From a candidate division WOR-3 bacterium (lineage in GTDB: Bacteria; Hydrothermota; UBA3072), in contig JBDRZZ010000004.1 in NCBI GenBank assembly GCA_039804165.1, forward strand, positions 1 through 64,000: DNA of 64,000 nucleotides, read 5' to 3'. Positions within the stretch are counted from its first letter, which is position 1. Every line of letters starts with the position of its first letter. The translations under genes and the position numbers were made by a program. Below the pieces are notes generated by a model, which was not told the DNA's origin, did no database searches, and saw only the letters and a list, made by a program, of their open reading frames with translations. Below, one piece after another: positions 1 through 64,000 of this stretch.

Positions 1-144
1 GCTTGCCAATTATCTTTTGAAGTTTCTCTACCTCATCTGACTGATTCCATGCTCCCCAGATATCTCAGAAACTGTTCGCATTTCCCTCAAACCCTCAAGA
101 ACTATCGCTAATTTCTCATCAACTGACCAATTCCTTCTTTTCAT
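1..144 (-). pseudogene. Degraded IS3-family transposase OrfA remnant
   Basis: Reading leftward from an ATG at 144, the frame begins MKRRNWSVDEKLAIVLEGLR and goes on through a helix-turn-helix-like stretch ending in HGISQ. This is the N-terminus typical of IS3/IS911-type OrfA DNA-binding proteins. The frame stops at 28-30 after only 38 codons. Just past that point a shifted frame reads SDEVEKLQKIIGK, which resembles the leucine-zipper segment that normally lies further along OrfA. The simplest reading is an internal deletion that removed the middle of OrfA and broke the frame. The remnant runs off the left edge, so OrfB and the element ends cannot be judged. Family assignment is by recognition of the sequence pattern only. 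Confidence 0.6.
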
Positions 145-343
145 TCTCTGCCCCCTTCTTTATAATTTTTATTATATCTCTACACACTTCAAGTATCCAC
201 TCCCTATGGGGAGCAGCATAGTAGTATATACCCTATATATTCTCCATAATTTCTTTTAGATTTTCATATTGGTTCAATTTTTTACATCTTTAAAAACCAT
301 TCGTTGTTTAGAATCGTGTAGTTTGGTCTTAAAAAACTTACAC
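145..343. other. Non-coding stretch left of the polysaccharide locus
   Basis: AT-rich sequence between the transposase remnant and the first glycosyltransferase. No credible gene on either strand. It could contain the left end of the decayed insertion element, but I see no convincing terminal inverted repeat. Confidence 0.4.
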
Positions 344-371
344 TTGAAAAAATTTCTAAATGAAGTATATA
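344..371 (+). promoter_or_regulatory. Predicted leaderless promoter for the first glycosyltransferase
   Basis: TTGAAA (344-349), a 16-nt spacer and TATATA (366-371), followed by six T residues and then the ATG at 378. The expected start of transcription falls on or next to that ATG. This is the main reason for preferring 378 over the upstream in-frame ATG at 360. Confidence 0.5.
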
Positions 372-377
372 TTTTTT

Positions 378-1595
378 ATGAAAAGGATTAGGAATAATAT
401 TCATATATTATTAGTAGTAGAAAATAACCAAGTTCCAATGGATACCAGAGTATGGAAGGAAGCACAAGCTTTAAGAGAAAAAGGATTTAATGTTTCAGTA
501 ATTTGTCCTAATAAGAATAAAGACAAAAATTATAAAAAATTAGGAGAGGTCGAAATTCATCAATATTATAATCCTTTTATTAAAGGAACTTCAATATTAA
601 GTATTTTAGGAGAATACTTATTTACTATTTTTCCTCTTCTATTTTACTCATTAAAAATATATATAAAAAAGCCTTTTTCTATTATACATATTGCTAATCC
701 ACCTGATTTTTTAGTTATTCTTTTTTTACCATTTAAACTATTCGGTATTAAAATAGTGTTTGATCATCACGATCTATCACCTGAGTTATTTATCGAAAAA
801 TTTGGAGAAAAGAACTTCTTCTTTAAGTTATTACTTATATGCGAGAAACTATCTTACAAACTGGCTGATGTTATAATTACAACAAACAATTCTATAAAAG
901 ACACTTGTATTAAAAGAAATAAAGTTTCTAAAAATAAAGTTTTTGTAATAAGAAATGGACCGGATCTAAACGAAATAAAAAATCTATATAGGGTTAAAGA
1001 TAATCTAAGAAGAGGAAAAAAATATCTTATTGGATATGTAGGAAATATAGATAGCCAAGATTCGTTAGAAAAGCTTGTGGCATCTATAGAGTATATAGTA
1101 AAAGAAAGAAAGTTTGATGATTTTAGAGTATTAATAATTGGGGACGGAAACTACCGAACAAAAATTGAAGATATTGTTCAACAAAAGAGCCTTCAAGAAT
1201 ATTTCATTTTCTACGGCTCTGAGTATAATAGAAAGAAATTATTTTCCTTACTTTCAAAAATAGACATTGGAGTGGAACCGAGTAGAGAAACAGAGAAATT
1301 TAGCAAATCTACATCAACAAAAGTTATGGAATATATGGCTCTGGGTAAACCTGTAATTCAGTATAACTCTTTAGAAGGAATTTTTACAGCAGGAAAGGCT
1401 TCTCTATTTATAAAAAATAATGACGAAAGAAACTTTGGTGATGCAATTATCTATCTCCTTAAAGATAAAAAAAGAAGAAAAGAAATGGGTGAGTATGGAA
1501 AAAGGAGAGTTAAGAAGGTCTTGCAATGGAATATAGAAAAAGAGAAACTATTAAATTTATATACAGAAAAATTACTAAATATAAAAATTAATTAA
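378..1595 (+). CDS. GT4-family glycosyltransferase
   Basis: Predicted cytoplasmic retaining glycosyltransferase (GT-B fold, family 4), probably adding a sugar to a lipid-linked surface polysaccharide. The N-terminal Rossmann domain opens with the strand HILLVVENN followed by DTRVWKEAQALREKGF, a common GT4 opening. A linker near residues 188-200 (VFVIRNGPDLNEI) joins the donor-binding domain, which has GYVGNIDSQD (219-228), IIGDG (253-257) and KVMEYMALGKPVI (315-327). E300 and E318 lie where GT4 enzymes keep nucleotide-sugar contacts. Start 378 is chosen over the in-frame ATG at 360 because TATATA lies six bases upstream and neither has a ribosome site. The next glycosyltransferase begins 4 bases after the stop, so they are co-transcribed. 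Donor and acceptor sugars cannot be read from sequence. Confidence 0.85.
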   Translation: MKRIRNNIHILLVVENNQVPMDTRVWKEAQALREKGFNVSVICPNKNKDKNYKKLGEVEIHQYYNPFIKGTSILSILGEYLFTIFPLLFYSLKIYIKKPFSIIHIANPPDFLVILFLPFKLFGIKIVFDHHDLSPELFIEKFGEKNFFFKLLLICEKLSYKLADVIITTNNSIKDTCIKRNKVSKNKVFVIRNGPDLNEIKNLYRVKDNLRRGKKYLIGYVGNIDSQDSLEKLVASIEYIVKERKFDDFRVLIIGDGNYRTKIEDIVQQKSLQEYFIFYGSEYNRKKLFSLLSKIDIGVEPSRETEKFSKSTSTKVMEYMALGKPVIQYNSLEGIFTAGKASLFIKNNDERNFGDAIIYLLKDKKRRKEMGEYGKRRVKKVLQWNIEKEKLLNLYTEKLLNIKIN

Positions 1596-1599
1596 TAAT

Positions 1600-2724
1600 A
1601 TGTTCTTTAAGGGAAAAATAAATCAAAAAGAGAAAACTCTTAGCAAAAATAAACCTAAAATATTCCTAATCTCAAATATGTATCCACATAGAAATCAACA
1701 AATATACGGCACTTTTGTAAAAAATGTGGTTGACTTACTTCTCGAAAATGGATTTACAATTTTGCTCGCAGTTAAAGCAGGAAACTCCAAAAATCCATTA
1801 ATAAAGTTCTATCAATATATTAAATTTTTTCTAATTAGTATACTAAAAGGTTTATTTTATAGATATAATATAATTTATGTCCACTATATCGCCCACAGTG
1901 CGATCCCTGTTTTAATTATAAAATTTTTTAGAAGGAAAATTAAAATAGTTTCTCATGTCCACGGAGGAGATATCCTTGAAGAACCGTTCCTCAAGCCTAT
2001 TACATCTAAAACTTTAAAAATTTCAGATATAATAATAGCACCCTCATCTTATTTTAAAGAAATAATAATAAATATATATAAAATAAATCCAGAGAAAATC
2101 AAAGTATTTCCTTCCGGAGGAGTAAACACAAGTCTATTTAAACCTAAAAAAATAAATAGAAAAAATTTATTAAAAAGCTATACAAATCAATTTGTACTTG
2201 GTTTTGTTTCTAGAATTGAAAGAGGAAAGGGATGGAATGTCTTTCTCGAGGGAATAAAAAAGACAAAAGAAAAAACAAAAGAGTCATTATTAGGTGTAAT
2301 AATAGGAGATGGGAAAGAAGTAACGTTAATGCAAAAACTTATAAGAAAATTCCAATTGAATGATACTATTGAATACCTTGGAAGCAAAAATTATGAACTT
2401 TTGCCTCTTTTTTATAACTGTTTTGACGTTTTCATATTCCCCACCACAAAGAGGGAAAGTCTTGGTCTAGTAGGGCTTGAAGCTATGGCCTGTGGGGTGC
2501 CAGTTATTGGTAGCAATATTGGAGGCTTAACTACTTATATTAAAAATGGAGTAAATGGTTATATTTTTCAGCCAGGATCACCAGAATCCCTTTCCGAAAG
2601 AATAATTCAATATATGCAACTAAATAAAAGGTATAAAAAACAAATGAAAAAATGCGCTCGCCTTACTGCTCTTGAATATGATAGAAATAAGATATCTAAA
2701 ATCCTTTTAGAGTGCTTTCAGTGA
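1600..2724 (+). CDS. GT4-family glycosyltransferase
   Basis: Second GT-B glycosyltransferase of the locus, about 374 residues, the usual family length. The N-terminal domain contains IFLISNMYPHRNQQIYGTFV, typical of enzymes working on cell-surface glycans, and HVHGGD. The C-terminal domain has FVSRIERGKG, IIGDG and a clear EX7E motif (E286 to E294, ESLGLVGLE), followed by AMACGVPVIGSNIGG, the classic donor-binding region. It starts 4 bases after the preceding gene and shares its promoter. It lacks a recognisable ribosome site, as does the gene before it. Predicted to act on the inner face of the membrane in repeat-unit assembly; specificity unknown. Confidence 0.87.
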   Translation: MFFKGKINQKEKTLSKNKPKIFLISNMYPHRNQQIYGTFVKNVVDLLLENGFTILLAVKAGNSKNPLIKFYQYIKFFLISILKGLFYRYNIIYVHYIAHSAIPVLIIKFFRRKIKIVSHVHGGDILEEPFLKPITSKTLKISDIIIAPSSYFKEIIINIYKINPEKIKVFPSGGVNTSLFKPKKINRKNLLKSYTNQFVLGFVSRIERGKGWNVFLEGIKKTKEKTKESLLGVIIGDGKEVTLMQKLIRKFQLNDTIEYLGSKNYELLPLFYNCFDVFIFPTTKRESLGLVGLEAMACGVPVIGSNIGGLTTYIKNGVNGYIFQPGSPESLSERIIQYMQLNKRYKKQMKKCARLTALEYDRNKISKILLECFQ

Positions 2725-2757
2725 ATATATTTTATTATTTTTTAAAGGTAAAGGGAG

Positions 2758-2785
2758 TTGACATCCTACATTAATTAGCTATTAT
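2758..2785 (+). promoter_or_regulatory. Predicted sigma70 promoter upstream of the Wzz-like gene
   Basis: TTGACA (2758-2763), 16-nt spacer, TATTAT (2780-2785). The leader to the ATG at 2811 would be about 19 nt and has no obvious Shine-Dalgarno sequence. Confidence 0.5.
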
Positions 2786-2810
2786 ACTATATAAAAAGTG
2801 AAAATTAAAT

Positions 2811-3473
2811 ATGAATGATAAAGAGGAAGGGCTAAAATTAAAAGAGATATATAAATTTATTTGGAATCGAAAAATAAGTCTTTTTTTATCTGGTTTTGCC
2901 CCAGCCGTTATAACTTTAATCATCTGCTTGTTTCTTCCAAAAAGGTATACTGCTAAAGCAGTAATACTTGCTCCCGAGGCATTATCTGGCAGTATTTCTA
3001 CTCCCTTGGGTTATATAAGTTCAGGATTAACTCCAAAAGGAAAATTATCTTCTTTAACAATAATATCGCTTTTAAATAGTGAAACAATGAGAACTAAAAT
3101 TGTGAAAAAATTCGATTTAATTAAACACTATAGATTAGAAAGAACGCGATATCCTCAAGTAGAAGCAGAGAAAATAGTGGAGCGCAGAACAGACGTCGTT
3201 TATTCTGAAAAAGAAGGTTTAATATATATTTTTTTTGAGTCAAAAGATCCTATATTAAGCGCAAACGTAGTAAACTTTTACATTAATTATTTGGATACTC
3301 TAAATCTCCAACACAACCTAACAGAAAGAAGGCCAATTGTGATTGTTGTAGATCCTCCTATTCCACCAGTAGAAAAAAGCTTTCCAAAAACAAAAATATC
3401 AATTATTGTTTCAAGCTTTTTTGGAATTTTTCTTTATTTGATGTTCTTATGGCTGAGAAACGAACTTATTTAA
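2811..3473 (+). CDS. Wzz-type polysaccharide chain-length/co-polymerase protein (short)
   Basis: Inner-membrane protein with the Wzz/PCP layout. An N-terminal membrane segment near residues 22-40 follows the amphipathic LKEIYKFIWNRK; next comes YTAKAVILAPE, then a periplasmic region. A Pro-rich DPPIPPVEKSFPK stretch (near residues 180-192) leads into a second membrane segment (about 196-215). The Pro-rich stretch before the last helix is the PCP signature. At 220 residues it is shorter than typical Wzz proteins (about 300 or more), mainly because the periplasmic coiled-coil part is reduced. It has no tyrosine-kinase domain. The polymerase gene starts directly after its stop codon (TAAATG). 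Expected to set glycan chain length together with that polymerase. Confidence 0.75.
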   Translation: MNDKEEGLKLKEIYKFIWNRKISLFLSGFAPAVITLIICLFLPKRYTAKAVILAPEALSGSISTPLGYISSGLTPKGKLSSLTIISLLNSETMRTKIVKKFDLIKHYRLERTRYPQVEAEKIVERRTDVVYSEKEGLIYIFFESKDPILSANVVNFYINYLDTLNLQHNLTERRPIVIVVDPPIPPVEKSFPKTKISIIVSSFFGIFLYLMFLWLRNELI

Positions 3474-4889
3474 ATGTTTCCCTTAAAGACCTTTAAATAT
3501 AAAAGCCTCCAAGATTTAACCATCTACCTATTTATTCTTTTAATTGGTGTAGCAACAATTTGCCTTACTACTTCTCAATTGACCAAAATTACAGCTGGAA
3601 CTTTCCCTCTCTTTTTAATATTTATATTATATCTTATAGAGAATCCTTCTTCAGTTCTTGTTTTATTTTTCTTGTTAACGCCTCTAATCCCACCAGTTGT
3701 CCTTCATCAAAATAGCCTTACACCTGCTGAGATACTAGCAATTCCCGCCTTCGCTCTTTGCCTTCTTTCTCTATTAACAGGGAATAAAAAGGCAGCTTCA
3801 GAAATTCTATATAAAAATAAACATATCTTTATTTCAATGTTAATCTTTTCTTTCTTTTGTTTTCTCTCCTCTATCGCACTTCTAAATAGTAAAAATTTGA
3901 TCCCTAATATTACTTCCCTCGTTCTAAAACCTATATTTATTGCATTAATTCTATTAGTATTTATATGTAGATTCAAAAAAAATATCTCAATAGATATAAT
4001 TATTATTTCTATCCTTATTTCTTCTTTTTTGTTAGGTATTTTCTGTCTCTATACACTTATGGCATTAAAACCAGCATGGGCTATTGATACTGAAAACTTA
4101 AGAATTTCGGGAACCTTTTTAATTTTTAATCATTTATCTGCATATGAAGTGTTGATATTCTTTTTTCTCTTGGGACTTTACTTAAATTCTAATAATATAT
4201 ATTTTAAAGTTTTCCTTATCTTGGCAATTGGATTATCTATAATAGCTCAATTGGCATCTCTTACTTTAGGAGGAATTTTAGGAATAATAGGAGGAATTCT
4301 GTTCTTAATATTAATAAATGAAAATAAACTGAGAAATTTTGCTATTTTAATTCTTCTAAGTATTATTATATCCATAGGGGTTTACTTTCTCTACCCTCCC
4401 ATAATAAGTAAATTTTCCATTATTTCAGAAAGAATAATAGATCGTATTATAGCAAATTATACCGGTCTAGTAATGATAAAAAGATATTTTTGGTTTGGAG
4501 CAGGGAGTGAATTAGGTGAAATTATCCAATCACACCCAAATTTACTATATACTCCTTTCGGTTCTGGATGGTGTGTTCCACATAACCTCTTCATAACTAC
4601 TTTTGCTACTACAGGAATATTTTCTTTCCTTAGCCTATTATATCTATTAATAGCAATAATAATAAGATTAAAGGATATATACCCTAAAATTAAAGTCTCA
4701 AAAAATAGAAATTTTTATATTTCCCTTCTTGCCGGTATAATAGCTTTTTTCCTCCAATCTATGTCAAACAACATATTCTGGCATATAATATTAGGTAGTT
4801 ATATGTTTCTTTTCATAGGTTTTTGGCTTAAGTTCGATGAAGAAGGTGACTTCGCATTTCCTTTTTTTAAATATACTGGAGTCAAATAA
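3474..4889 (+). CDS. O-antigen polymerase/ligase family membrane protein (Wzy/WaaL-like)
   Basis: Polytopic inner-membrane protein of 471 residues with about 11-12 hydrophobic segments. The strongest clue is the large periplasmic loop between roughly residues 325 and 375, containing YFWFGAGSELGEI and VPHNLFITTFATTGIFSF. This matches the Wzy_C/O-antigen ligase pattern, in which the loop His-Asn precedes a membrane helix. It starts immediately after the Wzz-like stop, implying coupled translation. Polymerase and ligase cannot be told apart by sequence alone. The Wzz-like neighbour and the flippase nearby favour a polymerase that joins repeat units in the periplasm. Confidence 0.75.
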   Translation: MFPLKTFKYKSLQDLTIYLFILLIGVATICLTTSQLTKITAGTFPLFLIFILYLIENPSSVLVLFFLLTPLIPPVVLHQNSLTPAEILAIPAFALCLLSLLTGNKKAASEILYKNKHIFISMLIFSFFCFLSSIALLNSKNLIPNITSLVLKPIFIALILLVFICRFKKNISIDIIIISILISSFLLGIFCLYTLMALKPAWAIDTENLRISGTFLIFNHLSAYEVLIFFFLLGLYLNSNNIYFKVFLILAIGLSIIAQLASLTLGGILGIIGGILFLILINENKLRNFAILILLSIIISIGVYFLYPPIISKFSIISERIIDRIIANYTGLVMIKRYFWFGAGSELGEIIQSHPNLLYTPFGSGWCVPHNLFITTFATTGIFSFLSLLYLLIAIIIRLKDIYPKIKVSKNRNFYISLLAGIIAFFLQSMSNNIFWHIILGSYMFLFIGFWLKFDEEGDFAFPFFKYTGVK

Positions 4890-5189
4890 TCAAAACCTAT
4901 ATTGAGTGACTTTCTATTAAAAAGAGTATCTAATTTTCTTCAATCTCGGTTTAATATAAAGACTTGCAAAAAAGCAAAAATATACTTTAAAAGGATTTTA
5001 TAATTAAAAAGCCAAACTTTTAAATCTTTATTTCCAAAGAATTATTTAACTCATTCAAGTCGAAATACTATTTTCTTGAAAAGAGAAGATATTTATAAAA
5101 CAAAAAATCTTCCTCCATAAAATCAACTTAGGAATAAAAAATTACCTATCATTTTGAAAACCGAATAATCCAATTTAACTTTTATTTAA
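4890..5189. other. Convergent intergenic region, no gene seen
   Basis: AT-rich gap between the + strand polymerase and the - strand flippase. Stops are frequent in all frames and there is no strong GC-rich hairpin, so terminators for the two genes were not identified. Confidence 0.4.
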
Positions 5190-6446
5190 TTAATTCTCCA
5201 AAAATTTTTCTTTTACAAATTTATATTCAATAAAATAAAAAATTAATAAAATACAGAAAGAAATAACTCTTCCATATATAATTCCATTTAATCTGAAAGT
5301 CCCAACTAAAATGGGAGGAGCTAAAATAAGGGATATACCCTGAACAAGATAAGCCAAAAAAACATATATAGTTTTACCCGCACCTAAAAGAAAACATTCT
5401 ATTGGAAGTGTGAAAATCAAGGGAATAACTGAATACAAAAGCATTTTAAATATCAATGTTGCCTCTTTATACCGAGCACCATACAGTATTTCAATAAAAA
5501 AAGGAGAAAGAAAGTAAATCATGAACCAAGAGATTAATAGAAATACTATACACCACCTATTATTTAACCAATATTTTCTCAAATCGCCATCCGTTTCAAT
5601 TGCGGAAGCTTTAGGGAGAAGTATAACATAAAAAGTTCCTATTAAAAGAACAAATATATTAATAAGGCTAAGAGCTACAGAATATTGCCCAAGAATTTCA
5701 CCTTTAAAGTACTTACCAAGCCAAAAAAAATCTGCCCTGAGATTAATTAATCTAACAAAATGACTAAGAATGAGCCAATTGCCATAATTCCAAAATTTTT
5801 GGGCTATTTTAATTTTAAACTTAAGTATAGAAAAATATCCTTTTCTAAATATCATATTTAAAATAAAAACGGAAGGGAATAAATACATCAACAAATAAAA
5901 ATTAACTTGCCTTAAGTTAAACTTAACACCCAGAAAAACCAGAAATAAAAGAGTTAAATAATAAACTAATTGAACTATACTATAATTATTAAACTCCTCC
6001 TTTGCTTGAAAAAATGATAAGCCAATATTTAGTATATTCATACCTAAGCCTCCAATTAATCCATATAGGATTAATTCCTCGCCAATATGTTCAAAATTCC
6101 AAGAAATAGGCAAAAAACAAAATAAAATAAAAATAAATATAAAAAAAATCGCAAGGATAACTTTTAATGTAACATAAGTTGAAAATATTTCTTGTTCTTC
6201 CTTAGGAAATCGAACTGTAAAATATACATAAGATTGATCAAATCCTGTAAAACCTAAGCCGAAAATTGTCAGGATATAAAATCCTATAGAGAAAACACCA
6301 AAATCAATAGGTCCTAACCACCTTGCAAGGATAATAGAGATCAAAGCTGCGATAGCTCTTGAGATATAATTTGACAAACTAACTTTTGTAAAGTCTTTAA
6401 AAATTTTCAAAATAGAGAATCGAGTTTTTCCTTCAAAAACTAACAT
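5190..6446 (-). CDS. Wzx-like oligosaccharide flippase (MATE/MVF-type)
   Basis: Polytopic membrane protein of 418 residues with about 12 hydrophobic helices. The N-terminal section, with SLSNYISRAIAALISIILA then RWLGPIDFGVFSIGFYI, is the characteristic opening of polysaccharide biosynthesis flippases. The family moves undecaprenyl-linked repeat units from the cytoplasmic to the periplasmic leaflet. It lies on the opposite strand from the glycosyltransferases and polymerase but completes a Wzx/Wzy-type set. No Shine-Dalgarno sequence is apparent before the ATG at 6446. Substrate is not predictable. Confidence 0.8.
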   Translation of the reverse strand: MLVFEGKTRFSILKIFKDFTKVSLSNYISRAIAALISIILARWLGPIDFGVFSIGFYILTIFGLGFTGFDQSYVYFTVRFPKEEQEIFSTYVTLKVILAIFFIFIFILFCFLPISWNFEHIGEELILYGLIGGLGMNILNIGLSFFQAKEEFNNYSIVQLVYYLTLLFLVFLGVKFNLRQVNFYLLMYLFPSVFILNMIFRKGYFSILKFKIKIAQKFWNYGNWLILSHFVRLINLRADFFWLGKYFKGEILGQYSVALSLINIFVLLIGTFYVILLPKASAIETDGDLRKYWLNNRWCIVFLLISWFMIYFLSPFFIEILYGARYKEATLIFKMLLYSVIPLIFTLPIECFLLGAGKTIYVFLAYLVQGISLILAPPILVGTFRLNGIIYGRVISFCILLIFYFIEYKFVKEKFLEN

Positions 6447-7097
6447 ATTTTGATATCTGGAATTTTATAAAGCCAAAAGCTTATATTCTATTTCTAGGTT
6501 CTTTATTAGTTCCAATGTTCCTATAATTATCCAATAAATTCCTCCAATAATAACTTCTCTTTGGATAGCTTCTCACACCGCATTAAGAAACAAAATTTTA
6601 TGACCTCAAAATTCTCCCTGTCTCTTCCTTCTTAAATTTCTCCTTTCTCCTTCCGAAATTTATTCGATTTCCATCATTTGTCAATCTCTAAAACACAAGT
6701 TATCGAGAATATAGTTAAAAAAATTAAAGAAGAAAACATCCATCAAGAGATATAAAAACTTGGGAAAACAAGCAAGGTTAGATTGAGATCCTTAAAAAGA
6801 TAAAATCTGAGAATGAATTAAAGCTATCTGGTTACGGATAAAATAGGAGCTTTGGATATGGGTTCCTCAGAATTTAAAAAAGCTAAATACAAAATCAAAG
6901 AGCAAAAGAGACGAAAAACTCTAATCTTCATAATCTAAAAAATTAGTTCTTGAGTTTTAGGATACAATATAATTTATGCCATTTGAGCTCTTGGAAAAAG
7001 AGTTTAATAACCTTTGAAAGTTACGAGTTATACTTAAAGAGCTGGAGAATATTAAGTCTTTCAAAAGGGATAGGACTTAGTCTAACTCTCCTAAAAA
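6447..7097. other. Long intergenic region with no intact gene
   Basis: About 650 bases between two - strand genes. The part from about 6690 to 7075 reads on the + strand like coding sequence broken by stops: short Lys/Glu/Leu-rich pieces such as MPFELLEKEFNNL near 6976 and KLRVILKELENIKSF just after a stop. This may be a decayed gene, but no family is recognisable and chance is possible in such AT-rich DNA. No RNA gene, repeat array or clear promoter was found. Confidence 0.35.
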
Positions 7098-8387
7098 CTA
7101 CGCTTTAAAGATCTTGTCACTTTTAATTCCTGAAAGGGCATTTCTTGTATCTATAATAATAGAGCAATTTTCAACGATTTTCTTATAATCTATGTTAGAA
7201 TGGTCAGTAGCAATAATAACAGCATCCTGCTCTCTAAGTAATTCCTCGGTCAAATTCACAGAACTCATTACTAAATCTGTTTGCCTTAAATTGTATATTT
7301 CTGTAATATAAGGATCATAATAAGAAACCTCTGCACCACCTTCTCTAAGAAGTTCTATTAATTCTATCCCGGGGGATTCTCTACAATCATCAATATCCTT
7401 CTTGTAAGCTATTCCAATAATAAGAATTTTAGAGCCTCTTAATGATTTTCTGTTTTTATTTAAAGCAGAAATGGTCTTCATCACTACATACTCAGGCATC
7501 ATCATGTTAATCTCTCCTGCAAGTTCTATAAATCTCGCATTAATTCCAAACATTCTCGCTTTCCAAGAAAGATAGAAAGGGTCTATTGGAATACAATGTC
7601 CTCCAAGTCCTGGACCAGGATAGAAAGGTGTATAACCAAAAGGCTTTGTCTTTGCAGCCTCAATTACTTCCCATATATCTATACCCATTTTATCAAATAT
7701 TACCTTAAGTTCATTAACAAGAGCAATATTCACACTACGATATGTATTTTCAAGTAGCTTTGTCGCTTCAGCTACTTCTGCAGAAGAAACTTCAACAACT
7801 TTATCAAAGATCTTACTATAAATCTCAACCACTTTCTTCTTGGATTGCTCCGTAATTCCTCCAACAACTTTCGGTATGTTTCTTGTAGTAAATTGTTTAT
7901 TACCAGGATCTTCCCTCTCTGGAGAAAAAGCAAGATAAAAATCTCTATCTATTTTTCTTCTGCTCTTCTCCAAAATAGGAAGGACAACCTCTCTTGTAGC
8001 TCCTGGATAAACTGTAGATTCAAGAACAACAATAGCTCCATACTTTAAATTCTCCGATACTATCTCTGCCGAATTCTCAACAAAAGAAAGATCTGGTTGA
8101 CGATACTTATCAAGAGGTGTTGGAACACAAATAGAGATTAAATCAACTTCGTTCAGTCTGGAAAAATCAGTTGTTGGAGTAAAAAGACCAGAACTAAAAA
8201 AATTCCTTCTTTTTACTTCTTCAATATGTTTTAAATACACCTCTCCTTGTGAAAGCTTTTCTATCTTTCTTGTGTCTATATCAAAACCAAGAGTCTTATA
8301 TCCGGCTCTCACAAATTCCATAGCAAGAGGTAGCCCAACATAACCAAGTCCAATTACTCCAAGCACTTTTTCTTCATTTATTTTCAT
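7098..8387 (-). CDS. UDP-sugar (UDP-N-acetylmannosamine/galactosamine-type) 6-dehydrogenase
   Basis: NAD-dependent four-electron oxidation of a UDP-hexose or UDP-HexNAc to the uronic acid, supplying an acidic sugar for the surface polysaccharide. The N-terminal nucleotide fold has GLGYVGLPLA (residues 13-22); the middle domain has the catalytic Cys at C265 within GGHCIPIDP; the C-terminal UDP-binding domain has SKILIIGIAYKKDIDDCRESP. Its 429 residues match the WecC/WbpA subfamily. That subfamily fit favours an N-acetylated substrate, but this is inference. A promoter with its -10 ending seven bases before the ATG predicts a leaderless transcript. Confidence 0.85.
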   Translation of the reverse strand: MKINEEKVLGVIGLGYVGLPLAMEFVRAGYKTLGFDIDTRKIEKLSQGEVYLKHIEEVKRRNFFSSGLFTPTTDFSRLNEVDLISICVPTPLDKYRQPDLSFVENSAEIVSENLKYGAIVVLESTVYPGATREVVLPILEKSRRKIDRDFYLAFSPEREDPGNKQFTTRNIPKVVGGITEQSKKKVVEIYSKIFDKVVEVSSAEVAEATKLLENTYRSVNIALVNELKVIFDKMGIDIWEVIEAAKTKPFGYTPFYPGPGLGGHCIPIDPFYLSWKARMFGINARFIELAGEINMMMPEYVVMKTISALNKNRKSLRGSKILIIGIAYKKDIDDCRESPGIELIELLREGGAEVSYYDPYITEIYNLRQTDLVMSSVNLTEELLREQDAVIIATDHSNIDYKKIVENCSIIIDTRNALSGIKSDKIFKA

Positions 8388-8393
8388 AAAGGG

Positions 8394-8421
8394 AATATAC
8401 CCTTCCTTCTTTTTATGTCAA
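8394..8421 (-). promoter_or_regulatory. Predicted leaderless promoter of the UDP-sugar dehydrogenase
   Basis: On the - strand: TTGACA (8421-8416), 16-nt spacer, TATATT (8399-8394), then CCCTTT and the ATG at 8387. The expected transcription start coincides with the start codon. Confidence 0.6.
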
Positions 8422-8749
8422 GAGTATAATTTTTAAAAGAAACAGAGTCTTTTACCTAAAGCGAAGTTAGAATATCATAGTGTTATAAGTTATAGTCTGA
8501 AATATCTTTTCTTTCGGTTCTTTCTTTGAAATAATCCCTAAAAATTCTCTCTTTTTTCTCTTTCAAGCCAAATATTAATTTTTAATTTATTTTACGCCTT
8601 TTAATATCTACCAATCTAAGAAAATATGTCTCCAAGGATATTCCCTTTCTCTATACTTTTCAATGCAACGTTATAAATAAATATCATATTTCATCTATTA
8701 AAATTTGACATTTATTATTTATAATAATAACAAATTTAAATCTTGGCCC
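8422..8749. other. Divergent intergenic region, no gene seen
   Basis: AT-rich non-coding DNA between the divergent UDP-sugar dehydrogenase and Rrf2 regulator promoters. A lone TTGACA at 8705-8710 lacks a properly spaced -10. No RNA gene or repeat recognised. Confidence 0.4.
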
Positions 8750-8778
8750 TTGACAAAATGAATATATTTCTCTATAAT
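8750..8778 (+). promoter_or_regulatory. Consensus sigma70 promoter of the Rrf2 cassette
   Basis: TTGACA (8750-8755), 17-nt spacer, TATAAT (8773-8778): a perfect consensus promoter. Transcription should begin near 8785, giving a leader of about 22 nt that contains a GAGG ribosome site before the ATG at 8807. Such a strong promoter next to a repressor-family gene suggests control by repression. Confidence 0.75.
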
Positions 8779-8787
8779 TCCTATAGA
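8771..8787. promoter_or_regulatory. Candidate Rrf2 operator overlapping the -10 box
   Basis: Perfect inverted repeat TCTATA-N5-TATAGA covering the -10 hexamer and the expected transcription start. Its placement would let a dimeric repressor block RNA polymerase, consistent with autoregulation by the Rrf2 protein encoded just downstream. Inference from position and symmetry only. Confidence 0.45.
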
Positions 8788-8806
8788 CAAAGTAGAGGAT
8801 AATAAA

Positions 8807-9208
8807 ATGAAATTAACTACAAAAAGCGAATATGCACTTTTAGCACTTATCTTTATTGCCCGATATGAAAAGAAAGGCTTCATAAAGATAGATGATATCT
8901 GCTCTAAATACGATATCCCCAAGAAATATTTAGAACAATTATTTTTAATCCTAAAGCAAAATCGATATATAAAAACAAGAACAGGTGCAAGTGGTGGATA
9001 CAAATTGGCAATGCCAGCTCAAAAAATAAATATAGCTCAAATAATAAGGTTAATGGATGGAGCCTTAGCGCCAACGGAGTCAGTAAGCAAATATTTTTTT
9101 TCACATACTCCTTTAGAGAAAGAAAAGAAGCTTTTAAAAGTACTTAAAGAAATAAGAGATTATGTTTCAAATAGGCTAGAAAATTTAAAGCTCTCCGATC
9201 TAGTCTGA
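8807..9208 (+). CDS. Rrf2-family transcriptional regulator lacking cluster-ligand cysteines
   Basis: A 133-residue winged-helix regulator. The N-terminus MKLTTKSEYALLALIFIA, then ICSKYDIPKKYLEQLFLILK and KTRTGASGGYKLA, is the diagnostic Rrf2 wing-helix pattern. Most Fe-S sensing members (IscR, NsrR) have three Cys in the segment after residue 90; here that segment (ESVSKYFFSHTPLEKEK) has none. The only Cys is C32 in the DNA-binding domain. It is therefore unlikely to bind a cluster in the IscR way and may sense another signal or partner. It heads a four-gene + strand cassette driven by a consensus promoter with a palindrome over the -10, so it is probably the autoregulated local repressor. 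Confidence 0.88.
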   Translation: MKLTTKSEYALLALIFIARYEKKGFIKIDDICSKYDIPKKYLEQLFLILKQNRYIKTRTGASGGYKLAMPAQKINIAQIIRLMDGALAPTESVSKYFFSHTPLEKEKKLLKVLKEIRDYVSNRLENLKLSDLV

Positions 9209-9256
9209 ACCAGAAAGGAAAAAATATGTAGTGTTAATAAATATAGGAGGAGATAT

Positions 9257-10066
9257 ATGGATATTGAGATAAAAAAAATAACAATAATTGGTGGGTATGG
9301 AAAAACAGGAGAAAAGGAACTTATAAATGAAGTAAATTTTGAAATGGGTGATATAGTAAGCATTGTAGGACCAACAGGTTCAGGGAAAACAACTTTAATT
9401 AACGATATAGAACTTTTTGCAAATGAAAATACTCCTTCTGGAAGAAAAGTGCTCATTAACAATGCTACCCCCCCGGAAGAATTTATGAGTGATCCTTCTA
9501 AAAATCCTATTGCATTGATTACTCAGCACACTAATTTTCTATCAGATTTACCTGTAAGGAGATTCTTAGAAACGCACGCTAAAATAAGGCAGACTACTAG
9601 AAGTAAATCTGTCATAGAAGAAACTTTAGATTTTGCAAATGAACTAACAGGAGAACCTATACTTTTAGAAAGTGCAATGACAGAGTTGTCAGGGGGTCAG
9701 ACTCGTGCACTCTTAATAGCAGATGCAGTAATAATAGGGAATTCACCAATAATTTTATTAGATGAGATAGAAAATGCCGGTATCCATAGAACAAAAGCTA
9801 TAGAACTTTTGAAAAAATACGAGAAGATCTTTATCTTCGTTACTCACGACCCAAGAATAGCCCTCCTTTCGGATTTCAGGATCGTTATGAAAAATGGAGC
9901 AATGCAGAAGATAATTATAACTGAAGATGAAGAGCAGAGGGTGGCTGAGGAGATAAAGAAAATAGATGATCTTATGCTAGATTTTAGAGCACAAATAAGG
10001 GCGGGAGAGCGGATTAGTGAAAAGGATCTTGAGAATAAATTAAGAGCATTAGGGTATATTTCTTAA
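9257..10066 (+). CDS. Soluble ABC-type ATPase of the cofactor cassette (no permease partner)
   Basis: Stand-alone ABC ATPase, 269 residues. Walker A GPTGSGKTT (38-46), Q-loop Q90, signature LSGGQ (144-148), Walker B IILLDE (165-170) and switch H197 are all present, so it should hydrolyse ATP. No membrane-spanning subunit is encoded nearby; its neighbours are a GTPase and an Fe-S protein. This recalls soluble ABC ATPases such as SufC that drive assembly reactions rather than transport. The C-terminal 60 residues after the ATPase core are charged and helical (EDEEQRVAEEIKKIDDLM) and may bind a partner. Strong ribosome site AGGAGG. Distinct from ordinary importers in having an unusual N-terminal IIGGYGKTGEKELINEV strand region. 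Function not established. Confidence 0.8.
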   Translation: MDIEIKKITIIGGYGKTGEKELINEVNFEMGDIVSIVGPTGSGKTTLINDIELFANENTPSGRKVLINNATPPEEFMSDPSKNPIALITQHTNFLSDLPVRRFLETHAKIRQTTRSKSVIEETLDFANELTGEPILLESAMTELSGGQTRALLIADAVIIGNSPIILLDEIENAGIHRTKAIELLKKYEKIFIFVTHDPRIALLSDFRIVMKNGAMQKIIITEDEEQRVAEEIKKIDDLMLDFRAQIRAGERISEKDLENKLRALGYIS

Positions 10067-10085
10067 AAAAAAGAGAGGTAAAAAT

Positions 10086-10784
10086 ATGAAAGTTATAATA
10101 TGTGCTGGGCCTCCAACGAGTGGGAAAACAACTGTATTAAAACAAGTTATCAAAAAACTCAAAGCTAAAGGGCAAAAACTTGCATATCTAAAAATAGATG
10201 TCCAGTTTGCCGATGAAGATGAAATCTTTAAAAAAGAGTTTGGAATACCTACCAAGAAAGTTTATTCAACAGATTTATGCCCAGACCATTGCAATGTAGT
10301 GGTACTCGGTGATGCTATAAAATGGGCCGAAGGAGAAAAAACTGATGCGCTTTTTGTTGAAACGGCAGGGTTGTGTCTTAGATGTTCACCTTACATCGAG
10401 GGTTCATTAGGTATTGTTGTATTAGAAGCAACAAGTGGAATGAACTTACCTCGAAAGATCGGCCCCATGTTATCTTTAGCAGACATAGCCGTTGTTACAA
10501 AAATTGATCTTGTATCACAAGCCGAAAGAGAAGTTTTTAGAGCTAATATTAATGATGCAGCAAAAGTAGTTATCATAGAAACTGATGCATTACACGGTAT
10601 AAATATAGAGCACATTGTTAGAAAAATCGAAAAAACACAAGAGATAAAAGAGCCTTTATTGCTCAGAGGTAATCCACCTGTGGGAACCTGCACTATCTGT
10701 GTGGGCAAAAAAGAGATTGGTGCAAAATCTCATTTTGGAGTATTAAGAACTTTAGAAGCTGACATATTTTACAGAGGTGAATGA
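10086..10784 (+). CDS. HypB/CobW-like P-loop GTPase with three Cys pairs
   Basis: Predicted G3E-like or related SIMIBI-class nucleotide-binding protein, 232 residues. Walker A GPPTSGKTT (8-16), acidic switch VETAG (91-95) and TKID at 138-141 in the place of the NKxD guanine-specificity motif. Three cysteine pairs stand out: C65-x3-C69, C97-x2-C100 and C202-x2-C205, plus C6. They could bind Zn, Ni or an Fe-S cluster. HypB, UreG and CobW-type relatives use GTP hydrolysis to insert metals into enzymes, so a metallochaperone role is likely but unproven. It begins 19 bases after the ABC ATPase, with an AGAGG ribosome site, and stops 1 base before the chosen ATG of the Fe-S protein. Confidence 0.78.
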   Translation: MKVIICAGPPTSGKTTVLKQVIKKLKAKGQKLAYLKIDVQFADEDEIFKKEFGIPTKKVYSTDLCPDHCNVVVLGDAIKWAEGEKTDALFVETAGLCLRCSPYIEGSLGIVVLEATSGMNLPRKIGPMLSLADIAVVTKIDLVSQAEREVFRANINDAAKVVIIETDALHGINIEHIVRKIEKTQEIKEPLLLRGNPPVGTCTICVGKKEIGAKSHFGVLRTLEADIFYRGE

Positions 10785-10785
10785 T

Positions 10786-11433
10786 ATGAATAAAAAAGAA
10801 ATAATAGAGAAATTGCCCGGGAAAAATTGTGGCTTATGTGGGTTAAAAACCTGTAAGGAATTTGCCGAAATAGCATCGAAAGATCCAGATGCAATGAAAA
10901 GGTGTATTTTTTTAGACGAAAGAAAAATACGTCCGATGAGTTCAGAGTTTGAAGAAGAAAATATTACATGGAAGGACAACTTGGATAGAGATTATGACTT
11001 TATTCTGGATAAATTTCCAGGAGAACCGGGACCAAGAGAGACTATAATATTATTTAATCCAACCAATGTAGAAAAACTCGGAATCAAAAAAGGTGATATT
11101 TTATATGGTCGTCCTGCTTGGATATCATGTGGTTGTCCAGTTACTCATGTCGGCATAGTAGTAGATGATCCTGATTATTTCAATGGGACTGTCGTTTGGT
11201 GTATTGTAGGGCCTATGGTATCAAGAGAGAGAGGTATCAACATTGGATATTATAATACTACTGCATATGAAGGTTTGGTGAAATATACCCGAAAAGAGCT
11301 TCAAATTGGCAGAAGATACTATTTCTTACCAAGATATTGTATGCTCCAGTGGAGACATTGTGGTTTGATAAATCAGATTGTTAAAACAAAGGACGGCTTT
11401 CGTGTACGTATTGAAGGGCTGTGGATAGGTTAG
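10786..11433 (+). CDS. Fe-S protein with N-terminal PF04060-type 4Fe-4S motif
   Basis: A 215-residue protein. The N-terminus has C15-x2-C18-x4-C23-x16-C40, the 4Fe-4S pattern of PF04060, also found in RnfB and in the CODH/ACS corrinoid protein large subunit. The rest (about 75-215) is a separate conserved-looking domain with KKGDILYGRP, the vicinal C115/C117 (ISCGCPVTHVG), C139, C185 and C192. I do not recognise this domain. Start ATG 10786 is preferred over the in-frame GTG at 10777 because GAGGTGA lies 6 bases upstream of it. Last gene of the Rrf2-ABC-GTPase cassette; it could be the scaffold or target of cluster chemistry driven by the two NTPases. Confidence 0.75.
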   Translation: MNKKEIIEKLPGKNCGLCGLKTCKEFAEIASKDPDAMKRCIFLDERKIRPMSSEFEEENITWKDNLDRDYDFILDKFPGEPGPRETIILFNPTNVEKLGIKKGDILYGRPAWISCGCPVTHVGIVVDDPDYFNGTVVWCIVGPMVSRERGINIGYYNTTAYEGLVKYTRKELQIGRRYYFLPRYCMLQWRHCGLINQIVKTKDGFRVRIEGLWIG

Positions 11434-11571
11434 GAGAAAAGAAACAGAGAGAGAAAAATTTTTGGTTTGTCTCATGCTTTCTATGTAGATGAGATATGGT
11501 ATAAAGATAATTTGAATATTTCATGCTCAAAATACACTAATATTTTGATTTTTTACAATTTAAAATTATTT

Positions 11572-12039
11572 TTACCACTCTTCAAGCATTATCCTAAGAA
11601 GAGAACTTTTTATCTTTGAAGCAACTGAATCTATTGCCTCTAGTTCTCGCGAATTTACAGAATAAACAAAAGACTCTAAAATTGATCTTTCCCATTCACT
11701 TTCATCCTTATCCTTCTTCTTAAGAGAAAACCTAACGCCAATACTTAATCGATAACTCTCTATCTCTCCCCCTGGAGTATACGCTTCAGGCGTCCTTTTG
11801 TAATCATCAATCACACCTTCAAGAATGTAATCTCCCTTAGAATCCATTTTAAGTTCCACTCTCCCATCTTTTATAAAAGCATCTACTAATCTTTCCGTTA
11901 ATAACCTCTCAATATCAGGATTTCCTGTATTGTTGTTTAAGGAAGAAATAGATAAACTTCCTTTAAAATAACCACTTTTAAAAGAATAACTACAAGAAAC
12001 AAACAATAGAAAAAAATATAAATAAAGCCTTTTATTCAT
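11572..12039 (-). CDS. lptE: LptE-like outer-membrane lipoprotein
   Basis: A 155-residue lipoprotein: signal peptide with lipobox LLFVSC, lipidation at C16. The mature part follows the LptE pattern of short beta-strands and helices: LSISSLNNNTGNPDIERLLTERLVDAFIKDGRVEL, then a strand pair and a C-terminal helix ending in LEEW, written here in pieces because the pattern, not exact identity, supports the call. LptE plugs the LptD barrel in lipopolysaccharide export. Last gene of a - strand operon with gltX and a PpiD-like foldase; its start overlaps the foldase stop by 8 bases. No LptD gene is in this window. Confidence 0.65.
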   Translation of the reverse strand: MNKRLYLYFFLLFVSCSYSFKSGYFKGSLSISSLNNNTGNPDIERLLTERLVDAFIKDGRVELKMDSKGDYILEGVIDDYKRTPEAYTPGGEIESYRLSIGVRFSLKKKDKDESEWERSILESFVYSVNSRELEAIDSVASKIKSSLLRIMLEEW

Positions 12040-13762
12040 ATAACCTTTCTCTTAAATCTAAAATTTTATATTTCTTTCTCTCCTCTTGAAACCATTTCTG
12101 AAAATAAAAAGCTTCCTTCTCTTTTTGAAGGTTAAAAGCAAAAGTAGGAACAAGTTCTTTCAATTCTTCATTTTTAGGCACTTTAACATCAACAATCTTT
12201 ACAACATAAAGATATTCACCCACTCTTATGGGTGGAAAAATCTCTCCCTTCTTACCTGTAAAAGCAAGGAGAGCAACTTTTTCTGGAATGTTAAATTCTT
12301 GAGAATTATTTAAAGTAAAGTAAGGGGTATTTCCCCATTCTCCTTTTGGTGGATTATGAGGTATTTCTCCTTTCTTATAAAAGTGCTCAAAAGCATATAA
12401 CTTTGCCTCTTTAGCTGCCTCAATTATCCGAAGAGAATCTTCGACTTCTTTTCTTATTTCCGAAAAAGAAGGAATACCTTCTTCCTTTTCTTCTACCCAA
12501 AAAACATAAAATCCATCCTTCCCTATAAGAGGATAAGAAACCTTCCCCTTCTGAAGCTCAAAAAGAAAAGACCCAAAATTTACAGGTAAATCAGGAATTT
12601 CTCCTTTTTTAAGAGTAATATAGGCTACATTGTATTTCTCGGGAATTCTAAAATTAGAATCAGAACGGAGGTCTCTTACAAATTTCCAAGCTTCCTCTAA
12701 GACTCTATCAAAATCTTCGTCGCTTGGGAAAAACGGTAGAAAAATTTCTTTAATATGGAGAGAATCCTTCTTTTTCTCTAAGAGTTTAAAAATATGAAAG
12801 CCTTCCTCTCTCTTAATTGGATGGCTAACCTCACCCTTTCCCATTCTGTCTAAAACATTTAAGATTTCTTTCTCCAAAAGCTCCCTTTTAACCCATCCGT
12901 TAAATAAAGATCTAGTATATGGAAAATAAGAATAATTCCGCATTAATAAATCAAAAGAATCTGTCTTTGCCCTTTCCACAAGTTCCTTAGCAATTTCTTC
13001 TGTCATTTTAACCATCTCTTCACTAATAGAAACAGGAAAAGACACATACCCTAATTTTATCTCTCCGGTTCTCCTAAAGAGTTCTTTATTATTCAAATAA
13101 AATTCTTCCGGAGAAATAGAAAAATTTTTTGCCCCCCATTCTCTTAGAGGTAATTTTATGTATTCAATCTTAATTTTTAGAGAATCTTCTAATAACTTCT
13201 CAACTGCTTCTGTTCCAGAGACCCTTGCCATAGAAAGAACTTCTCCACGAAGAACTCGTAAAGGAAAGTTTTTCATTATTGAAGAAGCATATGAACTAAT
13301 GAACTCTTCTGCTCTCGGATCTTTAAGAAGCTGTAAATAAGCCTCATAATCAAAATTCCCCTCTTTCCAAAAATTTGGATTTTGAAGAATTTCTGTGGGT
13401 GGAGATTCCTTAATTAGACTTATAACTTGTTCACTTGAAATTGAAATTTTTCTTTTTTTAAGAAGATCATTAATAATCTTGTCGTTAATCAGTTGATTTA
13501 TTATTTCTTCAGAAATTTGCCTTTCTTTTATAGGATCTAAGCCAATAGCACCACTCATATTTCTAAGAGCGTTTCTTAAAAGATTTCCGTATTCGCTTAT
13601 AGGAATTTCCTCTTTCCCCACTTTCGCAACTATATTTTCTTCTCTTTTTCCTCCACTTAAAATGTTAGAACCAAAACCAAAAAAGATAAAAAGAATAAAA
13701 GATCCTGCAATGAACCATAGAAAATATTTAGTTACTCTTCTCACCCTTTCCATTACCATCAT
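12032..13762 (-). CDS. PpiD/SurA-like membrane-anchored peptidyl-prolyl isomerase
   Basis: A 576-residue periplasmic foldase anchored by one N-terminal helix (about residues 13-33, YFLWFIAGSFILFIFFGFGS). A SurA-type chaperone region follows (AKVGKEEIPISEYGNLLRNA). A parvulin-like domain near residues 230-330 has WVKRELLEKEI then MGKGEVSHPIKREEGFHIFKL, and a second degenerate repeat has LQKGKVSYPLIGKDGFYVFWV. This order matches PpiD. Its ATG overlaps the gltX stop (ATGA), so the two are translationally coupled. It probably assists folding of exported and outer-membrane proteins, in keeping with the LptE-like gene downstream. Confidence 0.8.
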   Translation of the reverse strand: MMVMERVRRVTKYFLWFIAGSFILFIFFGFGSNILSGGKREENIVAKVGKEEIPISEYGNLLRNALRNMSGAIGLDPIKERQISEEIINQLINDKIINDLLKKRKISISSEQVISLIKESPPTEILQNPNFWKEGNFDYEAYLQLLKDPRAEEFISSYASSIMKNFPLRVLRGEVLSMARVSGTEAVEKLLEDSLKIKIEYIKLPLREWGAKNFSISPEEFYLNNKELFRRTGEIKLGYVSFPVSISEEMVKMTEEIAKELVERAKTDSFDLLMRNYSYFPYTRSLFNGWVKRELLEKEILNVLDRMGKGEVSHPIKREEGFHIFKLLEKKKDSLHIKEIFLPFFPSDEDFDRVLEEAWKFVRDLRSDSNFRIPEKYNVAYITLKKGEIPDLPVNFGSFLFELQKGKVSYPLIGKDGFYVFWVEEKEEGIPSFSEIRKEVEDSLRIIEAAKEAKLYAFEHFYKKGEIPHNPPKGEWGNTPYFTLNNSQEFNIPEKVALLAFTGKKGEIFPPIRVGEYLYVVKIVDVKVPKNEELKELVPTFAFNLQKEKEAFYFQKWFQEERKKYKILDLRERLYE

Positions 13763-15210
13763 ATTTTTTCCTCCTTATTTATTCCTTTTTTAATATTAAT
13801 ATATTTAATAAATCTCTCTATTCTTTGAATTGTCCTCTCCTTCCCAAGAACTTCTAAGAGTTCAAATAAACTGGGACCAAAAGTCATTCCACTCACTGCA
13901 AGTCGAACAGGATGAATTAATTCTCCTGCCTTACAACCAATATCTAAAGAAAGACTTCTTAAAGCTTCTTCCATATTCTTCTCATCAAAATAAGCTAAAT
14001 TTTCAAATCTTAAAATTAATTTTTTAAGTCTCTCTTCCACTCCTGGATAAACATATTTTTTTATGCCTTCTTCTTGGTATGTAAAATCTTCTTTAAAGAA
14101 ATAATATCCTATTTCAATGAAATCTTTCAGTTTTCTGACTCTATTTCCCATAACCTTAACCACTTTAACAAGATAATCAACATCTCTTATCTTAAAATTC
14201 TGCTCTTCTAAATAAGCCTTTAGTCTTTTCGCAACTTCTTGGACACCTAACCTTTTAAGCCACTCTCCATTAATCCATTCGAGTTTCTCAAGATCAAAAA
14301 TGGCAGGAGTAGGATTAACATTTTCAATTGTAAATTTTTCCTTTAATTCTTGAATGGAAAAAATTTCCTCTTCTGTCTTTGGAGACCACCCGAGAAGTGC
14401 AAGATAATTTATCATTCCTTCTGGTAAAAAACCTGCTTTTTTATAATCAAAAATGTCAACAGCGTCTTTTCTCTTAGAAAGTTTCGATTTATCTTTGCTT
14501 AAAATCAAAGGAAGATGCCCAAAAAAAGGAATATCCCAACCAAAAGCTTGATAAAGAAGAATTTGTTTTGGAGTATTTGATATATGATCATCCCCCCTTA
14601 GAATATGGGTTATTCCCATTCTATGATCATCCACAACAACAGCAAGATTATAAGTTGGAGAACCATCAGACTTCAATAAAACAAAATCCTCAATCTCTGA
14701 ATTTTCTCTTTTAATTTTTCCGTGAATTAAATCATCAAATTCTGTAACTCCAGGCGGAACAAAAAAACGCAAAGCTTTTGGTCTTCCCTCTTTTTCAAAA
14801 ATCTCCTTTTCGTCTTCAGAAAGATAATAACACCTTCTATCATACATCCATCTCGTCTTGGATTTTAGACATTTTTCTTTCCGCTCCATAAGCTCCGAAG
14901 AACTACAATAACACCAATAAGCCTTTCCCATCCTAAGCAATTCCAAAGCTTTTTCTTTATATTCCTCAAAATGATGAGATTGAAACAAAATTTCTTCATC
15001 CCATTCCAAGCCAAGCCATAATAAACCTCTTAAGATAGAATCAACCATTGCATCACTTGATCTCTTCAAATCCGTATCTTCAATTCGCAAAAGGAACTTC
15101 CCTCCTTTAGATTTTGCAAAAAGATAATTAAAAAGGGCTGTTCTTGCTGTCCCGAGATGAAGATAACCAGTGGGAGAAGGCGCAATTCTAACTCTAATAG
15201 AGCTTTCCAT
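13759..15210 (-). CDS. gltX: Glutamyl-tRNA synthetase
   Basis: Class I aminoacyl-tRNA synthetase charging tRNA-Glu (or tRNA-Glu and tRNA-Gln). IAPSPTGYLHLGTARTALFN contains the HIGH-type motif, LLRIEDTDLKRS is the Glu-site segment, and KLSKRKDAVDI is the KMSKS-type loop. Length 483 is normal for the family. The Cys-containing region around CYCSSSELMERKEKCLK is a zinc-site-like stretch seen in many GluRS. Start ATG 15210 is preferred to the upstream TTG at 15213 because AGGAG lies 5 bases before the ATG. A TTGACT-N16-TATAAT promoter precedes it. First gene of an operon with the PpiD-like and LptE-like genes. Confidence 0.95.
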   Translation of the reverse strand: MESSIRVRIAPSPTGYLHLGTARTALFNYLFAKSKGGKFLLRIEDTDLKRSSDAMVDSILRGLLWLGLEWDEEILFQSHHFEEYKEKALELLRMGKAYWCYCSSSELMERKEKCLKSKTRWMYDRRCYYLSEDEKEIFEKEGRPKALRFFVPPGVTEFDDLIHGKIKRENSEIEDFVLLKSDGSPTYNLAVVVDDHRMGITHILRGDDHISNTPKQILLYQAFGWDIPFFGHLPLILSKDKSKLSKRKDAVDIFDYKKAGFLPEGMINYLALLGWSPKTEEEIFSIQELKEKFTIENVNPTPAIFDLEKLEWINGEWLKRLGVQEVAKRLKAYLEEQNFKIRDVDYLVKVVKVMGNRVRKLKDFIEIGYYFFKEDFTYQEEGIKKYVYPGVEERLKKLILRFENLAYFDEKNMEEALRSLSLDIGCKAGELIHPVRLAVSGMTFGPSLFELLEVLGKERTIQRIERFIKYINIKKGINKEEKI

Positions 15211-15231
15211 CAATACTCCTTTTAGTCCATC

Positions 15232-15259
15232 ATTATATAACCTTTTAAGAAGAAGTCAA
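15232..15259 (-). promoter_or_regulatory. Predicted sigma70 promoter of gltX operon
   Basis: On the - strand: TTGACT (15259-15254), 16-nt spacer, TATAAT (15237-15232). Leader of about 15 nt with an AGGAG ribosome site. Confidence 0.65.
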
Positions 15260-15284
15260 GGTTAAAACGAGAATCTAAAAAGCT

Positions 15285-17849
15285 TTAATTCCCAAGTTTT
15301 ACTATCTTTTTTTCTTCTATTTTCTTTCCGTCAATCTTTAAGACGAAGAAATAAATTCCAGAAGATAAGTTCTCACCAAATTTCACCAAATGAATTCCTT
15401 TTTCCAACCTTTCATCCACTAAAGTCCTTACCTTTCTTCCAGTAATATCATATAAAGATAAATTCACTTTACCTGGTGTTGCAATATTCAACTTAACATC
15501 TACTTTACCTACAAAAACACTTGGAAGAATCAAATTTTTCTCTTCTATTTTCTTTTCTAAAGGTTCATTAATTCCAGATCCTCCAGTAAATCCTCCAACT
15601 GCTGCAATTGCATAGGGAATTGAACCATTTGGACAATTGTATCCTTTGACTTTTATTTTGTATGTTCCTGTCTGAGTAGGATTAGGAAGCCAGACAACCT
15701 CAACATTATTCCTCCTATCAAAGTCACCCCCTGTTTGAGAATAACCTCCTGAAAAAACATTACCTTTGTATTCTTCGTCATTTGGAGCTATAACAGTCAA
15801 ATCAAGGTCATTGACAAGAGTTGGATTTACAAGAGGATTTGCCGGATAGTCACTCCAAGCGAGAACAAATTTTAAAGGTTCAGATGGATTTTCTACCGTG
15901 ACAGTATGAACGACAGAATCCCCTGTTGATACAGAGGAATTATCCGAAACAAACAAAACTCTCGATTCTCCAGAAAAGAAAAGAGCATTATCAAGAACAA
16001 CTCTCCCCCAACCTTCAGCCCGATTCGGCACAGGATTTCCTTTTCCTCCTCCAATTCCCATATCAATTGTTGAGGCAATTAGAACAGCTTTCACAAGAGC
16101 TGCTGAAGGATTAAAAGGAGTCCCTGTCAAAGGGTCACCCGTCGGATAAAAACCATCTTTAAAATATTGCCTAATCATCGCACAAGCCCCTGAAACCTGA
16201 GGAGCTGCCTGGGATGTTCCTATCATTCCAACTATCCAGCTATGAGCAGGATGAGTTCCCCAAGTAGTATCTGGTCGTGCACCCCAAAGATAATATCTAT
16301 GAGGATAAGATGAACCTCCAATTGTTGTTCCTCCAGGGGCAACAACATCAGGTTTTATCCTGTTATCGGTTGTCCAACCTCTTGAAGAAAAACTAGCCAC
16401 GGAATCTGGAGAAACATCAAAAGAAGGAACCCAAGATGCTCCAACTGAGATACAATTTTTCGCTGTTGAAGGAGCAGCAACTGTAGTGTCATTAGGTCCA
16501 AAATTTCCTGCCGAAAAAACAACAACAAAATCCTTTTTATTCCAAACCATATTGTCTATCTCTATTGCCCCACCAATATATTCTCCAAGGTACTCACTAT
16601 AATTCCAGGAATTTTGGTGGATTCTTGAATTATTATTATATGCTTTATTCATAACTAAGGTTAAATCAAAAGAGCCAAGTTTACAGGAATCTCCTTTGTT
16701 ATAACCAAAATCTTGGATATAAAGTCTTACAGGAAAAGAATCTGGAACATTTCCCCTTGTCTGCCCACCCCAGTCGTAGATAGACATTAAATTTTTCCCT
16801 CCAGGATAATTGTCCGCGATGGAAGGATTCCCTGCAATAATAGAAGCAACATTTGTGCCATGGGAACAACCTCCCTTAGAAGTAACAACCTCCTTATCAT
16901 CCCCTCCCTCTGGAGTATAAGCCTCAACTACTATATGGGAAGAACCTGGAAGGTCACTTTCTGGATCCTGAAAAAAACCACTCCAGTAATCAAGACCCGT
17001 ATCGAAGATTGTTATAATCTCTCCCTTACCCGTTATTCCTTTCTCTGCAAGAGTTATTCCACTTGTTACTGTATCCCATGATTGTCCTAAATCATTGTCT
17101 TCCTCAATTGTGAAGCTATCTTTTGGAACCTGAACCGAATATCTCCAGGTTGAAGAAGATAAAACTCTTCTTGCATAAGGCTCTATTGATTCAACTTCTT
17201 TTATCCTTGCAAGAGCAAAAAGAGAGTCTGGAGGAATTCTTATTATCATTAAATTGTTATTTTCCTGAACTTCTTGGATAACCGAGCCCCAGCTTTCTAA
17301 TTTACTTGCGATTTCATAAAGTGGACTTTCTGGGAAGAATCTTACCAAAAGATGGAGAAGAGGATCATTTTCCACCCAAAGTTCATCTTTACCACAAGGA
17401 CATTCTCTACTTTCCAATATTCTCAGTTTATTATTCTCAATTTCGCCAATTAAAATTGGTAAGTTTTTATTCTCTCTATGTTTATCTTTTCTTTTATACA
17501 CTCCCGGATGAACCTTATATTCAGGATGAAAGAGACCAATCCAACGCACAAAAGGGAGCTTCTCTATTTCTTTTTTTTCTTCCTTAGTCATCCGAACTAT
17601 GTAAGCAAAATTAGGAATATAAGAATGGAAAACCCCACCTTTTTCGACAATTTTTTCTTTCCACTCAGAATAGATAGGACCTTTAAATTGCAAAATGTAG
17701 TAATTTTCTCCTTCTATTTCAGAAGCTTGTAAAAGCTCTCTAACCTTTGGAACACTTTTCAGCGGGTCAAATTTTTTATTCACAAAAGAAATTGTAAATT
17801 CTTCAGCAAAAAAGGGAAAAGAAACTAAAAATAAAAAGAGCTTTTTCAT
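15285..17849 (-). CDS. Secreted subtilisin-like (S8) serine protease with C-terminal sorting-type domain
   Basis: An 854-residue exported protease. Signal peptide (1-15), then a propeptide-like region (about 18-230). The S8 catalytic domain has D283 (TIFDTGLD), H330 (CSHGTNVASI), oxyanion N449 (FSAGNFG) and S546 (GTSQAAP); all are intact. A beta-sandwich follows (about 650-760, with DLTVIAPNDEEYKGN). The last ~75 residues (GKVNLSLYDITGRKVRTLVD, then SSGIYFFVLKIDGKKIEEKKIVKLGN in part) match the T9SS type A sorting/FlgD-like Ig pattern seen in Bacteroidota and candidate phyla. That suggests export beyond the outer membrane or surface attachment. AGGAGG ribosome site. Likely feeds on external protein. 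Confidence 0.9.
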   Translation of the reverse strand: MKKLFLFLVSFPFFAEEFTISFVNKKFDPLKSVPKVRELLQASEIEGENYYILQFKGPIYSEWKEKIVEKGGVFHSYIPNFAYIVRMTKEEKKEIEKLPFVRWIGLFHPEYKVHPGVYKRKDKHRENKNLPILIGEIENNKLRILESRECPCGKDELWVENDPLLHLLVRFFPESPLYEIASKLESWGSVIQEVQENNNLMIIRIPPDSLFALARIKEVESIEPYARRVLSSSTWRYSVQVPKDSFTIEEDNDLGQSWDTVTSGITLAEKGITGKGEIITIFDTGLDYWSGFFQDPESDLPGSSHIVVEAYTPEGGDDKEVVTSKGGCSHGTNVASIIAGNPSIADNYPGGKNLMSIYDWGGQTRGNVPDSFPVRLYIQDFGYNKGDSCKLGSFDLTLVMNKAYNNNSRIHQNSWNYSEYLGEYIGGAIEIDNMVWNKKDFVVVFSAGNFGPNDTTVAAPSTAKNCISVGASWVPSFDVSPDSVASFSSRGWTTDNRIKPDVVAPGGTTIGGSSYPHRYYLWGARPDTTWGTHPAHSWIVGMIGTSQAAPQVSGACAMIRQYFKDGFYPTGDPLTGTPFNPSAALVKAVLIASTIDMGIGGGKGNPVPNRAEGWGRVVLDNALFFSGESRVLFVSDNSSVSTGDSVVHTVTVENPSEPLKFVLAWSDYPANPLVNPTLVNDLDLTVIAPNDEEYKGNVFSGGYSQTGGDFDRRNNVEVVWLPNPTQTGTYKIKVKGYNCPNGSIPYAIAAVGGFTGGSGINEPLEKKIEEKNLILPSVFVGKVDVKLNIATPGKVNLSLYDITGRKVRTLVDERLEKGIHLVKFGENLSSGIYFFVLKIDGKKIEEKKIVKLGN

Positions 17850-17870
17850 ATAAACCTCCTTTAGTTTATA

Positions 17871-17900
17871 TTAATATGATAAAATTTTTCTAATAGTCAA
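17871..17900 (-). promoter_or_regulatory. Possible promoter of the subtilase gene
   Basis: On the - strand: TTGACT (17900-17895), 18-nt spacer, TATTAA (17876-17871). The -35 overlaps the 3' end of the endonuclease V gene. Moderate fit. Confidence 0.4.
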
Positions 17901-18529
17901 TACTTCCTTGTATTTCTATCTGCAATTCTTAGAGGTTCTGGATACTTGCTATTTCTTGTAAGATTTAATATTAACTTTCTTCCACTTTCAAACCCTATTT
18001 TATGACCTGGAGAAAAGAAAATTGGTTTTGTTCCATCTTTAGTGCAGATAGCTTCTCCAACTTTCTCACCATTATAAAAAATACTTGCCCATTTACCCCT
18101 TTTTCTATCCACCTGGACATAATCTCCTACCAAAAGACTTTTAGCGCATCCAATTGTGGGTAAATCAAAAAGGACTCCAACGAAACAAGCAAGACCTGCT
18201 TTCTTTGGATGAGCAATACCATGTCCATCCACAATTATACAATCAAAAACCTTAGAAATTCTTAAAAGAGCTTTTTCAATAAGAGGTAGTTCTCTTAAAG
18301 CGAATTTTCCAGGTATATAATCCCAAGGAATCTTTTTCTCAAAAGTTACTTCCTCAATAACTTTATTTTCAATTATGTTAAAAACAACACAAGAAACTTT
18401 CGCTTTTTCTTTATAACTCACATCACAACCTACAACATTTATAGGAGAAAAAGAAAGATCTTCCTTAACAACAATTTGTTTTGGAATCATCTCATATAAA
18501 TTTTCAATATTTTTATTGTTAAGAATCAC
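17897..18529 (-). CDS. nfi: Endonuclease V (deoxyinosine 3' endonuclease)
   Basis: DNA repair enzyme that nicks near deoxyinosine. GCDVSYKE carries the first catalytic Asp (D36), YIPGKFALRE the Glu (E80) and IIVDGHGIAHPK the second Asp (D101), matching the D/E/D metal site of the family; FSPGHKIGFESG forms the later motif. Length 210 is typical. The frame opens with a GTG at 18529, and a -10 box ends six bases before it on the - strand, predicting a leaderless mRNA starting at GTG. The in-frame ATG at 18490 would remove part of the N-terminal helix. Confidence 0.9.
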   Translation of the reverse strand: MILNNKNIENLYEMIPKQIVVKEDLSFSPINVVGCDVSYKEKAKVSCVVFNIIENKVIEEVTFEKKIPWDYIPGKFALRELPLIEKALLRISKVFDCIIVDGHGIAHPKKAGLACFVGVLFDLPTIGCAKSLLVGDYVQVDRKRGKWASIFYNGEKVGEAICTKDGTKPIFFSPGHKIGFESGRKLILNLTRNSKYPEPLRIADRNTRKY

Positions 18530-18534
18530 ATCTA

Positions 18535-18563
18535 TAATTAAAAATAATTTATTAAAAAGTCAA
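18535..18563 (-). promoter_or_regulatory. Predicted leaderless promoter of endonuclease V
   Basis: On the - strand: TTGACT (18563-18558), 17-nt spacer, TAATTA (18540-18535), six bases before the GTG start. Confidence 0.5.
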
Positions 18564-18574
18564 TTGAATTTATC

Positions 18575-18603
18575 TTGACAAATTTTCCTATCTTTACTAA
18601 TAA
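18575..18603 (+). promoter_or_regulatory. Predicted promoter of the GT-C-like membrane protein
   Basis: TTGACA (18575-18580), 17-nt spacer, TAATAA (18598-18603). It lies back to back with the endonuclease V promoter. The leader would be only about 8 nt with no Shine-Dalgarno sequence. An ATG at 18607 opens a five-codon frame out of phase with the gene. Confidence 0.45.
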
Positions 18604-18617
18604 TAGATGAAACAAAA

Positions 18618-20639
18618 ATGAAAGAAGAAGGAAGATGGCTTTCTTTTAAAGAGATATTCAAAGATAAAAAGTTTCATCTAGTTGTTTTATTTATTATCCT
18701 TTTATGGGTAATTTTATTACAAATCGTTTATGCTTCTGGAAATAAAGAATTTGTTTTAACTTCAAGCGATGGATATGTCACATTAATTCACGCAAGAACA
18801 TGGTACGAAGGACACCCTTTAAGGATATATCCAGAGGATCCTCCAACTCCAATAAGCCCAATCCCTTATGCAATGTTATTATCAATTGGATACTGGTTAG
18901 GTTTTAAAACTAATAACTCTTTTATTTTTTGGACTTATTTAATTAATCTAATTATGCTTATATTTTCAGCTCTATTTCTTTATAGATTCTTCAACAGATT
19001 CTTCCCTGAGGTTGCCTTTCCTTCCACATTACTAAGCACGCTTTTTGCTCCAATTTTCTATAACTTTTTTAGTTGCACAACAATGCCTTTAATATTTCTC
19101 ACAATTTCAGGGGGACTTGCTTTTTTAGAAAGCTTCCCTTTTTTTATTACATTTGCAATTCTCTCTGGTTTTTCCAGAAATGAAGGAATTTTATATTACC
19201 TATTCCTCTCTTCAATTCATCTTGGAATAAACAGAAAAAACTTTTGGAAAATCGCTCTTGGATTTTTACCTCTTCTTTCTCCTTTCTTCATAAACAAAAT
19301 CCTAATTGGGCAAAGAGTAACTCAGGGAACAGTTTCACAAATACTTTTCCACTACGACAGTTTTGATAATGTGATTATTATTGCGACAGAAAATTTTCTT
19401 AATCATTTAAAATCAACAATCTTAGGTTTTTACAAAATAGGAGAAGATTTTGGTCTTTATAATCAAGCTTATGTAGTCTTTTCTCTTCCACCATTATTTT
19501 TCTTTTTTACTTTAATAGGGTTTTTAGAAGGGAATAAAAAAATTGCAATAAAAACCGCTCTCTTTCTTTTAATCCTTCTTTTAGGAGATTCCTTTACTCT
19601 CTTCACAGGAATGGGTTGCCACAGGCATATTTTACCTTCTTTTCCCATTATATTTGCTTTCTCTTTCCTTGGTTTTATGAAAATGAATAAACTCCTAAAA
19701 GGTTCTTACTTCATAATTGTATCTTTTTTTTCTTTATTCTTCATATCTCAGGAAATTATTTTACTGTCATACATAAGAAATAATGTCATAAAAGCAAAAA
19801 GAGAAAAAGAAGTTGCTCAATATTTACAAAAAATCTTACCAGAAAAAACAGAGATTTTCGATGGAACAAGTGGGTCTACCTCGACCATTTTTGAAGCGAA
19901 GAAACTAAAGTTTATTACTCTTACTCCAAACTTTGACCCTATTCTTGGAAAATATATTTCTTCTTTTTATGAATACACAGAAATATCTGAACTGGTCCAA
20001 AGATATTATTCTAATGTAAAATATCTTTTAACTCAAGAGAATTTTGAAGATAATCCTTTAACAAAATGGTTAAAGAGATTTTCTGTTAAAAAAGAAAGAA
20101 CTTTTTTTTGGGTTGAGGAAGATGAAATTTATAATCTCTATTATATTGAGCTTTCTCCATTAAAAAAGCAACTTTTTGAAAAAGATGTCATAGATGAACT
20201 TGACATTGGAGATCCTTCTTCAGAAAAACTCCATAACTATAAAAGAGTTAATTTTGGGCCAACAAAATATTTTCAGATTTTGTTTAATATTGAAAGCTTT
20301 TATGATGCCGGTAGAATCACAGAAGGATATGAAACTTTTACTCTAAGACAATCTAAAAATAAAGACCTTGAATTAATCTGTTTAATAGGAAGAACTTTTA
20401 AGGGTGAAAAACCAATATTAGGAAAAACACTTTTCTTTCAACCCATTAAAATTGACCTTTCTGACTCTTATTTTGAAATATTTTATAAAGGAAGAAAGAT
20501 TTACACTAAAAAAATAGAAAAAGATTATGAGTTAATAAATATTCCTCTCTTAAACGAAGCTGAAGAAGATCCAATCACACTAAAAGTCGAAGGTAGATTT
20601 ATTTCCTACCACTATTGGATTAAAAGAAAGAATCTATAA
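18618..20639 (+). CDS. Large polytopic membrane protein, GT-C glycosyltransferase-like
   Basis: A 673-residue protein with roughly ten hydrophobic helices between residues 20 and 380 and a soluble C-terminal half (about 390-673). The first periplasmic loop has SSDGYVTLIHARTWYEGHPL, with an early acidic residue as in GT-C enzymes that use lipid-linked sugars. FSRNEGILYYLFL resembles the helix found in PMT/ArnT-like proteins. Substrate unknown and no close family recognised. It is a single-gene unit with its own promoter and a strong hairpin terminator directly after the stop. A role in transferring a sugar to an exported protein or lipid (for example the pilins next door) is speculative. Confidence 0.55.
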   Translation: MKEEGRWLSFKEIFKDKKFHLVVLFIILLWVILLQIVYASGNKEFVLTSSDGYVTLIHARTWYEGHPLRIYPEDPPTPISPIPYAMLLSIGYWLGFKTNNSFIFWTYLINLIMLIFSALFLYRFFNRFFPEVAFPSTLLSTLFAPIFYNFFSCTTMPLIFLTISGGLAFLESFPFFITFAILSGFSRNEGILYYLFLSSIHLGINRKNFWKIALGFLPLLSPFFINKILIGQRVTQGTVSQILFHYDSFDNVIIIATENFLNHLKSTILGFYKIGEDFGLYNQAYVVFSLPPLFFFFTLIGFLEGNKKIAIKTALFLLILLLGDSFTLFTGMGCHRHILPSFPIIFAFSFLGFMKMNKLLKGSYFIIVSFFSLFFISQEIILLSYIRNNVIKAKREKEVAQYLQKILPEKTEIFDGTSGSTSTIFEAKKLKFITLTPNFDPILGKYISSFYEYTEISELVQRYYSNVKYLLTQENFEDNPLTKWLKRFSVKKERTFFWVEEDEIYNLYYIELSPLKKQLFEKDVIDELDIGDPSSEKLHNYKRVNFGPTKYFQILFNIESFYDAGRITEGYETFTLRQSKNKDLELICLIGRTFKGEKPILGKTLFFQPIKIDLSDSYFEIFYKGRKIYTKKIEKDYELINIPLLNEAEEDPITLKVEGRFISYHYWIKRKNL

Positions 20640-20640
20640 A

Positions 20641-20678
20641 AATGGAAAAAGAACGGCAACTGCCGTTCTTTTTCCATT
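20641..20678. terminator. Bidirectional intrinsic terminator
   Basis: Perfect inverted repeat with 18-nt arms (20641-20658 and 20661-20678) closing on a tiny AACT-type loop. The arms carry a GC core (ACGGCA) and A-rich/T-rich ends, giving a T-run on each strand. It lies between the convergent GT-C-like gene and the pilin gene and should serve both. Confidence 0.85.
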
Positions 20679-20694
20679 AGATAAAAATAAAACC

Positions 20695-21177
20695 CTAAGG
20701 CTGTCCACCACCTCCGCCTTGTGGAAGATTCGTTCCTGGTCTCAAAGTGAGATCAATCAACCTATTTTTCCCGTACCCCGTTATTTCATAATATACTCCA
20801 TTAAAATCTGTAGCTTGAGCTTGATTTGCATCCTCAGGTTCATAACCAACCATGCCAGGGCTACCAGCTTGTGCTCCTACTGAAATACATGCGTTAAGAC
20901 CATCATCCTCTAACGTCGCTCCTGTATAAGGATTTTTGTAATTTAAGGGTAATTCATCCTCAATATCGTCAGTATTCGCGGTTCCAGGATAATTTCCATC
21001 ATGATCTACAGCTAATGCTTCAACAGCTACTTGCAAAGTATGCATATTCGACTTTACAGAAGCTTCTCTAGATCTATCTACAACCCTTACAAAGTTCGGG
21101 ATGGCTATAGCTGCAAGAATACCAATGATGACAACCACAACCATTAACTCAATCAAGGTAAAACCACGCTTCTTCAT
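20695..21177 (-). CDS. Type IV pilin/pseudopilin-like protein
   Basis: Class III leader MKKRGFTLIELMVVVVIIGI with prepilin peptidase cleavage at G|F, the conserved Glu five residues after cleavage, and the long hydrophobic N-terminal helix. The C-terminal domain has a GspG/major-pilin-like DHDGNYPGT motif and Ala/Asn/Gly-rich loops, ending in a Gly-rich tail. Start ATG 21177 is preferred over the in-frame ATG at 21204 because AGGAGG lies 6 bases upstream and the leader is then normal length. Total 160 residues. A second pilin gene lies upstream on the same strand. No assembly ATPase or platform gene is in the window. Confidence 0.88.
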   Translation of the reverse strand: MKKRGFTLIELMVVVVIIGILAAIAIPNFVRVVDRSREASVKSNMHTLQVAVEALAVDHDGNYPGTANTDDIEDELPLNYKNPYTGATLEDDGLNACISVGAQAGSPGMVGYEPEDANQAQATDFNGVYYEITGYGKNRLIDLTLRPGTNLPQGGGGGQP

Positions 21178-21249
21178 ATAAAACCTCCTTTTTAAGTTAA
21201 ACATTTCCCATTATTTATATTTTAACATTCAAAAAACGTTCCAAAATTT

Positions 21250-21272
21250 AAGTTCTTATTCTTCAAGAACTT
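21250..21272. repeat. Inverted repeat between the pilin genes
   Basis: AAGTTCTT-N7-AAGAACTT, perfect 8-nt arms. It may end the transcript of the upstream pilin gene or sit in the leader of the downstream one; there is no clear T-run to decide. Confidence 0.45.
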
Positions 21273-21295
21273 GTATTTATTACCTCTTGCAAACC

Positions 21296-21309
21296 GCAAA
21301 AATTTTTGC
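21296..21309. repeat. Perfect 14-bp palindrome between the pilin genes
   Basis: GCAAAAATTTTTGC, self-complementary. Possible protein-binding site or part of the pilin regulatory region. Confidence 0.35.
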
Positions 21310-21327
21310 AAAATAAGTAAAATAATT

Positions 21328-21343
21328 TTTACGAATTCGTAAA
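21328..21343. repeat. Perfect 16-bp palindrome just after the second pilin gene
   Basis: TTTACGAATTCGTAAA, self-complementary, 1 base from the stop codon of the upstream pilin gene. Candidate operator for the downstream pilin gene or weak terminator. Confidence 0.4.
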
Positions 21344-21344
21344 T

Positions 21345-21749
21345 TCATTTCACAAGTCCTTCCGAGAGAATAAGTGGAAGGGGGGCAGCATTTCTTCCCA
21401 ATCCTCTAATTTTGTAATGCTCATATGGTTCAGAAGTCTCGTATTCGACAACTCCCTCAATATCTTCTTCCCTTCCATCTTGAACGGCTGGTGCAGAATG
21501 ATTAAATGGGTTTTTCATATAATCAGGAAAATTATTTATTATAGAGTCTACAGTTGGGGGATATACACTAGAATGACCAATAGCATAAAACTCTACCTCA
21601 AGTTGAGTTATATGCATATTTGATTCAACCTCTGCTTCTTTAGCTCGATTTAAAACTCTCACAAAATTAGGAACAGCAATTGCAACAAGAATTCCAATTA
21701 TCACAATTACAATCATAAGTTCAATTAAGGTAAATCCTATTTTTCTCAT
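21345..21749 (-). CDS. Type IV pilin/pseudopilin-like protein
   Basis: Leader MRKIGFTLIELMIVIVIIGI with cleavage at G|F and conserved Glu5, then a long hydrophobic helix running into NFVRVLNRAKEAEVESNMHI. The C-terminal domain contains HSSVYPPTVDSI, a pseudopilin-like YP motif. At 134 residues it is shorter than its neighbour, with which it shares the N-terminal helix but little else, so they are likely paralogues with different roles. No Shine-Dalgarno sequence; a TTGACT at 21782-21777 with a poorly spaced -10 is the only promoter candidate. Confidence 0.85.
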   Translation of the reverse strand: MRKIGFTLIELMIVIVIIGILVAIAVPNFVRVLNRAKEAEVESNMHITQLEVEFYAIGHSSVYPPTVDSIINNFPDYMKNPFNHSAPAVQDGREEDIEGVVEYETSEPYEHYKIRGLGRNAAPLPLILSEGLVK

Positions 21750-21865
21750 ATTTAAAAATTATAAAAAAATTAAAAAAGTCAACCCTAAAAACTCTAAATT
21801 CAACAAAAATAATTATATGAGACTTGACAAACTTCTTCATTTTATAATCTTGTTTAAGGAGAAAA

Positions 21866-22231
21866 ATGAAGAAAAAAGTCTTATTATTGATTTTACTATG
21901 TTTTCTTACTCTATTCCCAACTTCTTTTATACCCAAACTATTCCCTTTTTGGAAAACTGAATTTTACTGGCTTTTTAAAAAAGAGTTTTTTCATATAGCG
22001 ATTCGATTCTTATTCTATGGAATTTTAGGTTGGCTAATCTCTTCTATCTTATGTGAAAAGAAATTGCGATTTCTTCCATTTTTGATTATTTTGGGCATAG
22101 CAACTTCCCAAGAGTTAATTCAAATGTTAGCTGGGGAAGGTCCATTAGATTTGAAAGATTACTTTGATCTCCTTATAGATTTCTCGAGCGGAGGAATTGG
22201 AATAATTTTATTTTTTTTAAGAAAAGCTTGA
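21866..22231 (+). CDS. VanZ-like small membrane protein
   Basis: A 121-residue protein with four hydrophobic helices (about 4-22, 45-64, 68-85 and 100-117). The motif SQELIQMLAGEGPLDLKDYFDLLIDFSSGGIGI, given here as its key residues (E and Q in SQELIQ, D in LKDYFD, then Gly-rich helix), follows the VanZ-like family pattern. The family has no settled biochemical role; some members affect antibiotic tolerance. Ribosome site AAGGAG. It precedes the sugar symporter, whose own promoter starts inside its last codons. Confidence 0.6.
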   Translation: MKKKVLLLILLCFLTLFPTSFIPKLFPFWKTEFYWLFKKEFFHIAIRFLFYGILGWLISSILCEKKLRFLPFLIILGIATSQELIQMLAGEGPLDLKDYFDLLIDFSSGGIGIILFFLRKA

Positions 22232-22255
22232 CAGAGAAAAAATAAAAATTATCTT
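22228..22255 (+). promoter_or_regulatory. Predicted leaderless promoter of the GPH symporter
   Basis: TTGACA (22228-22233), 16-nt spacer, TATCTT (22250-22255), six bases before the ATG at 22262, which has no ribosome site. The -35 overlaps the VanZ-like stop codon. Confidence 0.55.
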
Positions 22256-22261
22256 TCTAAA

Positions 22262-23701
22262 ATGAAGAAAAACAAAGAAAAGTCTTTTAAAGATCAACTT
22301 TCGATTCCTACTAAATTAACTTATGGTCTTGGAACCGCCTTAGATATGTGGGGTTTTTGGCTTTATCCTGGTGTTGCATTTGCAGTATTCAACATTTATC
22401 TTGGCGTAGAACCTTGGCTTATTGGATTAGCTTTGACTCTTATAAGGATATACGATGCAATTTTGGATCCTGTAATTGGTTGGTTATCAGATAATCTTCG
22501 TTCTCCTCTTGGAAGAAGACGCCCTTTTATTTTAATTGCTGGAATCCTAAGCGGAATAGGGCTACCTCTTCTTTTTGCTGTTTCTCCAAACTGGGCAGAG
22601 ATTAAATTCTTAGGAGCATCAGCAGTTTTCTGGTATATGGCTTTCTCCTCGTTAATTTATATTCCAATTATAAGTGCTTTTTCTGTTCCCTATAACAGCT
22701 TAGGAGCAGAATTAACACCCGATTACGAAGAACGGACGAATGTTATGACATATAGAAGTGCAATGCAAAAAATATTTGAGGTTGGAAACTTTTACGCTCT
22801 TAGGTTTACAAATTTAGCTTGGTTTTTGCTTCCTACAGGAGGAAAAAATACTCTCAAGGGTATTCAAGTTTATACCTCAATTCTCGGAACTCTAATGGCG
22901 ATATTTGCCATAACAATTTTTTTTAAGGTGAAGGAACGTTATTATGATAAGGTTGTTATAAAAATAAAAGACCGCATTTCAATAAAAAGCTCTTTTTACG
23001 AAACACTGAAAGTCCAACCATTTAGGATGCTGATGAGTTTTGGAGGGGCTTTCACTCTCGGAACAAGTATGGTGGGGTCCTTAGGTTATTACACGACTAT
23101 CTACTACGTATGTAAAGGAAACACAATTCTTGGAGACAATTGGAATTTTTGGATGGGAGTTGCTTTTATGATTGGAGGATTTTTAGGAGCACCTATATTA
23201 AACAGAATTGCTCATAAAATAGGAAAAAGAAACGCCGTTGTTATTGCTGCAATTATTGGTATTATTGGATATGGAGGTTCCTGGTATCTCTATACCCCTC
23301 TTGTGCCCTGGTTACAAACAATTGCCTCTGGAACAATGGGAATGGCTGCTTCAGCTTTATGGATGTTACACGGATCAATTGGAGCAGATATTATAGATTA
23401 CGACGAACTCCTTACAGGAAAGCGCAGAGAAGGCTCTTTTACCTCTTGTGGTTCATATATTCTTAAATTGGGTAACTCCTTAGGATATTTCATTTCCGGT
23501 TTAATCCTAAATTTAGCAGGCTTTGATGCTTCTCAAAGGCTACAAGCTCCAGAAACCATCTTATGGATAAGAAGAATGCTTGCTGGAATTCCAGTAATTG
23601 GTTTATTATTTGTGATCTTTTTTGTCTTAAGGATAACACTCACAAAAGAAAAATGTGAAGAGATTAGAAAACTTCTTGAAAAACGAAGAGGAAAAGTTTA
23701 A
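22262..23701 (+). CDS. GPH-family glycoside/pentoside/hexuronide:cation symporter (MFS)
   Basis: A 479-residue transporter with about 12 membrane helices. LTYGLGTALDMWGFWL opens helix 1, the LTLIRIYDAILDPVIGWLSD stretch contains the cation-binding Asp region of GPH carriers, and SPLGRRRPFILI is the family's cytoplasmic loop motif. It lies directly before the GH115 alpha-glucuronidase. It is therefore likely to import a product of glucuronoxylan breakdown, such as (methyl)glucuronic acid or an aldouronic acid, with Na+ or H+. Substrate is inferred from context. Confidence 0.88.
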   Translation: MKKNKEKSFKDQLSIPTKLTYGLGTALDMWGFWLYPGVAFAVFNIYLGVEPWLIGLALTLIRIYDAILDPVIGWLSDNLRSPLGRRRPFILIAGILSGIGLPLLFAVSPNWAEIKFLGASAVFWYMAFSSLIYIPIISAFSVPYNSLGAELTPDYEERTNVMTYRSAMQKIFEVGNFYALRFTNLAWFLLPTGGKNTLKGIQVYTSILGTLMAIFAITIFFKVKERYYDKVVIKIKDRISIKSSFYETLKVQPFRMLMSFGGAFTLGTSMVGSLGYYTTIYYVCKGNTILGDNWNFWMGVAFMIGGFLGAPILNRIAHKIGKRNAVVIAAIIGIIGYGGSWYLYTPLVPWLQTIASGTMGMAASALWMLHGSIGADIIDYDELLTGKRREGSFTSCGSYILKLGNSLGYFISGLILNLAGFDASQRLQAPETILWIRRMLAGIPVIGLLFVIFFVLRITLTKEKCEEIRKLLEKRRGKV

Positions 23702-23707
23702 AAAACC

Positions 23708-23735
23708 TTGACTCCTTCAAACAATTTAATAAAAT
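23708..23735 (+). promoter_or_regulatory. Predicted leaderless promoter of the GH115 gene
   Basis: TTGACT (23708-23713), 16-nt spacer, TAAAAT (23730-23735), six bases before the ATG at 23742. No ribosome site. Confidence 0.5.
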
Positions 23736-23741
23736 TTAATA

Positions 23742-26648
23742 ATGAAATTAAATAAACTTAAAGGTATAATTTTTCTTTTATTTATTTCATTTTGCTCAAA
23801 AGCAAATTTAGAGTCTAATTTTTCCATATTTTTAGAAAAAGAAGGGAAAATATTTCCTCTTTCTTCCTCTAAGAAAACTACTCCTTTACTAATAAGTTCT
23901 TCTGATTACCCAGGTGTAATTAAAATAGCAAAAATTTTTCAAGAAGATATTGAAAGAGTAACTAATAGAAAGCCTCTCCTTTTTGTCGACACTATACCAA
24001 AGGCAAGAGAACTCATTATAATTGGAACGGTTGGAAAAAACAAATTTATTGATAATCTAATAAAAGAGAAAAAAATTGATATTAGTGGAATTAAAGGTAA
24101 ATGGGAAGCATTCTTAATTCAGGTTTTAGAAAATCCTTTCCCTAAAATAGAAAAGGCTCTCTTTATAATAGGAAGTGATAAACGTGGAACAATATATGGG
24201 ATGTTTGAAATTTCTTCTAAAATAGGTGTTTCTCCTTGGTATTGGTGGGCTGATGTTCCTCCTAAAAAGAAGGAAAATCTTTTTATTTCAGTAAATAGAT
24301 ACATTTCAGGTGAGCCAAAGGTAAAATATAGAGGTATCTTCATCAACGATGAAGAACCAGCTCTCGGAGAGTGGGTTAGAGAAAATTTTGGAGGGTTTAA
24401 TTCTAAATTTTACGAAAAGGTTTTTGAGCTAATATTAAGATTAAAAGGAAATTTCCTTTGGCCTGCTATGTGGGGTAAAGCTTTCTATGTTGATGATACC
24501 TTAAATCCAAAATTAGCAAATGAATACGGAGTCGTAATAGGAACTTCCCATCACGAACCTATGATGAGAGCTCATGATGAGTGGAGACGCTTCGGTTCTG
24601 GAAGATGGGATTATAGATTAAATGAAGAAAAATTAAAAGAATTCTGGGAAGAAGGGATAAAAAGGATGAATGGATATGAAAGCCTTATTACGATAGGAAT
24701 GAGAGGAGATGGAGATGAACCTATGAGTGAAGAAACTGAGATTGCCTTACTTGAAAAAATTATAAAAGACCAAAGAGAAATAATTCAAAAGGTATTAGGA
24801 AAGCCAGCTTATAAGGTTCCTCAAGTTTGGGCTCTATATAAAGAAGTCCAAGATTATTATGATAAAGGGATGAAAGTTCCTCCAGACGTTACATTACTTT
24901 TGTGTGACGACAACTGGGGCAATGTTCGAAGACTACCAAAATTAGATAAATCTTTCCACGCTGGCGGTTATGGCATGTATTACCACTTTGACTTTGTTGG
25001 AGGTCCAAGAAGTTACAAATGGATAAATACAAATTTAATTCCAAGAATTTGGGAACAGATGCATCTTTGCTACGAATATGGGGTAAGAAAGATCTGGATT
25101 GTAAATGTTGGGGACATAAAACAAATGGAACTTCCCACTCAATTCTTCTTAGACTATGCATGGAATCCTGAAGCCTTGACCATTGATAAATTACCAGAAT
25201 ATACAAAACTTTGGGTCAAGCAACAATTTGGAGAGGCATTCGCTGAAGAAATAGCTGAAATTCTCACAAAATACACAAAGTATAATTCCAGAAGAAAACC
25301 GGAATTACTTGATTCTACCACTTACAGTCTTATCCACTTTAAAGAAGCCGAAAGAATCGTAGAGGAATATAATAAAATGAGAGATAAAGCCTTAAGAATT
25401 TACGAAAATTTACAGGAAGAATATAAAGATGCCTATTACCAGTTGGTCCTTTTCCCAACCATAGCTTCTGCAAATTTAAACGAAATGTATGTTACGTTAG
25501 GGAAAAATTATCTATATGCAAAGCAAGGACGTGCAAGCACAAATGATCTCGCAGATAAAGTAAAAGAGTTATTTAGAAAAGACACTGAGTTAACCGAATA
25601 CTATCATAAAAAAATAGCAAATGGAAAATGGAATCACATAATAGGGCAACCACATATTGGTTATTCCTCTTGGAAAGATCCGGAAAAAAATATTATGCCA
25701 AAAATAAAGGTAATAAAACTTCCTAATACTGCGGAAATGGGTGTTGCAATCGAAGGAAGTGATAATTGGTGGCCAGAAGAAAAAAGTGAAGCAATATTGC
25801 CAGAATTTGACTGCTATAATCAACAGAAATATTATATAGAAATATTTAACCGTGGGAAGATCCCTTTTGATTATAAAATAATATGTAAAGAACCGTGGGT
25901 AATCATATCAGAGAAAAAAGGCAAAATTGAAAAGGAAAAACGCATATGGATTGAAATAGATTGGGAAAGAACACCAAAAGGAAATCACATAATACCAATT
26001 AATATAAAAGCTCTAAAAAAAGAAGTAAAAGTAAAGGCAATTGTAAAGAATCCAGAATCTCCAAAAATAGAAGAAATAGAAGGCTTTATAGAAAGTAATG
26101 GATATGTATCAATAGAAGCAGAACATTATACGGGAGCTATTGAAAAAGATAATATAAAATGGATAGTCATCCCTGATTTAAGTAGAACTCTATCTGGAGT
26201 TACACCTTTCCCTGTCACAGCTGAAAGGCAAATTTTAGGAGAAGATAGCCCTAAATTAGAATATAAAATGTTTCTTTTTAATAAGGGCGAAGTGAAAGTA
26301 AAGGTTTATTTCTCCCCCACTCAGAATTTTCATAATACAGAAGGATTACATTATGGAATTTCTTTCGACGATGAATCCCCACAAATAATAAATGTTCATA
26401 AAAATGATACAATTCCTGATTGGAAATATCCACCAACATGGAATGAAGCTGTATCAAATAATATAAAAATTTCAACTTCTCAACATTATATTGAACACCC
26501 TGGATACCACACCTTGAATTTTTGGATGGTTGATCCAGGTCTTGTTCTTCAAAAAATAGTGGTGGAAACAAAAGAAATCCCACCTACTTACTTAGGACCC
26601 CCTGAAAGTTTTTATAGAATAAAAAAAGGAAGCTCTACCGGAAAGTAG
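23742..26648 (+). CDS. GH115-family xylan alpha-1,2-glucuronidase
   Basis: Exported glycoside hydrolase of 968 residues, usual for GH115. N-terminal hydrophobic signal (about 1-20) ends in FISFCSK, a possible but non-canonical lipobox. Domain A spans roughly 30-190. The catalytic TIM barrel (about 195-490) has KYRGIFINDEEPALGEW, KGNFLWPAMWGKAFYVDD, GTSHHEPMMRAHDEWRR and GMRGDGDEPMSEETE, strong family signatures. Helical and beta domains follow, with VSIEAEHYTGAI (about 785-796) marking the C-terminal beta-sandwich. The enzyme removes (4-O-methyl)-glucuronic acid from xylan, which fits the GPH symporter upstream and the xylose operon opposite. Its stop codon lies inside the terminator hairpin. 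Confidence 0.92.
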   Translation: MKLNKLKGIIFLLFISFCSKANLESNFSIFLEKEGKIFPLSSSKKTTPLLISSSDYPGVIKIAKIFQEDIERVTNRKPLLFVDTIPKARELIIIGTVGKNKFIDNLIKEKKIDISGIKGKWEAFLIQVLENPFPKIEKALFIIGSDKRGTIYGMFEISSKIGVSPWYWWADVPPKKKENLFISVNRYISGEPKVKYRGIFINDEEPALGEWVRENFGGFNSKFYEKVFELILRLKGNFLWPAMWGKAFYVDDTLNPKLANEYGVVIGTSHHEPMMRAHDEWRRFGSGRWDYRLNEEKLKEFWEEGIKRMNGYESLITIGMRGDGDEPMSEETEIALLEKIIKDQREIIQKVLGKPAYKVPQVWALYKEVQDYYDKGMKVPPDVTLLLCDDNWGNVRRLPKLDKSFHAGGYGMYYHFDFVGGPRSYKWINTNLIPRIWEQMHLCYEYGVRKIWIVNVGDIKQMELPTQFFLDYAWNPEALTIDKLPEYTKLWVKQQFGEAFAEEIAEILTKYTKYNSRRKPELLDSTTYSLIHFKEAERIVEEYNKMRDKALRIYENLQEEYKDAYYQLVLFPTIASANLNEMYVTLGKNYLYAKQGRASTNDLADKVKELFRKDTELTEYYHKKIANGKWNHIIGQPHIGYSSWKDPEKNIMPKIKVIKLPNTAEMGVAIEGSDNWWPEEKSEAILPEFDCYNQQKYYIEIFNRGKIPFDYKIICKEPWVIISEKKGKIEKEKRIWIEIDWERTPKGNHIIPINIKALKKEVKVKAIVKNPESPKIEEIEGFIESNGYVSIEAEHYTGAIEKDNIKWIVIPDLSRTLSGVTPFPVTAERQILGEDSPKLEYKMFLFNKGEVKVKVYFSPTQNFHNTEGLHYGISFDDESPQIINVHKNDTIPDWKYPPTWNEAVSNNIKISTSQHYIEHPGYHTLNFWMVDPGLVLQKIVVETKEIPPTYLGPPESFYRIKKGSSTGK

Positions 26649-26657
26649 AGCCTCCTT
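26626..26657. terminator. Bidirectional terminator overlapping the GH115 stop codon
   Basis: Arms AAGGA-A-GCTCTAC (26626-26638) and GTAGAGC-C-TCCTT (26645-26657) pair except for one opposed A/C, with a CGGAAA loop. A-run before and T-rich tract after let it work on both strands. The TAG stop of the GH115 gene (26646-26648) lies in the right arm. It separates the GH115 gene from the convergent xylA. Confidence 0.8.
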
Positions 26658-26679
26658 AATTTTTCAACTTAAATAGAAT

Positions 26680-27996
26680 TTAATCAAAGAGATAACTATT
26701 AAGAATTATCTCAAGAAGCTCCTGTCTTCCAGATTGAACCTTTGGCTCTCCTTTAGAAAGGATGTATCTTTCTAGGGATTCAAAATCCTCTTTCCCTTCA
26801 ACAATTGACTTTCCAATCCCTGTGGAATAACTTGAATATCTTTCTTTAATAAAATTATCAATCTCTCCACCTTTAATTAACTTATCTGCTACCTTATAAG
26901 CTTTAGCAAAAGAGTCCATTCCTGAAATGTGCGCATATATAAGATCTTCTACTTCAAAAGAACCCCTTCTTACCTTTGCATCAAAGTTTAGACCTCCTCT
27001 TCCAAGCCCACCATTTTTAATCACTTCATACATAGCTAAAGTTGTCCAATAAACATTTGTTGGGAAATGATCAGTATCCCATCCTAAAAGTAGTTCTCCC
27101 TGATTTGCATCAATACTTCCCAAAACTCCATTAATTCGAGCCATCCTCAACTCGTGATGAAATGTATGCCTTGCCAAAGTTGCATGATTAGCCTCTATAT
27201 TTATTTTAAATTTATCAAATAAATCATAACTCCTTAAAAACCCTATGACCGTAGCAACATCAAAATCATATTGATGTGAAGTAGGTTCGTGAGGTTTTGG
27301 CTCTATTAAAAATTGTCCATCAAAACCAATCTTTTCTGCATAATCACAAGCAAGGTGAAGGAAACGAGCAAGGTTGTCTAACTCAAGCTTCATATCTGTA
27401 TTTAGTAAGGTTTCATATCCTTCCCTACCTCCCCAAAATACATAATTTTCGGCATTTAGTTCTTTCGCAATCTCAAGAGCTTTTTTAACCTGAGCTGCAG
27501 CATAAGCAAAAACATCCGCATATGGAGAAGTGGCTGCTCCATGCATATACCTTGGGTTGGAGAAAAGATTTGCGGTCACCCATAGAACTCTTGTTTCACT
27601 TGTTTTTAAATGTTCCTTTATATGGTTTACAATTATATCAAGATTCTTGTTTGTTTCTGCAAGAGTTTCTCCTTCTGGAGCGATATCTCTATCATGGAAG
27701 CAGAAAAATGGAACTCCAAGAATTTCGAAAAGTTCAAAAGCCGCATCCACTCTCGCTTTAGCTCTATCAATTTCATCTGAAAACTTCTCCCAAGGCCTCT
27801 CAATTGTTCCATTCCCAAAAGGATCAGTTCCTGTCCCTCTAAACGAATGCCAATAAGCAACTGAAAATCTAAGATGATCCTTCATTTTCTTCCCGTTAAT
27901 GACTTCATCTGGATTATAAAACTTAAAAGCTAAAGGATCCTTAGAGGTTTTCCCTTCAAATTTTACCTTTTTTATACCACTTAAATATTTCCCCAT
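26680..27996 (-). CDS. xylA: Xylose isomerase
   Basis: Converts D-xylose to D-xylulose in the cytoplasm using two divalent metals. [25 protein letters not shown] (catalytic His101 and Asp104), the metal-site segment [16 protein letters not shown] and the C-terminal [10 protein letters not shown] signature are all present. Length 438 places it in the class II group. Ribosome site AAGGAGAAGAAT before the ATG. Last gene of the xylB-permease-binding protein-ATPase-xylA operon; 20 bases separate it from the ATPase gene. Confidence 0.97.
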
Positions 27997-28016
27997 ATTC
28001 TTCTCCTTTCTTTTGT

Positions 28017-29528
28017 TTAACCCATCACAGCAGAACGGACAATTTCTTCTTCTCGGGCTTCGCCCTTCAAAAATTCCTTTTTTATTTTCCCTTCTGCCAT
28101 TACAATAATTCTATCACTTATTTTTATTACTTCTGGTAATTCAGAAGATACAACAATTACCCCTAACCCTTCTCCAGCAAGTTGATAAATTAAAAAATGT
28201 ATCTCTCCTTTTGCCCCTATATCAATCCCCTTAGTGGGTTCATCTAATATAATCAATTTTGGCTTTGACGCAAGTCCCTTAGCAAAAATAACTTTCTGTT
28301 GATTTCCTCCAGATAAACCTTTTACAATAGAAAACGGATTTGGAGGATTTATTTTTAATCTATTTATGTAATACCTAACTATAGCATTTTCCTTCTTTTC
28401 TCTAATAATCTTCTGTTTAAAAATTTCTCTTAGAACCAAAAGAGTTATATTCTCTTTAATATTCATTAGGGGTATAAAACCTTCTTTTTGTCTATCCTCA
28501 GGAATGAGAATAATCCCTTTTTTTATGGCATCTTTTGGTGAATTTATTTGAACTTTCTTTCCTTCTACATAAATCTCGCCTTCATCTAACTTATCTAATC
28601 CAAATATAGCCCTCATTGTCTCTGTCCTTCCTGCTCCCACAAGACCATAAAAACCAAGAATTTCACCCTCTTTTACCTCAAAACTAATTCTATCTAATAC
28701 ACCCTCCTTAGTAAGATCCTTTACTTTTAAGATTTCTTTCCCAAACTCTCGCTTTTTTTCAGGAAATTCTTCTAATTCTCTTCCAACCATCATCTTTGTT
28801 ATCTTCTTCGGTGTGGCTTCTTTAATCTTTAAAACTCCAATCATTTTCCCGTCTCTTAAAACTGCAACTCGATCTGCAATTTTGAAAACCTCTTCTATTT
28901 TATGGGTCACAAAAATAAAAGAAACCCCTTCTTTTTTAAGTTTATTTACAATTCTAAACAAATTTTCAATTTCATTTTCCGTAAGAGAAGCTGTCGGCTC
29001 ATCCATTATTATAAGCTTCGCTTGAAAAGAAAGAGCTTTCGCGATTTCAAGCATTTGTCTTTGAGCAACAGTTAATTTGCTCACCGGTAGATCAATAGAT
29101 ATTTTTACCCCAAGCTTATTAAGATAAAAATTAGACAACTTTCTCATTTCTTCTTTATCAACCACTCCCCAAAAACCCATTTTTCGTAATTCTCTTCCCA
29201 AAAACATATTCTCATAAACCGAAAGGTTTGGCACCAAGTTAAAGTTCTGATGAATAAAACTTATTCCTATCTTCCGAGCATCTAAAGGATTTTTAGGTTT
29301 TATTTCCTTCCCTTCAAAATAAATTTTTCCTTCATCTTGAATGTAAAAGCCTGTAGGGGCAGGATGGGGATTAAGAATCTCCATAAGAGTAGTCTTCCCA
29401 GCTCCATTTTCTCCCACAAGAGCGAGAACTTCTCCTTTATAAACTTCAAGATCTACCCCACTTAGAGCCTTCACTCCAGGGAAAGACTTACTTATCTTCT
29501 CCATTCTAAGAAGGATTTCTTTCTTCAC
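28017..29528 (-). CDS. Sugar ABC transporter ATPase, two fused nucleotide-binding domains (XylG/RbsA type)
   Basis: CUT2-family ATPase of 503 residues. Domain 1 has [10 protein letters not shown] and [10 protein letters not shown]; domain 2 has the degenerate Walker [10 protein letters not shown] and an LSGGNQQK signature followed by [13 protein letters not shown]. This intact/degenerate pairing is normal for RbsA/XylG/MglA. It energises import through the adjacent permease. Start is the GTG at 29528, whose GTGA overlaps the stop of the binding-protein gene; an ATG lies eight codons in but would cut into the first strand. Probably xylose, given the flanking xylA and xylB, though the family also carries other pentoses. 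Confidence 0.9.
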
Positions 29529-30517
29529 AGCCTAAAAGTGTGCGGAACTCCCCACTTATCCATTAATTTAAGATATTCTTTAATATTATTTTTACTAACA
29601 ATATCTACTCCTGTATCAATTATGTAATCACCATTTTCGTTTCGCGGTAAAGAATCTAGGGTGGCCTGTAGACCCTTTTCGTTGATACTGTGAAGGATCT
29701 TTACAGCCTCATAACCCATCATATACTGTCGTTGAGCTACTGTAGCATCAATTAAACCCTCCTCTATCAAAAACAAATGCTCATCTGTAACATCAAAACA
29801 AACAATATGAACCTCTCCTTTTTTTCCTGCAGACCTTACAGCTTTAGCGGCAGATGGACCATTAAAAGCATAAACTCCAAAAAATCCATTTAAATGAGGA
29901 TTGTTAAGTAAAATAGTCTCTGCTAGTTCTACAGCCTTAGAAGTTTCTTCATTATCGCAAAGAATAGGCTTTATTATCTCTATCTTGGGAAAGTTTTTGA
30001 TTGCATCTTCAAAACCTTTCATTCTCTGTAAAGAGTTCATTGCTGTAAGCGAACCAGTTGCTATTGCAATCTTACCTTCGCCTTTAAGTATTTCTGCCAT
30101 TTTTTCTCCTGCAAGTTTACCAGCAATATAATTGTCAGTCCCTATGTAACAAATTCTCTTTGAATTTGGGGCATCTGTATCTATCGTAAGAACAGGAACA
30201 CCCTTTTCTATAGCAGAATTTATAGGAGATGTAAGAGCTTCAGGATCAGAAGGAGCAACCGCAACTCCGCTAAAGCCCATAGAAATCCAAGTCTCAAGAG
30301 TTTCTATCTGTTGAGGAATATCTTCTTTTTGGGGTGTAAAAAAAGTTATTTTTACTCCCAATTCTTTACCCGCATCTTCTGCTCCTTTTCTTACAACATC
30401 CCAATAAGGTCCTACACATTTCCCAATTACCCCATAACGAATTTCTTTTTTACGACAACCAAAAGTAAAAGCTAAAATCCCTAAAATAAAAAACAACCAT
30501 TTTAATATTTTACTCAT
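29525..30517 (-). CDS. Sugar-binding lipoprotein of the ABC transporter (RbsB/XylF type)
   Basis: A 330-residue periplasmic binding protein with signal peptide and lipobox AFTFGC (lipidation at C21). The mature domain follows the Peripla_BP_4 pattern: YGVIGKCVGPYWDVVRKGAE, GVAVAPSDPEALTSPI, ICYIGTDNYIAGKLAGEKM and TVAQRQYMMGYEA. It delivers a monosaccharide to the permease. Lipid anchoring rather than free secretion is unusual for proteobacterial RbsB but common in other phyla. AGGAGG ribosome site. Lies between permease and ATPase genes, overlapping the latter by 4 bases. Confidence 0.9.
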   Translation of the reverse strand: MSKILKWLFFILGILAFTFGCRKKEIRYGVIGKCVGPYWDVVRKGAEDAGKELGVKITFFTPQKEDIPQQIETLETWISMGFSGVAVAPSDPEALTSPINSAIEKGVPVLTIDTDAPNSKRICYIGTDNYIAGKLAGEKMAEILKGEGKIAIATGSLTAMNSLQRMKGFEDAIKNFPKIEIIKPILCDNEETSKAVELAETILLNNPHLNGFFGVYAFNGPSAAKAVRSAGKKGEVHIVCFDVTDEHLFLIEEGLIDATVAQRQYMMGYEAVKILHSINEKGLQATLDSLPRNENGDYIIDTGVDIVSKNNIKEYLKLMDKWGVPHTFRL

Positions 30518-30518
30518 T

Positions 30519-31466
30519 TTATACCTCCTTTAGTTTTTCACGTAAAACATCAATAGTTACAGAGATTACAATTATAAAACCAAGAATCACTTGATGCCAG
30601 TAAGAAGAGACTTCAAGCAAAACCAAAGAATTCCAAACGGCCGTTAAAATTCCTGCCCCTATTAAGGCTCCAACTATAGTCCCAATTCCTCCAAATAAGC
30701 TTGTTCCTCCTATCACTGAAGCTGCAATAGCATACATCTCATAAGTAACACCTACATTCGGATTGCCTTGCTTTAATCTTGAAGTAAGCATTACGCCAAC
30801 AACTCCAGATAAAACTGCAGAAAAAATATATGTGAATACCCTTATACTATCAACATCAATACCAGAAAGCCTTGCAGCCTCAATATTTCCCCCAACCGCA
30901 TAGATGTGTCTTCCATAAATAGTCTTTGTCAAAATAAAAATAGAGATTGCAGAAACAACTAAAAGAATTAGAACAGGGAAGGGAATGAACCTAAATACAA
31001 TTCCATCCCATATAAAAGAAAAAGAATTTGGAATATTTATGATAGGCCAGCCTTTAGTTAAAACTGTGGCAAATCCTCTTCCTATAGCGAAAGTTCCAAG
31101 AGTTATAATAAAAGGCGGAATGCCAAGTTTTGTAATAAAGAGTCCATGCCAAAGCCCAATCATAAATGCAATTAAAATTGTAATAAAAGTTGCTCCAAAA
31201 ATACCAAAACCGTTATTGATAAAAAAAGCAGCAAGAACTGAAGTTAACGCAATAACAGATCCAGGAGATAGATCGATCCCTCCCGTTAAAATTACAAAAG
31301 TTTCTCCAATTGCTATAAGGCCAAAAACCGCAATCTGTCTTGAAAGAACTTGGAGATTATAAAAAGAAAGAAAACGAGGATTAAAGATTGCCGTGATTAC
31401 CCAAATCCCTATAAGGGCGAATAAAATCCCAGCTTCCCGAAATTTAAAAATCTTATTCAATCTCAA
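30519..31466 (-). CDS. Sugar ABC transporter permease (RbsC/XylH type)
   Basis: A 315-residue CUT2 permease with about 8-10 helices. LVILTGGIDLSPGSVIALTS in approximate form (here ETFVILTGGIDLSPGS) and GGIGTIVGALIGAGILTAV are the family hallmarks, the latter near the ATPase-contact end. The start is the TTG at 31466: its TTGA overlaps the xylB stop codon, and no in-frame ATG lies nearby. Forms the membrane channel with the dual-domain ATPase. Binding-protein gene begins one base after its stop. Confidence 0.9.
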   Translation of the reverse strand: MRLNKIFKFREAGILFALIGIWVITAIFNPRFLSFYNLQVLSRQIAVFGLIAIGETFVILTGGIDLSPGSVIALTSVLAAFFINNGFGIFGATFITILIAFMIGLWHGLFITKLGIPPFIITLGTFAIGRGFATVLTKGWPIINIPNSFSFIWDGIVFRFIPFPVLILLVVSAISIFILTKTIYGRHIYAVGGNIEAARLSGIDVDSIRVFTYIFSAVLSGVVGVMLTSRLKQGNPNVGVTYEMYAIAASVIGGTSLFGGIGTIVGALIGAGILTAVWNSLVLLEVSSYWHQVILGFIIVISVTIDVLREKLKEV

Positions 31467-33001
31467 GCATGTTTTTCGTGAATCTCACTTAAATGGAGAA
31501 ATCTATCTTTAAGAGCAGGATAAAGCGAACGATAAATAGCGTAATATTCATCATACTTCTTAATATTCTCCTCTATAGGATTCGTTTTCGTTGTAACCTT
31601 AATCACAGCATCACAGGCTTCCTGAATACTTGAATAAACCCCAGTAGCTGTTGCAGCAAGAAGTGCAACACCAAAAGCTCCACCCTCAGTTATATTCACA
31701 GTGGTAATGGGAGAACTGTTTATATCTGCTTGAATCTGTCTCCAGAAAGGAGATTTTGCTCCTCCTCCTGAGCCTCTAATTTCATTTACAGTAATATCAA
31801 GTTTCCTAATTATCTCTAAAGAATCTCTTAAGCCAAAAGCAACTCCTTCCATTACAGAACGAATAAAGTGTCCATCTGTATGTCTAAGACTCAAGCCAAA
31901 GAAAACTCCTCTTGCATTAGGATCAGGATAAGGAGTTCTTTCTCCTGTGAGATATGGTAAAAATATAAGACCTTCACTCCCAACAGGAACCTTAACAGCT
32001 TTTTCTTCCATCAAAATGTAAGGATCTATACCCCTTTTCTCTGCTTCTATCTTTAAATGCGCAAATAAACTATCTCGCAACCATCTCAAAGAACCTCCAG
32101 CTGATAACATAACACCCATTAAATGCCATTTTCCATCTACAGCGTGACAAAATGTATGTAATGTATGTGCAGGATCAAGACGATGAGTATCACTCGCAGC
32201 AAAAACAACTCCAGATGTGCCAATGGTTGAAGAGATCACTCCTTCTCTTACAATTCCCGTCCCAAGAGCTTGGGCTGCCTGATCTCCCCCACCCCCAACA
32301 ACAGGTGTTCCTTCCTTAAGACCTGTTTCTTTACTCGCTATAGAACTAACTTTTCCACTTATAACAGAAGATTCAAAACAACGAGGAAGAATATCAATAT
32401 CTATATCAAGTTCATCTAATAACTCCCTTGACCATTTCCTTTCTTTAACATTCAAAAAAAGAGTCCCAGATGCATCAGAAACTTCTGTTGCAAACTCTCC
32501 AGTAAGACAAAAACGAATATAATCTTTTGGGAGAAGAATCTTATAAATTTTTTCATAAATCTCAGGCTCGTTATCTCTAACCCAAAGCAATTTTCCAGCA
32601 GTAAATCCTGTAAGAGCAGGATTCGAAACAAGCTCAATTAATCTTTCTTTCCCTATCTTTTCTGTAATATAATTACATTGCTTTTCTGTTCTTTGGTCAC
32701 ACCATAAGATTGCAGGTCGAAGGACTTTATACTCCTTATCCAAAGCCACAAGCCCATGCATTTGACCGGAAAGCCCTATCCCTTTTATATCAAAAGAAGA
32801 AATAGAAGCCTTACTAATAACTTGTTTTATCGCTTTTACTGTTGCTTCCCACCACTCAGCTGGATTTTGCTCAGCCCAGTTTACTTTTGGTGTATAAAGA
32901 GGATATTCAACTGTGGAAGTAACTATCTTTTCTCCTCTCTCATCCATCACAAGAGCCTTAACACCACTTGTGCCAAGATCTATACCCAAAAAATACCCCA
33001 T
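31463..33001 (-). CDS. xylB: Xylulokinase
   Basis: FGGY-family kinase of 512 residues phosphorylating D-xylulose to xylulose 5-phosphate. N-terminal FLGIDLGTSGVKALVMDE (phosphate-binding), GIGLSGQMHGLVAL typical of xylulokinases, AILWCDQRTEKQ, then GGGGDQAAQALG and IRGSGGGAKSPFWRQI in the C-terminal ATP-binding half. First gene of the five-gene operon; AGGAG ribosome site; the permease start overlaps its stop. Together with xylA it channels xylose into the pentose phosphate pathway. Confidence 0.96.
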   Translation of the reverse strand: MGYFLGIDLGTSGVKALVMDERGEKIVTSTVEYPLYTPKVNWAEQNPAEWWEATVKAIKQVISKASISSFDIKGIGLSGQMHGLVALDKEYKVLRPAILWCDQRTEKQCNYITEKIGKERLIELVSNPALTGFTAGKLLWVRDNEPEIYEKIYKILLPKDYIRFCLTGEFATEVSDASGTLFLNVKERKWSRELLDELDIDIDILPRCFESSVISGKVSSIASKETGLKEGTPVVGGGGDQAAQALGTGIVREGVISSTIGTSGVVFAASDTHRLDPAHTLHTFCHAVDGKWHLMGVMLSAGGSLRWLRDSLFAHLKIEAEKRGIDPYILMEEKAVKVPVGSEGLIFLPYLTGERTPYPDPNARGVFFGLSLRHTDGHFIRSVMEGVAFGLRDSLEIIRKLDITVNEIRGSGGGAKSPFWRQIQADINSSPITTVNITEGGAFGVALLAATATGVYSSIQEACDAVIKVTTKTNPIEENIKKYDEYYAIYRSLYPALKDRFLHLSEIHEKHA

Positions 33002-33026
33002 ATCTCATCTCCTTTCTTTGAAGTTA

Positions 33027-33055
33027 TATATAATTAATAATTAAAGTTCACGCAA
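33027..33055 (-). promoter_or_regulatory. Predicted promoter of the xylB-xylA operon
   Basis: On the - strand: TTGCGT (33055-33050), 17-nt spacer, TATATA (33032-33027), then a leader with AGGAG before the ATG at 33001. The weak -35 would fit an activated or regulated promoter; no clear operator palindrome was found. Confidence 0.4.
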
Positions 33056-33077
33056 GAGGGCAAAATTAAACAAAATC

Positions 33078-34301
33078 TCATTTTAGAACCTCTCTAATCC
33101 GATCCACAGCCCTCATTATATTACTTCTTGTATTAAAAGAACTTAATCTTATATAACCTTCCCCACACTTCCCAAAACCAACACCAGGAGTACAAACAAC
33201 TCCTGCTTCTTTTAAAAGTAAATCAAAAAATTCCCAAGAATCTTTTCCAATTTTTACCCAAATATAAGGAGAATTATCCCCTCCATTACATTTATAACCC
33301 AATTCTTCAAACGTTCTCCGTAGTATTCCAGCGTTATTAAGGTAATAATCAATTAAATTCTTCACCTCCCTTTGTCCTTCTTTAGAATAAACTGCAAAAG
33401 CGGCTCTCTGAACAGGATAAGAAACCCCATTAAATTTCGTAGTCTGGCGACGACCCCAAAATTCATTTAATGAATGCTCTCTCCCTTCTCTATCAAAAGC
33501 CATACAATTCTTTGGCACAACAGTATATGCACATCTAGTTCCAGTAAACCCTGCTGTTTTAGAAAAACTCCTAAACTCTATCGCTACTTCTTTTGCTCCT
33601 TCTACCTCATAAATACTTTTTGGGATATTTCTATCACGAATAAAAGCTTCATAAGCAGCATCATAAAGAATTAAAGCTTTATTTTTCATTGCATAATCTA
33701 CCCATTCTTTAAGTTTTTCCTTCGTAATAACAGCGCCTGTAGGATTATTAGGAAAACAAAGATAAATTAGATCTGCTTTATCTTTCGGTAAAGAAGGAAT
33801 ATAATCATTCTCTTCTGTTGCTTCTAAATATATCAAACCTTTATATCTGCCACTTTCCCATCTTCCTGTTCTACCTGCCATAACATTTGTATCAACATAA
33901 ACTGGATAAACAGGATCCTGAACGGCAACCTTTAGATCCAGAGAAAAAAGCTCTTGAATGTTAGCAGTATCAGATTTTGCTCCATCACTTATAAAAATCT
34001 CATCTGGAGAAATATTTATTCCCCTAGAGCAAAAATCCACTTCAGCAATTTTCTCTCTAAGAAAAGAATAACCATTAGATGGACCATATCCTCTAAAAGT
34101 CTTATCATCTGCCATCTCCATTACCGCTTTTTTTAAAGCTTTTATACAAGCTTTTGGTAAGGCCTTTGTAACATCACCAATACCAAGGCTAATAATCTCC
34201 TTTTTAGGATTCGCTTCTTTATATTCTCTCACTCTTCTCTCTATCTCTACAAAGAGATAAGAAGATTGTAATTTTAAATAATTCTCGTTAATGTAAATCA
34301 T
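33078..34301 (-). CDS. dapL: LL-diaminopimelate aminotransferase
   Basis: PLP-dependent enzyme converting tetrahydrodipicolinate directly to LL-diaminopimelate in lysine and peptidoglycan-precursor synthesis, bypassing the succinyl or acetyl branches. [46 protein letters not shown] and [10 protein letters not shown]-like [11 protein letters not shown] match DapL closely; the PLP Lys is K248 in [14 protein letters not shown]. Length 407 is typical. Its own promoter is visible upstream; the leader is only about 6 nt and has no ribosome site. Confidence 0.93.
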
Positions 34302-34313
34302 AAATCTCTGGTT

Positions 34314-34341
34314 ATTATATTTTTTCTTTTTAAATTGTCAA
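34314..34341 (-). promoter_or_regulatory. Predicted sigma70 promoter of dapL
   Basis: On the - strand: TTGACA (34341-34336), 16-nt spacer, TATAAT (34319-34314): both hexamers are consensus. The ATG at 34301 lies 12 bases after the -10, giving a near-leaderless transcript. Confidence 0.7.
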
Positions 34342-34364
34342 TATTTAAAGAACTTAGTAAACAC

Positions 34365-34392
34365 TTGACAAACTTAAAAAAAAGTATAGAAT
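34365..34392 (+). promoter_or_regulatory. Predicted promoter of the SLBB export-protein gene
   Basis: TTGACA (34365-34370), 16-nt spacer, TAGAAT (34387-34392). Back to back with the dapL promoter; the two -35 boxes are 23 bases apart. Confidence 0.55.
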
Positions 34393-34410
34393 GAGGAAAA
34401 CGGATAGAAA

Positions 34411-36666
34411 ATGAGAAAAGAAAAAATAATGATAATTTTTAATTTTATACTGTTTTCTTTAATTTCATTTGGACAAACAATAGACAAAAATCTTTTAGAG
34501 AAACTCACTCCAAAGAAAACAATAACTCCACAACCTATTCAAAAAGACACTATTAGAGAAAAAAGATTAATTAAAATTCCAGAAGCTGAGACACTTTCAA
34601 CAATAGAAAAAATGTTTAACGAAAAATATTTTGTTACTTCCCAAAAAGAAAAACTACAAAAATTAAGGGATTCTTTAATAGAAGAAGTAAAAACAGAATC
34701 TTTAAAGATTGAAATGAGGGGTAAATACCTAAAAGACGTAAATGAAAAATCAATAGACAAATATTTAAAATATATAATCTCAGCAGATACAACATACTTC
34801 GGTCTCCGAAAGAAATTATTAAAAGTGAATAAAAAACTTGATTCTATATCGCCGAATTTAAAGCAATTTGGATATGATATGTTTGAAGCTTATCTATTAG
34901 AACCCCCAATTTTTGCTCCAATTGCTGATAATTACATATTAGGTCCAGGAGACGAACTCTATATAGAAATTTCAGGAAAAGATCTTAATACTTCATTTAC
35001 AAAAAATATCGATCGTAATGGAGAACTTGTCCTTCCTTATGTAGGAAGTTTAAATCTTTGGGGTATATCTTATGGAGAGAGCAAAAAAATAATTGAAGAG
35101 GCTTTTAAAAAGGAGTTTACGAATATTGAGGTTAACGTAAGCTTAGGAAATTTAAAAAGTGTAAGTGTTTTTGTTCTCGGAGAAGTCAATAACCCAGGAA
35201 TTTATAACATCTCTGTTTTATCAAATCCTCTATCTCCGCTTTTTGAAGCAGAAGGAGTAAAAAAATCGGGAAGTCTTAGAAAAATAAAATATATTTCTGA
35301 AAATGGGAATAAAAACATTGATCTTTACAAACTTTTTGTTGAAGGGCAATCCTTACCATTAATACAGTTTTCATCTGGAGATATTATCTATGTCCCTCCA
35401 ATTGGATCTGTTGTAGGAATAAAAGGAGCTGTTAATAAACCTGGTATATATGAATTAGAAGGGAAAGAATACTTAGAAGATATAATAAAAATGGCAGGGG
35501 GGTTTTCTCCAATAGCTGGGAGAAAAAGAATTCAAATTGAAAGAATTTCTTCAAAAGATGAAAAATTTCTGGAAGACTTAAATTTTGAAAATGTAAATGA
35601 TTTTCAAAAAATTTCAAAAACATTCAAAATAGAGAATGGAGATCTTATTTCTGTGTTTGAGATTTTTCCATATTACCATAATTATGTAGAAATCTATGGA
35701 GATGTAAAGAAGGAAGGAATATATGAATTCAAAAAAGGAATGACTATTCTAAAACTAATTGAAGAAGCAGGGGGTCCAAAAAGCAAAGGAACAACCTTAG
35801 AAGAAGCAGAACTTATTCGTTTCATTAGCCCTGGAGAACCGGAAAAAATAATGAGAATTAATCTTAAAGATCCAGTAGAAGGAAATATTGAACTTAAAGA
35901 ATACGATAAATTAAAAGTTCTATCAAAAGAAAGAAAAGAAAGTTACGTTTACTTAGATGGAGAATTTTTATACCCAGGGAAATATCAAATAAAAGATGGA
36001 GTAACAACAATTAAAGAAGTTATTGAAAGAGCTGGGGGCTTTACAGAAAACGCTTATCCGGAGGGAACTATATTTATAAAAAAGGCCTTAGAAGAATCTC
36101 AAAAAGAAGCTCTTGAGAATTTAAAAATAGAAACACATTCGGATCTCATTTTACAACAAAGAGAAGTCTTAGGAAATTTTGAACCAGAAATCGCCACAGC
36201 AGCCCAGGAATATATTAAGTTTGGAGAGGAACTTTTACCAGAACTTAAAAAAATCCAAATTCCCGGAAGGGTTATAATAAATTTACTGGATACCCTTCAA
36301 TTAAAAACACCTCTTGAGGATGGAGATAGAATAGAAGTTCCAAAGATACCAAAAATTGTCCAAATAATAGGAGAAGTTTACAATCCAACAGGAATAATCT
36401 ACAAAGAGAGATTTTCACTAAAAGATTATTTAAATATTGCAGGAGGATTAAAACCCTCTGCAAACAAAAAAGAAATATATGTTAGAAGAGCTTCAGGTAA
36501 AATTCTAAAAGGGTCTCCTGAAATAAAACCTGGAGACACAATTGTAGTTCCAGCAAAAGTCAAAATAGAAACAGGTTTCTGGAAAACAATAGGAAATGTT
36601 GCTGATGTTCTTTATAAAGTAGCTATTGCCGTTTTAGCTTATGCTACTCTCTCTTCCTCTAAATAG
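34411..36666 (+). CDS. Wza-like polysaccharide export protein with multiple SLBB domains
   Basis: A 751-residue exported protein. Signal peptide (about 1-22), an unusual charged region (about 30-165, Lys/Glu-rich, probably helical), then the Poly_export domain beginning NYILGPGDELYIEISGKDL. A series of about five SLBB-like repeats follows, marked by VLGEVNNPGIYNI, GAVNKPGIYELEG, YGDVKKEGIYEFKKG, LDGEFLYPGKYQI and IIGEVYNPTGIIYK. The last ~25 residues are hydrophobic (NVADVLYKVAIAVLAYATLS), possibly the outer-membrane helix that ends Wza-type proteins. It lacks an obvious lipobox Cys. It would form the periplasm-to-surface channel for the glycan made by the 378-8387 locus, though it lies 26 kb away. 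Confidence 0.85.
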   Translation: MRKEKIMIIFNFILFSLISFGQTIDKNLLEKLTPKKTITPQPIQKDTIREKRLIKIPEAETLSTIEKMFNEKYFVTSQKEKLQKLRDSLIEEVKTESLKIEMRGKYLKDVNEKSIDKYLKYIISADTTYFGLRKKLLKVNKKLDSISPNLKQFGYDMFEAYLLEPPIFAPIADNYILGPGDELYIEISGKDLNTSFTKNIDRNGELVLPYVGSLNLWGISYGESKKIIEEAFKKEFTNIEVNVSLGNLKSVSVFVLGEVNNPGIYNISVLSNPLSPLFEAEGVKKSGSLRKIKYISENGNKNIDLYKLFVEGQSLPLIQFSSGDIIYVPPIGSVVGIKGAVNKPGIYELEGKEYLEDIIKMAGGFSPIAGRKRIQIERISSKDEKFLEDLNFENVNDFQKISKTFKIENGDLISVFEIFPYYHNYVEIYGDVKKEGIYEFKKGMTILKLIEEAGGPKSKGTTLEEAELIRFISPGEPEKIMRINLKDPVEGNIELKEYDKLKVLSKERKESYVYLDGEFLYPGKYQIKDGVTTIKEVIERAGGFTENAYPEGTIFIKKALEESQKEALENLKIETHSDLILQQREVLGNFEPEIATAAQEYIKFGEELLPELKKIQIPGRVIINLLDTLQLKTPLEDGDRIEVPKIPKIVQIIGEVYNPTGIIYKERFSLKDYLNIAGGLKPSANKKEIYVRRASGKILKGSPEIKPGDTIVVPAKVKIETGFWKTIGNVADVLYKVAIAVLAYATLSSSK

Positions 36667-36669
36667 TAC

Positions 36670-36697
36670 TTGACTAATTAAATAAAAACTTTATTAT
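36670..36697 (+). promoter_or_regulatory. Predicted leaderless promoter of the DUF502 operon
   Basis: TTGACT (36670-36675), 16-nt spacer, TATTAT (36692-36697), seven bases before the ATG at 36705. No ribosome site. Confidence 0.55.
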
Positions 36698-36704
36698 TAA
36701 AAAG

Positions 36705-37313
36705 ATGAGTTTCAAGAATAGAATGAAAAGATATTTCATAACAGGTCTTGTTGCAATCCTTCCTTTAGGGCTAACTTTAGGTATTATATGGTTTTTAATT
36801 CAAAAAATAGGAGGGCTTTTGGGAAGACATTTTGCTCAAATCCCTTTATTTTCAAAACTTCCAATTTCCATTTCTTCCATTTTAGGATTTATTGTAGTTA
36901 TAATTGGTATTTATTTAATAGGTTTTATTACATCTAGTTTTATAGGAATATGGTCTATGAAAACTCTTGATAAAATAATGGAAAGACTTCCTTTTGCAAA
37001 AGGAATCTATAATGCGACAAAACAACTTGTAAATGCAATAATGATAGATCACTCTGCTTTCAGTAAAGTGGTTATAATAAAGTATCCATGGGAAAATACA
37101 TATACTCTTGCATTTTTGACCAGTAAAGAACCTTGGAAAATTGGAGAAAAAGAATTTTATAATGTATTCTTACCAACCTCTCCAAATCCAACTTCTGGAT
37201 ATTATCTTATTTACCCTGCTTCTGATATTATAGAAACCGACATTTCAATCCAAGACGGATTTAAAATAATAGCCTCTGGCGGAGTAATTTTACCAAAAGG
37301 AAGGAAATTTTAG
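36705..37313 (+). CDS. DUF502 family membrane protein
   Basis: A 202-residue protein with two N-terminal membrane helices (about 10-32 and 54-80) and a soluble domain. MKRYFITGLVAILPLGLTLG, PFAKGIYNATKQLVNAI and VFLPTSPNPTSGYYLIYP are signatures of DUF502, a widespread membrane family of unknown biochemical function. First gene of an apparent operon leading into dnaE, 22 bases downstream. Confidence 0.88.
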   Translation: MSFKNRMKRYFITGLVAILPLGLTLGIIWFLIQKIGGLLGRHFAQIPLFSKLPISISSILGFIVVIIGIYLIGFITSSFIGIWSMKTLDKIMERLPFAKGIYNATKQLVNAIMIDHSAFSKVVIIKYPWENTYTLAFLTSKEPWKIGEKEFYNVFLPTSPNPTSGYYLIYPASDIIETDISIQDGFKIIASGGVILPKGRKF

Positions 37314-37334
37314 TGTATAAAAGGCAAAAAGGGA

Positions 37335-40300
37335 ATGGAATTTACACATTTTCACGTCCATAGCCACTACTCAATATTAGACGGTGGAATAAAAATCCCG
37401 GATTTAATTGCTCAGGTAAAAAACTTAAATATGGATGCTGTTGCCATTACTGATCATGGAAATCTCTTTGGGGTGTTTGAGTTTTACGAAGAAGCAGTAA
37501 AAAACCAAATAAAACCAATTATTGGAATGGAAGGTTATTTCTCTCTAGAAGGGAGAAAAAAGAAGTCAGAAAACTATCATATAACTCTTTGGGCAAAAAA
37601 TTCAAAAGGTTATCACAACTTAATGAAGCTCTCCTCTTTGGCATACATTGAGGGTTTTTACAAAAAGCCAAGGCTTGATAAAGAACTTCTTTTAAAATAT
37701 AAAGAAGGAATAATTGTTGGAAGTTCTTGTAGAAATGGGATAATTCCTGCTCTTATATTTAATAATAAGTTAGAGGAAGCAGAAGAAGAGATTAAATTCT
37801 TTAAAAAAGAATTTAAGGATGATTTCTATATTGAAATAATGAGAGTGGGATTAGAAAAAGAAATAGAAGTAAATGAAAAGTTAATAGAACTCTCTAAAAA
37901 ATTTGACGTTCCAATAATTGCAACAAATGATGTGCATTACTTGAAAAAAGAAGATTCTAAAACCCATGAAATTCTACTTTTACTTCAAACAAAAAAAACT
38001 ATTAGTGAAGAAAATGTCTTAAAATTACCTACAGATAATTTCTATCTTCGTTCTCCTTCCGAAATGGAAGAGCTTTTTAAAGACATCCCTGAAGCCATTG
38101 AAAATACTCAATATTTAAAAGAAAAATGCGTACCTGTGGCTTTTGAAATAGGTAAAAGATTACTGCCTTCAATAGAAATTCCAAAAGGTTTTAATGGTCC
38201 TGATGAATATCTTGAGTATTTAGCAAAAACAGGGCTGCTTGAAAAAGTGAAAAGGGTTACCCCAGGAGAAGAAGAAAGATTAGAATATGAACTCTCCGTA
38301 ATAAAAGAATTAGGCTTATCTGGCTACTTCTTAATAATCAAAGACATCGTTGATTTCGCAAGAGAAAAAGGGATTCCTGTTGGACCAGGAAGAGGTTCTG
38401 CAACAAGTAGTCTTGTTTTATATAGTTTAGGGATAACGAATGTTAATCCACTAAAACATGGTCTTATTTTTGAGAGGTTTTTGAATCCCCAGAGAATTTC
38501 TATGGCAGATGTAGATATTGACTTCTCTGATCTAAGAAGAGATGAGGTGGTTCAATATATAAAAGAAAAATATGGAGAGAGAAACGTTGCTCAAATTGTT
38601 ACATTCAGTATACTAAAAGCAAGATCCGTAATAAGGGATGTTGGAAGGGTTCTTGAGATACCTTATTCTGACTGTGACGAATTAGCCAAAGAAATAGAAA
38701 GAGAACAATCCATTGAAGAGGCGATAAATAATTCTAAGGAACTAAAGGAGAAAATTGAAAGCAGAAAAGATTTAAAAGAACTCATTGAAATTGCTAAAAC
38801 CCTTGAAGGCTTAATAAGGCAAACTTCTACACATGCAGCCGGTGTGGTAATTGCTCCGGGAGACATAACAGATTATGTTCCTCTTTTTGTGAATACAAAT
38901 GGAGAAGAAAAAATTATCTCAACTCAATTCTCAATGGAAATATTAGAGAAGTTAGGACTCTTAAAGGTAGACATTTTAGGGTTAAAAACCCTCACTGTTA
39001 TTCAGGAAACATTAAAAAACATTCCCCATCATTTAGACATTTACAATTTAGAAAAAGATGACAAAAAGACTTTTGAACTTATAAGAAGAGGAGACACAAC
39101 TGGAGTTTTCCAACTTGAATCAGAAGGGATGAAAAAAATGCTTAGAAAAATCCAACCAACAGATTTTTCTGATCTTGTTGCTTCAGTTGCTCTGTATAGA
39201 CCTGGGCCTCTTCAAAACATAGATCAGGACGAATTTGCTTTAAGAAAAAAGGGGAAAATTACGCCAGAGTATATCCATCCAAAACTAAAACCTATTTTAG
39301 AAGAAACTTATGGGATAATGCTATATCAGGAACAGGTGATGAAAATTGCAAATATTCTTGGTGGATTTTCTTTAGGAGAAGCTGATATTTTAAGAAAGGC
39401 AATGGGAAAGAAAAAAATAGAAGTGATGCAATCAATGGAAGAAAAATTTATTGAGGGTTGCTTAAAAAATGGACTTTCAAAAAAACAGGCGGAAGAAATC
39501 TTTGAAAAGATGAGTTCTTTCGCAAAATATGGATTTAACAAAGCTCATTCTGTCTCCTATGCAGAGATAGCTTACCAAACTGCTTACTTAAAAGCTCATT
39601 ATCCTGTAGAATTTTATGCAGCTTCTCTTACAAGCAGCATAGGAGAAGATGTAGAAGAAATAAGGAAATTCATTAAAGATGCGAAAGAACATGGGATAGA
39701 AATTAAACCTCCTTGTATAAACATATCTAAGTATGAATTTGTTCCAGAAGGAAATGCAATCCGATATGGCTTAGGAGGAATAAAAAATGTTGGGAAAAGT
39801 GCTGTTTTAGAAATTATAAAAGAGAGAGAAAAAAAGAAATTTGAAGACTTCTTTGACTTTGTAGAAAGAGCAGGTGGAAGACTAGTAAACAAGAAAGTGA
39901 TTGAAAGCCTAATAAAAGCTGGGGCTTTTGATTCCCTTCACCCCAATAGGAATTCTCTTCTTTCTACTTTACAAAATGCTGTGGACTATGCAAGATCAAA
40001 AGAAAAAAGAAAAATGGGTTCTCTATTTGAAGAGAAAAAAATGGAACTTGTTCCTGCACCTCCATTCGAAGAAGACGAAAAATTGAGATATGAACTTGAA
40101 TCTTATGGTTTCTTTTTTTCAAATCATCCTCTACATAAATATGAAAAACTTGCAGAAGCACTTTTTACCCCTTCAGAAAAAATTAAGGAACTTCCTTCTA
40201 ATAAATTAATAATTACAGGAGGGACAATAATAAACTGTGAGAAAAAAACCTCCAAAAAGAATCAACGTTGGGCAAAACTAAAGGTAGAAGACGAAAATGG

Positions 40301-40700
40301 CTCGTTTGATGTTCTTATATTTCCCAAATTATTTGAAGAGATAGGAACCAAAATAGACAATTTTTCCTCTATTGTAATAAAAGGAAGAATAAAAGAGGAC
40401 TTAAGTACTAATCAGAAACAAATCACCGCAGAAAAAATTATCCCACTTGAAAAAATTGAAGAACATATTAAGAATGCTTATCTAATTCTTAATATAGGAG
40501 AAATAAGTGAGGAAGATATAACAGGCATAAAGAAAATTTTAACAGAATATCCTGGGAAAATACCTCTAATAATTCTCTGCAGAAATAACTATGAAGAAAT
40601 CAAACTGAGATCCCGAGATATAAAAATAAATCCTGATGAGGAAATGATAGAAAAAGTTAACAACATAATAGGTGAGGGAAATCTTCGTTTCACCATATAA
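37335..40700 (+). CDS. dnaE: DNA polymerase III alpha subunit
   Basis: Replicative polymerase of 1121 residues. N-terminal PHP domain (FTHFHVHSHYSILDG, ITDHGNLFG, NDVHYL) keeps the His/Asp metal residues that are lost in E. coli DnaE, so it may retain proofreading-type activity. The polymerase core has PVGPGRGSATSSLVLY and the catalytic ADVDIDFSD, then FNKAHSVSYAEIAYQTAYLK (HhH-adjacent fingers). The C-terminus carries an OB-fold (WAKLKVEDENGSFDVLIFP) before a short tail. No separate DnaQ is nearby. Weak ribosome site (GGGA); presumably co-transcribed from the DUF502 promoter. Confidence 0.95.
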   Translation: MEFTHFHVHSHYSILDGGIKIPDLIAQVKNLNMDAVAITDHGNLFGVFEFYEEAVKNQIKPIIGMEGYFSLEGRKKKSENYHITLWAKNSKGYHNLMKLSSLAYIEGFYKKPRLDKELLLKYKEGIIVGSSCRNGIIPALIFNNKLEEAEEEIKFFKKEFKDDFYIEIMRVGLEKEIEVNEKLIELSKKFDVPIIATNDVHYLKKEDSKTHEILLLLQTKKTISEENVLKLPTDNFYLRSPSEMEELFKDIPEAIENTQYLKEKCVPVAFEIGKRLLPSIEIPKGFNGPDEYLEYLAKTGLLEKVKRVTPGEEERLEYELSVIKELGLSGYFLIIKDIVDFAREKGIPVGPGRGSATSSLVLYSLGITNVNPLKHGLIFERFLNPQRISMADVDIDFSDLRRDEVVQYIKEKYGERNVAQIVTFSILKARSVIRDVGRVLEIPYSDCDELAKEIEREQSIEEAINNSKELKEKIESRKDLKELIEIAKTLEGLIRQTSTHAAGVVIAPGDITDYVPLFVNTNGEEKIISTQFSMEILEKLGLLKVDILGLKTLTVIQETLKNIPHHLDIYNLEKDDKKTFELIRRGDTTGVFQLESEGMKKMLRKIQPTDFSDLVASVALYRPGPLQNIDQDEFALRKKGKITPEYIHPKLKPILEETYGIMLYQEQVMKIANILGGFSLGEADILRKAMGKKKIEVMQSMEEKFIEGCLKNGLSKKQAEEIFEKMSSFAKYGFNKAHSVSYAEIAYQTAYLKAHYPVEFYAASLTSSIGEDVEEIRKFIKDAKEHGIEIKPPCINISKYEFVPEGNAIRYGLGGIKNVGKSAVLEIIKEREKKKFEDFFDFVERAGGRLVNKKVIESLIKAGAFDSLHPNRNSLLSTLQNAVDYARSKEKRKMGSLFEEKKMELVPAPPFEEDEKLRYELESYGFFFSNHPLHKYEKLAEALFTPSEKIKELPSNKLIITGGTIINCEKKTSKKNQRWAKLKVEDENGSFDVLIFPKLFEEIGTKIDNFSSIVIKGRIKEDLSTNQKQITAEKIIPLEKIEEHIKNAYLILNIGEISEEDITGIKKILTEYPGKIPLIILCRNNYEEIKLRSRDIKINPDEEMIEKVNNIIGEGNLRFTI

Positions 40701-40712
40701 AAGGAGGCCTAA

Positions 40713-41342
40713 ATGACTCTCTTTATTTTCTCCATCTTGGCAAGTTCTGAAGGAATAATAGGAATTGACAATCCACTTCCTAATATGCTTTACCATGGAG
40801 AGGTCTTTTTAGAAGTGAAAGAAGAACCAATTGGAAAACTACGAGCTAAGCTTGGAGCTGGAATATGGAATGGCATTTTTTTAAGTCTTAGCTATGGAGG
40901 GAGAAATATTGTTGGATTCGGAGATATTGAATGGGAAAAACAACCCACGATTGACTTCAGGATAAGACTGTTTAAAAACGAAATATTAGAAAGTGTAATA
41001 GGTTTTAATAACGAACCAATTGAAAATTATGCTGAAAAATATATATTTATAACTTTAGGAACTCATCTTTTCCCTATGCTTCTACTTTCTTGTGGAACAA
41101 ATTATAATTACGAAAAAGAAAAAAAGAATTTGGATTTATTTGGAAATCTCGCCTTAAGTTTGGGAGAAGTAAACTTTCTTCATTTAGAATATATAATGGG
41201 AACAAACGACCAGGAAAAGCATAGAGTTGGTTTAGGATATAGAATACACTCAGGGAGCATAGGAATTCAATTTTCTCTTAAAAATTTATTCTCTAATGAA
41301 ATTGGGAGACAACTCCAAATCTTTTACAAAGAAAGTTTTTAA
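40713..41342 (+). CDS. Predicted outer-membrane beta-barrel-like protein, unknown function
   Basis: A 209-residue protein with a short signal-like N-terminus (MTLFIFSILASSEG) and then alternating polar/hydrophobic strands such as FLSLSYGGRNIVGFG, GNLALSLGEVNFLHLEYI and RVGLGYRIHSGSIGIQFSL. The pattern suggests an 8-10 strand outer-membrane barrel. IDFRIRLFKNE resembles the strand region of YjbH/DUF-type barrels in candidate phyla, but no family is certain. Strong AGGAGG ribosome site, 12 bases after dnaE and 5 bases before purA, so it travels within a housekeeping operon. Confidence 0.6.
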   Translation: MTLFIFSILASSEGIIGIDNPLPNMLYHGEVFLEVKEEPIGKLRAKLGAGIWNGIFLSLSYGGRNIVGFGDIEWEKQPTIDFRIRLFKNEILESVIGFNNEPIENYAEKYIFITLGTHLFPMLLLSCGTNYNYEKEKKNLDLFGNLALSLGEVNFLHLEYIMGTNDQEKHRVGLGYRIHSGSIGIQFSLKNLFSNEIGRQLQIFYKESF

Positions 41343-41347
41343 AGATT

Positions 41348-42550
41348 ATGAAAAAAGGAAATGTAGCAATAATTGGTCTTCAATGGGGAGATGAAGGAAA
41401 GGGAAAACTAATAGATAATATTGTAGAGTCTTTCGACGTCGTCTGTAGATATCAAGGTGGAGCAAACGCTGGACATACAGTAATTTATAAAGGAGAGAGA
41501 ATAGCTTTGCATCTAATTCCATCAGGAATTTTTCACCCTGATAAAATTTCTATAATTGGAAACGGAGTAGTAATTGAAATTTCTGAATTAATTGAAGAAA
41601 TAGAAAATTTAAAGAAAAGGGGAATAGAAATAAAAAACAATTTAAAAATAAGTAAAAGAAGCCACTTGATTTTACCATCCTACTTTGAAGAAGAAAAAGA
41701 GATGAAAGAAGAAATTGGGACAACTGGAAGGGCAATAGGGCCTGCTTATGCAAACAAAATCTTAAGGAAAGGAATCAGATTGTGCGATATCTTCTCGGAA
41801 GAATATTTAGCTAAATTTAATCTTCCATCCTCTTACTTAGAAATATTAAAAATATTCAAAGATAAATATGGACATCTTGTAACAGATACGGTCGAACTTC
41901 TAAAAAATCTACTAAAAAGAAATAAAAGAATACTATTTGAAGGAGCTCAAGGTGCTCTTCTTGATATTGATCTTGGAACATACCCCTATGTAACTTCGTC
42001 TAATCCTACACCAGGAGGAATTTTAACAGGCTGTGGGATTCCACCAAATGTGATTTCTAATATTATAGGTGTTACAAAAGCATACGTAACAAGAGTGGGT
42101 AAAGGCCCCTTACCAACAAAAATGGAAGAAGAAGAAGAAGAACTTATAAGAAAAATTGGGAACGAATTTGGAGCAACAACAGGAAGAGCGAGAAGTTGCG
42201 GATGGTTGGATCTCGTTGCTCTAAAATATGCTATATGGATAACTGGAACAACAGAATTAGCTCTTACAAAAATAGATGTTTTGGATGGCTTACCAGAAGT
42301 GAAAATAGGTGTTGCCTACGAAATAGAAGGCAAAAAACAAGATTATTTTCCTCCGGAAGTTTGGCAGTTAGAAAAAGTAGTTCCTGTATACAAAAGCTTT
42401 CCTGGGTGGAATAATACAAAAAACATAAAAACCTACCAAGACTTACCAAAGAATGCTAAAAGCTTTATAAAATTTATAGAAAATTCCACAGGAGTAAAAG
42501 TTCGCTATATTTCTACAGGTGAAGAAAGAGGAGACTTAATCTGTGTTTAA
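41348..42550 (+). CDS. purA: Adenylosuccinate synthetase
   Basis: GTP-dependent ligation of IMP and aspartate in AMP synthesis. IIGLQWGDEGKGKLID is the GTP-loop signature, GGANAGHTV holds the catalytic His, GTTGRAIGPAYA binds IMP, and TTGRARSCGWLDLVAL is the second signature. At 400 residues it is slightly shorter than the usual 420-430, mainly through tighter loops in the middle. The secA GTG start overlaps its 3' end by 8 bases. Confidence 0.96.
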   Translation: MKKGNVAIIGLQWGDEGKGKLIDNIVESFDVVCRYQGGANAGHTVIYKGERIALHLIPSGIFHPDKISIIGNGVVIEISELIEEIENLKKRGIEIKNNLKISKRSHLILPSYFEEEKEMKEEIGTTGRAIGPAYANKILRKGIRLCDIFSEEYLAKFNLPSSYLEILKIFKDKYGHLVTDTVELLKNLLKRNKRILFEGAQGALLDIDLGTYPYVTSSNPTPGGILTGCGIPPNVISNIIGVTKAYVTRVGKGPLPTKMEEEEEELIRKIGNEFGATTGRARSCGWLDLVALKYAIWITGTTELALTKIDVLDGLPEVKIGVAYEIEGKKQDYFPPEVWQLEKVVPVYKSFPGWNNTKNIKTYQDLPKNAKSFIKFIENSTGVKVRYISTGEERGDLICV

Positions 42551-45500
42551 CCTTCTAAGAAAAATTATCCCCTCCCATAATGAAAGAGTTTTAAAGAGAT
42601 TATATCCTATTGTAGAGGAGATAAATAAAAAATACACCGAATACAAAAAGTTAAAATTAGAAGAACTTCCAAAATTTACTGAGGAATTTAAAATTAGACT
42701 AAAAGAAGGAGAATCTCTTGATGACCTTCTTATAGAAAGTTTTGCTCTTGTTAAAAGAACCTGTGAGCTTCTCCTTGGAAAAAAATGGAGTGTAACTGGC
42801 TTGGAATGGGAATGGGATATGGTTCCTTATGACGTCCAATTATTAGGAGGAATAGTATTACATCAAGGGAAAATAGCAGAAATGAAAACAGGAGAAGGTA
42901 AAACACTTGTGGCCACAATGCCTCTATATCTTAACGCTCTTACAGAGAAAGGTGTTCATTTGGTTACAGTAAATGACTACCTTGCAAGAAGAGACAGAGA
43001 ATGGATGGGACCCATTTACGAGAGCCTCGGCCTTTCAGTAGGAGTTATTCTAACAGAGATGAGCACCGAAGAAAGAATAAAAGAATATAACTGCGATATA
43101 ACTTATGGAACTAATAATGAGTTTGGCTTTGATTATCTCCGTGATAATATGGCTACTGTTCCAGAACACAGAGTGCAACGAGGACATAATTATGCAATAG
43201 TTGACGAAGTGGACTCTGTCTTAATTGATGAAGCGAGAACACCTCTTATAATTTCAGGACCAGTTCAACATTCCGTAAGTAGACATTATAGTGATTTGAA
43301 ACCTGTTATCCAAAATTTAACTCATAAACAAACCCTTCTTGTAAATAGAATAATAGCTGAAGCAAAAAAATTGTTAGAAGAGAATAAAAAAGAAGAAGCG
43401 GGAGAAAAATTACTAATAGCAAAAAGAGGAAATCCCAAAAACAAACAACTTCTAAGGCTTCTCCAAGACGGAGAGATTGAAAAACTCCTACAAGAGACAG
43501 AATCTCGTTTCTTAAAAGAAAAAAAACTACATGAAATAGATGAAAAACTTTATTTTGCAATAGACGAAAGAGAAAACTCAATAAATATCTCTGAAATGGG
43601 TCAGGAGCTAATCGTCCAAAGAGAGTCCGAAAATTTCTTCCAGTTGCCTGATCTTTCAATCGCATTTGAAGAAATTGAAAAAGACCCCTCTCTTTCAAGT
43701 AGAGAAAAATTAGTAAGAAAAGAAGCTATTGAAAGAGAATACGCAGAAAAATCAGAAAAAATTCACGCTGCAAACCAATTGATAAAAGCATATACACTTT
43801 TTGAAAAAGATGTAGAATATATTGTGCAAGACGGAAAAGTTGTAATAGTGGACGAATTTACAGGTCGTCTTATGCCGGGAAGAAGATATTCGGATGGACT
43901 TCATCAAGCATTAGAAGCTAAAGAGAATGTAAAAGTAGAAAGAGAAACACAAACATTTGCAACAATAACTCTCCAGAACTACTTCAAGATGTATAAAAAA
44001 CTTGCAGGAATGACTGGAACAGCAGCTACAGAAGCAGAAGAATTTATGGAAATATATAATTTGGATGTAGTTCAAATTCCAACTTATAAACCTGTAAGAA
44101 GAATTGACTATGATGACTTAATATATAGAACAAAAAGAGAAAAGTATAACGCAATCGTTAATAGAATTAAAGAATTACACAATAAAGGACTGCCTGTTCT
44201 TGTTGGAACTGTTTCTGTAGACGTATCTGAATTAATCTCAAGAATGTTACAAAGAGAAGGAATTCCACATCAAGTATTAAATGCAAAATATCATGAAAAA
44301 GAATCAAAGATTATCGCCCACGCAGGAGAAAAAGGCCAAGTGACTATCGCCACAAATATGGCGGGAAGAGGGACAGATATAAAATTGGCGAAAGAAGTAA
44401 TCAAATGTAAAGAATGTTGTATTATAATGGAAAAAAATCAAAAAGCTTGCGAAAATGTAGACATTAATAAATGTAAAGAAGACGTCCCTTGTGGTTTACA
44501 CATAATTGGAACAGAGAGACACGAAGCTAGAAGAATTGACAATCAGCTAAGAGGTAGATCTGGACGTCAAGGAGATCCTGGAGCTTCTCGTTTTTACATC
44601 TCCCTTGAAGACGATCTAATGAGGGTCTTTGCAACTGAAAGAATAGCTGGAGCGATGGATAGAATGGGAATTAAGGAAGGAGAACCTATAAAACATCCTT
44701 TAATTTCAAAAGCAATAGAAAATGCCCAGAAAAGAGTAGAGCGAATGAATTTCGATATTAGAAAAAGATTATTAGAATATGATGATGTTATGAATAAACA
44801 AAGAGAGGTCATTTATAGCATAAGAAACCAAATTTTGGATGGACAAAATTTAAAAGATAGAGTGATGGAATGGATAGAAGATATCCTTAATTCTCTGTTT
44901 GATTCTTATTTGGTTGGACGAGATCCTGAAGAATGGGATTCCGAAGGATTCAAATCTGAATTGATGGAACTTTTTTTGGTGGACCTTGAAAAAGAGAAAT
45001 TTAAAGATTTTGAAAAAAAAGAAATGGAAGAAAGAATAAGAGCACTTGTTCGTTCAAAATATGAAGCAAAAGAGAAAATTGTTGGGGAAGAAAATATGAG
45101 ACAATTTGAAAGAATTGTCCTTTTAAGAGTAATAGATGAAGAATGGAGAAATCATCTTTATGAATTAGACGCCCTAAGAGAAGGAATTAACCTAAGAAGC
45201 TTTGCCCAAAAAGATCCATTGGTTGAATATAAAAGAGAATCATTTGCTATGTTTGAAGATCTTCTCTACAATATAGGAAGAAACTCCATTAAATTACTTT
45301 ATAGATTTATTCCCGGAACAGTTGAAAGACCAAAGGAAGTCGAGGGAATTGAAGTTAAAGAAGAATTTAAAGGACAATTTATACAAAAAGACTCTGGGGA
45401 AGTTTCTCCAAAGAAGGTCTTGACTGCAAAGGAAGAAATACCTACAATAGGAAATCCAGAATTGGATAAAAAGTTTAAAGAGGAGGTCTTAAAATTGGCT

Positions 45501-45599
45501 AAAGAAGGGAAAAAATTAAAAGATATTGGAAGAAATGAAAAATGCCCTTGTGGCAGTGGAAACAAATTTAAAAAATGCCATGGAAAGTGGGTAAAATGA
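42543..45599 (+). CDS. secA: Preprotein translocase ATPase SecA (with FCB-type insertions)
   Basis: Motor of the Sec pathway, 1018 residues. Walker A MKTGEGKTLVA, DEVDSVLIDEARTPLI, and GTERHEARRIDNQLRGRSGR in NBD2; C-terminal zinc tail CPCGSGNKFKKCHG for SecB or ribosome contact. Two insertions enlarge it over E. coli SecA (901): a ~130-residue Lys/Glu-rich helical stretch after ISGPVQHS (about residues 245-380), typical of FCB-group SecA, and a Cys-rich NBD2 insert (CKECC, then three further Cys before GLHIIGTERHE) that could bind Zn. Start is the GTG at 42543, overlapping purA; no better ATG exists. Confidence 0.95.
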   Translation: MFNLLRKIIPSHNERVLKRLYPIVEEINKKYTEYKKLKLEELPKFTEEFKIRLKEGESLDDLLIESFALVKRTCELLLGKKWSVTGLEWEWDMVPYDVQLLGGIVLHQGKIAEMKTGEGKTLVATMPLYLNALTEKGVHLVTVNDYLARRDREWMGPIYESLGLSVGVILTEMSTEERIKEYNCDITYGTNNEFGFDYLRDNMATVPEHRVQRGHNYAIVDEVDSVLIDEARTPLIISGPVQHSVSRHYSDLKPVIQNLTHKQTLLVNRIIAEAKKLLEENKKEEAGEKLLIAKRGNPKNKQLLRLLQDGEIEKLLQETESRFLKEKKLHEIDEKLYFAIDERENSINISEMGQELIVQRESENFFQLPDLSIAFEEIEKDPSLSSREKLVRKEAIEREYAEKSEKIHAANQLIKAYTLFEKDVEYIVQDGKVVIVDEFTGRLMPGRRYSDGLHQALEAKENVKVERETQTFATITLQNYFKMYKKLAGMTGTAATEAEEFMEIYNLDVVQIPTYKPVRRIDYDDLIYRTKREKYNAIVNRIKELHNKGLPVLVGTVSVDVSELISRMLQREGIPHQVLNAKYHEKESKIIAHAGEKGQVTIATNMAGRGTDIKLAKEVIKCKECCIIMEKNQKACENVDINKCKEDVPCGLHIIGTERHEARRIDNQLRGRSGRQGDPGASRFYISLEDDLMRVFATERIAGAMDRMGIKEGEPIKHPLISKAIENAQKRVERMNFDIRKRLLEYDDVMNKQREVIYSIRNQILDGQNLKDRVMEWIEDILNSLFDSYLVGRDPEEWDSEGFKSELMELFLVDLEKEKFKDFEKKEMEERIRALVRSKYEAKEKIVGEENMRQFERIVLLRVIDEEWRNHLYELDALREGINLRSFAQKDPLVEYKRESFAMFEDLLYNIGRNSIKLLYRFIPGTVERPKEVEGIEVKEEFKGQFIQKDSGEVSPKKVLTAKEEIPTIGNPELDKKFKEEVLKLAKEGKKLKDIGRNEKCPCGSGNKFKKCHGKWVK

Positions 45600-46312
45600 T
45601 GGACAAACAAAAAGTTCTTAAAGAAATTAAATCTTGGGGAATTGCAATAGGCATAATATTGTTTTTGCGTGGTTTTATTGTGCAAACCTTTCATGTTCCA
45701 ACAGGTTCAATGAAAGACACAATTCTTATAGGAGACTTTTTAATCGTAAATAGACTTAAATATGGAATAAAACTCCCATTCACTGATAAATACTTAATTA
45801 GAATAAGAGAACCTAAAAGAGGAGAAATAATCGTCTTTCGTTATCCACTTGGAGGTAAGGGCTTATTCAAAAATTTAAATTTTGTCAAAAGATGTATTGC
45901 CTTAGAAGGAGATACTGTCTATATTGAACACAAAAGATTATTTGTAAATAACAAAGAAGTAGAAGCTCCCTATGCAACAAATAGAGATCCTAATGAATAC
46001 CCCCCTCTAAATATAGAAAAAGAGCTTTTCCAAAAACTATGGGAAGAAAGAAAATTAAGTAAATATCCCTACCTAAGGGATAACTTTGGACCTGTTGTAG
46101 TTCCAGAAGGATGCGTTTTCGCAATGGGCGATAATAGAGACGAATCCGATGACTCAAGATTCTGGGGACCAGTCCCTATAAATAACATCTCAGGCTCCCC
46201 AATATTAATTTATTGGTCTTGGGATCCAGAGATTCCCTTTTCTTCTTTTCTACAAAAAGTTAGATGGAATAGAATCGGAAACTTAATAATTCAAAAATAT
46301 AAACCAAATTAG
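45596..46312 (+). CDS. lepB: Signal peptidase I
   Basis: Membrane serine protease that removes signal peptides. One N-terminal helix (about 14-31), then VPTGSMKDT with nucleophile S38 and FVKRCIALEGD with the general base K98; GDNRDESDDSRFWGPVP is the later signature box. I start it at the ATG at 45596, whose ATGA overlaps the secA stop; the in-frame ATG at 45575 would lie 25 bases inside secA, and 45599 is also possible. About 238 residues. Coupling of secA and lepB places motor and peptidase of the same export path together. Confidence 0.93.
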   Translation: MMDKQKVLKEIKSWGIAIGIILFLRGFIVQTFHVPTGSMKDTILIGDFLIVNRLKYGIKLPFTDKYLIRIREPKRGEIIVFRYPLGGKGLFKNLNFVKRCIALEGDTVYIEHKRLFVNNKEVEAPYATNRDPNEYPPLNIEKELFQKLWEERKLSKYPYLRDNFGPVVVPEGCVFAMGDNRDESDDSRFWGPVPINNISGSPILIYWSWDPEIPFSSFLQKVRWNRIGNLIIQKYKPN

Positions 46313-46427
46313 AGTCAAATAATTTTTACTCATATTTATAATTTTGCTCATTTAAAAAATATAAGTTATTACTAATCAATATCTTAATTTTTGGAATGAT
46401 TTTTTTATATTAAAATAAAGGTGTTTT

Positions 46428-49400
46428 ATGAAGAAAAATTTATTATTTGTTTTAATTATCCCTTATCTTATATATTGTAATGATTTAGGAATAAGGTTTG
46501 CACATCTTACAGCTCAAGACGGCCTTTCTCACAGTTGGATTGTCACTATCTTAAAAGACAAATATGGGTATATGTGGTTTGGAACAGAAAATAATGGAAT
46601 TAATAAATACGATGGTTACAAATTCACAATATATAAAAATGATCCAAATGATAAAAGAACTATAAGTGATAATGGGATTAATGTTATATATGAAGATAAA
46701 AAGGGAATTTTGTGGGTTGGAACAAAAAGAGGGCTTAATAAATATAATAGAGAACTAGATCGTTTTATTCCTGTCAATTCTTTCATTGACGACTATGTCC
46801 AGGGAATTTACGAAAGGGAAGATGGTAATTTCTATATCACCACTATTTATAATTTTGCCATTTATTATCCCGAAAAAGACTCCTTTTCTCTTTTAATTAG
46901 TGAAGATCAGAAATTGCCGTATGTATTTATAAAAAAGGGGATTATCCAATACGAAAAAAACAAATTCTTGGTTGCTACAAGAGCTGGACTTTTATCTTTA
47001 GACGCTACTACAAATCAGTTTACTGTTGTAAAGAAAGATATAGATATTAGATCTATATATAAAGATACGAAAGGGAGAATATGGATAGGAACAGAAAAAG
47101 ATGGATTATTTTGTATGACTTATGATAAAAAAAATCCCAAAAAATTTGTTTTCAAAAATTATAATCATCAAAATAACAATGAATATAGCCTAAGTCCAGG
47201 AGCAATTGTAACAATAGAGGAAGACAATAATGAATTCTTATGGATAGGAACAGAAAAAGATGGATTAAACCTAATGAATCTGAAAATTTTTGAAAAGAAT
47301 AATTATCCTATATTTCACCACTATCGTAATATACCTTATGATAATTCATCTCTTTCAAATAACGGAATTACCTCTATTTATAAAGATAACGAAGGCACAA
47401 TGTGGATTGGGGCTTATAATGGTGGTGTTAACTATTATAGCAAACTCTTATACAAATTTCAACATATAAAGAGTATTCCAAATAACCCAAATAGCTTGAG
47501 TGATAATAATGTTAACGTGATCTATGAAGAAGAGGATCGTCTGTGGGTCGGAACACAAAAAGGAGTTGATATATTTGATAAAAGAAACAATAAATGGGAA
47601 CACTTATTTTATGAAGAAAGAAATCCTAACTCTTTGAGCCCAGGTGCTGTTTGGGCAATCTTAAGAGATAAGCACAATAATATCTGGATAGGAACTTGGG
47701 GTGGAGGATTAAGTATTCTAAATGAAAAGAAGAAAACATTTACTCATTATCTACACAATGAAAAAGACGAAAACAGCCTTAGTAAAAACAACATTTTTGG
47801 AATCACAGAAGATAAAGAAGGAAACTTGTGGATTGCTACAATGGGAGGAGGGCTTGACAAGTTTGATTATAAATCAAAAAGTTTTAAGCATTATAAAAGC
47901 AATCCTGATGATCCTAAGAGTCTTACAAATAATTGGGTAAAAATGGTTATAGAAACTCATTCTGGAGAGTTATGGGTTGCAACAACTGCGGGTGTCAATG
48001 TTTTTAATAAAGAAAAAGAAGTTTTTACCCATTTCATCCACAATAGAGAAGATCCAAGGAGTATTAGTTCTGATGCAATTGTTATTATTTTTGAGGACAG
48101 TAAACACAATATATGGGTTGGAACGGAAAATGGATTAAATCTCTTTAACCCAGATAGTAATAATTTCATCCTTTATAATGAAGAAGATGGCCTGCCAAAC
48201 AATGTAATAAGAGGAATTTGTGAAGATAATAAAGGGAATCTCTGGGTAAGCACTAATAAAGGCTTATCAAAATTCATTAATGCTATTAATCGTCCAAAAA
48301 AACCAATTTTTGAAAATTATGATGTAAGTGACGGACTTCAAGGAAATGAATTTAATAGTAGAGCTTGTCTTAGAGGAAAAGATGGAAGATTATTCTTTGG
48401 AGGAAATAACGGCCTTACAATCTTTCATCCTGATAGCATAAAAAGAAATCATTTTGTTCCTCCTGTAGTTATAACAAATATTCTACTTTTCAATAAAGAA
48501 GTTCCAATTGGAAGAGAAGATTCTCCATTAAAAAAACATATTAGTCTTTTAAAAGAAATCGTATTATCTTATAAGAATTCAGTAATCACCCTTGAATATG
48601 CGGCATTAAATTTCTTAGCCCCAGAAAAAAATCAGTATGCATTTATGCTTGAAGGCTTCGACGAAGATTGGAACTATGTTGGAAATAAAAGAGAGGTAAC
48701 ATATACAAATTTAGCTCCAGGAACTTATACATTTAGAGTAAAGGGCTCTAATAACGATGGAGTTTGGAATGAAGAAGGAACTTCTCTCAAAATTATCATA
48801 ACCCCTCCCTTTTGGAAAACAGTATGGTTTAGACTTATTATCTTAATATTCATTGGCGGATTTATTCATTTTATATTCTGGATTCGCGTAAAAAGAATAG
48901 TAGCCTATGGTCGTGAGCTTGAAAAGAAAGTCGCAGAAAGAACAAAAGAATTGGAAAGTTTCGCATATATAGTTTCCCATGACCTAAAAGCTCCTCTCCG
49001 AAGTATAAATCAATTATCTGAGTGGATCATTGAAGACTATTATGAGAAACTTGATGAAAAAGGAAAAGAAAATTTAAAACTTCTTAAAGATAGGACCTTG
49101 CGAATGAACAATATGATTCAAGGAATATTAGAATACTCAAGAATTGGAAGGACCGAAGGCGAAGTTGAAAAAGTCGATTTAAACAGCTTGGTAAAAGAAA
49201 CAATTGAGATATTATCTCCCCCAAAAAATATAAAAATAAAAATAGAAAATAAATTACCAATCTACATGGCTGATAGAACACGCCTAATCCAGATTTTCCA
49301 AAATCTTTTAAGCAATGCAATAAAATACATAGACAAGCCAAAAGGCATCATAAAGATTGGATGCACCGAAGAAAAAAACTATTGGAAATTCAGTATTTCA

Positions 49401-49601
49401 GATAATGGCCCTGGGATTGACAAAAAGTATCATGAGAAAATTTTTGAGATATTCCAAACTTTGGGCAATAAAAAAGAAGAAAGCACAGGGATTGGCTTAA
49501 CCATAGTAAAGAAAATAGTAGAATTATATAAAGGTAAAATATGGGTAGAATCTAAATTAGGTAAAGGAACAACATTTTTCTTTACCTTACCAAAGCAATA
49601 A
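46428..49601 (+). CDS. Giant propeller sensor histidine kinase (two-component regulator propeller, Y_Y_Y, HisKA-HATPase)
   Basis: A 1057-residue membrane sensor. Signal peptide (1-18); about 13-14 Reg_prop repeats between residues 25 and 630, each with a WIGT-like core (MWFGTENNGINKYDG, LWVGTKRGLNKYNRE, IWIGTEKDGLFC and so on), folding as a double propeller. A Y_Y_Y domain follows (about 700-790, ending LAPGTYTFRVKGSNNDG). One membrane helix (about 801-823) leads to HisKA with phosphoacceptor H851 (SHDLKAPLR) and a complete HATPase (NLLSNAIKY, DNGPGI, GIGLTI). This is the layout of Bacteroides-type polysaccharide sensors, but without the fused receiver and AraC domain. The receiver gene 26 bases downstream is the obvious partner. 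Confidence 0.93.
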   Translation: MKKNLLFVLIIPYLIYCNDLGIRFAHLTAQDGLSHSWIVTILKDKYGYMWFGTENNGINKYDGYKFTIYKNDPNDKRTISDNGINVIYEDKKGILWVGTKRGLNKYNRELDRFIPVNSFIDDYVQGIYEREDGNFYITTIYNFAIYYPEKDSFSLLISEDQKLPYVFIKKGIIQYEKNKFLVATRAGLLSLDATTNQFTVVKKDIDIRSIYKDTKGRIWIGTEKDGLFCMTYDKKNPKKFVFKNYNHQNNNEYSLSPGAIVTIEEDNNEFLWIGTEKDGLNLMNLKIFEKNNYPIFHHYRNIPYDNSSLSNNGITSIYKDNEGTMWIGAYNGGVNYYSKLLYKFQHIKSIPNNPNSLSDNNVNVIYEEEDRLWVGTQKGVDIFDKRNNKWEHLFYEERNPNSLSPGAVWAILRDKHNNIWIGTWGGGLSILNEKKKTFTHYLHNEKDENSLSKNNIFGITEDKEGNLWIATMGGGLDKFDYKSKSFKHYKSNPDDPKSLTNNWVKMVIETHSGELWVATTAGVNVFNKEKEVFTHFIHNREDPRSISSDAIVIIFEDSKHNIWVGTENGLNLFNPDSNNFILYNEEDGLPNNVIRGICEDNKGNLWVSTNKGLSKFINAINRPKKPIFENYDVSDGLQGNEFNSRACLRGKDGRLFFGGNNGLTIFHPDSIKRNHFVPPVVITNILLFNKEVPIGREDSPLKKHISLLKEIVLSYKNSVITLEYAALNFLAPEKNQYAFMLEGFDEDWNYVGNKREVTYTNLAPGTYTFRVKGSNNDGVWNEEGTSLKIIITPPFWKTVWFRLIILIFIGGFIHFIFWIRVKRIVAYGRELEKKVAERTKELESFAYIVSHDLKAPLRSINQLSEWIIEDYYEKLDEKGKENLKLLKDRTLRMNNMIQGILEYSRIGRTEGEVEKVDLNSLVKETIEILSPPKNIKIKIENKLPIYMADRTRLIQIFQNLLSNAIKYIDKPKGIIKIGCTEEKNYWKFSISDNGPGIDKKYHEKIFEIFQTLGNKKEESTGIGLTIVKKIVELYKGKIWVESKLGKGTTFFFTLPKQ

Positions 49602-49626
49602 TAACTTAAAAAGGAGGAGATTTTTT

Positions 49627-50037
49627 ATGAAGAAAAAACAAGCAATTTTACTGGTTGAGGATGACGAAGTAGATATAAAAAGCGTAGAAAGAGCTTTTAG
49701 CGATCTTAGGATTACAAATCCTTTAATTGTAACCCATGATGGGAAAGAAGCTTTAAATTATCTAAATAACGAAAAAAATAAGCGCCCGGGGCTTATCCTC
49801 TTAGACATAAAAATGCCAAGGATGAATGGAATAGAATTTCTAAGAATTGTAAAAAGGAAAGATAAATTGAAAATCATTCCTATTGTTATTCTAACTACCT
49901 CAAAAGAAGAAAAAGATAAGATGGAAAGTTTTAATCTTGGAATTGCAGGGTATATGATGAAACCTGTGAATTACAAAGATTTCGTTGAAGTAATTAGAAC
50001 AATTAAGATGTATTGGACTCTATCGGAGACACCATAA
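49627..50037 (+). CDS. Rcp1-type single-domain response regulator
   Basis: A 136-residue receiver with no output domain. ILLVEDDEVD supplies the acidic pair, D60 (LLDIKMPRMNG) is the phosphate acceptor, with TTS and the KPVN Lys. The pattern LLVEDDEVDIKSVERAF and LLDIKMPRMNGIEFL is the Rcp1 subgroup, which usually pairs with HisKA kinases of the SHDLKAPLR class, exactly as found upstream. Strong AGGAGG ribosome site. Its TAA overlaps the ATG of the next kinase gene (TAATG). Likely relays phosphate or controls a protein partner rather than DNA. Confidence 0.92.
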   Translation: MKKKQAILLVEDDEVDIKSVERAFSDLRITNPLIVTHDGKEALNYLNNEKNKRPGLILLDIKMPRMNGIEFLRIVKRKDKLKIIPIVILTTSKEEKDKMESFNLGIAGYMMKPVNYKDFVEVIRTIKMYWTLSETP

Positions 50038-51479
50038 TGGAAAAGAAAAAATATCAAATACTTTTAGTAGAAGATAATAAATTTGACCAATTGGCTTTAA
50101 AAAGATTTGTAGAAAAAAACAATCTTCCTTATGAAATTGAAACGGCAAGTTCTATCTCTGAATGTAAAGAAGCTCTAAACTCAAAAACATTTGATGTAAT
50201 TCTCCAAGATTTCCAACTTAAAGATGGAACAGCTTTTGACGTGCTAAATTTAAATTTAAAAGAACCTGTTATTATAATAACAGGTCTTGGAAATGAAGAG
50301 ATAGCTGTTAACTGCATGAAGGCAAATGCTTATGATTATATAATAAAAGATCCTGAAAGTAATTATCTAAAGCTTCTACCCTCAATTATAGAAAACGTGA
50401 TCCAAAGGAAAAAAGTAGAAGAACAACTTAAACTAATAAAACATTCTATTGACAATGCCTCTGAATCTATTATTTGGTTATCTCCTTCTGGAGAAATTAT
50501 ATTTGCAAACAAATATTCTTTCAAAGAGCTAGGTTATTCTGAGAAAGAACTATTGACAACAAAATGGCACAATATATGTCCTGAATTTACAGAAGAAAAA
50601 TTTAAAGGATTTGTAAACACTCTCAAAAGAAAAGGTCACTTAAGCTTTGAGTCTTCTTATCGCAAAAAGGATGGCGAAACCTATCCCGTAAACATTCATG
50701 TAGATTATCAAATTTTTGGTAAGAAAGAAGTTATTTTTGTATCTGCTCATAACATTACAGAACAAAAAAATATAGAACAAGAAAGACAAAAAATTCAAAA
50801 ACTTGAATCTATCGCAATCCTTACAGGAGGAATTGCAAATAACTTTGAAAAATTTCTTAAAGACATCACTTTGAATGTTAAGCTTGCAATAACAAAAAGC
50901 GGAAACAATGAAGAATTAATTAATATATTAAAAGAGGTCCAAGAAACAGTAAATCTTGCAAAAGATCTAACAAAAAAACTATCTACATTTGCAAGTGGAG
51001 GAGCCCCTAATAAAGAAATTACAAAAATTTCAGAAATAATAAAAGAAGAAACAGAATCCAATCTCAGAGGTTCCACCGTGAAATTACTTTATAATTTTCC
51101 AGAAGATATTTGGAAAGTAAGTGTGGATAAAAATCAGTTTAGGCAAGTAATTAATAATTTACTCAATAATGCAAAAGAAGCAATGCCAGAAGGCGGAATA
51201 ATAAAAATAAATCTTGAAAATACAACTGTAGAGAAAGATTCAAATCTACCTCTTAAAGAAGGAAAATACGTAAAAATAACAATCAAGGATAACGGTTTAG
51301 GAATTGCAAAAAAACACTTACCAAGAATATTCGAACCATATTTTACTACAAAACAAAAAGGAAGTGGATTAGGTCTTTCTCTTGTATACTCAATTATACA
51401 GAAACACGACGGATATATAGGAGTAGATTCAAAACTCGGAGAAGGGACTACTTTCTATATTTATCTTCCTGTAGCATAA
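50037..51479 (+). CDS. Receiver-PAS-histidine-kinase-like protein with His-to-Asn change at the phosphoacceptor site
   Basis: A 480-residue soluble protein. N-terminal receiver (1-125) with D58 in ILQDFQLKDG; PAS domain (about 133-245) with the usual RKKDGETYPVNIHV and AHNITEQK; then a dimerisation helix and a HATPase domain with intact N box (NNLLNNAKEA), DNGLGI, FEPYFTT and GSGLGLS. In the H box the usual GGIAHDFNN reads GGIANNFEK, so N268 replaces the conserved His. It should bind ATP but cannot autophosphorylate in the normal way. It may act as a receiver-controlled phosphatase, an allosteric partner of the propeller kinase, or a decayed kinase. Start ATG 50037 is preferred over the TTG at 50013. 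Confidence 0.88.
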   Translation: MEKKKYQILLVEDNKFDQLALKRFVEKNNLPYEIETASSISECKEALNSKTFDVILQDFQLKDGTAFDVLNLNLKEPVIIITGLGNEEIAVNCMKANAYDYIIKDPESNYLKLLPSIIENVIQRKKVEEQLKLIKHSIDNASESIIWLSPSGEIIFANKYSFKELGYSEKELLTTKWHNICPEFTEEKFKGFVNTLKRKGHLSFESSYRKKDGETYPVNIHVDYQIFGKKEVIFVSAHNITEQKNIEQERQKIQKLESIAILTGGIANNFEKFLKDITLNVKLAITKSGNNEELINILKEVQETVNLAKDLTKKLSTFASGGAPNKEITKISEIIKEETESNLRGSTVKLLYNFPEDIWKVSVDKNQFRQVINNLLNNAKEAMPEGGIIKINLENTTVEKDSNLPLKEGKYVKITIKDNGLGIAKKHLPRIFEPYFTTKQKGSGLGLSLVYSIIQKHDGYIGVDSKLGEGTTFYIYLPVA

Positions 51480-51507
51480 TTAAATTAAAAGGTTTAGAAA
51501 AGTGGTC

Positions 51508-51535
51508 TTGACAACTCTCTTCAAATAGTTATTAA
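51508..51535 (+). promoter_or_regulatory. Possible promoter of the thioesterase gene
   Basis: TTGACA (51508-51513), 16-nt spacer, TATTAA (51530-51535). Leader about 22 nt; ribosome site weak (AAAGGG). Confidence 0.4.
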
Positions 51536-51563
51536 TTCAAAAATTATAAAGGGTTAACATAAA

Positions 51564-52067
51564 ATGAAGCAAAAAGTCAAAAGAAAACAACCAAATTCTA
51601 AAATGTGCTTTGTCTGCGGTCTTTTAAATAACCTCGGTCTTAAAGCTAATTTTTACGAATTAGAAAACAAGAAATTGGTTGGGATTTTTAAACCAAAAGA
51701 AGAACACCAAGGTTATCCAGAACGACTTCACGGAGGAATAATTACTGCCATTATAGACGAAACAATAGGAAGAACTATTTTTATGAATTCTAAAGAGGAT
51801 GTTTGGTTCCTCACCTTAGAAATTAATGTTAATTTTAAGAAGCCCGTTCCTCTTAATGAGGAAATAAGAACAATTGCATGGCTCACAAAAGAAACAAGTA
51901 GAACTTACGAAGGACAAGGAAAGATTGTCTTAAGCAATGGAAAAGTTGCAGCTGTGGGCTACGGAAAATATATGAAAATACCTATTCAAAAGATAGCAAA
52001 TTTCGATTATCAAGAAGATTGGAAAGTCACTTTCAAAAAAGAAGACCCAAAAGAAATAGAAATTTAA
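51564..52067 (+). CDS. PaaI-like hotdog-fold thioesterase
   Basis: A 167-residue protein of the PaaI/4HBT type. N-terminal MCFVCGLLNNLGLKANFYE is typical of a subgroup with a CxxCG start; LHGGIITAIIDETIG is the hotdog helix with the catalytic acidic residue; the LEINVNFKKPVPLNEEI strand follows. It probably hydrolyses an acyl-CoA in the cytoplasm. Substrate unknown; neighbours give no hint. Confidence 0.85.
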   Translation: MKQKVKRKQPNSKMCFVCGLLNNLGLKANFYELENKKLVGIFKPKEEHQGYPERLHGGIITAIIDETIGRTIFMNSKEDVWFLTLEINVNFKKPVPLNEEIRTIAWLTKETSRTYEGQGKIVLSNGKVAAVGYGKYMKIPIQKIANFDYQEDWKVTFKKEDPKEIEI

Positions 52068-52070
52068 ATG

Positions 52071-52098
52071 TTGACTTTCGAGTTAAGTTCTATAAAAT
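52071..52098 (+). promoter_or_regulatory. Predicted promoter of threonine synthase
   Basis: TTGACT (52071-52076), 16-nt spacer, TAAAAT (52093-52098). The leader to the ATG at 52140 is about 35 nt with no strong ribosome site. Confidence 0.5.
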
Positions 52099-52139
52099 CT
52101 AATGGGTATAACCTAATTAAAAGAGTGTAAATTTGTGAA

Positions 52140-53501
52140 ATGATAAAATACTATAGCACAAATAGAGAATTAAACACTAAGGAAATAAAAGGTTTTAAAG
52201 GCGAAGTAACATTTAAAGAAGCTCTCTTTATGGGGCAAGCTCCGGATGGCGGACTTTTTATGCCAACCTATTTACCTTTATTCCCAGAAGAAAAAATCCT
52301 TTCTCTAAAAGGTAAACCTTATTTTGAAGTAGCATTTGAGATCCTTAGAGAATTCATTAAATATGAGATAGACCAGAAAACATTAAAGAAAATTTGTGAA
52401 GAGGCTTACACTTTTAGCATACCTATTGAGGTAATAACTAAAAATGTTTATCTTGCAAGAATGGACGAAGGACCAACTGCTTCATTTAAAGATTTTGCAG
52501 CTCAGGTAATGTCAAGGTTAATGGAAGCCTTAAAAGAAAAAGAAGAAAAAATCACTATTTTGGTAGCTACTTCTGGAGACACTGGAAGTGCAATAGGAAA
52601 TGCATATAAGAATCTTCCAGGGATTAAAGTGTTCATTCTATATCCAAAAGAAGAAGTTAGCGAAATTCAATATAAACAGTTAAACGCTATAGGAGAAAAT
52701 GTTAGCACTATAGCTATAGATGGAAAATTTGATGATTGTCAACATCTTGTGAAACAAGCTTTTAGCGATCCAGAACTAAAGGAACTGAATTTAACCTCTG
52801 CGAATTCAATAAATATTGGAAGAATTTTACCTCAAATAGTTTATTATTTCTATACTTATGTAAATGTAGTAGAAAAATTTGAACCTGCAATTTTTTCCGT
52901 TCCTTCAGGAAATTTCGGAAATTCTTTGGGTTGTGAATTCGCTCGAAGAATGGGTTTACCTGTAGCACCTCTTATAATTGCTACAAACGAAAATGATGAG
53001 TTTCCAAGATTCCTAGAAACAGGAATTTATAAGAAACTTGAGCCATCTCGAAAATGCCTATCTAATGCAATGAACGTCGGCAATCCAAGCAATCTTGCAA
53101 GATATTTTGATCTATACGGAGGAATCTTAGATAGAAAAGGAAAAATTTACAGAAATCCGAATCTTAACGAAATGAGAAAATATTTGTATTCTGTTTCTAT
53201 AAATGACGAAGAAACAATTGAAACAATTAAAGAAATTTACGAAAAATATAATGTTTTACTTGAACCTCATGGAGCTGTAGGTGTAGCAGCTTTACTAAAC
53301 CATTATAAAAAAATTGATAAACCTGCCATCTGTTTTGAAACCGCTCATCCTTCTAAGTTTCCAGAAATAATAGAAAAAACTCTAAATATAATCCCTAATC
53401 CCCATCCTTCCTTAATCGGTATCGAAAGTAAAGTTAAAGAGCCAAAACTTCTTCCAAATGATTACAAAACTTTCAAAGAATTCCTCTTAGAATTAAAATA
53501 A
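52140..53501 (+). CDS. thrC: Threonine synthase
   Basis: PLP enzyme converting O-phosphohomoserine to threonine. DEGPTASFKDFAAQVMSRLM contains the PLP Lys (K117), LVATSGDTGSAIGNAY is the phosphate/PLP loop, and FSVPSGNFGNSLG and HGAVGVAALLNHY follow. Length 453 and the N-terminal YYSTNRELNTKEI region match the ThrC subgroup with an N-terminal domain. Monocistronic, ended by a hairpin that begins within the stop codon. Confidence 0.95.
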   Translation: MIKYYSTNRELNTKEIKGFKGEVTFKEALFMGQAPDGGLFMPTYLPLFPEEKILSLKGKPYFEVAFEILREFIKYEIDQKTLKKICEEAYTFSIPIEVITKNVYLARMDEGPTASFKDFAAQVMSRLMEALKEKEEKITILVATSGDTGSAIGNAYKNLPGIKVFILYPKEEVSEIQYKQLNAIGENVSTIAIDGKFDDCQHLVKQAFSDPELKELNLTSANSINIGRILPQIVYYFYTYVNVVEKFEPAIFSVPSGNFGNSLGCEFARRMGLPVAPLIIATNENDEFPRFLETGIYKKLEPSRKCLSNAMNVGNPSNLARYFDLYGGILDRKGKIYRNPNLNEMRKYLYSVSINDEETIETIKEIYEKYNVLLEPHGAVGVAALLNHYKKIDKPAICFETAHPSKFPEIIEKTLNIIPNPHPSLIGIESKVKEPKLLPNDYKTFKEFLLELK

Positions 53502-53535
53502 GAAGCGGAAGTTCCTTCTGGAACCCCCGCTTCTT
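53500..53535. terminator. Bidirectional intrinsic terminator
   Basis: Arms AAGAAGCGG (53500-53508) plus GTTCC (53511-53515) pair with GGAAC (53520-53524) plus CCGCTTCTT (53527-53535), with an AA/CC internal mismatch and a TTCT loop. Serves the convergent thrC and Hsp20 genes. Confidence 0.85.
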
Positions 53536-53552
53536 ATTCCGCCCTACTTCCC

Positions 53553-54008
53553 TTATTTCACCTCCACTTCAATTTCTTTGGGTTTCTCTTTCTCTACCTT
53601 AGGCAAAATCACCGTAAGAACTCCATTCTTAAATTCAGCCTTTACCTTAGATGCATCTACTTGAGAATCAAAGGTCACGGTTCTCCTAAAATTCCCGTAG
53701 GAGCGTTCTACCCTAATATAAGATTCGCCTTTCTCTTTGGTCTCTTCTTTCTTCTCTCCTTCCAAATACAAAGTGTTATCCTTCATTTTCAGTTTTATGT
53801 CCTTCTTGTCAATTCCAGGAATCTCCACAGTCACTGTATACTTGCTCTCGTCTTCCTTAACATCCATTAGAGGATAGACACCCCTACCAGGAACCAGCTC
53901 TCTGAAACCTCTCATAAAATCTCTGATGACATTGTCAAAGTCCTCCCTTATATCAAAAAACTTATCCAACGGATCATAACTAACTAAATCTTTCCTAAAC
54001 ATAAACAC
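53553..54008 (-). CDS. Small heat shock protein, Hsp20/alpha-crystallin family
   Basis: ATP-independent holdase of 151 residues. N-terminal region with YDPLDKFFDIREDFDNVIRD; alpha-crystallin domain (about 42-140) with PLMDVKEDESKYTVTVEIPG, ERSYGNFRRTV and FKNGVLTVILPK; short C-terminal tail ending IEVEVK. Strong ribosome site AAGGAGGTG. No CIRCE element was found upstream, so heat regulation, if any, is by another route. Confidence 0.95.
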   Translation of the reverse strand: MFMFRKDLVSYDPLDKFFDIREDFDNVIRDFMRGFRELVPGRGVYPLMDVKEDESKYTVTVEIPGIDKKDIKLKMKDNTLYLEGEKKEETKEKGESYIRVERSYGNFRRTVTFDSQVDASKVKAEFKNGVLTVILPKVEKEKPKEIEVEVK

Positions 54009-54104
54009 CTCCTTTTAAGATTTTTTACTCAAGTTTCATATATAAAGACGAAGGAAAATTTGAAAGGTTCCATTTATTTCAAAGATTTTATTCCATCAAA
54101 TCAT

Positions 54105-56807
54105 TTATAAATTCCAAGGTATATTAAAACTTTTTTCAAATGAAAACTCAAAATTACCTATATTAAAATCAAAAAAATCATTTATCCTTGGATTATGACA
54201 TAACTTTCCACCAACTACCAATTTAGTAGAGTTAAAACCACCCTTAATTCCCCAAAGAAGATAAGATTTCCTTTCAAAAACTCTATACCCTAAACCAATA
54301 CTTGGTTCTAGTCTTAAGATATAAAAGATAGAGGTCTCAATAGTAAAAACTGTTCCAATAGTAATTATAGGTTTCTCCCACTCAAAAGAATTGATAACCT
54401 CGAAAAACGGTCTAAACCATCCATCATTTAAATAAAACGGAATCAAACTATTCCCTTTTCCAATACTAAGAATTTGATAATCGATTCCAAATCTTCCTCC
54501 TATACCATTTTGCATATCTCTCTTTTCTCCGCAAATAGGTCTTAAATAAACAGAACCTCTTCTCCCAACATTACAAACCATTATCCCCGAAAAATTTAAA
54601 GATAAACCAGGGAAAAAGAAAACACTCTTAAAATAAATATCAAAAATATTTCTCTCAACATCACTCCATAACTTTCTGGACTCCAATAATATAGATGGAG
54701 ACAAAATATGCTTTTTATTATAATCCCCAAATAAAAAAACAGGAGAAAAAGTAATAGGGAAATTTATCATACTAAGACTATCCTTATAACTTGCAATAAA
54801 ATCGAGATAAATCCCTTGGAGCCCATTTTGCCAAGAAAGAAAAACTGGCTTTGAAAAAATTAAGTTGATCATTTTCTCATTTATTTCCTTCTTTAATTCA
54901 ATAGACAAAAAAGGACCTCCTCTTAAACCTTCAATATATTTCGCCTCGTATTCTTCCAAATTGCTTTCCTTTACTCCAAGATACCAAGATAAAATTCTTG
55001 TTGCTGAAGCATCCATCCCTAAAGCATTAAGCCTAACAATCATTTCATTTTCTTTCTTATAGAAAGTTGGATACCTTAAAATTGGATCCCAAAGTAGATT
55101 TCTAAAATTATAGATATAGCCTCCCTCTCTATATTTTAAATTTTCATCTGTAGGTAAAGAAGCCTGGGGAAGCTCTTCTAAAGTTGATATTTTCTCCCCT
55201 TCTGTTAGCTCCACTGCTTCGATAGTCTGTCCTATTGGTGAAATCCCAATGAAATAAATCTTTCTATCTAAAACAACAGGATAAGAACAAAAAGGAAGAT
55301 TGGTAAGCCTATATAAAAAATCTTTCCAGAGATAAGCTTGCCAACTCCCTAACCTGTTTGAAGAAAACAAAAGACCTTCTTTAATGAAATTTAATCCACA
55401 TTTTGAATAAGACTCTTCAATCTTTACAGTATCTCCTCCAAAAAAGAATATTTTATTTCCTTTATCCTCATTATGTAAAAGAATAGCTATTTTTTCCCCT
55501 CCCACAACAACATCAAGAGGAACTTCTAACTCCGAATTAAAAATAACTTCCCTTTTATTATTATCAACTATTTCAATACAGCCACCTCTCCATCCATTTT
55601 GTTTACATATTATTAATTTACCATCCCAAAGAACATCAAAACTCTTCAAAGTGCCATTGTCAGAATAAATCTTTTTCTTTTCTTTAGTATTCATATCAAA
55701 GCTATATATATCATTTTTAAAATGGCAACCAATTAGAGTTTTACCACTTATAAATACATCCCGTTTTCCATAAAAAATCTTTTCATTTCTTATTCGTATA
55801 GGAAAATCAGAAATGGCAGGCTCCCTCAGGATGACTTGAACCGCTTTTGTCTTTGGATCTAACTTTAAAATCTCAGAATATGAAACACTTTTATAAATTG
55901 AACTCTTTATAACTTTTCCCCTTACGAAATAAAGATTACTCCCATCACTTGTTAAAAATTCTAAAAAATCTTTTCCTGAATATATTATTTCTGATTCCTG
56001 AGAAAAATTATAATCTTTAAGCTCCTCCTTCATCCTATTCTTAAGCTCCTTATATATATCAAAAGAAAACTTCTTATAGGCAGCTCTATGACTTAACTCT
56101 AATCCAATTAAAGGGAACGAACTAGCATATCTATCAGCCCAATCAGAGATTCTTTCTTCTCCATATTTTTCTCCTCTATATCTTGAAATAAAACCTCCCC
56201 AAATATAAAATGAATTATTATAAGGAAACTTGTAGGGATTATAAGTAAAATCCTCCACTTCGGGAAATTTATCATCTCTTGCGCAGACAAAACCGTAAGC
56301 ATCAAAAAATCCCTCATTTAACCTCCCTTCAAAAGGAAATTGCCTACTTTCGGAATAAACTGCGTAAGACTCAGCTATCCAATCAGGAACATAAACATTG
56401 GGAGCTATAATTTTCCCAAATAACCTTTGTAATATTTTAGGAAAGCCTTTTACGCTTGTCATATTTGCAATATGAGTATACTCATGAATAACTCCAACTC
56501 TCCACCAAGAAGAAAAACTCCCAAAAACGGGGTTAGGAGTTGGGATATATGGATTTAAGATTATTGTATTAAGAGTAGGAAAAGCATATCCGGAAACAAC
56601 TCCTCCAATATCATCAATAAAAATTAAAGTCCTTATGGGCTTATTATGAGTAAAATCTATAACATTCTCTCTATACCTTTCTAACAAAGCAAGTTGGCTT
56701 TTTGCACAACCCAAATATGATTCATCAGGATAAATTATTGTAAATTTTTCACTACTTATAGAACCCCAGGATATAATAATAAAAAAAAGCATATCTACTT
56801 TTTTCAA
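54105..56807 (-). CDS. Predicted secreted metallopeptidase-propeller-barrel protein
   Basis: A 900-residue protein. Signal peptide (about 1-19). Peptidase-like domain (20-240): H108-E109-Y-T-H112 (HEYTH) and E146 in WIAESYAVYSE, 34 residues on, fit a gluzincin zinc site. Residues about 270-590 look like a TolB/WD40-like propeller. The last ~300 residues read as alternating beta-strands, likely an outer-membrane barrel. This combination is found in candidate phyla and Bacteroidota as uncharacterised 'peptidase plus surface antigen' proteins. Start is TTG 56807, giving a Lys-Lys n-region; ATG 56792 lacks it. Role may be surface proteolysis or barrel-linked export. Single-gene unit. Confidence 0.7.
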   Translation of the reverse strand: MKKVDMLFFIIISWGSISSEKFTIIYPDESYLGCAKSQLALLERYRENVIDFTHNKPIRTLIFIDDIGGVVSGYAFPTLNTIILNPYIPTPNPVFGSFSSWWRVGVIHEYTHIANMTSVKGFPKILQRLFGKIIAPNVYVPDWIAESYAVYSESRQFPFEGRLNEGFFDAYGFVCARDDKFPEVEDFTYNPYKFPYNNSFYIWGGFISRYRGEKYGEERISDWADRYASSFPLIGLELSHRAAYKKFSFDIYKELKNRMKEELKDYNFSQESEIIYSGKDFLEFLTSDGSNLYFVRGKVIKSSIYKSVSYSEILKLDPKTKAVQVILREPAISDFPIRIRNEKIFYGKRDVFISGKTLIGCHFKNDIYSFDMNTKEKKKIYSDNGTLKSFDVLWDGKLIICKQNGWRGGCIEIVDNNKREVIFNSELEVPLDVVVGGEKIAILLHNEDKGNKIFFFGGDTVKIEESYSKCGLNFIKEGLLFSSNRLGSWQAYLWKDFLYRLTNLPFCSYPVVLDRKIYFIGISPIGQTIEAVELTEGEKISTLEELPQASLPTDENLKYREGGYIYNFRNLLWDPILRYPTFYKKENEMIVRLNALGMDASATRILSWYLGVKESNLEEYEAKYIEGLRGGPFLSIELKKEINEKMINLIFSKPVFLSWQNGLQGIYLDFIASYKDSLSMINFPITFSPVFLFGDYNKKHILSPSILLESRKLWSDVERNIFDIYFKSVFFFPGLSLNFSGIMVCNVGRRGSVYLRPICGEKRDMQNGIGGRFGIDYQILSIGKGNSLIPFYLNDGWFRPFFEVINSFEWEKPIITIGTVFTIETSIFYILRLEPSIGLGYRVFERKSYLLWGIKGGFNSTKLVVGGKLCHNPRINDFFDFNIGNFEFSFEKSFNIPWNL

Positions 56808-56941
56808 AATAATAAAAAATTTTTTTATTTCAAGAGGAATCCTTATTATAACAGAAATTGGGGAAATATAGAGCTTAAAGATTTACCTTAAACGAGTAAT
56901 ATTAAGATATTGCGAATATAACCTAGAATTATATTTTTAAA

Positions 56942-56968
56942 TTGTAAAAAAATATAAAGAAGTATAAT
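56942..56968 (+). promoter_or_regulatory. Possible promoter of the DUF6485 gene
   Basis: TTGTAA (56942-56947), 15-nt spacer, TATAAT (56963-56968), followed by an AAGGAGG ribosome site before the ATG at 56988. Confidence 0.45.
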
Positions 56969-56987
56969 TACCTTTAAGGAGGTTTTA

Positions 56988-57191
56988 ATGGATTGTATAA
57001 AAGAAGCAAATTTAAAGAAATGTAATTGCTCTTATAATCCCTGTTCCAGAAAAGGAAGATGCTGCGAATGTCTCCATTACCATCTAAGCGGAAGGGAACT
57101 TCCGGCTTGCTTCTTCCCACCTGATGTTGAGAGAACTTATAATAGATCTTTCGAAAAGTTCGCCGAACTTGTAAGAGAAGGAAAAATATAA
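56988..57191 (+). CDS. Small Cys-rich protein, DUF6485-like
   Basis: A 67-residue protein with eight Cys, seven of them between residues 12 and 41: NLKKCNCSYNPCSRKGRCCE then CLHYH and LPACFFPPDVERTYNRSFEKF. The Cys spacing and YNRS tail match what I recall as DUF6485. Such proteins probably bind Zn or an Fe-S cluster; function unknown. Strong ribosome site AAGGAGG and its own promoter. It is a lone + strand gene inside a - strand envelope region, so it is likely expressed as a monocistronic unit. Confidence 0.75.
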   Translation: MDCIKEANLKKCNCSYNPCSRKGRCCECLHYHLSGRELPACFFPPDVERTYNRSFEKFAELVREGKI

Positions 57192-57215
57192 TCAAAGAGT
57201 GTTTTTAAATAAAAG

Positions 57216-57239
57216 CTCCTTTAAATTGATTAAAAGGAG
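57216..57239. terminator. Weak hairpin between convergent genes
   Basis: CTCCTTT (57216-57222) pairs with AAAGGAG (57233-57239) around a 10-nt loop. T-rich sequence follows on the - strand. Possible terminator of the Omp85-like gene, lower stability than the other hairpins here. Confidence 0.4.
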
Positions 57240-57245
57240 AGATAG

Positions 57246-58541
57246 TTATCTTTCTTTAAACTTAAAATACACCCTTCCATCAGAAAAAGGGGCTTCAAAA
57301 GGAACACCATATTCCAGAGAAAACTTTCTAATTTTAATTCCAAATCCATAAGAATATTGCCATCTTTCTTCAAAGAAATTAGCATCTATAAAAGGATAAA
57401 AAGCAATTCTACCCAATTTATTTATATATTCAAGGCCAATAACAGCTCCTTCTTTTAAAGGCATCCCAGGGTAACCTCTAAAACTTCCAAAATAAGTGTG
57501 GATACCTTCAAGTAAGCAAACCTTAAAATATTTAAACCTTAGAATAAAGGATAAAAAATAAAAATCACTTAATATTTCGAGATCCCATCCTCCACTTTTT
57601 CTAAATCTTTCTCTATAATAAGTATAAAAGAGCTTAGAGTTATAAGAGATATTTGTTTCTCCAAAAAGGAATGAATAACTTGTATCTTTTGTAGAAACAA
57701 GCTCTACGCCAGATTGAATAAGAAAGGAAACTTCTCTATAAGGATATTGAATCCCTCCTTCAAAAGAAATTAAATTATAAAAATCTTTTATATAATCATG
57801 ACTTAATGAAAAACAAAAATCCACTGGAAAAGAAAATATTCCTGGTTCAATATATTTAAGCAGTTCATTCTGATATTTTTCTCCTTCTTTTTTCAGTTCT
57901 AAATCCACCGTTCTTCCAGAACCCCATAAATTTTTGTTTCTGAATCCCAAAAGACCACTAAAACCTCCATTACCTGAATACGAAACAATTCCTTCAAAAT
58001 TTTGCTCTCTTTTTTCCCTTAAAAAAATAAATAAATCAATCCAACCTTTATTTACAAAAGGAACTATTTTAAATGAATCAATTTCAACATAACCTAAATC
58101 TTCCAATTTATAAATTTTCCTTCTAATCTCTTCTTCTTTAAATAGTTCACCTGAAGCAATTGAAATCTTATTTCTAAAAACCTCAGGCTTAGTATAAGAA
58201 AGACCTATTAAAAAAACTTCTCTTATTCTTTCCAAATATCCAGCTTCTATTAATAACCTACAGTTAATATATTCTCCATCAAGGAAAAATTCCATAGGGG
58301 TAACCTTAACAAATGGAAACCCTCCTTCTGAATAAAAATCTATAACCTTTTCTATCCCCTTATTAAATAATTCTTCATTAAATTTTTCTCCTTTTTTGGG
58401 TAATAAACTCTTAATCTTTTCTTCGGAAAAAATAATATCTCCTTCAAGAATAATTTCCCCAACCTTAAATCGGTTATCTTCCTCAAAGGAACTCTTCCCA
58501 ATTTCTTGAGATGCCCAGAGAATTATGAAGATCAACAACAT
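57246..58541 (-). CDS. Small Omp85/TamA-like outer-membrane protein
   Basis: A 431-residue protein. Signal peptide (about 1-14), two POTRA-like domains (about 26-97 with VGEIILEGDIIFSEEKIKSLL, and 98-172 with LIGLSYTKPEVFRNKI), then a barrel. FGSFRGYPGMPL carries the Omp85 RGY-type loop-6 motif. The barrel part is only about 260 residues, against roughly 350-400 in BamA or TamA, so either strands are very short or the barrel is smaller. Probably not the main BamA. Predicted role in insertion or secretion of an envelope protein. Follows a 116-residue membrane protein and a TPR lipoprotein on the same strand. Confidence 0.75.
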   Translation of the reverse strand: MLLIFIILWASQEIGKSSFEEDNRFKVGEIILEGDIIFSEEKIKSLLPKKGEKFNEELFNKGIEKVIDFYSEGGFPFVKVTPMEFFLDGEYINCRLLIEAGYLERIREVFLIGLSYTKPEVFRNKISIASGELFKEEEIRRKIYKLEDLGYVEIDSFKIVPFVNKGWIDLFIFLREKREQNFEGIVSYSGNGGFSGLLGFRNKNLWGSGRTVDLELKKEGEKYQNELLKYIEPGIFSFPVDFCFSLSHDYIKDFYNLISFEGGIQYPYREVSFLIQSGVELVSTKDTSYSFLFGETNISYNSKLFYTYYRERFRKSGGWDLEILSDFYFLSFILRFKYFKVCLLEGIHTYFGSFRGYPGMPLKEGAVIGLEYINKLGRIAFYPFIDANFFEERWQYSYGFGIKIRKFSLEYGVPFEAPFSDGRVYFKFKER

Positions 58542-58555
58542 TAAAAATTTATTTT

Positions 58556-58906
58556 TTACCTATTTGTAAAAACAGTGTCAACAAAAGAGAATTTAAAATA
58601 CAGAGTCTTAAACTTAAGAATAGGTAAAGAATCTGTATATTCAAAACTCAAAACCTTATAACCCTCCCAATCATCTATAAATATATGGATATTCTCTTCT
58701 TTAAAAGGTATATTTAACTCCTTAGCCTTTTCAAGCAATCTTTCCGGAATACTTTCAAAAGAATAAGGTGAAGTAGGGTCTAATAGCCTTATTGCCTCAT
58801 CTTTTAAAGAAGAATAATTTACTCTTATCTTTACAAATCTTACTCCAAGATAAGCACAATATCCCAAAATGCCTAAGATAATACACCAAAGTAAAAATCT
58901 AATCAT
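58556..58906 (-). CDS. Single-pass membrane protein of unknown function
   Basis: A 116-residue protein with one N-terminal helix (about 4-22) and a small soluble domain, probably facing the periplasm. Its PERLLEKAKELNIPFKEENIHIF stretch is abbreviated here: a helix rich in Glu/Lys, then two strands. I do not recognise the family; it resembles DUF4845-type pilin-associated proteins in outline only. It lies 14 bases before the Omp85-like gene and 9 bases after the TPR lipoprotein, so it is part of the same operon. Confidence 0.55.
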   Translation of the reverse strand: MIRFLLWCIILGILGYCAYLGVRFVKIRVNYSSLKDEAIRLLDPTSPYSFESIPERLLEKAKELNIPFKEENIHIFIDDWEGYKVLSFEYTDSLPILKFKTLYFKFSFVDTVFTNR

Positions 58907-58915
58907 TTAAGTCAC

Positions 58916-60088
58916 TTACCATCTAACTTTTTTAATCTCCTCTATGTTCTTCTCAGCCCTTGCAATTCCTTCTTTTGCATAACTAACCCATTTAGGATCA
59001 GTAGATTTTACCCTAACTTTTTGCCAAATTCTGATAGAGCTTTCAAATTGCTCAATAGCAGGATTCCACTTTTTATCCCCCATATACTTTAAACCTACCC
59101 TATAATAGTACTCTCCATAAAGAGCCAAAAGAATCTCATCATCAGAATCTATTGAAAAAGCTCTATCTATATATTTCTTAACGCCTGGAAGATTATCTCT
59201 AAGAAGCTCAAGGTTTATTAATTGATAATATACACTTAAATTATCCGGTTCTATTTCTAAAGCCTCCTTATAATAACTTTCTGCTTTTCCGTATTGCTTC
59301 ATTTTCAAATACACATTACCAATATTCAATCTACTTGAAACATGTTTTGGAATCATCTTGAGTATTGAATTATATTCCTCAATAGCTTTACTATACTCTC
59401 CAAGCTCGGTATAGGCTTCCCCAAGTCTTTTTATAACATCAATATCATTTCCAAAAAAATCCTTAGCTTTCTTAAGAAATTCAACCGCTTTTGCATAATC
59501 TCCGCTCTCAAAATAAGCATTTCCAAGTCTAAAAGCTATCCCCCCATTATTAGGTGCATATTCATAAGCCTTCTTGTAATTTTGAATCGCTTCCTGAATT
59601 CTACCTTGGGATTCAAGATAACTCGCATAAAGATCATAACCATTTGCATCATTCGGTTTATCTCTTATAACATCCAAAAAAAGTTGCTCTGCTTTTTGAG
59701 GTTCTCCCAACTTTCCATAAATAGAAGCTATTGCGAGAATAACTTTCCTCCTTTTTTCTTGATCTGAAGTGCATCTTAAGGCTTTTTTGCAAATTTCAAG
59801 AGCTTTTGGAGTATCTCCAAGTTCAATATATACCTGCCTTAAAGCAAGATATGCCTCAATATAAGAAGAATCCGCACCTATAGATTTCTCAAGAAGTGAA
59901 ATCGCCTTTTCATAGTTTTTCTGTTTCATATATTCATATGCAAAGCTATAGTATCTTTCTGCTTCAGAGATCTCTTTCGTCTCCTGAGTAGGCTCCTTTT
60001 CTTTTACTTCTTCTTTTACACCACTTCCTGCGCATCCAATAAAAGAAGCTATCAAAAAAAGAGAAAAATAAATTTTAAAGATTTTCAC
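58916..60088 (-). CDS. TPR-repeat lipoprotein
   Basis: A 390-residue lipoprotein (lipobox SFIGC, lipidation at C19) with an acidic linker (EEVKEKEPTQETKEIS) and about nine TPR repeats from residue 45 to 340, for example YEKAISLLEKSIGADSSYIE and YGKAESYYKEALEIEPDNL. TPR lipoproteins act as scaffolds for envelope complexes such as PilF/PilW, BamD-like or secretion assemblies. Start is GTG 60088, set by an AGGAGG 8 bases upstream. It is 3 bases from the preceding pilin-like lipoprotein gene. Confidence 0.88.
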   Translation of the reverse strand: MKIFKIYFSLFLIASFIGCAGSGVKEEVKEKEPTQETKEISEAERYYSFAYEYMKQKNYEKAISLLEKSIGADSSYIEAYLALRQVYIELGDTPKALEICKKALRCTSDQEKRRKVILAIASIYGKLGEPQKAEQLFLDVIRDKPNDANGYDLYASYLESQGRIQEAIQNYKKAYEYAPNNGGIAFRLGNAYFESGDYAKAVEFLKKAKDFFGNDIDVIKRLGEAYTELGEYSKAIEEYNSILKMIPKHVSSRLNIGNVYLKMKQYGKAESYYKEALEIEPDNLSVYYQLINLELLRDNLPGVKKYIDRAFSIDSDDEILLALYGEYYYRVGLKYMGDKKWNPAIEQFESSIRIWQKVRVKSTDPKWVSYAKEGIARAEKNIEEIKKVRW

Positions 60089-60091
60089 TCC

Positions 60092-61456
60092 TTATTCCTC
60101 CTTTCCTTTTGCCTTTTGTCTTGTTGAAACAATCGTTTTTTCCACATCTCTTGCCCTAGCCCATAAAAAATAAGTGCTTTGAGTCTCATCTGTTTCATAA
60201 AAAGGTCCCCCCCCTTCCCCAAAACACTCCTTAACAAGCTCTCCATAATTGTTAACGAACCTAACTACCATCACCAATGGAGTAGAATCTGCATCTAAAG
60301 CCTGAGACTTTAATATATATCCGTCTTTTGTAAGCTCTAAATAAGGATCCTTTGCAAGATCTCTTCTTAATTCCTTCATTGCTTCTTCTTCTTTAAATAA
60401 CTCATAAAGATTTCCCTTTGGAAGAGAATCATTTTCTTCTTCATAACGTTTTACCATTGAAGAAGCATTTCCGAGAGCGGAATAACCACTTAAAACTTTA
60501 TTTGCATTTATAACTTCACCTCTTTCGGTATAGAAGGAGTTAAAAAGCTCCATCGCAACAGGTAATTTCTTTTTGCTTTCAGAAAGCCTTTCAACAAAAG
60601 AAATCCTTTGTTTTCCATTTACATAGGTAAACATCTTCTGATCAAAATTCTTCAATTGTTGGATTAAAATAGAATCTCCTTCAGGATTAAGCGCTTCTAT
60701 AATTTTATCAATTTGTCCTTTTATATTATCCGAATATAGAGCAATTGTATCTACTGTATCTCTTGGAATTAATTTTCCTTTAACTTCTAAAAGAGGATGA
60801 TCTAACTTTTTTTCAATATGAGTAAATAAAGCATTAACCGTTTCTTCTACAACAAGGTCCGTTTTCTTTAGCTCATCCCTTATTAAAAGATTATCTCTAA
60901 TTTCATTTATAAGAGATTTCAGTTCCTCTTTTTCTCTCTCCATTGAATTCAATATCTCTTTCTTTTTTTTCTCTACATCAATTTTTGAAATAAAATCATA
61001 AAGAGCTTTTATCTCAGAAGCCACATTCCTATACTCATAACTTCTTGCTTCTTTAACTTCATAAGATGCATAAGTAAAAGCCGAATCAATTGAAAGAAGA
61101 TACTTAGAAATGCCTCTCTGTAAAGAGCTATCTGCATAAACAAGATCTCTTTTTAACTCCCTTATTGCACCTTCACATTGAGTGATTTTTGTGTTAGCTC
61201 TCATTACAACCATTCTCTTCTCTGTTATCCATTTTGGCTCAGGATTTATTTCCTTTTTAAAATATGGATATAAACTCCTCTCCCAACCTACCTCAGAAGG
61301 ATACTGTCCTTTCTTTAACATATATCTCTCAAGAGCATTTCTTATTTCCTTAAGACCAGCTTCTGCCTTCAATCTATAAGCCATTCCAGCAAAAAACTCT
61401 TCTCCAGTGCAGGAAATCAAAACCAATAATATAAAGAAAACAAATTTTTTACTCAT
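60092..61456 (-). CDS. Large lipoprotein with pseudopilin-like segments, unknown function
   Basis: A 454-residue lipoprotein (lipobox VLISC, lipidation at C16). Residues about 34-66 (LKEIRNALERYMLKKGQYPS) and 335-390 look like the helix plus YP loop of GspG-type pseudopilins, and a long charged helical region (about 85-230) lies between. No close family is recognised. Its place before a TPR lipoprotein, a small membrane protein and an Omp85-like protein suggests a part in an envelope assembly or export complex. The gene begins 25 bases after the tRNA-Ala gene on the same strand and may share its promoter. Confidence 0.6.
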   Translation of the reverse strand: MSKKFVFFILLVLISCTGEEFFAGMAYRLKAEAGLKEIRNALERYMLKKGQYPSEVGWERSLYPYFKKEINPEPKWITEKRMVVMRANTKITQCEGAIRELKRDLVYADSSLQRGISKYLLSIDSAFTYASYEVKEARSYEYRNVASEIKALYDFISKIDVEKKKKEILNSMEREKEELKSLINEIRDNLLIRDELKKTDLVVEETVNALFTHIEKKLDHPLLEVKGKLIPRDTVDTIALYSDNIKGQIDKIIEALNPEGDSILIQQLKNFDQKMFTYVNGKQRISFVERLSESKKKLPVAMELFNSFYTERGEVINANKVLSGYSALGNASSMVKRYEEENDSLPKGNLYELFKEEEAMKELRRDLAKDPYLELTKDGYILKSQALDADSTPLVMVVRFVNNYGELVKECFGEGGGPFYETDETQSTYFLWARARDVEKTIVSTRQKAKGKEE

Positions 61457-61481
61457 AAATTTTCAATCTCCCTTCTCTTTT

Positions 61482-61554
61482 TGGAGCCGACGGGACTTGA
61501 ACCCGTGACCTCCTGACTGCCAGTCAGACGCGCTACCAGTTGCGCCACGGCCCC
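61482..61554 (-). tRNA. tRNA-Ala (GGC)
   Basis: 73 nt reading leftward from G1 at 61554 to discriminator A73 at 61482. Acceptor 7 bp with the alanine identity pair G3:U70; D arm GCGC/GCGC; anticodon loop CTGGCAG giving anticodon GGC; T arm ACGGG/CCCGT with loop TTCAAGT. All stems pair (one G-U in the anticodon stem). The CCA end is not encoded. Reads alanine codons GCC/GCU. Confidence 0.97.
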
Positions 61555-61565
61555 TATATAAAGTT

Positions 61566-61593
61566 ATAATAATGTTAAAAACAAAATTGTCAA
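61566..61593 (-). promoter_or_regulatory. Predicted promoter of tRNA-Ala
   Basis: On the - strand: TTGACA (61593-61588), 16-nt spacer, TATTAT (61571-61566), 12 bases before the tRNA 5' end. Confidence 0.65.
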
Positions 61594-61609
61594 GATTTCA
61601 ATAAAAACG

Positions 61610-62752
61610 TTAAATTCTAAATTCAGAAATAGCTTTACAAACCTCTCTTAGCTCCCAAATTTCCATCGTATTATAAAAAGGAAGTCTAAGAAGACGATCA
61701 CTTACATCCTCAGTAACCGGTAAATCACCCTTCCTATAACCAAATCTCCTTCCCATAGGAGAAAGATGAAGGGGCTGATAATGAAATACACTTAAGATAC
61801 CATTCTTTTTTAAATGAGAAATTAATTTATTTCTAATTTCATAAGAAGGAAGTAAAATATAAAATAAATGGTAAGATTGGTCACAATAAGAAGGGACGAA
61901 AGGTATCTTAACTCCATTTGAGATAGCCCAATCTGATAAATTTTCTTTATAAAAATTCCATATTTGTTTTCTTTTTTCTTGTATAAATTTCCTTTTCTCT
62001 AATTGGCCAAAGAGAAATGCTGCAAGTATATCTGAAAGAACATAGCTTGAGCCAATATCTTTCCAGGTATACTTATCCACTTCCCCTCTAAAAAATTTAG
62101 CTCTATCTGTTCCCTTTTCTCTAACAATCTCGGCTCTCTCTATAAATTTCTTATCATTTATTATTAAAGCCCCCCCCTCTCCACAGGAAAAATTTTTTGT
62201 TTCATGAAAACTCAAAGCACCGAAGGTGCCAAAAGAACCCAAAAACCTACCTTTATACTTACCAAGAAATCCATGAGCGTTATCCTCAACAATATAAATA
62301 CTGTATTTCCTAGCTAGCTTACATATCAAATCCATCTCACACCCAACACCTCCATAATGAACAGGAACTATTACTTTTGTCCTTTCCGTTATTAAAAATT
62401 CGAGTTTTTTCTCATCCAAGTTCAAAGTGTCTGGCCTTATATCAACAAAAACAGGTTTGGCTCCTCGCAAAAGGAAAGCGTTTGCGGTAGAAACAAAAGT
62501 AAAAGAGGGAAGTATAACTTCGTCCCCCGGTTTAATCTGAAGTAAAATAGCTGCTATCTCAAGAGCATGGGTGCAAGAAGTTGTTAGTAAAACTTTTGAA
62601 ACATCCAAAATATTCTCTAATAATTCTTCACACTTCTTCCCATAAAATCCGTCTCCTCCTGTATACTTATTTTCCTCTATAGCTTTTCTCACATACTCAA
62701 GTTCTCTTCCCAAAATACCAGGCTGGTTAAAAGGAATTTTATGTTTTCCCAT
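61610..62752 (-). CDS. wecE: WecE-type dTDP-4-keto-6-deoxysugar transaminase
   Basis: PLP-dependent DegT/DnrJ aminotransferase of 380 residues. IPFNQPGILGRELEYV, TGGDGFYGKKCEELLE and LLTTSCTHALEIAA match RffA/WecE closely; LPSFTFVSTANAFLLRGAKP is the substrate loop and K186 (SFHETKNFSC) binds PLP. WecE makes dTDP-4-amino-4,6-dideoxygalactose for surface glycans. Start ATG 62752 has a GGAGGAG site upstream; the in-frame TTG at 62809 would overlap the previous gene by 71 bases. Lies with a LPG-synthase-like membrane protein, so a further glycan or lipid locus may begin at the right edge. Confidence 0.9.
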   Translation of the reverse strand: MGKHKIPFNQPGILGRELEYVRKAIEENKYTGGDGFYGKKCEELLENILDVSKVLLTTSCTHALEIAAILLQIKPGDEVILPSFTFVSTANAFLLRGAKPVFVDIRPDTLNLDEKKLEFLITERTKVIVPVHYGGVGCEMDLICKLARKYSIYIVEDNAHGFLGKYKGRFLGSFGTFGALSFHETKNFSCGEGGALIINDKKFIERAEIVREKGTDRAKFFRGEVDKYTWKDIGSSYVLSDILAAFLFGQLEKRKFIQEKRKQIWNFYKENLSDWAISNGVKIPFVPSYCDQSYHLFYILLPSYEIRNKLISHLKKNGILSVFHYQPLHLSPMGRRFGYRKGDLPVTEDVSDRLLRLPFYNTMEIWELREVCKAISEFRI

Positions 62753-63683
62753 TTTTTCTCCTCCTGAAATATTCTCTGACTTCGAATAAACCTCCAACAA
62801 TTCCCACAAAAATTTTATTAAGGTAGATAAGAAAAGAAAAAGTTATCCCTTCTGTTAAAGGAACTTCAAATTTGGAAAGAAGAAAGGCTAAGCTTCCTTC
62901 TCGCACACCAAGACCTCCAATAGAAATAGGCAAAATCGTTAGGAAATAGACCAAAGGCATTACCCCCCAAAAAACAATTAGAGATAAATTTATATTTATT
63001 GCCTTTGCCAATAAAAAAGAAACAAAAATATCCACACCTTGAAAAAGAGTAGAAAGGGCTAAAACAAAAACAAGAACTTTCCATCTAAGAGAGAAAAACG
63101 CTTTTAAGATCCTATCAATAAAACAAAAAATTTTATTCTTAGAGTTTTTAATACTTTTGAAATGAATTATTAAAATTAATAGAATAAAAATAAAAAGAAG
63201 AAAACTTATTGCAAGTAATATTCTTTTAAAAAAAAGAGTAAAAGATAATCTTTTTAAAAGAAAAAAATAACTAAAGAATAGAAAGAAGAATAGAGAAATC
63301 ACACCTAAAAGGCGTTCCAAGAAAACAACCCCAGTAGCTATACTTAATTCACATCTTGTCTCAAAGCAACTTATCCCAATTCTTATAAAGTCTCCTCCGA
63401 TAATTCCTGGTAGAAAAATGTTATAAAAATTCCCACTTAGGTAGCCTTTGTATGCTTGAAGAATTGAAAAATTAATTTTATTCTCCTTAAAAATTAAATG
63501 CCACCTTAAAGCTCCAAAAAAAATCCCCCAAAAACATAAAAGAAATGCAATAATAAAATAAATTTTATCCAGATTCTTAATTATCAAAAAAGTCTTCCTC
63601 CAATCAACAAGAAAAACAAGATAGGAAATTAACCCCGAACTAATAATCAATCTACAAAAAACTAAAATTTTACTTTTTCTCAT
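62739..63683 (-). CDS. LPG synthase TM-type / AglD-like membrane protein
   Basis: Polytopic protein of about 314 residues with 7-8 helices. SGNFYNIFLPGIIGGDFIRI, and in the last third LTILPISIGGLGVREGSLAF, are the hallmark motifs of the UPF0104/LPG_synthase_TM family, proposed to flip or modify lipids. The start at ATG 63683 fits the family's usual N-terminus; an upstream ATG at 63746 would lie deep in the preceding gene. It overlaps that gene by 14 bases and the wecE start by 14 bases, so the three are translationally coupled. Probably handles a lipid-linked sugar made with the WecE product. Confidence 0.8.
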   Translation of the reverse strand: MRKSKILVFCRLIISSGLISYLVFLVDWRKTFLIIKNLDKIYFIIAFLLCFWGIFFGALRWHLIFKENKINFSILQAYKGYLSGNFYNIFLPGIIGGDFIRIGISCFETRCELSIATGVVFLERLLGVISLFFFLFFSYFFLLKRLSFTLFFKRILLAISFLLFIFILLILIIHFKSIKNSKNKIFCFIDRILKAFFSLRWKVLVFVLALSTLFQGVDIFVSFLLAKAININLSLIVFWGVMPLVYFLTILPISIGGLGVREGSLAFLLSKFEVPLTEGITFSFLIYLNKIFVGIVGGLFEVREYFRRRKNGKT

Positions 63684-64000
63684 TTGACAAAGACCTATAC
63701 TTAAGATAGGCACTTTCAAATAAAAACCATCTTCGCGCTTCTTCATTAGAAATAGGAGTTGCTTGAATTAACTTATCATACCGTTCTATTTCTTCCTTTA
63801 CATTAATAGAAGAATAATCAAGTCCGTCAGAAAATTTCCTATGAGTTATTTGGAATGGTTCTTTAAAAGAGTAGAGAACTTTATCATCAAAATCTTTTAT
63901 TTGGCTTAATTTATAACCAAGATATTTCATCTCAGGCAAACAACAACTTTCAATATAAGCAACAACGTCCCTTGACAAAAAATCCTTATATTTTCCAATA
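63670..64000 (-). CDS. Partial unknown gene running off the right edge
   Basis: The reading frame stays open to the end of the window, giving at least 110 residues: C-terminal part contains CCLPEMKYLGYKL, ITHRKFSDGLDYSSI and EEARRWFLFESAYLKY. Its true start lies beyond 64000; the TTG at 63978 is unlikely to be the start because the frame continues upstream through IGKYKDF. I do not recognise the family. The 14-base overlap with the following membrane-protein gene indicates a shared operon with wecE. Confidence 0.6.
   Translation of the reverse strand, partial: IGKYKDFLSRDVVAYIESCCLPEMKYLGYKLSQIKDFDDKVLYSFKEPFQITHRKFSDGLDYSSINVKEEIERYDKLIQATPISNEEARRWFLFESAYLKYRSLSNEKK

Follow-up and report, generated by a model that had tools for sequence, protein, structure and literature searches.

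The ABC ATPase, the GTPase, and the COG2000-type Fe-S protein encoded by one operon of the 64,000-nucleotide stretch of DNA analysed here (the window) form a real conserved module. Genes, motifs, conservation, synteny, and phylogeny are directly observed; the three genes co-occur far beyond chance, and the trio recurs in many anaerobes beside genes for sulfur supply or Fe-S cluster assembly. Its most likely job is the loading of a metal-sulfur cofactor into other proteins, and we favour, with somewhat better than even confidence, an accessory, cytosolic, NTP-driven module for the assembly or delivery of such cofactors. If true, methanogens, ANME-2 archaea, and many anaerobic bacteria would share a cofactor-assembly route using ATP and GTP jointly, and a role would be given to the three gene families left without one by a 2025 study of coenzyme M (CoM). 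The trio was previously pointed out in methanogens by that study (PMC12068725), and the copy in the window is therefore not its first sighting. New are its presence in bacteria, among them isolates whose locus has no CoM genes, and, as far as our literature searches show, a bacterial clade associated with NifS and with Fe-S assembly neighbours.

The operon and its products

Four plus-strand genes called in the window at 8807-11433 encode an Rrf2-family regulator (8807..9208, 133 residues; PF02082, E 1.9e-28), a soluble ABC ATPase (9257..10066, 269 residues; PF00005 ABC_tran, E 7.4e-15), a G3E-type (HypB/UreG-like) GTPase (10086..10784, 232 residues; PF02492 cobW/HypB/UreG, E 2.5e-12), and a COG2000-type Fe-S protein (10786..11433, 215 residues from its ATG; PF04060 FeS, E 1.9e-8). 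An alternative GTG start of the last gene is possible at 10777. The intergenic gaps are 48, 19, and 1 nt, and plausible Shine-Dalgarno sequences precede each of the three later genes (ABC, GTPase, and Fe-S protein). A candidate sigma-70-type promoter, TTGACA-17-TATAAT, is found on the plus strand at 8750..8778, ~28 nt ahead of the Rrf2 gene. It matches the consensus at 12 of 12 positions; weaker promoter-like sites occur at the frequency seen in shuffled sequence. The four protein types and their tight packing behind a single consensus promoter are thus as a preliminary description of this DNA had read them. The neighbouring genes, a UDP-sugar dehydrogenase upstream and an LptE-like lipoprotein downstream, are oppositely oriented and apparently unrelated. 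Elsewhere in the window (20695-21750), two adjacent minus-strand ORFs of 169 and 134 residues are similar to each other, perhaps by tandem duplication. The source genome (G000) amounts to 1.96 Mb in 49 contigs and is 95% complete.

The Rrf2 protein scores above the TIGR00738 cut-off and below those of the IscR and CymR equivalogs, and the IscR-type Cys triad is absent from it. The ABC protein displays a Walker A motif (GPTGSGKT), a Q-loop, LSGGQ, DEIENAG, and an H-loop (VTHD), a complete set that is kept in 53 aligned relatives. Its top model match is a transporter model (58.6 bits), and the SufC model is not among its best 25 matches.

The G3E superfamily is defined by a G1 P-loop, a Glu in G3, and an NKxD-like G4 (PMC9164220), features that the GTPase of the window possesses as GPPTSGKT, E92 within ETAG, and TKID. 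Its scores fall far short of the HypB (47.5 vs 121.2 bits) and UreG (32.2 vs 204.2 bits) subfamily cut-offs, and instead of the CxCC motif of COG0523 (CobW), absent here, it harbors CPDH, CLRC, and CTIC. HypB and UreG are its nearest solved structures in a profile search, sharing the P-loop, the Glu in G3, the TKxD in G4, and a Cys/His metal-type motif at an equivalent place: in the profile, CPDH lines up with the C..H of HypB, and C97/C100 bracket the second HypB Cys. These aligned HypB positions bind metal. Unlike HypB and UreG, the family has an extra C-terminal CTxC, and its partners are the ABC and COG2000 proteins, not HypA or UreE/F/H. An alignment shows C65, P66, D67, H68, C97, C100, C202, and C205 to be invariant in 59 of 59 GTPases, together with K14, E92, K139, and D141. 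Three Cys pairs had been proposed at first; C97/C100 and C202/C205 hold across the family, whereas C65/C69 does not, C69 being a Cys only within the window's own clade and the family-wide motif being C65-P-D-H68.

The COG2000 protein carries an N-terminal predicted [4Fe-4S] site, C15-x2-C18-x4-C23-x16-C40, just as first described. These four Cys, as well as C117 and H121, are invariant in 38 of 38 family members; C185 and H191 are likewise invariant in every one of the 37 members for which those positions are covered. Among the additional Cys listed in the preliminary description, C117 and C185 are family-wide, while C115 is clade-specific, C139 variable, and C192 confined to the window. AlphaFold models reach a pLDDT of 83 for the window protein and of 91 for a relative (L068), the latter composed of an N-terminal domain followed by a helix and a β-rich domain. 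By profile, the N-terminal domain matches the CODH/ACS corrinoid Fe-S protein and RnfB (E 7.8e-8 and 6.4e-7), and in the L068 model it matches the corrinoid Fe-S protein structurally (Foldseek, 57 columns, rmsd 3.0). The likeness to the large subunit of that protein and to RnfB, both PF04060 proteins, is limited to this domain, the remainder of them being unmatched. Fold searches with the β-rich C-terminal domain returned no significant match to a solved fold, and the scaffold role considered below is therefore a guess.

Distribution and genomic neighbourhoods

A tblastn test independent of ORF calling covered 85 GTPase loci, drawn from archaea, Bacteroidota, Bacillota, and others. The ABC gene is adjacent in 73 of them and COG2000 in 58. 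The preliminary description had staked its reading of one system on the genes occurring together in other genomes, which they do. Of the 12 loci that lack ABC, contig ends truncate two, and the other ten belong to one archaeal group with a solitary GTPase. Apparent ABC-GTPase fusions, seen as long frames in GC-rich archaeal genomes, turned out to be out-of-frame artefacts once translations were read, and opposite-strand ORF clusters in methanogen loci are likewise spurious.

A GTPase-profile scan of 84,980 species yielded 43 loci. Their archaeal part comprises Methanosarcinales, Methanotrichaceae, ANME-2, Methanomassiliicoccaceae, and Methanothermococcus; the bacterial part comprises Bacteroidota (with the isolates Draconibacterium, Sunxiuqinia, Maribellus, and Plebeiobacterium), Bacillota, and one "Proteobacteria" MAG. 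Further loci were found in 21 of 247 genomes of the order of Draconibacterium and in 81 of 295 of the archaeal phylum of Methanosaeta. Within the window's phylum the distribution is patchy, since only G000 and G062 carry the module among 147 genomes. No relative was detected in the viral contigs and plasmids searched.

In a maximum-likelihood tree of 59 GTPases, that of the window falls within a clade of 15 (support 100/100), the other members being L065, its nearest relative (78% GTPase identity), and Bacteroidales. A NifS-type cysteine desulfurase gene is found in the operon of 12 of these 15 members. Twelve clade loci, of the order Bacteroidales, show the order ABC, GTPase, cysteine desulfurase, with COG2000 also called in 11; in the Bacteroidales operons and in one archaeal operon, the NifS-type gene sits between GTPase and COG2000. 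The clade desulfurase scores 410-500 bits with NifS/IscS models, narrowly missing the cut-off of the NifS equivalog, and it retains the SAGSACS loop. Such adjacency is unlikely to arise by chance, because ~0.01 NifS genes are expected per 12 kb locus, as estimated from one carrier (G368) with three NifS homologues in 4.3 Mb. The gene is absent from the operons of the window, L065, and L140, as well as from other COG2000 clades; in the window and L065, a local desulfurase was either lost or never present. The single NifS/IscS of G000, on contig C6, was rejected as a locus-specific partner, relatives devoid of the trio having similar ones.

Other neighbours also pertain to sulfur or Fe-S clusters. 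In the archaeal genome G427, locus L166 has the same four-gene order, desulfurase included, and is flanked by IscU-IscS and SufC-SufB; L176 is near IscU-IscS genes; the L145 operon continues into CysE-CysK; and L173 harbors CysE, CysK, ThiF-like, SAMP/MoaD-like, and LarE genes. At the head of the L065 operon is the gene for a cation-efflux protein bearing a Nitro_FeMo-Co domain; the product of the next gene matches Metal_resist weakly. Many loci of the NifS-associated type have Rrf2 and Crp/Fnr regulators at their flanks, and Rrf2 genes homologous to that of the window are also found beside Bacteroidales loci. None of the scored sulfur, Fe-S, and CoM gene clusters lies within 6 kb in 19 of the 44 ORF-called COG2000 loci, the window included. 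As a side observation, the ABC-GTPase-COG2000 genes of L166 and L175 adjoin genes (11060-11989 and 5101-6042, respectively) for NMT1-like solute-binding proteins in which no signal peptide is obvious.

A proposed cytosolic cofactor assembly or delivery module

The mechanism that we propose is deduced from ligands and genomic context, and this applies to the binding of metal, the use of nucleotides, the formation of a complex, the flow of sulfur, and the target. The COG2000 protein would serve as a carrier or scaffold, its N-terminus holding a [4Fe-4S] cluster and the C117/H121/C185/H191 site a metal or nascent cluster. The GTPase would bind metal at its CPDH and CxxC motifs and hand it on in a GTP-gated manner, while an ABC ATPase dimer would perform conformational work on the scaffold, as SufC does in SUF. 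Sulfur would come from the operon-encoded cysteine desulfurase in most clade members, from sulfide in methanogens, and perhaps from the NifS/IscS of contig C6 in the window's genome; Rrf2 would tune expression.

This reading draws on the proximity of ABC (73/85) and COG2000 (58/85) to the GTPase, on NifS in 12 of 15 clade operons, and on the IscU-IscS, SufC-SufB, CysE-CysK, and CoM-gene neighbours. It also draws on the Rrf2 and Crp/Fnr regulators, the cation-efflux/Nitro_FeMo-Co gene of L065, the invariant metal-type residues, HypB and UreG as nearest solved GTPases, and the N-terminal corrinoid Fe-S protein match. Counted against it are the absence of NifS from the window operon, the 19 of 44 loci without scored clusters within 6 kb, the lack of a fold match for the COG2000 C-terminus, and ABC scores far from SufC. 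The preliminary description had suggested a system that builds, inserts, or repairs a metal centre. Of this, the conserved module, the lack of a conserved permease, and the metal and sulfur contexts (NifS, IscU/IscS, SufBC, CoM) are borne out; a specific centre that it would build, insert, or repair is a conjecture.

Clients were sought among the carriers in the HcyBio, hybrid-cluster/CODH, Moco oxidoreductase, and LarC families, none of which tracks the module. HcyBio/MMP16 was rejected as a universal client, being absent from most bacterial carriers, as were the other three, each absent from several or most carriers. Incomplete assemblies weaken these absences; isolates are nevertheless among the negatives, such as Draconibacterium (G164), with no Moco or LarC match.

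SUF is among the known systems that come closest. Both systems have a soluble ABC ATPase with all motifs, a cysteine desulfurase (in the clade operons), and Rrf2 (at several loci); unlike SUF, the module has an ABC protein that is not SufC, no SufB/D-like scaffold in the operon, and an extra GTPase. No SUFBD protein is encoded in the window operon, and one is found elsewhere in G000. SufBD is kept in most carrier genomes, including G000, which rejects the module as a SUF replacement; with SUF also present in most of these genomes, the module is not the housekeeping system. The G000 matches (C11:16198-16884 and C1:18501-18662) correspond to one SUFBD protein (387-residue frame) plus a fragment and may represent a minimal SUF system.

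A bolder proposal, which we hold only tentatively and as a minority possibility, is that the module may be a further dedicated metal-sulfur machinery beside NIF, ISC, SUF, and their minimal forms. It would be driven by ATP and GTP, have COG2000 as a new scaffold fold, and serve the CoM branch in methanogens, with its core put to further use on other metals through different cargo proteins. The role of the trio can be addressed outside methanogens as well, since some bacterial carriers are cultured isolates, such as Draconibacterium orientale and Sunxiuqinia elliptica.

Other partners and alternative functions

The ABC-GTPase pair also occurs without COG2000, together with SBP_bac_6 proteins, DUF1858-SBP fusions, or DUF364 "heavy-metal chelation" proteins. 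In the Clostridia loci L102-L105, the partner is a solute-binding-domain protein without an evident signal peptide, and DUF1858-SBP or related SBP proteins accompany the pair in L103, L131-L133, L136, L148, L165, and L174. In L103 (6751-9798), DUF1858-SBP, GTPase, and N-terminally extended ABC genes lie downstream of NMT1-like and Fec-type transporter genes, the latter being found in L130 as well. The archaeal loci L169, L170, and L172 display GTPase-ABC-DUF364 genes. In L169 and L172 these immediately follow Mtr methyltransferase genes, which suggests a corrinoid or metal role; in L167, the pair and DUF364 precede tungstate-transporter-like genes. These partners and placements argue for the handling of metals or metal cofactors by the core and against a function restricted to CoM.

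The same observations, along with the UreG/HypB-like GTPase motif and the tungstate-transporter-like genes that follow the GTPase alone in L083, would fit a general ABC and GTPase metallochaperone core for several metals or metal cofactors, in which the third protein would set the cargo. Fe-S would then be one cargo among several, and Ni, Co, Zn, or another metal may be what the window copy carries. We regard this as rather unlikely: the window clade is associated with NifS instead of a metal transporter, the cation-efflux gene of L065 being the exception, and neither LarC nor the Moco enzymes track the module.

A quite unlikely alternative is that the trio assembles no metal centre but transfers sulfur to small thiols, helping to bring it into CoM or similar thiols and into sulfur amino acids; its Fe-S and Cys sites would then carry sulfur or electrons. 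To our knowledge, a HypB-like GTPase is not needed in known thiol synthesis, which counts against it. In its favour are methanogens, in which three genes of unknown role, encoding an ATPase, a Ni2+-binding GTPase, and a COG2000 Fe-S protein, often colocalise with CoM biosynthesis, as depicted in Fig. 2B of the 2025 paper that presents methanogenesis marker 16 (MMP16) as CoM synthase (PMC12068725). The literature searched includes no other paper in which "COG2000" appears together with "Fe-S protein". Our equation of its COG2000 with the present family rests on matching genes and context, not on a COG profile; the window has the same three protein types (ABC ATPase, HypB-like GTPase, PF04060/COG2000) side by side. 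Our methanogen loci likewise contain cysteate synthase, ABC, GTPase, COG2000, ComD/ComE, and HcyBio/MMP16, or ComA instead in Methanothermococcus, and CysE/CysK, a cysteine dioxygenase-like cupin, and LarE are near other copies. In contrast to the published trio, beside cysteate synthase, ComDE, and MMP16, the window copy is bacterial, led by Rrf2, and part of a NifS-associated clade, with no CoM gene beside it. HcyBio/MMP16 is missing from G000, from G062 and G147, and from most bacterial carriers, and next to the trio of the Draconibacterium, Sunxiuqinia, and Maribellus loci we recognised no CoM gene.

It is very unlikely that the module repairs oxidised or nitrosylated clusters under stress instead of building them. 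The Rrf2 and Crp/Fnr regulators, the DUF1858 domain of related proteins, and the hybrid-cluster/CODH family of many Bacteroidales carriers would fit repair, but G000, G147, and G062 lack that family, and the methanogen copies lie within a biosynthetic operon. Least probable by far is an ordinary ABC importer or exporter of which the ATPase is the ATP-binding subunit, its gene neighbours being unrelated, as the ABC_tran domain and a weak resemblance to transporter ATPases might suggest: across archaea and bacteria the partners are a soluble GTPase and COG2000, and no conserved permease to serve as cognate partner exists across 42 COG2000-type operons, only six of which encode a protein with at least four predicted TM segments, the six being mutually unrelated. 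The ATPase with all motifs and no permease of the preliminary description, which would have failed had its homologues always sat with a permease, thus stands.

Solitary GTPases, with neither ABC nor COG2000 nearby, are found in ANME-2 and related Methanosarcinales (L082-L085, L087, L089, L091, L093-L095). Several of them adjoin thioredoxin reductase-like genes, and in L083 the solitary GTPase is followed by the tungstate-transporter-like genes and a TrmO-domain gene.

Follow-up and report, generated by a model that had tools for sequence, protein, structure and literature searches.

To our knowledge, descriptions of pseudo-histidine kinases in bacteria are few. DivL of Caulobacter crescentus is a kinase-fold protein that acts by contact, lacks autokinase and phosphatase activity and senses a phosphorylated receiver (PMC4211667); its phosphoacceptor His is replaced, and it retains the other histidine kinase motifs together with a conserved DHp patch near the replaced residue. 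It binds ATP weakly, can dispense with its CA domain, and is described as PAS domains and a histidine kinase without an N-terminal receiver. NifL of Azotobacter vinelandii combines PAS with a histidine kinase-like core; its GHKL domain binds ADP, which strengthens NifA binding (PMC9866876), and it controls this operon partner through contact and not by acting as a kinase (PMC9866876, PMC8063818). It keeps the conserved His and has no receiver. LvrB of Leptospira, a REC-HK 'hybrid response regulator', joins an N-terminal receiver to a histidine kinase module with the active-site His161, and is phosphorylated by its operon-partner kinase (PMC5863495). CckA-type HisKA kinases carry the motif GG[IV]AHDFNN, and the title of 5idj describes CckA as a bifunctional kinase-phosphatase.

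The window, by which we mean the whole 64,000 nucleotides of DNA that were analysed, encodes a protein with likenesses to each of these, REC-PAS-pseudo-HK, as the third gene of a histidine kinase / receiver / REC-PAS-HK cassette (Table 1). The kinase and receiver genes are separated by 25 bases, and the ATG of the third gene overlaps the receiver stop by one base (TAATG, 50035-50039), with GGAG just upstream. Pfam orders the protein as REC (residues 8-109), PAS (146-242) and HATPase_c (364-479), and the residues for receiver phosphorylation are all present, the codon for D58 lying at 50208-50210. The N-terminal receiver with a phosphorylatable Asp, followed by a histidine kinase module, is the architecture of LvrB; unlike LvrB, the protein has a PAS domain between receiver and kinase core and no active-site His. 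With DivL it shares a histidine kinase fold in which the phosphoacceptor His is replaced, and it may also resemble DivL in lacking both activities and in sensing a phosphorylated receiver. The two differ in that the DHp motif is lost in the pseudokinase, in that its CA domain is the conserved part, and in its N-terminal receiver. Like NifL it couples PAS to a histidine kinase-like core, whereas it has a receiver and no His, and no NifA-like gene adjoins it. DivL and NifL serve here as working analogies, and membership of either family is not claimed. CckA-type kinases are the nearest by sequence among solved structures (5idj), from which the protein differs in having lost the motif for both activities and in having no C-terminal receiver.

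Table 1. Coordinates of the cassette genes and of the domains of REC-PAS-pseudo-HK in the window.
Feature	Position	Strand	Evidence
Sensor histidine kinase: Reg_prop propeller, Y_Y_Y, HisKA (intact SHDLKAPL), HATPase_c	46428..49601	+	Pfam
Stand-alone receiver, Rcp1-like, 136 aa, GGAGG upstream	49627..50037	+	Pfam Response_reg E 1.7e-21
REC-PAS-pseudo-HK, 480 aa	50037..51479	+	ORF call, Pfam
Receiver domain, N-terminal (E12, D13, D58, K104)	50037..50372	+	Pfam Response_reg E 1.2e-12
PAS domain	50472..50762	+	Pfam PAS_9 E 2.5e-10
DHp-like helical hairpin, residues 241-320, active-site motif lost	50757..50996	+	AlphaFold2 helices, column counts, no HisKA match
Degenerate H box N268 N269 F270 E271 K272 for H-D-F-N-N	50838..50852	+	
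HATPase_c (CA); N, G1, F and G2 boxes intact	51126..51473	+	Pfam PF02518 E 4.1e-25

An earlier sequence-only reading had placed Asn268 (AAT at 50838-50840) at the position of the phosphoacceptor His, with the receiver Asp D58 and every ATP-binding box intact. Its coordinates and residue calls are correct, and none of the 29 conserved CA columns departs from the family. Its description of the lesion as the selective loss of one residue is wrong, as seven of 16 near-invariant DHp columns are changed. The family motif HDFNN reads NNFEK, so that besides the His the protein has lost the Asp at H+1 (N269), the Asn at H+3 (E271) and the Asn at H+4 (K272); outside this motif, changes are found at columns 263 (Ala in the family), 279 (Gly) and 316 (Leu). 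No match to Pfam HisKA (PF00512) is obtained at an E-value of 0.001, and every kinase homologue tested does match. In HisKA proteins an acid at H+1 is required for autokinase activity and Thr or Asn at H+4 for phosphatase activity (PMC3510030). Compared with an active HisKA kinase, the protein thus has Asn for the His of the H box, Asn for the acid at H+1 and Lys for the Thr/Asn at H+4, and retains the N, G1, F and G2 boxes of HATPase_c. With the His, the H+1 acid and the H+4 Asn missing, both autokinase and phosphatase activity are predicted to be lost.

Conserved columns were defined as those with at least 90% conservation among 38 homologues (alignment A1). Departures at columns 263, 268, 269, 271, 272, 279 and 316 of the DHp domain (7/16), against 0/29 in the CA domain, give a Fisher's exact p of 2.5e-4; four of the seven lie close together and are perhaps non-independent, and counting them as one event gives p about 0.006 (our own arithmetic). 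The homologues have at most three DHp departures each (n=38); they were gathered with the pseudokinase as query, which biases them to CA-domain similarity, and the conservation of the columns is a property of the family. The protein shares 39-48% identity with its nearest relatives over DHp and 50-60% over CA, whereas among the intact relatives themselves DHp is better conserved than CA (median 64 vs 59). As judged from the sequence, the active-site lesion does not extend beyond the DHp domain, and the ATP-binding domain is complete.

The AlphaFold2 model built with an alignment has a mean pLDDT of 89.6 and a pTM of 0.59, the latter leaving the arrangement of the domains uncertain. Helices 241-287 and 292-320 form the DHp hairpin, and the CA fold is complete. 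Foldseek and phmmer searches place the protein among histidine kinases: structure matches include the CckA DHp-CA with ADP (5idj), LvrB (8vc9) and NifL (9qq6, Foldseek), and DivL (4q20) is a sequence match. The nearest solved kinase by sequence, 5idj, has an E-value of 2.4e-30, with 32% identity in the fold match. Model, fold matches and N268 together show one feature of a pseudo-histidine kinase, a histidine kinase fold kept without its phosphoacceptor.

The nearest relatives of the kinase core are GGIAHDFNN multi-PAS kinases of the same genome and family (45-54% identity), several of which have a C-terminal receiver; the genome itself contains three intact GGIAHDFNN paralogues (C3, C6 and C24). 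The pattern GG[IVM]AxDFNN was sought in 147 genomes of the phylum and gave 69 matches, of which 68 are kinase sites, all with His. The remaining one, GIALDFNN in G109, has Leu and belongs to a repeat protein that is not a kinase. The DNA pattern G[IV]AN[ND]F matches in 15 genomes, about as many as a reversed-pattern control, and only the window's own match lies in a kinase; the 147 genomes thus gave no further example of His replaced by Asn. No orthologue was detected in the one congener or in the 147 genomes of the phylum; the scan of genome contigs yielded only relatives at 27-53% identity, and that of viral contigs no relative. His occupies this position in all readable H boxes of the homologous loci. 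The protein is so far a singleton, present in one genome only. The inverse arrangement is seen in G128 (L088:1636-3303, G128:C13), where a PAS-HK-REC gene lies directly upstream of another kinase gene; its product has an intact GGIAHDFNN and a degenerate ATP-binding domain that departs at 10 of 32 conserved CA columns (the G2 box, for instance, has SDRDFLGL).

Related cassettes occur elsewhere in the phylum. The order kinase / single receiver / REC-(PAS)-HK is also found in G050, G014 (at a contig end), G036 and, within family f22, eight genomes; G025, again at a contig end, has part of it. G138-G140 have a related kinase directly adjoining the REC-PAS-HK gene. All the third-gene kinase modules that were read in such cassettes retain the His. 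The core of the kinase at 46428 is 55% identical to that of the kinase adjoining the REC-PAS-HK gene in G139, the stand-alone receiver is 50-52% identical to receivers of the f22 cassettes, and the receiver domain of REC-PAS-pseudo-HK is about 46% identical to those of the REC-PAS-HKs in G138-G140. The protein looks like a chimera of a cassette-type receiver and a CckA-like core that has no active site or C-terminal receiver, a history suggested by best matches and not by a tree.

The best account, to which we give about an even chance, is that REC-PAS-pseudo-HK is a receiver-gated, nucleotide-binding pseudokinase acting by protein contact. This account is supported by the DHp-confined loss, the confident DHp and CA fold, the DivL and NifL precedents, and the intact kinases of the homologous cassettes. 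The receiver residues, the loss of the catalytic motif and the preservation of the CA domain are read directly; phosphorylation of D58, nucleotide binding and a partner are what we infer from them. The kinase at 46428 would phosphorylate both the stand-alone receiver at 49627 and D58. Phosphorylation of D58, with any PAS ligand, would reset the PAS-helix-CA assembly. Affinity for a partner, which might be a kinase, a receiver or another protein, would be tuned by the ATP or ADP occupying the CA domain; the output would be binding and not phosphoryl transfer. We advance only tentatively, as something we think unlikely, the proposal that the protein is a receiver-controlled nucleotide switch in which ATP binding (perhaps turnover) is under strong constraint and the phosphotransfer surface has been discarded, the reverse of DivL with its retained docking surface and dispensable ATPase domain.

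The main rival to the pseudokinase account is decay at an early stage of an orphan gene, in which an accessory kinase in an orphan cassette has lost its active site and is being eliminated, its receiver being at most a phosphate sink. We consider this improbable overall, yet to be taken seriously: the gene is confined to one genome, the kinase at 46428 is itself missing from 12 near relatives at an E-value of 1e-60, and the conserved thioesterase-thrC pair downstream of the cassette (51564-53501 in the window; L114:12474-14521 in the congener; 67% and 75% identity) has no such cassette alongside in the congener. Against decay, the frame 50037-51479 is open over 480 codons with normal codon usage, the CA boxes and receiver residues are all in place, and the start-stop overlap with the receiver gene is preserved, although the DHp lesion may simply be too recent for the CA residues to have changed. 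The sequence-only reading had favoured a new role, as pseudokinase, phosphatase or allosteric unit, over decay. A pseudokinase or allosteric unit with a preserved nucleotide site fits the domain-restricted loss; the words 'rather than decay' go further than the data, there being no orthologue by which selection for the changed state could be recognised.

Next comes a trans-acting half-kinase, with the protein in a heterodimer with a His-bearing paralogue whose His is phosphorylated by the intact CA domain. The complete CA domain, the three intact paralogues in the genome and the His-bearing, CA-degenerate kinase of G128 beside another kinase are consistent with it. The DHp helices, which form the dimer interface, are unusually diverged, however, and among the close paralogues seen in the same genome none has a dead CA domain; we find this reading distinctly improbable. 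Many HisKA kinases are bifunctional, and a phosphatase-only enzyme acting on the receiver at 49627 is the role that the sequence-only reading had raised; it is disfavoured, and we think it very improbable, as the residue at H+4 is Lys and not the Thr/Asn that HisKA phosphatases need (PMC3510030), and H+3 is changed too. The genome assembly is in 49 contigs, which leaves some room for a sequencing or assembly error, but we give this hardly any credence: a base-calling error is implausible because several substitutions fall within a run of five in-frame codons, the reading frame being kept, and columns 263, 279 and 316 are changed as well.

Pseudokinases of this general kind are already known, and this variant is so far alone in one genome. 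The observation as it stands is stronger than that of the sequence-only reading, since the entire catalytic motif has been lost; it is also weaker, being neither a single selective change nor more than a singleton. An intact ATP-binding half and a lost catalytic half, beside cassette relatives that are intact, offer a natural comparison that addresses what a histidine kinase core does besides phosphotransfer, its weight limited while the protein is a singleton without orthologues. If true, the nucleotide switch would let a kinase cascade end in an output by contact, under the control of both receiver phosphorylation and ATP/ADP.

Some further observations concern the surroundings. Everything upstream of the thioesterase-thrC pair differs in the congener, which puts a synteny break beside the cassette. 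Scans for promoters and terminators found no more sites than in shuffled sequence. A perfect 10-pair hairpin (GACCTGTTATTATAATAACAGGTT) lies at 50263-50286, inside the receiver coding region, and is terminator-like on the minus strand; terminator-like sites in this region are no commoner than in shuffles. A REC-multiPAS-GAF protein of 1172 aa (L137:2771-6286, G048:C1), which ends in a GAF-like and coiled region and apparently has no kinase module, carries a receiver related to that of REC-PAS-pseudo-HK.
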